The position numbers were made by a program, and so were the translations under genes. Shown here piece after piece: positions 1 through 13,318 of a stretch of DNA of 13,318 nt. How positions within the stretch are numbered: the stretch's first letter is position 1; every line of letters starts with the position of its first letter. The notes under the pieces are model-generated. The model saw nothing but the letters and a program-made list of their open reading frames with translations, was not told the origin of the DNA and did no database searches. Source of the stretch: Erysipelothrix rhusiopathiae (GTDB lineage: Bacteria; Bacillota_I; Bacilli_A; Erysipelotrichales; Erysipelotrichaceae); NCBI GenBank assembly GCA_902797585.1, contig CADBTK010000043.1, forward strand, positions 1 through 13,318, written 5' to 3'.

Positions 1-389
1 TATCCACGAGGTCGTTTTGGTGGACGACAACCATTGTGTGGAATTGGGGTAACATCATTAATCATTGTAATGTCTAATCCTGCTACCTGTAATGCTCGTA
101 CCGCTGCCTCTCGTCCTGGCCCCGGTCCTTTAATTTCTACCGATACTGTTTTCATCCCATGTTCTGCAGCTGCTTTCCCTGCTGCTTCCCCAGCTAATTG
201 CGCTGCATATGGGGTACTCTTTCTTGATCCTTTGAATCCTAACGCTCCTGCACTACTCCATGCTACTGCGTTCCCATTCTCGTCTGTGATCGTTACAATT
301 GTATTGTTAAATGTAGAGTGGATATGAGCACAGCCTCGGGCAATATTCTTTTTGACTCTTCTTTTTCTTGTCTTTGTTTGTTTCGCCAT
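1..389 (-). CDS. rpsK: 30S ribosomal protein S11 (stop codon cut by window edge)
   Basis: S11 is a platform protein of the small subunit that binds the 690-loop region of 16S rRNA near the E site and mRNA exit. The reading frame gives 129 residues, the usual S11 length, and then the two bases TA at the window edge, so only the last base of the stop codon is probably missing. Family hallmarks are visible: [16 protein letters not shown] near residue 20, the GPGPGREAA motif around residues 85-93, and a C-terminal [12 protein letters not shown]. The ATG at 389 follows AAGGAGG by 8 nt. That Shine-Dalgarno sequence includes the rpsM stop codon (TAAGGAGG), so translation is probably coupled to S13. 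In relatives rpoA and rplQ follow, beyond this window. Identification is firm. Confidence 0.97.
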
Positions 390-402
390 GTCTCAACCCT
401 CC

Positions 403-768
403 TTACTTCTTCTTGTTCGCAACTGTTTTCGCTTTCCCTTTGCGAGTTCTTGCGTTTGTCTTTGTTCTTTGTCCGCGTACTGGCAATCCTCGTCTATGAC
501 GGATTCCTCGGTAACATCCAATTTCCATCAATCGTTTGATGTTTAATTGTACTTCTCTTCGTAAATCCCCTTCGACTTTGATCTCATCAATTGCCTTACG
601 GATTTTATTCATTTGTTCGTCATCTAAGTCTTTTACTCGGATGTCTTCACTAATTCCTGTTTGTTCCAACACTTGTTTCGCTGTGCTTTTCCCAATTCCA
701 TAGATGTATGTCAATGAAATTACTACACGCTTATCGTTTGGAATATCTACTCCTGCAATACGTGCCAT
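403..768 (-). CDS. rpsM: 30S ribosomal protein S13
   Basis: S13 sits in the head of the small subunit, forms intersubunit bridges with the large subunit (helix 38 of 23S rRNA and protein L5), and touches P-site tRNA through its basic tail. The product is 121 residues, the normal size. It starts with [11 protein letters not shown], carries the helical segment [16 protein letters not shown], and has the [20 protein letters not shown] signature near residues 88-107, followed by a Lys-rich tail ending ANKKK. The ATG at 768 is preceded by AGGAGG five bases upstream. The rpmJ stop lies immediately before that site (TAAGTAGGAGG). The S13-S11 order is the normal start of the alpha operon. No anomaly seen. 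Confidence 0.98.
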
Positions 769-781
769 TCTTTCCTCCTAC

Positions 782-898
782 TTAGTTCCCTTGTCTTTGT
801 TTGTGCTTAGGGTTTTCACAGATTACCATGACTCTTCCCTTACGTCGGATGATTCGACATTTATCGCACATCGGTTTTACGGATGGTCTTACTTTCAT
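782..898 (-). CDS. rpmJ: 50S ribosomal protein L36 (zinc-binding form)
   Basis: L36 is a tiny zinc-finger protein that stabilises 23S rRNA folding near L16. I translated it directly: 38 residues beginning [14 protein letters not shown] and ending KHKQRQGN. The zinc ligands C11, C14, C27 and H32 are all present (CxxC, 12 residues, C, 4 residues, H), so this is the zinc-containing paralogue rather than the zinc-free form used in zinc starvation. It is one Asn longer than the common 37-residue version. The ATG at 898 has a modest AAAGGA Shine-Dalgarno sequence 8 nt upstream, which lies within the in-frame infA remnant. Because the remnant has no stop before this ATG, an N-terminally extended product is conceivable but unproven. 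Confidence 0.96.
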
Positions 899-979
899 AG
901 TTCTAATCCTTTCCGCCACGTATTCTCCCGTTAAAATGCGAATGGTTCTCATTCGGATTTTACCAGTAACGTGGTCATA
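899..979 (-). pseudogene. infA: infA remnant: middle of translation initiation factor IF-1
   Basis: Between adk and rpmJ, exactly where infA sits in most Bacillota, 27 codons encode [19 protein letters not shown] plus flanking residues. This matches the core of IF-1 (as I recall it, HVSGKIRM and YIRILTGDKV in typical sequences), the OB-fold segment around residues 35-53 of the usual 72. The first ~33 residues are absent: a TAA stop (980-982) precedes the fragment and a hairpin lies before that. The last ~20 residues (normally ending VELSPYDLTRGRI-like) are also gone, because the frame runs straight into the rpmJ ATG. There is no plausible start or Shine-Dalgarno sequence for a functional IF-1. 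I read it as a decayed gene whose functional copy must be elsewhere if IF-1 is kept. Confidence 0.85.
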
Positions 980-995
980 TTAATGAACAAGCAAA

Positions 996-1016
996 GCGCT
1001 TATTTAAAATAAGCGC
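996..1016 (-). terminator. Perfect hairpin after adk; weak terminator or processing site
   Basis: Two 10-nt arms (GCGCTTATTT and AAATAAGCGC) are exact inverted repeats separated by one base, so about 8 bp can pair with a 5-nt loop. It starts 3 nt after the adk stop codon. On the minus strand it is followed by TTTGCTTGTT, which is U-rich but interrupted, so termination would be partial at best. It could separate adk from rpmJ-rpsM-rpsK expression, act as an mRNA processing or stability element, or mark the breakpoint of the infA/map deletion. Confidence 0.55.
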
Positions 1017-1018
1017 AT

Positions 1019-1666
1019 TTACTTGTTGAGTACAGTTTTAATTTCTTCCCAAATTTCTTCCATTGGTTTAGAAGCATCAATGTGGGATACCATACCTTTT
1101 TCTTCATAATAAGCGATAACTGGTTCAGTGTTTTTCGCATATTCTGATAGACGAGTCTTTAATGACTCTTCGTTGTCATCTTTACGTTGAGTTAATTCTG
1201 CACCACATACATCACATACACCTTCTGTTTTTGGAGGTTTAGAGTATATGTTGAAGATTTCTCCACATTCTTTACAAGTACGACGACCTGTAATACGACG
1301 AGTTAACTCATCAGTAGCAACATCCATTGCTAAGATGACATCAACGGCCAAATCGGTTCCCTTCGTTAATTCTTCGAACGCTTTGGCTTGATCCAAAGTC
1401 CTAGGATATCCATCCAACAAATATCCATTTTTCTTGTCAGTTAGTTGGCTCAAATAATCTTTTACCATATTATTGGTAATTTCATCAGGGACTAACAACC
1501 CCTTTTCTGTGTAGGCTTTTGCTTGTAAACCTAACTCCGTCTCATTTTTGATGTTTGAGCGGAAGATGTCTCCGGTAGAGATGTGATTCAAATTGAATTC
1601 ATCTTTAATACGGCTTGAGAAAGTTCCTTTCCCAGATCCCGGAGCACCCATAATGAAGATGTTCAT
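1019..1666 (-). CDS. adk: Adenylate kinase, zinc-LID type
   Basis: Adenylate kinase interconverts ATP + AMP and 2 ADP in the cytoplasm, balancing adenine nucleotides. The 215-residue product is the normal long-LID form. It has the P-loop GAPGSGKGT at 7-15, the AMP-binding STGDIFR at 30-36, DGYPRT at 85-90, and a LID domain with four cysteines (C131, C134, C151, C154) in two CxxC pairs. These would bind structural zinc, as in Gram-positive adenylate kinases. The ATG at 1666 follows AAGGAG by 6 nt. It starts 17 nt after the secY stop, the standard spc-operon position. Downstream, map and an intact infA are missing and a hairpin follows directly. Identification is firm. Confidence 0.98.
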   Translation of the reverse strand: MNIFIMGAPGSGKGTFSSRIKDEFNLNHISTGDIFRSNIKNETELGLQAKAYTEKGLLVPDEITNNMVKDYLSQLTDKKNGYLLDGYPRTLDQAKAFEELTKGTDLAVDVILAMDVATDELTRRITGRRTCKECGEIFNIYSKPPKTEGVCDVCGAELTQRKDDNEESLKTRLSEYAKNTEPVIAYYEEKGMVSHIDASKPMEEIWEEIKTVLNK

Positions 1667-1683
1667 TTTGTTCTCCTTAGACT

Positions 1684-2970
1684 TTAGTCTTGATAGTACT
1701 TTTTATACGCTTTCTGTGTGATTAAACCTTGAACCTGACGTACTGTTTCTATCGCTACACCGACAACAATGATCATTCCGGTTCCTCCTAAAGCCATACC
1801 ACTAGGCATTTCAGGCCAAATAATTGGCATGACATGTGGCATAACAGCAATGAAAGCCAAGGCAACCGCTCCTAAGCACGTTAAACGTGTTAGTACATGG
1901 TTAACATATTTCTTGGTTTCTGTTCCCGGACGAACACTTGGAATGTATGCACCGGATTTTCCTAAATTCTCTGCTAACTTTTCTGGATCTACCTGCATCT
2001 TTGTATAGAAGAAAGTGAAGAAAAGAATCAACACTATATAAATACACAAAGAGTATACAGTTTGTAATCCTAACCAGCCTTGTACCTTTTCAACAAATTC
2101 AGTCTTTCCTAAGAAAGTCGCAATTTGTAATGGTGCCATCATTAAGCTAGATGCAAAGATGACTGGAATTACACTGGCTGAATTGACTTTTAGTGGTAAA
2201 TAGTTTGACTCATATTGTTTACTTAATGCGATTGAACTTGATGTATATTGGATTGGAATACGACGTTCAGCCGTATTAATCAATACTACAAATACAATGA
2301 TCAATAAATAAATCAATACATAAGCCGCAAATAAGTATTTACCATTTTGTACATCACCATTTACTAAAGATTCCCAGGCTGCTGTAAATTGTCGAGGCAT
2401 ACGTCCAACAATCCCAGCCATAATAACCATGGATACCCCGTTACCAATTCCCTTCATTGAGATTTGGTCCCCAATCCACAACAAGAACATACTTCCTGCT
2501 GTAAAGATTGTGGCGATATACAACAACTTAACAATGGTAACTCCTCCGATAATTAAGTTTTGGTAGGTCATGGAGAATCCATAAACCATAGATAAACTTT
2601 GTACGAAGGCAAAGATAACAGCCAAGTAACGTGTATATTTGTCAATCTTCTTACGACCTTGCGCTCCTGATTTGGATAACTCAGTCAAAGAAGGAATGAC
2701 ATCCATACTCAATAATTGCATGATAATGGATGCGGTAATGTAAGGAGTAACTCCTAATGCGAATACAGAGAATTGTTCCAATCCTCCACCACCTAATAGG
2801 TTAATCATCGCAAATAATGAGTTATTCTCAAGCCCAGCAATCAAGTCAGATGTATTTACATCAGGCACTGTGATTGCTGAACCTAAACGGTAGACAAAAA
2901 AGCAAAATAGGGTAAACAAGATACGATTTCTAATATCTTTGTTTGTAATAATGGACCCTAAAGCTGCCAT
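1684..2970 (-). CDS. secY: Protein translocase channel subunit SecY
   Basis: SecY is the membrane pore of the Sec translocon; with SecE and SecG it exports or inserts proteins, driven by SecA or by the docked ribosome. At 428 residues it has the usual length. Ten hydrophobic segments can be placed at roughly 17-35, 67-88, 114-131, 143-166, 178-190, 212-232, 263-285, 305-323, 360-378 and 394-410. Family motifs include FSVFALGVTPYITASIIMQL in segment 2, the cytosolic TAERRIPIQY loop near 233-242, and the conserved SVRPG (R347) in the loop between segments 8 and 9 that works with SecA and the ribosome. The ATG lies one base after the rplO TAA (TAACATG), with a GAGGT-like site inside the rplO end, so it is probably coupled to L15. 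Confidence 0.98.
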   Translation of the reverse strand: MAALGSIITNKDIRNRILFTLFCFFVYRLGSAITVPDVNTSDLIAGLENNSLFAMINLLGGGGLEQFSVFALGVTPYITASIIMQLLSMDVIPSLTELSKSGAQGRKKIDKYTRYLAVIFAFVQSLSMVYGFSMTYQNLIIGGVTIVKLLYIATIFTAGSMFLLWIGDQISMKGIGNGVSMVIMAGIVGRMPRQFTAAWESLVNGDVQNGKYLFAAYVLIYLLIIVFVVLINTAERRIPIQYTSSSIALSKQYESNYLPLKVNSASVIPVIFASSLMMAPLQIATFLGKTEFVEKVQGWLGLQTVYSLCIYIVLILFFTFFYTKMQVDPEKLAENLGKSGAYIPSVRPGTETKKYVNHVLTRLTCLGAVALAFIAVMPHVMPIIWPEMPSGMALGGTGMIIVVGVAIETVRQVQGLITQKAYKKYYQD

Positions 2971-2971
2971 G

Positions 2972-3409
2972 TTAGATAACCTCTACTGTTCCGCCTACTT
3001 TTTCAATTGCTTCTTTAGCACTTTTTGAGAATTTAGCAGCTTGAACTGTCAATTTCTTTTCTAATTCACCGTCTCCTAATACTTTCAATCCACATAATTC
3101 TTTACGAATTACACGATCTTCTAATAATAGAGCAGCGTTAACAACAGTTCCATCGTCATATTTGTTCAATGTTTCCACATTAACAATTGCATATTCTTTA
3201 CGGTTGAAGTTGGTAAAACCACGTTTTGGCAAACGTCTTGCTAAAGTAGTTTGTCCCCCTTCAAATCCTAAACGGATTGATCCACCGCTTCTAGACTTTT
3301 GACCTTTTTGTCCGCGTCCACTTGTTTTTCCGTTTCCGCTTCCAGGTCCACGTCCAACGCGGTTACGACTCTTACGAGATACGGTTTGACTCATTTCATG
3401 TAATTTCAT
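2972..3409 (-). CDS. rplO: 50S ribosomal protein L15
   Basis: L15 is a large-subunit assembly protein with a long basic N-terminal extension threaded through 23S rRNA. The 145-residue product opens MKLHEM and has the glycine/basic tract [20 protein letters not shown] near 20-40, followed by [15 protein letters not shown], all typical. I chose the ATG at 3409, which is 8 nt after AGGAGG; a TTG one codon earlier would give an extra Met but sits too close. The Shine-Dalgarno sequence is fused to the rpsE stop (TAGGAGG), and only 12 nt separate rpsE from rplO. The rpmD (L30) gene usually found between S5 and L15 is therefore absent. Confidence 0.97.
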
Positions 3410-3421
3410 CAATTTTTCCTC

Positions 3422-3931
3422 CTAACCGCGAATTTCTTCTGGTTTCTTACCACGAATCGCTGCAACTTGATCAACTGTTCTTAAGTTTTTTAACCCTTCA
3501 ACAGTTGCACGTACAACGTTGATTTTTGTTCTTGATCCTAAACATTTAGTCAAGATATCTGTGATTCCTGCTAATTCCAATACGGCACGAGCAGGTCCAC
3601 CGGCACTAATACCAGTACCTTCTGCAGCTGGGCGCATGAATACAGAACCAGCTCCGTAACGTCCTACAATTTCATGAGGAATTGTAGTTCCAGTAATAGG
3701 TACTGTAAACATGTTTTTCTTAGCGTCATCTACTGCTTTACGAATAGCATCAGGTACTTCGTTTGCTTTCCCTGTTCCCATTCCTACACGTCCTTTACGA
3801 TCACCAATAACAACTAAAGCAGAGAAACGGAAACGACGTCCCCCTTTAACTACTTTTGTTACACGGTTAATCGCAACGACTTGTTCTTCAAATTCTTTTT
3901 GGTCTCGTCTTGGTTTTCTTTCCATTGCCAT
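3422..3931 (-). CDS. rpsE: 30S ribosomal protein S5
   Basis: S5 lies at the small-subunit mRNA entry channel near S4 and helps decoding fidelity and mRNA unwinding. The 169-residue protein has the N-terminal double-stranded RNA binding-like domain ([20 protein letters not shown], then [20 protein letters not shown]) and the C-terminal domain with [20 protein letters not shown] and [15 protein letters not shown]. Two in-frame ATGs occur, at 3931 and 3925; the first is 8 nt from AGGAGG and is preferred. The Shine-Dalgarno sequence overlaps the rplR stop codon (TAGGAGG). Its own stop TAG begins the rplO site in the same way. No anomaly within the protein. Confidence 0.97.
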
Positions 3932-3943
3932 AATTGCGACCTC

Positions 3944-4300
3944 CTAAAACTCTAGGCCAGCTTCACGAGCGGCCTCAGCTAAAGCTTTCACACGACCAGT
4001 GTAGATGTATCCTCCACGGTCGAATACTACTTTTGTAATTTTTTTGTCTTTTGCGCGTTTTGCAATCTCTTGACCAACCAAACGAGCAGCTTCTACATTT
4101 CCACCATTTTCCATTTTCATTTCAACACTAGATGCACTTACTAAAGTGTTCCCAGTTGTATCATCGATAATTTGAACGTGGATGTTAGCGTTACTTCTGA
4201 ATACATTCAAGCGTGGAGTTTCAGGAGTACCGCTGATTTTTGTACGTACACGTTTGTGACGACGGATTCTTTCCGCATTACGTGATGTTTTATTAATCAT
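3944..4300 (-). CDS. rplR: 50S ribosomal protein L18
   Basis: L18 binds 5S rRNA together with L5 and anchors it in the central protuberance of the large subunit. The product is 118 residues, within the family norm. It has a basic N terminus ([20 protein letters not shown]), the [20 protein letters not shown] block, and the C-terminal [20 protein letters not shown] signature for 5S rRNA contact. The ATG at 4300 lies downstream of a GGGAG-type site. The rplF stop TAG occurs just before it within TAGGAGA, so coupling to L6 is likely. The gene order L6-L18-S5 is standard for the spc operon. Confidence 0.97.
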
Positions 4301-4319
4301 GTGTTCTTACTCCCTTCTC

Positions 4320-4868
4320 CTAACCTTTTGCACCAGCCGTCTTACCTTCTTTACGACGGATGTGCTCACCTTTGTAACGAATACCTTTACCTTTGTATGG
4401 TTCTGGTTTACGTACGGCACGAATGTTTGCAGCGAATTCACCAACTTGTTGTTTGTCAATTCCGCTTACTTTAATATCTGTTTGACTTGTACATTCAACA
4501 GTCAATCCTTCTGGAACTTCTAACTCACTTGGGTGAGAGTATCCAACTTGCATAGATAATTTTTTACCTTGGATGTTAGCACGGAACCCGATACCAACTA
4601 ATTCCAATTCTTTAACATATCCTTCAGATACACCTACAACCATGTTGTTTAACAAAGCACGAGTTGTACCGTGAAGTTGTTTTGTGTGTTTTTCGTCATT
4701 CGGACGAACTACGGTGACAACTCCTGCATCTTCCTTGATTTCCATCAATGGAGAGAATTTGCGAGTCAAAGATCCTTTAGGACCTTTTACAGTCACCTCA
4801 TTGCCTTCCTTTACTTCAATTGTAACACCGGAAGGAATGGTAATCAGTTTATTCCCGATACGTGACAT
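4320..4868 (-). CDS. rplF: 50S ribosomal protein L6
   Basis: L6 is a two-domain protein near the factor-binding site and the sarcin-ricin loop of the large subunit. The 182-residue product starts [15 protein letters not shown] and contains VKGPKGSL in the first repeat domain. The second domain ends with the diagnostic [20 protein letters not shown] followed by [10 protein letters not shown], the RNA-binding C terminus. AGGAGG lies 7 nt before the ATG at 4868, and the rpsH TAA is a few bases further upstream. Position between S8 and L18 is canonical. No truncation or unusual insertion. Confidence 0.97.
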
Positions 4869-4886
4869 TTCTTTTCCTCCTAATTT

Positions 4887-5282
4887 TTACCAAACGTAGG
4901 CAACGACTTCGCCACCAACGTGTTGTTTTCTAGCTTGACGATCAGTCATCATACCATTGCTAGTAGAGATGATCGCAACACCTAATCCGTTTAATACACG
5001 AGGCAATTCATTTGCAGGTGCATATACACGAAGACCAGGTTTTGAAATACGACGAAGTCCAGAAATTACTTTTTGTCCTTCTTCAGTGTATTTCAATGTT
5101 ACTGTCATTGTCTTTTTGACATCTCCCTCAACACTGAAATCTGTGATGAATCCTTCATCTTTTAAGATTTGAGCGATAGAGGCTTTTTCTTTACTTGCTG
5201 GCATACTAACTGTTTCATGTTTTTGTTGCAATGCATTACGAATACGTGTAAGCATGTCTGCAATTGGATCTGTCATAATCAT
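4887..5282 (-). CDS. rpsH: 30S ribosomal protein S8
   Basis: S8 is a primary 16S rRNA binder (helix 21) and, in enteric bacteria, the translational repressor of the spc operon. The protein is 131 residues starting [17 protein letters not shown] and ending with [20 protein letters not shown] then VVAYVW, the conserved RNA-binding C-terminal domain. Two ATGs compete, at 5282 and 5276. The first is 9 nt from AAGGAGG and is preferred, although MTDPIADM is the start seen in some relatives; a TTG at 5303 is not credible. The Shine-Dalgarno sequence is fused to the rpsN stop (TAAGGAGG), coupling S8 to S14. Confidence 0.96.
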
Positions 5283-5296
5283 ACGTATATGCCTCC

Positions 5297-5482
5297 TTAC
5301 CAACTAGCCTTTCTGACTCCAGGAATTTGACCTTTGTAAGCCAATTCTCTGAAACAGATACGGCAGATTTTGTATTTTCTTAATACAGCGTGTGGACGCC
5401 CACAACGCTCACAACGTGTGTACTCACGAACTTTAAATTTCTGAGGACGTTGTTGTTTATTGATCATTGCTTTTTTTGCCAT
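5297..5482 (-). CDS. rpsN: 30S ribosomal protein S14, zinc-binding short form
   Basis: S14 is needed for small-subunit head assembly next to S3 and S10. This is the 61-residue short type with a zinc ribbon: cysteines at 24, 27, 40 and 43 (CERCG and CRICF) and the C terminus [11 protein letters not shown]. Zinc-type S14 in the spc operon is normal for Bacillota; a longer zinc-free paralogue, if present, would be elsewhere. The ATG at 5482 is 10 nt after TAGGAGG, whose TAG is the rplE stop. Some databases call this type rpsZ. Identification is firm. Confidence 0.98.
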
Positions 5483-5496
5483 TTTTCATCATCCTC

Positions 5497-6036
5497 CTAC
5501 TTTTTGAAAGGCATTCCCATTGCTTCTAACAATGCCTTTGATTCTTCGTTCGTTTTTGCTGTTGTAACGATTACTACATCCATCCCACGGCTACGGTTAA
5601 CTTTATCGAAGTCGATTTCTGGGAAGATGATTTGTTCTTTAACACCTAATGTGTAGTTTCCACGACCGTCGAAACTTGTGTCGCTTACTCCACGGAAGTC
5701 ACGTACACGTGGAAGTGAAATGTTCACTAATTTATCCATGAAGTCGTACATTTTTTCAGAACGTAATGTTACTTTACAACCAATTGGCATACCTTCACGC
5801 AATTTGAAGTTCGCAATTGATTTTTTTGCTTTTGTAACAACTGGAGCTTGTCCAGTAATAGCTGCTAATTCTTCAACAGCTTCATCCAATAATTTGGAGT
5901 TTGTAATAGCGTCCCCAACACCGATGTTGACTACAATTTTTTCAATTTTTGGTACTTCCATGATTGATTTGTATTCAAATTGTTTCATCAATTGAGGGAC
6001 TACTTCATTGTTGTATTTTTCTTGTAAACGATTCAT
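5497..6036 (-). CDS. rplE: 50S ribosomal protein L5
   Basis: L5 carries 5S rRNA into the central protuberance and forms the bridge to S13 in the small-subunit head. The 179-residue product starts [20 protein letters not shown], with [35 protein letters not shown], and the C-terminal [20 protein letters not shown] then [11 protein letters not shown], all typical. I chose ATG 6036, 6 nt from AGGAGG, over an in-frame GTG two codons earlier that falls too close to the site. The Shine-Dalgarno sequence contains the rplX stop (TAGGAGG), so translation is probably coupled to L24. No anomaly. Confidence 0.97.
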
Positions 6037-6046
6037 ACTCACCCTC

Positions 6047-6370
6047 CTACTTCACTTCCGCACCAGTCTTTTTCAAGACGCGTACTTTTTCTTTTTTACC
6101 ATCTTTAGATTCTTTTACTTGGTAACCAACACGACTAGCTACCTTTTTCTTAGAATCGTACAACATAACATTAGAAACGTGGATTTTAGCTTCTTTTTCT
6201 TCAATTCCCCCTTCAGGGTTCATTTGAGTTGGTTTGTTGTGTTTTTTTACCATGTTAACGCCTTCGACGATAACTTTATCTTCTTTGGGGAAAGCTTTTT
6301 TAACTTCACCAATTGTGCCTTTGTAAGCACCTGTAATAACTTTTACTGTATCACCTTGTTTTATTCTCAC
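6047..6370 (-). CDS. rplX: 50S ribosomal protein L24 (GTG start)
   Basis: L24 is an early assembly initiator that binds the 5' end of 23S rRNA near the exit tunnel. The 107-residue protein has the KOW motif near the N terminus ([18 protein letters not shown]) and the [20 protein letters not shown] block followed by [13 protein letters not shown]. It is the only clear non-ATG start in the cluster: GTG at 6370, 9 nt after AGGAGG. No ATG nearby would keep the conserved N-terminal strand. The rplN stop is fused to the Shine-Dalgarno sequence (TAGGAGG). Its own TAG is fused to the rplE site. Confidence 0.96.
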
Positions 6371-6383
6371 TGTGGCACACCTC

Positions 6384-6752
6384 CTATAGTACTTCCGGAG
6401 CCAAAGATACGATCTTCATGTAACCTTTGTCACGTAATTCACGGGCAACAGGTCCGAAGATACGAGTTCCTCTTGGCGTTTGATCATCTTTAATTAATAC
6501 AACAGCGTTGTCATCAAAGCTGATGTATGTTCCATTTTTACGGTGCAATCCGTATTTTGTACGAACTACAACTCCCTTAACTACTTCACCTTTTTTAACG
6601 GCTCCACCAGGAGTTGCCTGTTTTACAGTACAAACAACGACATCACCGATATTTGCATTTTTTCTAACGCTCCCACCTAAACAACGGATAACTAATACTT
6701 CACGAGCTCCGGTGTTGTCAGCGACGCGTAGACGACTTTCATTTTGAATCAT
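6384..6752 (-). CDS. rplN: 50S ribosomal protein L14
   Basis: L14 lies on the subunit interface, contacts 16S rRNA in bridges, and is the docking site for the silencing factor RsfS. The 122-residue product is the universal length and highly conserved: [45 protein letters not shown], and the C-terminal [20 protein letters not shown] then IVSLAPEVL. The ATG at 6752 is 9 nt after AGGAGG. It starts 18 nt after the rpsQ TAA, one of the few junctions here without a stop fused to the ribosome binding site. Identification is firm. Confidence 0.98.
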
Positions 6753-6770
6753 TGTCTAGGTCCTCCTGTC

Positions 6771-7028
6771 TTATACTTGAGCCTTTTGAACGATTTCAAC
6801 TAAGCGGAAACGTTTTGTAGCAGATAATGGACGAGTTTCCATAATTGTTACGATATCTCCAACGTTTGCTTCGTTGTTTTCGTCATGTGCTTTAAATTTT
6901 TTCGAATATTCTACACGCTTTCCATATAAAGGGTGCATTTTTTTCGTTTCAACTTTTACAGTGATCGTTTTGTCCATTGCGTTTGAAACAACAGTTCCAC
7001 GATATACTTTACGGTTATTTCTTTCCAT
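6771..7028 (-). CDS. rpsQ: 30S ribosomal protein S17
   Basis: S17 is an OB-fold primary binder of the 16S rRNA 5' domain. The 85-residue protein shows [20 protein letters not shown], the basic loop [20 protein letters not shown], and the C-terminal [20 protein letters not shown], all diagnostic. I chose ATG 7028, 8 nt after AGGAGG; an in-frame TTG one codon upstream is unlikely. The rpmC stop is fused to the Shine-Dalgarno sequence (TAGGAGG). Order L29-S17-L14 is standard. No anomaly. Confidence 0.97.
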
Positions 7029-7040
7029 CAAATGACCCTC

Positions 7041-7241
7041 CTATTCTTGACCAGCGTTTTCACGCTCAGTTAATACAGTTTTAATACGTGCAATATCTTT
7101 TTTAACAGTTTTCAAACGTGCTGTGTTTTCCAATTGTCCTGTCGCTTGCTGGAAACGAAGGTTGAATAATTCTTCTTTAAGCACGCTGATTTCAGCATTT
7201 AATTCTTCTACTGATTTTTCACGAATGTCTTTAGCTAACAT
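7041..7241 (-). CDS. rpmC: 50S ribosomal protein L29
   Basis: L29 is a small helical-hairpin protein by the polypeptide exit tunnel, near the docking site of trigger factor and the signal recognition particle. The 66-residue product starts [20 protein letters not shown] and contains the conserved [20 protein letters not shown] followed by [12 protein letters not shown]. The ATG overlaps the rplP stop codon by one base (TAATG), with AAAGGAG inside the rplP end. This overlap implies translational coupling or reinitiation after L16. Confidence 0.97.
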
Positions 7242-7657
7242 TATTCTACTTCTCCTTTTCTAGCAAAACGAGTTTTTACTGGAAGTTTGTGGCTAGCCAA
7301 ACGAAGCGCTTCACGAGCAACTTCTTCTGAAACACCTGCAACTTCGAATAATACTCGACCAGGTTGTACAACAGCAACCCATCCTTCAGGAGCACCCTTA
7401 CCAGAACCCATACGAACTTCTAGAGGTTTCTTAGTACGAGCCATGTGAGGGAAAATACGAATCCATACTTTTCCTCCACGTTTCATATAACGAGTCATGG
7501 CAACACGAGCTGCCTCGATTTGACGGTTACTAATGTAGTCACCGCTTTCGGCAACTAATCCGAATTCACCAAAGTCAATACAACGTCCTGCTTTACTACG
7601 TCCTTCGTATTTTAAGCGGTGTGGACGACGATACTTTGTTCTTTTAGGCATCAACAT
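7241..7657 (-). CDS. rplP: 50S ribosomal protein L16
   Basis: L16 organises the A-site tRNA pocket and the base of the L7/L12 stalk, and is a late-assembly protein. The 138-residue product has [14 protein letters not shown] at the start, then [55 protein letters not shown], and [20 protein letters not shown]. The ATG at 7657 overlaps the rpsC stop (TAATG) and is 9 nt after AAGGAGG. It matches the MLLPKR-type start I recall from Bacillus, so I prefer it to the second ATG at 7651. The segment PHMARTKKP replaces the more usual PDKPYTKKP, a minor variation. Confidence 0.97.
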
Positions 7658-8508
7658 TATTCGTTTCCTCCTTTTTCTTCAGCTGCTGGAGCAGCTGCTG
7701 CTTTAGGAGCTGCCGCACGTGGGTTACGGTTGTCGTTACCTCCACGACGGTTGTTTGGACGACGGTTGTTGTTACGACGTGGACGTTGTTTTGGTGCTTC
7801 TGGTTCTTTAACCATTTCACCAGGTAATACTTCTCCACGACAGATCCAAACTTTTACACCTAAACGACCATATTGAGTCGCTGCTTCTTCGTGAGCGTAG
7901 TCAATGTCACTACGAAGTGTATGCAAAGGAACAACTCCTTCACTATATCCTTCTGTACGAGCCATATCAGCTCCACCTAAACGTCCAGAAACAGCAGTTT
8001 TAATTCCTTTTGCTCCAGAACGCATTGTGTTTTGGATTGCTTTCTTTTGAGTAGCACGGAAACTACGACGAGCTTCTAATTCGTTGGCAATCCAACGAGC
8101 TACTAAACGAGCATCTAAGTTAGGGTTTGCAACTTCAACTGCGTTGATTTGAACAGATTTTTTGTTCTTTTTATCAACACCTTTGTTTAATTGTTTTTCT
8201 AACGCTTCTTTCAATCCAGAAATAGATTTTCCTTCTTGACCAATCAATACACCTGGACGTCCAGTACGAACGATGATTGTGATCACTTTCGCACTACGTT
8301 CAATCTCAATACGAGAGATTTGTGCATCGGCTTTACGTTGGTCAGCCGCTTTTTCTGCTAATTTTTTGTAGTAGTTTTCAATGAATTCACGGATTTTAAC
8401 ATCTTCAATTAATGTAGTTCCGTAATCACGATCATTTGCATACCAGCGAGATTGCCAATCACGAATGATCCCTACACGCATTCCGACAGGATTTACTTTT
8501 TGTCCCAT
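7657..8508 (-). CDS. rpsC: 30S ribosomal protein S3 with long C-terminal tail
   Basis: S3 forms the small-subunit mRNA entry channel with S4 and S5 and has helicase activity there. It begins [20 protein letters not shown] and has the KH-type [12 protein letters not shown] (GxxG at 90-93). The C-terminal domain includes [17 protein letters not shown] and ends [10 protein letters not shown] at about residue 229, where most family members stop within a few residues. Here 54 more residues follow: an Arg/Asn/Pro-rich stretch ([14 protein letters not shown]) and then an Ala-rich end with acidic residues ([19 protein letters not shown]). Total length is 283 against roughly 210-220 usually. There is also a modest insertion near residue 48-60. 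AGGAGG 6 nt before the ATG overlaps the rplV stop (TAAGGAGG). Confidence 0.97.
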
Positions 8509-8519
8509 AGCTGACCTCC

Positions 8520-8855
8520 TTACTCTTTCTCAGCCACTACAACTGTAATGTGGCTTGTACGTTTCATAATAGGGCTTGCAGACCCTTTGGCACGAGGCAT
8601 GTAACGTTTCAACGTAATACCTTCATCTGCCCAGCAAGCTTTAACATATAACTTGCTTTCATCTAAATCATTGTTGTTTACTGCATTGCTGATGGCAGAG
8701 TGTAATACTTTCCCTACCATGTATCCTCCTTTGTTAGGAGTAAATTTACAAATTGCTTCTGCTTCTTCAACACCTTTTCCACGGATCAAGTCTAAGACTA
8801 GACGCGCTTTACGAGGTTGAATGCGCAGTGTTTTCGCTGTAGCTTTAACTTCCAT
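8520..8855 (-). CDS. rplV: 50S ribosomal protein L22
   Basis: L22 lines the peptide exit tunnel with a beta-hairpin that, with L4, forms the constriction where macrolides and stalling peptides act. The 111-residue product reads [20 protein letters not shown], then [13 protein letters not shown], and the hairpin [24 protein letters not shown] region (here [20 protein letters not shown]) followed by the conserved THITVVV-like end ([11 protein letters not shown] appears as [11 protein letters not shown]). I chose ATG 8855, 6 nt after GGGAGGT. An in-frame ATG at 8870 overlaps the rpsS stop and lies in that same site; using it would add MGGKN. Identification is firm; the start is less so. Confidence 0.96.
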
Positions 8856-8861
8856 ATTCTT

Positions 8862-8868
8862 ACCTCCC
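8862..8868 (-). promoter_or_regulatory. rplV Shine-Dalgarno site embedded in TAATGGGAGG
   Basis: The site GGGAGGT immediately follows the rpsS stop and contains the G of an in-frame ATG (8868-8870) that overlaps that stop. It is 6 nt from the ATG at 8855, which supports the later start. A ribosome finishing S19 would sit directly over this site, so coupling is expected. Confidence 0.75.
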
Positions 8869-8869
8869 A

Positions 8870-9142
8870 TTACGCTCTCTTGTCATCTTTTCCGTGACCA
8901 GTGTATTTTCTCGTCATTACGAATTCACCTAATTTGTGACCAACCATATCTTCAGTCACGTATACTGGCACGTGTTCTTTCCCGTTGTAAACGGCAAATG
9001 TGTGCTCAACAAAGTTAGGGAAAATAGTAGAACGACGACTCCAAGTTTTAATGACTTCTTTCTTTCCGCTTTCATTTAATGCTTCTACTTTTTTCATTAA
9101 ATGGTCATCACAGAAAGGTCCTTTTTTCAAACTACGACTCAT
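8870..9142 (-). CDS. rpsS: 30S ribosomal protein S19
   Basis: S19 pairs with S13 in the small-subunit head and contacts tRNA and the A-site finger. The 90-residue product starts [20 protein letters not shown] and includes [40 protein letters not shown] and the end [12 protein letters not shown]. The C-terminal portion [14 protein letters not shown] deviates slightly from the usual FAPTRTYRGHAADK-like form but keeps the key residues. A strong AAAGGAGG lies 9 nt before the ATG at 9142; the rplB TAG is just upstream. The stop overlaps the first of two possible rplV starts. Confidence 0.97.
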
Positions 9143-9160
9143 GTCTTTTTTCCTCCTTTA

Positions 9161-9994
9161 CTATTTACCGTTACGACGGCGAACGATTAATTTATCGCTA
9201 GCTTTCTTAGATTTACGAGTTTTAACACCCAATGCTTTTTTACCCCAAGGTGTCATTGGAGACTTACGACCAATTGGTGTACGTCCTTCCCCACCACCAT
9301 GAGGGTGATCGTTAGGGTTCATAACAGAACCACGAACTGTTGGGCGAATACCTCTCCAACGGTTACGACCAGCTTTTCCGTAGTTAACCAAGTTGTAATC
9401 AGAGTTTCCTACAGAACCAACTGTTGCACGACAGTTAGATAATACTCGACGAACTTCCCCAGAAGTTAATCGTAAGATTACGTATTTTTCTTCAATCCCT
9501 AAGATTTGAGCTGAACATCCAGCACTACGTGCCATTTGTCCACCTTTACCAGGTTTTAATTCAACGTTGTGAACAACTGTACCTTCAGGCATGTTGCGTA
9601 ATTCCATTGCGTTACCAACACGAATGTCAGCTTCAACATCAGAGATTACTTTGTTTCCAACTTGTAATCCTTCTGGAGCAATGATGTAACGTTTTTCTCC
9701 ATCTGCGTAAGTTAACAATGCGATGTTAGCTGTACGGTTTGGATCGTATTCAATAGTTGAAACCTTTGCAGGAATTCCATCTTTGTTACGTTTGAAATCG
9801 ATAATACGGTAAGTCTTTTTATGACCTGACCCTTGATGACGTGTTGTGATACGTCCTGTGTTGTTACGTCCACCTTTAGACTTTTTCGGTGCTAACAAAC
9901 TTTTTTCTGGTTTTGAAGCAGTAATTTCTTCAAAAGTCAAAGTTGTCATGCCACGACGTCCTGGTGTCGTTGGTTTATACGTTTTAATTGGCAT
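9161..9994 (-). CDS. rplB: 50S ribosomal protein L2
   Basis: L2 is a core large-subunit protein near the peptidyl-transferase centre, needed for subunit association and tRNA binding. The 277-residue product matches the usual length: [17 protein letters not shown] at the start, [39 protein letters not shown], and the C-terminal [19 protein letters not shown] with the conserved histidines, then [16 protein letters not shown] chose ATG 9994. A TTG giving nine extra residues lacks family support. AGGAGG (10008-10013) is 13 nt upstream, an unusually long spacing for this cluster. It follows rplW after 59 nt, the longest gap within the S10 block. Confidence 0.96.
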
Positions 9995-10028
9995 AAACTT
10001 TTTTCTTCCTCCTATTCGCAATATTTAT

Positions 10029-10053
10029 TCAGGAAATAGCGTCTTCTCCCTGA
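10029..10053 (-). other. Imperfect hairpin between rplW and rplB
   Basis: Directly after the rplW stop codon the minus strand reads TCAGGGAG, a 9-nt loop, then TTTCCTGA, which can form 8 pairs including two G-U wobbles. There is no T-run after it, so it is not a terminator. It occupies most of the only sizeable gap in the S10 block and could affect mRNA decay or L2 initiation. Confidence 0.4.
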
Positions 10054-10347
10054 TTATTCTTGTTCTCCAAATAAATCGATGGATTCACCTTCAGCTAATT
10101 TAACAATTGCTTTATGTACGGCATTTGTCATTCCGTAGTAGCGACCCATACGAGTTTTCTTTGGTTTTACGTTAGCCATGTTTACTTTGACAACGTGTAC
10201 GTTGAAGATTGATTCAACAGCTTTTTTAACTTCAACTTTGTTTGCGTCTTTCGCAACTTCGAAAGTCACTTTGTTGTTTTCTGCCATTTCTTTCATACTT
10301 TTTTCAGTGATGATTGGGCGGATAATAATGTCTCTATAGTCTTTCAT
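10054..10347 (-). CDS. rplW: 50S ribosomal protein L23
   Basis: L23 sits at the exit of the peptide tunnel and is the main docking site for trigger factor and the signal recognition particle. The 97-residue product starts [20 protein letters not shown] and contains [20 protein letters not shown], the [20 protein letters not shown] segment and a C terminus ending [11 protein letters not shown]. The ATG overlaps the rplD stop codon (TAATG) and lies 10 nt after GAGGAGG inside the rplD end. Length and order (L4-L23-L2) are standard. Confidence 0.97.
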
Positions 10348-10976
10348 TATGCCAATGCCTCCTCAACTTCTTTTACGGCAGTGCTTGTCATAACAACGCA
10401 ACTAGCGTTGACTAAGTCATACACGTTGATTCCGCGAGCTGGCAACATTTTGACACCTGGGATGTTACGTGCAGACAATACTGCATTTGTTGCATCTTCT
10501 TCGTTTCCTACCACGAATAATGTTTTACGTGGGGATTTCAAAGCTTCCATAATAGAAACGAATGTTTTTGTTTTTGGTTCTTTAATGTCGAATTGGTTAA
10601 CTACATTGAATGCTGTATCAGCTACTTTTGCACTCAACGCTGATTTTAACGCCAAACGACGAATCTTTTTGTTTACACGATAGTGGTAATCACGTGGTAC
10701 GGCACCGAATACAGTTCCACCACCTACCCATTGAGGGGCACGGATAGAACCTTGACGAGCACGTCCAGTTCCTTTTTGACGGTATGGTTTACGTCCACCA
10801 CCACGTACTTCAGAACGTCCTTTTGTTTTAGATGTTCCTTGACGTTTACCAGCAGCTTGCATAACCAATACGTCATATAACGCTTGTTGGTGTGGTTCAA
10901 TACCGAATACTTCATCGTTTAATTCGATGGAATCAACCACTTTACCCATTTGGTCTAATACATCGATCTTAGCCAT
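10347..10976 (-). CDS. rplD: 50S ribosomal protein L4
   Basis: L4 forms, with L22, the constriction of the peptide exit tunnel; in enteric bacteria it also represses the S10 operon. The 209-residue protein has the globular fold interrupted by the long basic tunnel loop: [20 protein letters not shown], then [20 protein letters not shown] and [19 protein letters not shown], around residues 47-105. The C-terminal half includes [18 protein letters not shown]. The ATG overlaps the rplC stop (TAATG), with GAGGAGG upstream. Whether it controls the leader in front of rpsJ cannot be told from sequence alone. Confidence 0.97.
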
Positions 10977-11689
10977 TATTGAACCTCCTCACTTTGTACT
11001 TCTTCAACCGGTGCTTCTTTAGCGTAGTTTACTAATTCAACCGGCGCTTTGTTCCCTTTGCTAGTTTTAGCAGTACGGATCATTACAAATCCTTTTTTAG
11101 GTCCAGGAACATTTCCTTTTACTAATACGTAGTTGTTTTCAACATCTACTTTAATGATTGTTAAGTTTTGGTTTGTCGTACGGTATCCACCTTCTTGACC
11201 AGCCATAACTGTACCTTTCATAATGCGTCCTTGACGAGAAGTAATCCCGTTAGTTGCTAATGAACCAATGTGACGGTGGTGCATAGAACCGTGAGAACGA
11301 GGTCCCATGTGCGCATTGTTACGAACAATCGTCCCTTGGTATCCTTTTCCTTTACTAGTTCCAATAACATCCACAGTTTCTCCTGCTTCAAAGATGTCTA
11401 CTTTAACTAAGTCTCCAACTTGTACTTCCATGTCAGCATCACGTACTTCACGGATGAAACGTTTTGGAGAAGTGTTTGCTTTTTTACAGTGTCCAACAAC
11501 TGCTTTTGTTGAACGTTTTTCTTTAATTTCTTCAAATCCTAATTGAACAGCGTTGTATCCGTCTGATTCCGCAGTCTTAACTTGTAATACTACGTTCGGA
11601 GTTGCTTCAATCACTGTTACTGGAATCAAGTCACCATCAGTTGTGAAGACTTGAGTCATACCGATTTTTCTTCCTAATAGTCCTTTCAT
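10976..11689 (-). CDS. rplC: 50S ribosomal protein L3, with atypical loop and acidic tail
   Basis: L3 is an early assembly protein whose central loop reaches the peptidyl-transferase centre. The protein starts MKGLLGRKIGMTQVFTTDGD and ends its core with VLVKGNVPGPKKGFVMIRTA. It is 237 residues, longer than the roughly 209 of Bacillus. The extra length is mostly a C-terminal tail after GNKAPVEL, ending acidic (EAPVEEVQSEEVQ). The loop region, residues 128-176, has MGPRSHGSMHHRHIGSLATN then GITSRQGRIMKGTVMAGQEG, about three residues longer than and quite different from the common RGPMSHGSRYHRRPGS / RVFKGKxxPGRMGG form. I chose ATG 11689, 7 nt after GGAGGT; an in-frame ATG at 11704 lies inside that site. 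Confidence 0.96.
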   Translation of the reverse strand: MKGLLGRKIGMTQVFTTDGDLIPVTVIEATPNVVLQVKTAESDGYNAVQLGFEEIKEKRSTKAVVGHCKKANTSPKRFIREVRDADMEVQVGDLVKVDIFEAGETVDVIGTSKGKGYQGTIVRNNAHMGPRSHGSMHHRHIGSLATNGITSRQGRIMKGTVMAGQEGGYRTTNQNLTIIKVDVENNYVLVKGNVPGPKKGFVMIRTAKTSKGNKAPVELVNYAKEAPVEEVQSEEVQ

Positions 11690-11696
11690 TTCCGAC

Positions 11697-11702
11697 ACCT
11701 CC
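11697..11702 (-). promoter_or_regulatory. rplC Shine-Dalgarno site embedded in TAATGGAGG
   Basis: GGAGGT follows the rpsJ TAA so closely that stop, an in-frame ATG (11702-11704) and the Shine-Dalgarno sequence form TAATGGAGG. It is 7 nt from the ATG at 11689, which gives the family-standard L3 start MKGLLGRKIGM. The upstream ATG has no separate site of its own. Confidence 0.75.
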
Positions 11703-11703
11703 A

Positions 11704-12015
11704 TTAAAGTTTAATTTCGAAGTCGACACCACTTGGAAGATCTACTCGTTGTAATGAGTCAATAGTTTCTTTTGATGGTGCAACAATCTCAATCAAACGC
11801 TTATGCGTACGAATCTCAAATTGCTCACGTGAATCTTTGTACTTGTGTACCGCACGTAAGATTGTTACGACTTGTTTTTCCGTTGGTAACGGCACGGGAC
11901 CAACAATCTTTTTAGCTCCGTGTTTCGTCGCTGTTTCGACGATTTTTTTAGCACTTTCATCTAAGATGCGGTGCTCATACGCCTTAAGGCGAATTCTAAT
12001 AGTTTCTTTTGCCAT
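11704..12015 (-). CDS. rpsJ: 30S ribosomal protein S10
   Basis: S10 is a small-subunit head protein that also pairs with NusB in transcription antitermination. The 103-residue product starts [20 protein letters not shown] and includes the conserved loop [20 protein letters not shown], then [18 protein letters not shown] and the end [13 protein letters not shown]. The ATG at 12015 follows AAAGGAG by 6-7 nt. It is the first gene of the long cluster, preceded by a promoter and structured leader. The usual neighbours rpsL, rpsG, fusA and tuf are not immediately upstream; an amino acid symporter is. Confidence 0.98.
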
Positions 12016-12122
12016 TGTAATCTCCTTTCGTTTATTCTAGATAAACATGCTCCATGCGAATTACCTGACTCCCTAGACAACGGCTCTCAGTGGGTCAGCA
12101 ACCTCGCACTTCTACGCAGTGC
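12016..12122 (-). promoter_or_regulatory. Structured 5' leader of the S10 operon (candidate regulatory RNA)
   Basis: About 105 nt lie between the predicted transcription start (near 12122-12125) and rpsJ. Four inverted repeats are visible in transcript order: GCACT/AGTGC (12106-12122, 7-nt loop), CTGACCC/GGGAGTCAG with one bulged A (12065-12098), CATG/CATG (12046-12056), and GTTTAT/ATAAAC (12030-12046). The last ends 3 nt before the Shine-Dalgarno sequence and shares one base with the third, so these two may compete. No terminator-like T-run is seen, so control would more likely be at translation. Ribosomal protein leaders are common before such operons, but I cannot assign this one to a known family. 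Confidence 0.5.
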
Positions 12123-12128
12123 CATAGA

Positions 12129-12157
12129 ATGTTATCACAAAAATATTATGGTTTCAA
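12129..12157 (-). promoter_or_regulatory. Sigma-A type promoter of the ribosomal protein operon
   Basis: On the minus strand TTGAAA (12152-12157) is followed after exactly 17 nt by TAACAT (12129-12134), with a TG one base before it, giving an extended -10. The -35 matches the consensus at 5 of 6 positions and the -10 at 4 of 6. It lies between the symporter terminator and rpsJ, the right place for the S10 operon promoter. The start would be near 12122-12125. Confidence 0.8.
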
Positions 12158-12193
12158 CCCCTTATTTTGCCTTTTTCTAAATGTAGTAAAACT

Positions 12194-12228
12194 AATAAAA
12201 AAGAGATAGAAATATTACTCTACCTCTT
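12194..12228 (-). terminator. Intrinsic terminator of the symporter gene
   Basis: Ten nucleotides after the symporter stop codon, AAGAGGTAGA (12219-12228) pairs with TCTATCTCTT (12201-12210) over 10 bp with one G-U, around an 8-nt loop, and is followed by TTTTATT. The stem plus T-run is a standard rho-independent terminator, so the symporter and ribosomal operon should be separate transcripts. Confidence 0.88.
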
Positions 12229-12237
12229 CGTGTTTCT

Positions 12238-13318
12238 TTATTTTCTTTTCCATACATCGGTATCATTAATTCCGATATTGTCTTCATAGAATACAGGATC
12301 TAGCCCTTGTGCTTTTTGTTCTTCATAATCTTTCAATGCCGCTATCGCAATTCTTGATAAGAATAATATCGCAATAATATTTACAACTGCTTCAAGTCCC
12401 ATCAATACATCTGCTAAACTCCAAGCTAAGTCAATATTACTTTGTGCCCCAACAAAGACCATAACAGCTGCTGCAATTCTAAAGATATGCAACAACGTTT
12501 TATCTTTGCTGATAAAACGAATATTAGCTTCTGCATAGAAGTAGTTTCCAATAATAGATGTAAATGAGAACAAACATACAGCTACTGTAATGATATGAAT
12601 CGCTATTGGCCCAAATTGACTAGCGGCCGATTGTTGAATCAAAGGCATTCCTGATAAAGTCGAATCTGTTTTATATACACCAGTTAATAAAATGATAAAT
12701 ACACTTGTAGAACAGATCAATAATGTATCAATATAAACAGAGATAATTTGTGCCAATCCTTGTTTGACTGGATGAGAAACTTCTGCAGACGCCGAAGCAT
12801 TTGGCGCAGACCCCATCCCAGCTTCATTAGAGAATAGCCCTCGTTTAATTCCCAGTACCATACAAGATCCTGTAAAGGCACCAAAGATAGCTTTGAAATC
12901 AAAAGCCGAACGCATGATTAATCCAAACACTGCTGGAATCTCTGAGAAGTTTAATACGATAATCAATAAACCTAGGATAATATACAATCCCGCCATTACT
13001 GGTACTAAGATGGAAGAAAGCCAACCAATCTTTTCTGTTCCCGCATAGAATAGCGTAAGAGATAATACAAATAGAATGGTTCCAACAATAAATGGAATCA
13101 TACTATTTGATGAACCAGCCGCATAATATTCAAAGGATGAAACAATGTTGTAGGCTTGCAATCCATTAAATCCAAATGCAAATGTCGCAATTAATGAAAT
13201 TGCAAAAACAATTCCTAGTTTTCTTGAATGTAATGCCGTTTCAATATAGTAAGCTGGTCCTCCTTTATAGGTATCGCCATCTTTTCTTTTATAAATCTGA
13301 GCCAAAGTACTTTCGACA
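12238..13318 (-). CDS. AGCS-family sodium:alanine/glycine symporter (5' end outside window)
   Basis: This is a membrane transporter that imports small neutral amino acids, typically alanine or glycine, with sodium. The visible 359 residues are the C-terminal three quarters of a protein usually about 450-490 long. Family signatures are GGPAYYI (visible residues 19-25), FGFNGLQAYN near 49-58, and the strongly conserved SNEAGMGSAPNASASAEV then HPVKQG at 163-187, matching the SNEAGLGSAP motif. At least seven further hydrophobic segments follow or precede it. The frame is open to the window edge (VESTLAQIYK before the first TTG), so the gene continues beyond 13318. It ends TAA at 12238-12240, followed by a terminator. 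The exact substrate cannot be told. Confidence 0.93.
   Translation of the reverse strand, partial: VESTLAQIYKRKDGDTYKGGPAYYIETALHSRKLGIVFAISLIATFAFGFNGLQAYNIVSSFEYYAAGSSNSMIPFIVGTILFVLSLTLFYAGTEKIGWLSSILVPVMAGLYIILGLLIIVLNFSEIPAVFGLIMRSAFDFKAIFGAFTGSCMVLGIKRGLFSNEAGMGSAPNASASAEVSHPVKQGLAQIISVYIDTLLICSTSVFIILLTGVYKTDSTLSGMPLIQQSAASQFGPIAIHIITVAVCLFSFTSIIGNYFYAEANIRFISKDKTLLHIFRIAAAVMVFVGAQSNIDLAWSLADVLMGLEAVVNIIAILFLSRIAIAALKDYEEQKAQGLDPVFYEDNIGINDTDVWKRK

Follow-up and report, generated by a model that had tools for sequence, protein, structure and literature searches.

An infA-derived RNA element and probable cis-regulator of rpmJ-rpsM-rpsK in Erysipelotrichaceae

Between adk and rpmJ, on the minus strand of the window (the whole 13,318-nucleotide stretch of DNA that was analyzed), lies a sequence that is descended from infA and forms a conserved, covarying RNA structure, the constraint on which goes with rpmJ-rpsM-rpsK. 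The sequence is likely to act as a cis-regulatory RNA for the rpmJ-rpsM-rpsK (L36-S13-S11) operon, one that was embedded in infA and has outlived it. Autoregulation by a product of the operon is a tentative candidate for the mechanism. More broadly, we lean toward the view that the element represents a so far undescribed class of alpha-operon regulatory RNA, which has persisted inside infA under double constraint throughout the history of the phylum and has twice turned into a free-standing leader after gene loss; in the window's group it stands before both alpha operons, which harbor near-identical L36-S13-S11 genes and two different RNA polymerase alpha subunits, and could coordinate them.

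The locus and its infA ancestry

The minus-strand order in the window is secY-adk-[stretch]-rpmJ-rpsM-rpsK. The upstream neighbor adk (1019..1666, minus strand, the query of our scan of relatives) has its last base at 1019, and rpmJ (L36; 782..898, minus strand; PF00444, 73.4 bits; TIGR01022), the first gene downstream, starts at 898, with the IF-1-like stretch in between and in the rpmJ frame. Behind rpmJ follow the open reading frames of rpsM (S13; 403..768, minus strand) and rpsK (S11; 3..389, minus strand, truncated by the contig end), both identified by eye. From 979 to 899 on the minus strand, the translation of the stretch corresponds to the central part of IF-1. Two profiles align with it: NCBIfam TIGR00008 (infA) over positions 33-51 of 69 (22.2 bits, E 9.9e-5, 19 aligned residues) and Pfam PF01176 over positions 30-47 of 64 (16.6 bits, E 0.006). 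Both scores are far under the curated cut-offs (61.15 and 30.2, respectively), as for a fragment, and the stretch holds no full-length frame above cut-off that would make it an infA gene. Its descent from infA is nevertheless clear: intact infA occupies the same position, directly before rpmJ, in related genomes, and an intermediate state, a broken infA at this site, is seen in one of them (G325, described below). The first-pass annotation had placed a middle-of-IF-1 stretch at the ancestral infA site, a claim that the two profile matches and the infA-rpmJ order in relatives bear out; the stop and terminator-like hairpin (996..1016, minus strand) on the adk side and the direct run into rpmJ are likewise as it described them.

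That annotation had also called the stretch a decayed fossil, with recent loss as one explanation, and proposed a comparison of the adk-rpmJ interval in close relatives for intact, partial and lost states. An Adk scan left 80 loci, and the 16 nearest (L036-L051, from Holdemanella, Faecalicoccus, Faecalitalea, Floccifex, Catenisphaera, Absicoccus, Ileibacterium and records without a genus name) were read closely at this site. The infA frame is absent after adk in all 16. Fifteen of them contain a stretch of the type CACGTTTCTGTTAAAATCCGCATG-loop-CATACGCATTTTAGCAGG...ACGTG with rpmJ shortly behind (in L038 the record becomes N ahead of rpmJ), while L049 has neither the stretch nor rpmJ-rpsM-rpsK after adk and continues to rpoA. 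Recent decay does not fit this picture: the same loss is found at 15 further loci of at least seven genera, base-paired RNA is what remains, and among the 16 leaders, window counted, both IF-1 halves share one frame only in the window and Floccifex, the halves lying in different frames or being interrupted by stops in the other 14.

Structure, covariation and double use of infA codons

The element (912..978; all its coordinates are on the minus strand) folds as an outer stem that encloses a long inner hairpin, the latter containing a C.C mismatch (z -3.38, window 909-980). The outer stem joins CCACGT (969..974) to ACGTGG (916..921) and the inner hairpin joins CTGGTAAAATCCGAATG (950..966) to CATTCGCATTTTAACGG (928..944), as judged from pairing and the fold of the window; C938 opposite C956 forms the conserved mismatch, and the loop (945..949) is variable in length and sequence among relatives. 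A Shine-Dalgarno-like sequence of rpmJ, GGAAAGG (908..914), read from the sequence, is located one base past the outer stem. Of the roles that the first-pass annotation had offered for the fragment, one as part of the mRNA fits a base-paired RNA conserved in its own right, and there is no sign of one as part of L36, given that rpmJ is provided with a separate start and Shine-Dalgarno-like sequence.

The 15 loci with a leader, together with the window, make up a set of 16 leaders, from which L049 is absent for lack of one. All 15 Erysipelotrichaceae loci keep the hairpin inside the outer stem, with the frame broken in all but one. RNAalifold, run on a sequence-only alignment of the 16 leaders, returns the same structure, with two-sided changes in 7 of 21 pairs. 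In the 15 distinct rows, paired cells reach 89.7% compared with 84.7 in shuffles (0 of 500 reach the observed value), pairs with double changes number 10 compared with 5.3 (1 of 500), and the covariation score is 0.207 compared with 0.117 (0 of 500) and at most 0.087 with the partner slid, kinship being left in by both the shuffle and slid controls and the structure, chosen after viewing the sequences, having an advantage in the latter. Further pair types show no excess in these rows (19 compared with 16.7; 63 of 500 shuffles as high). With four added sequences of two further genera (18 distinct rows of 20), the same measures are 94.2% compared with 86.5 for paired cells (0 of 500), 11 compared with 5.2 for double-change pairs (0 of 500), and 0.287 compared with 0.144 for covariation (0 of 500; at most 0.091 slid), one Faecalicoccus form being misaligned in the outer stem of this set, which works against covariation. 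One outer-stem pair is C-G in 9 rows and U-A in 8. The element therefore has the conserved structure with compensatory changes that marks a ribosomal-protein leader. A covariance model of the 16 leaders scores the window, itself part of the training set, at 79.1 bits. The Ileibacterium leader has diverged, and its C.C mismatch is closed to a pair.

Rfam families give no match to the element, either in the window itself or among 10 other loci. The model of Alpha_RBS (RF00140) scores 28.4 bits against a gathering threshold of 38, and does so at 736-836 on the minus strand, outside the element; it is also under the cut-off in 9 of the 10 other loci with a listed match. This weak match sits at the rpmJ-rpsM junction and may just reflect the rpsM start. 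Elsewhere in the window, upstream of the S10 gene (12028-12122, minus strand), an S10-Clostridia ribosomal-protein leader scores 35.3 bits against a cut-off of 35.1. By one simple score, the best ungapped match of the element to E. coli 16S and 23S rRNA, the only rRNA compared, is not above shuffles; sequence mimicry of rRNA is absent from many known ribosomal-protein leaders. At the end of adk, 11 of the 15 leaders show a near-consensus promoter, TTGAA[A/T]-17-TATAAT (10 or 11 of 12 matches), a type not found in the window. The TATAAT of this promoter lies, in most relatives (11 of 15; for example L046), within the loop region of the terminator-like hairpin behind adk, which is perhaps one sequence both ending and starting transcripts.

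Intact infA genes of the order carry the same element in their codons, as GCTCACGT...CTGGTAAAATCCGnATG...CATnCGCATTTTACCnGG...ACGTGGGC. Among 50 different Erysipelotrichales infA genes, codons 31, 34, 35, 36, 42, 43, 44, 59 and 60 are each a single codon wherever the residue is present. Over codons 30-47, the mean modal-codon fraction of these genes is 0.872, compared with an expectation of 0.545 based on codon use in other parts of the gene, and the rest of infA gives 0.628 compared with 0.575 expected; identical genes were counted once, and kinship does not enter this synonymous test. In 69 genes from other families of the class the fraction over codons 30-47 is 0.789 compared with 0.530, and 28 Clostridia-type genes show no synonymous effect there (0.565 compared with 0.561). 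Four Adk-scan loci that already showed the element (L085, L090, L101 and L113, recorded as Erysipelotrichaceae, Turicibacter, Bacillales and Bacilli, respectively) were grouped with the class and not with the Clostridia-type genes, and infA went unrecognized in 6 of 80 class loci (L177, L184, L190, L199, L206 and L211). The full 8-pair outer stem is found in 47 of the 50 Erysipelotrichales genes, 19 of the 69 others of the class and none of the 28 Clostridia-type genes, and the C.C mismatch in 50 of 50 and 55 of 69 of the former two sets. At one pair, both partners of which are third codon bases, the 50 genes have U-A in 26, U-G in 22 and C-G in 2, and it is never unpaired. Segments of infA fold into the element in L120 (z -3.54) and, only moderately better than shuffles, in L010 (z -1.95; 6 of 200 equally good). 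One exception, L148 (G075), has infA-rpmJ and lacks the element. A gene-conversion signal between two operons is an unlikely source of the pattern, since genomes with a single infA-rpmJ copy also have the element.

Natural losses and the second alpha operon

Of the 16 nearest loci, 15 lie in genomes that could be searched (L048 is excluded). An intact infA exists elsewhere in 10 of these 15, one of the two possibilities named in the first-pass annotation, and in all 10 rpmJ lies behind it. The other possibility, a lineage managing without IF-1, finds no sign here, and loss of IF-1 from the lineage is not supported, given these ten genes. The window's own genome shows no PF01176 match, which says nothing about infA because the assembly is 68.6% complete in 254 contigs and rpoA is likewise not found in it. 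Where readable, the second operon runs infA-rpmJ-rpsM-rpsK-rpoA-rplQ. Between the two operons of OPF54 (L126/L127), rpmJ-rpsM-rpsK are 99.6% identical over 917 bases, rplQ is 80.5% identical, and rpoA is too different to align as DNA; the corresponding rpmJ-rpsM-rpsK segments are identical at 900 of 900 bases in M10-2 and 916 of 916 in F. pleomorphus. Near-identical rpmJ-rpsM-rpsK beside a diverged rpoA amounts to concerted evolution, sharply bounded by the start of rpmJ and the end of rpsK (L126/L127, L128/L047 and L129/L037). A repeat of this kind should interrupt contigs: 9 of the 16 loci have no more than 620 bases of contig left beyond adk, and the contig of the window stops in rpsK. Breakage of assemblies at the near-identical operon repeat can explain why infA is missing from drafts. 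Across the 15 genomes, the 16-leader covariance model finds both the leader and the infA copy in nine, the leader only in five and the infA copy only in one (G072), weaker opposite-strand matches at the same places being palindrome shadows. The five genomes without infA (G060, G062, G064, G066 and G067) are also without a second element copy, as if the region were unassembled. The relocated infA genes (L116-L125) have a conserved upstream leader of their own, in which a small hairpin (ATGGC...GCC...TATCAT) precedes the Shine-Dalgarno sequence. One genome listed as 97% complete (G078) has no infA match, and another (G006) has two infA genes.

The rpoA genes are doubled as well. PF01000 has two matches in 9 of the 15 genomes of the window's group, one in three and none in three, which are drafts, compared with one in each of three other family members. 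The N-terminal domain of RpoA2 is divergent, and its C-terminal domain closely resembles that of RpoA1; among the RpoA sequences recovered from 15 of 24 loci (L240-L263), 3 RpoA2 and 9 RpoA1 form separate supported groups in a midpoint-rooted tree. In two drafts (G061:C3 and G074:C7) the adk-leader contig continues into a low-scoring RpoA2-like gene, in contrast to G070, G071 and G062, where RpoA1 lies behind the leader; this is either misassembly across the identical 900-base repeat or real exchange between operons.

Natural losses separate the genes with which the element could be associated. In four genomes of genus g4 (G003, G298, G299 and G301), rpmJ-rpsM-rpsK are gone from the second operon and rpoA lies directly behind infA. 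The IF-1 motif is kept in all four, with an M-to-L change in two of them, and the element codons match at only 4, 5, 6 and 4 of 14 positions, respectively, compared with 13 or 14 of 14 in ten relatives with rpmJ behind infA. Comparing those ten with one another gives differences at element codons in 25 of 630 cases (4.0%), as opposed to 914 of 2277 (40.1%) for the remaining codons, and none of 20000 random 14-codon sets is as low. Within the g4 four the corresponding values are 49 of 84 (58.3%) and 123 of 314 (39.2%), and between the four and the ten they are 369 of 560 (65.9%) and 1079 of 1894 (57.0%). The infA segment of G003 has lost the element fold (z 0.05) and that of G299 folds differently (z -2.28). 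At the adk-rpmJ site of the two g4 genomes read there (G003 and G298) the element is kept, the G298 leader having A.G instead of the C.C mismatch and a new upper stem. The mirror case is L049 (G072), which has neither rpmJ-rpsM-rpsK nor the element behind adk and keeps both behind infA. These losses indicate that selection on the element follows the ribosomal-protein genes, not infA, and the association is independent of the other neighbors; few independent events carry this argument, because the g4 four are probably a single event and the mirror case is one genome. A class-wide comparison of rpmJ presence with element codons was uninformative in that, of 22 loci seemingly without rpmJ, all eight that were read have an L36 gene there, which the search pattern had overlooked. 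The remaining 14 comprise one genuine case (L295), one locus masked by N (L124) and 12 outside the reading (L216-L218, L220, L221, L223, L226-L228 and L230-L232), seven of these 12 in already-read genomes.

Genus g31 lost infA from this site separately from the window's group, since other g31 species (L035, L300 and L302) keep an ordinary infA-rpmJ with the element there. The g31 site itself was viewed in two genomes: G372 has adk-[element]-rpmJ with no infA frame, and G325 has a broken infA with all paired arms standing, each with a divergent infA on another contig. In 14 g31 genomes the best infA match is only E 1e-18 to 1e-21, and at least 10 of these have a model match at E 1e-4. Divergent infA genes also occupy other sites in some g31 species (L306-L310, L313 and L314), and seemingly the divergent form is able to replace the alpha-operon infA. 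Family-wide, the covariance model matches at least 212 of 272 genomes at E 1e-4 (with stricter filters) and PF01176 matches 233 of 272.

Proposed mechanism, alternatives and known systems

In most members of the phylum examined, the element is written in the infA coding sequence just upstream of rpmJ, and the codons concerned would serve twice. We infer that the block infA-rpmJ-rpsM-rpsK-rpoA-rplQ was duplicated in the ancestor of the window's group and that, in the copy at the ancestral site, the infA frame was then lost and the RNA retained as a 5' leader of rpmJ, with IF-1 supplied by the other copy; a continuing need for the RNA on the part of the ribosomal-protein genes would explain why it was kept. 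In the leader form, transcripts would start at the end of adk, as the promoters in 11 of 15 leaders suggest. An operon product, or another ribosome-assembly protein, may bind the hairpin with the C.C mismatch and block the rpmJ ribosome-binding site: because the outer stem ends (at 916) one base before the Shine-Dalgarno-like sequence (914-908), a protein that holds the element closed could block rpmJ and, by coupling, would also block rpsM and rpsK. In the infA form, translation of infA would unfold the element. S13, S11, L36 and L17 are candidate ligands, for which the comparison with E. coli rRNA lent no support.

The strongest rival to cis-regulation is an RNA processing or stability site, for example a target of RNase III or RNase Y, which would free the rpmJ-rpsM-rpsK message with no ligand-dependent control. 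A long near-perfect hairpin directly before rpmJ, kept both in infA and as a leader, would suit such a site, but a general cleavage stem would probably not require so invariant a sequence or the C.C mismatch (50 of 50 Erysipelotrichales genes and 55 of 69 others), and, with a near-consensus promoter close upstream in 11 of 15 leaders, the message to be cut may be scant. We regard this reading as unlikely. Decidedly less probable is a promoter inside infA for the downstream genes. One arm does hold TGGTAAAAT, which is extended -10-like, its TAAAAT is invariant in 20 leaders, and a pattern scan of L046 rates the arm promoter-like with its TG; however, the TG is lost in several leaders that keep the pairing, the far arm is just as invariant, the two-sided partner changes are not explained, and two patterns of such quality are common by chance (shuffle mean 1.0).

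Two further readings turn on infA itself. That the RNA serves IF-1 autoregulation would agree with its location inside infA in most genomes of the class examined; it is very improbable given that the element is kept where the infA frame is gone, and it is contradicted in one genus, four genomes of which kept infA and had the element erased along with the loss of rpmJ-rpsM-rpsK. A functionless fossil, recognizable through recent loss, is scarcely credible. The window fragment is still in frame and IF-1-like, as such a fossil would be; however, the loss is common to 15 further loci of at least seven genera, the remnant is exactly the paired element with the rest of infA gone, and double changes preserve its pairs. 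A cis-regulatory RNA of rpmJ-rpsM-rpsK remains our preferred reading.

Among the matches listed, no description of an RNA in infA or of two rpoA genes in Erysipelotrichaceae was found in the open-licence literature, and the text available of a leader survey (PMC7247131) makes no mention of infA, rpmJ, L36 or Erysipelotrichaceae. The element and its history were not found in that open-licence literature, and the kind of regulation is already known. It is the natural losses in the two directions, rather than conservation alone, that point to part of an essential gene acting also as a regulator of its neighbors and to the ability of such a regulator to outlive its host gene. The element is a candidate for L36-S13-S11 control in the phylum and a warning that apparent gene fossils may be regulatory RNAs. 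The operon repeat, in turn, offers a reason for infA missing from drafts of the group, and the work also revealed that the alpha operon is doubled and that there is a second RNA polymerase alpha subunit.

The element shares with ribosomal-protein leaders in general a conserved, covarying RNA structure and an association with ribosomal-protein genes. The alpha operon ribosome binding site (RF00140), whose ligand is S4, likewise regulates an operon beginning with rpsM, but its model matches, below its cut-off, the rpmJ-rpsM junction and not the element. A comparable arrangement is infC-rpmI-rplT of E. coli, where part of the L20 site lies in infC; unlike the element, this system involves IF-3 and other proteins, and the element here lies wholly within infA, is absent from Rfam and outlived its gene twice. 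As far as the portion available of PMC10931766 describes it, infC-rpmI-rplT is alike in placing an initiation-factor gene before ribosomal-protein genes under L20, with a promoter for the L35-L20 genes in the infC coding region and repression by L20 via two mRNA sites. The same portion describes the S8 operator of the spc operon, located at the start of rplE and not in a 5' leader, which is also a regulatory RNA structure within a ribosomal-protein operon; it is because of the infC promoter and this operator that the kind of regulation counts as known (PMC10931766). The S8 operator, however, resembles the S8 site on rRNA, and no such resemblance was found for the element in E. coli rRNA. For the doubled operon, the sources as available describe a segmental duplication of the alpha operon in Psychromonas ingrahamii (PMC8046335) and two non-identical RpoA proteins in Francisella (PMC3294249). 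These are unrelated bacteria, however, and in the window's group the ribosomal-protein part is near-identical, rpoA has diverged, and the two copies have different leaders.
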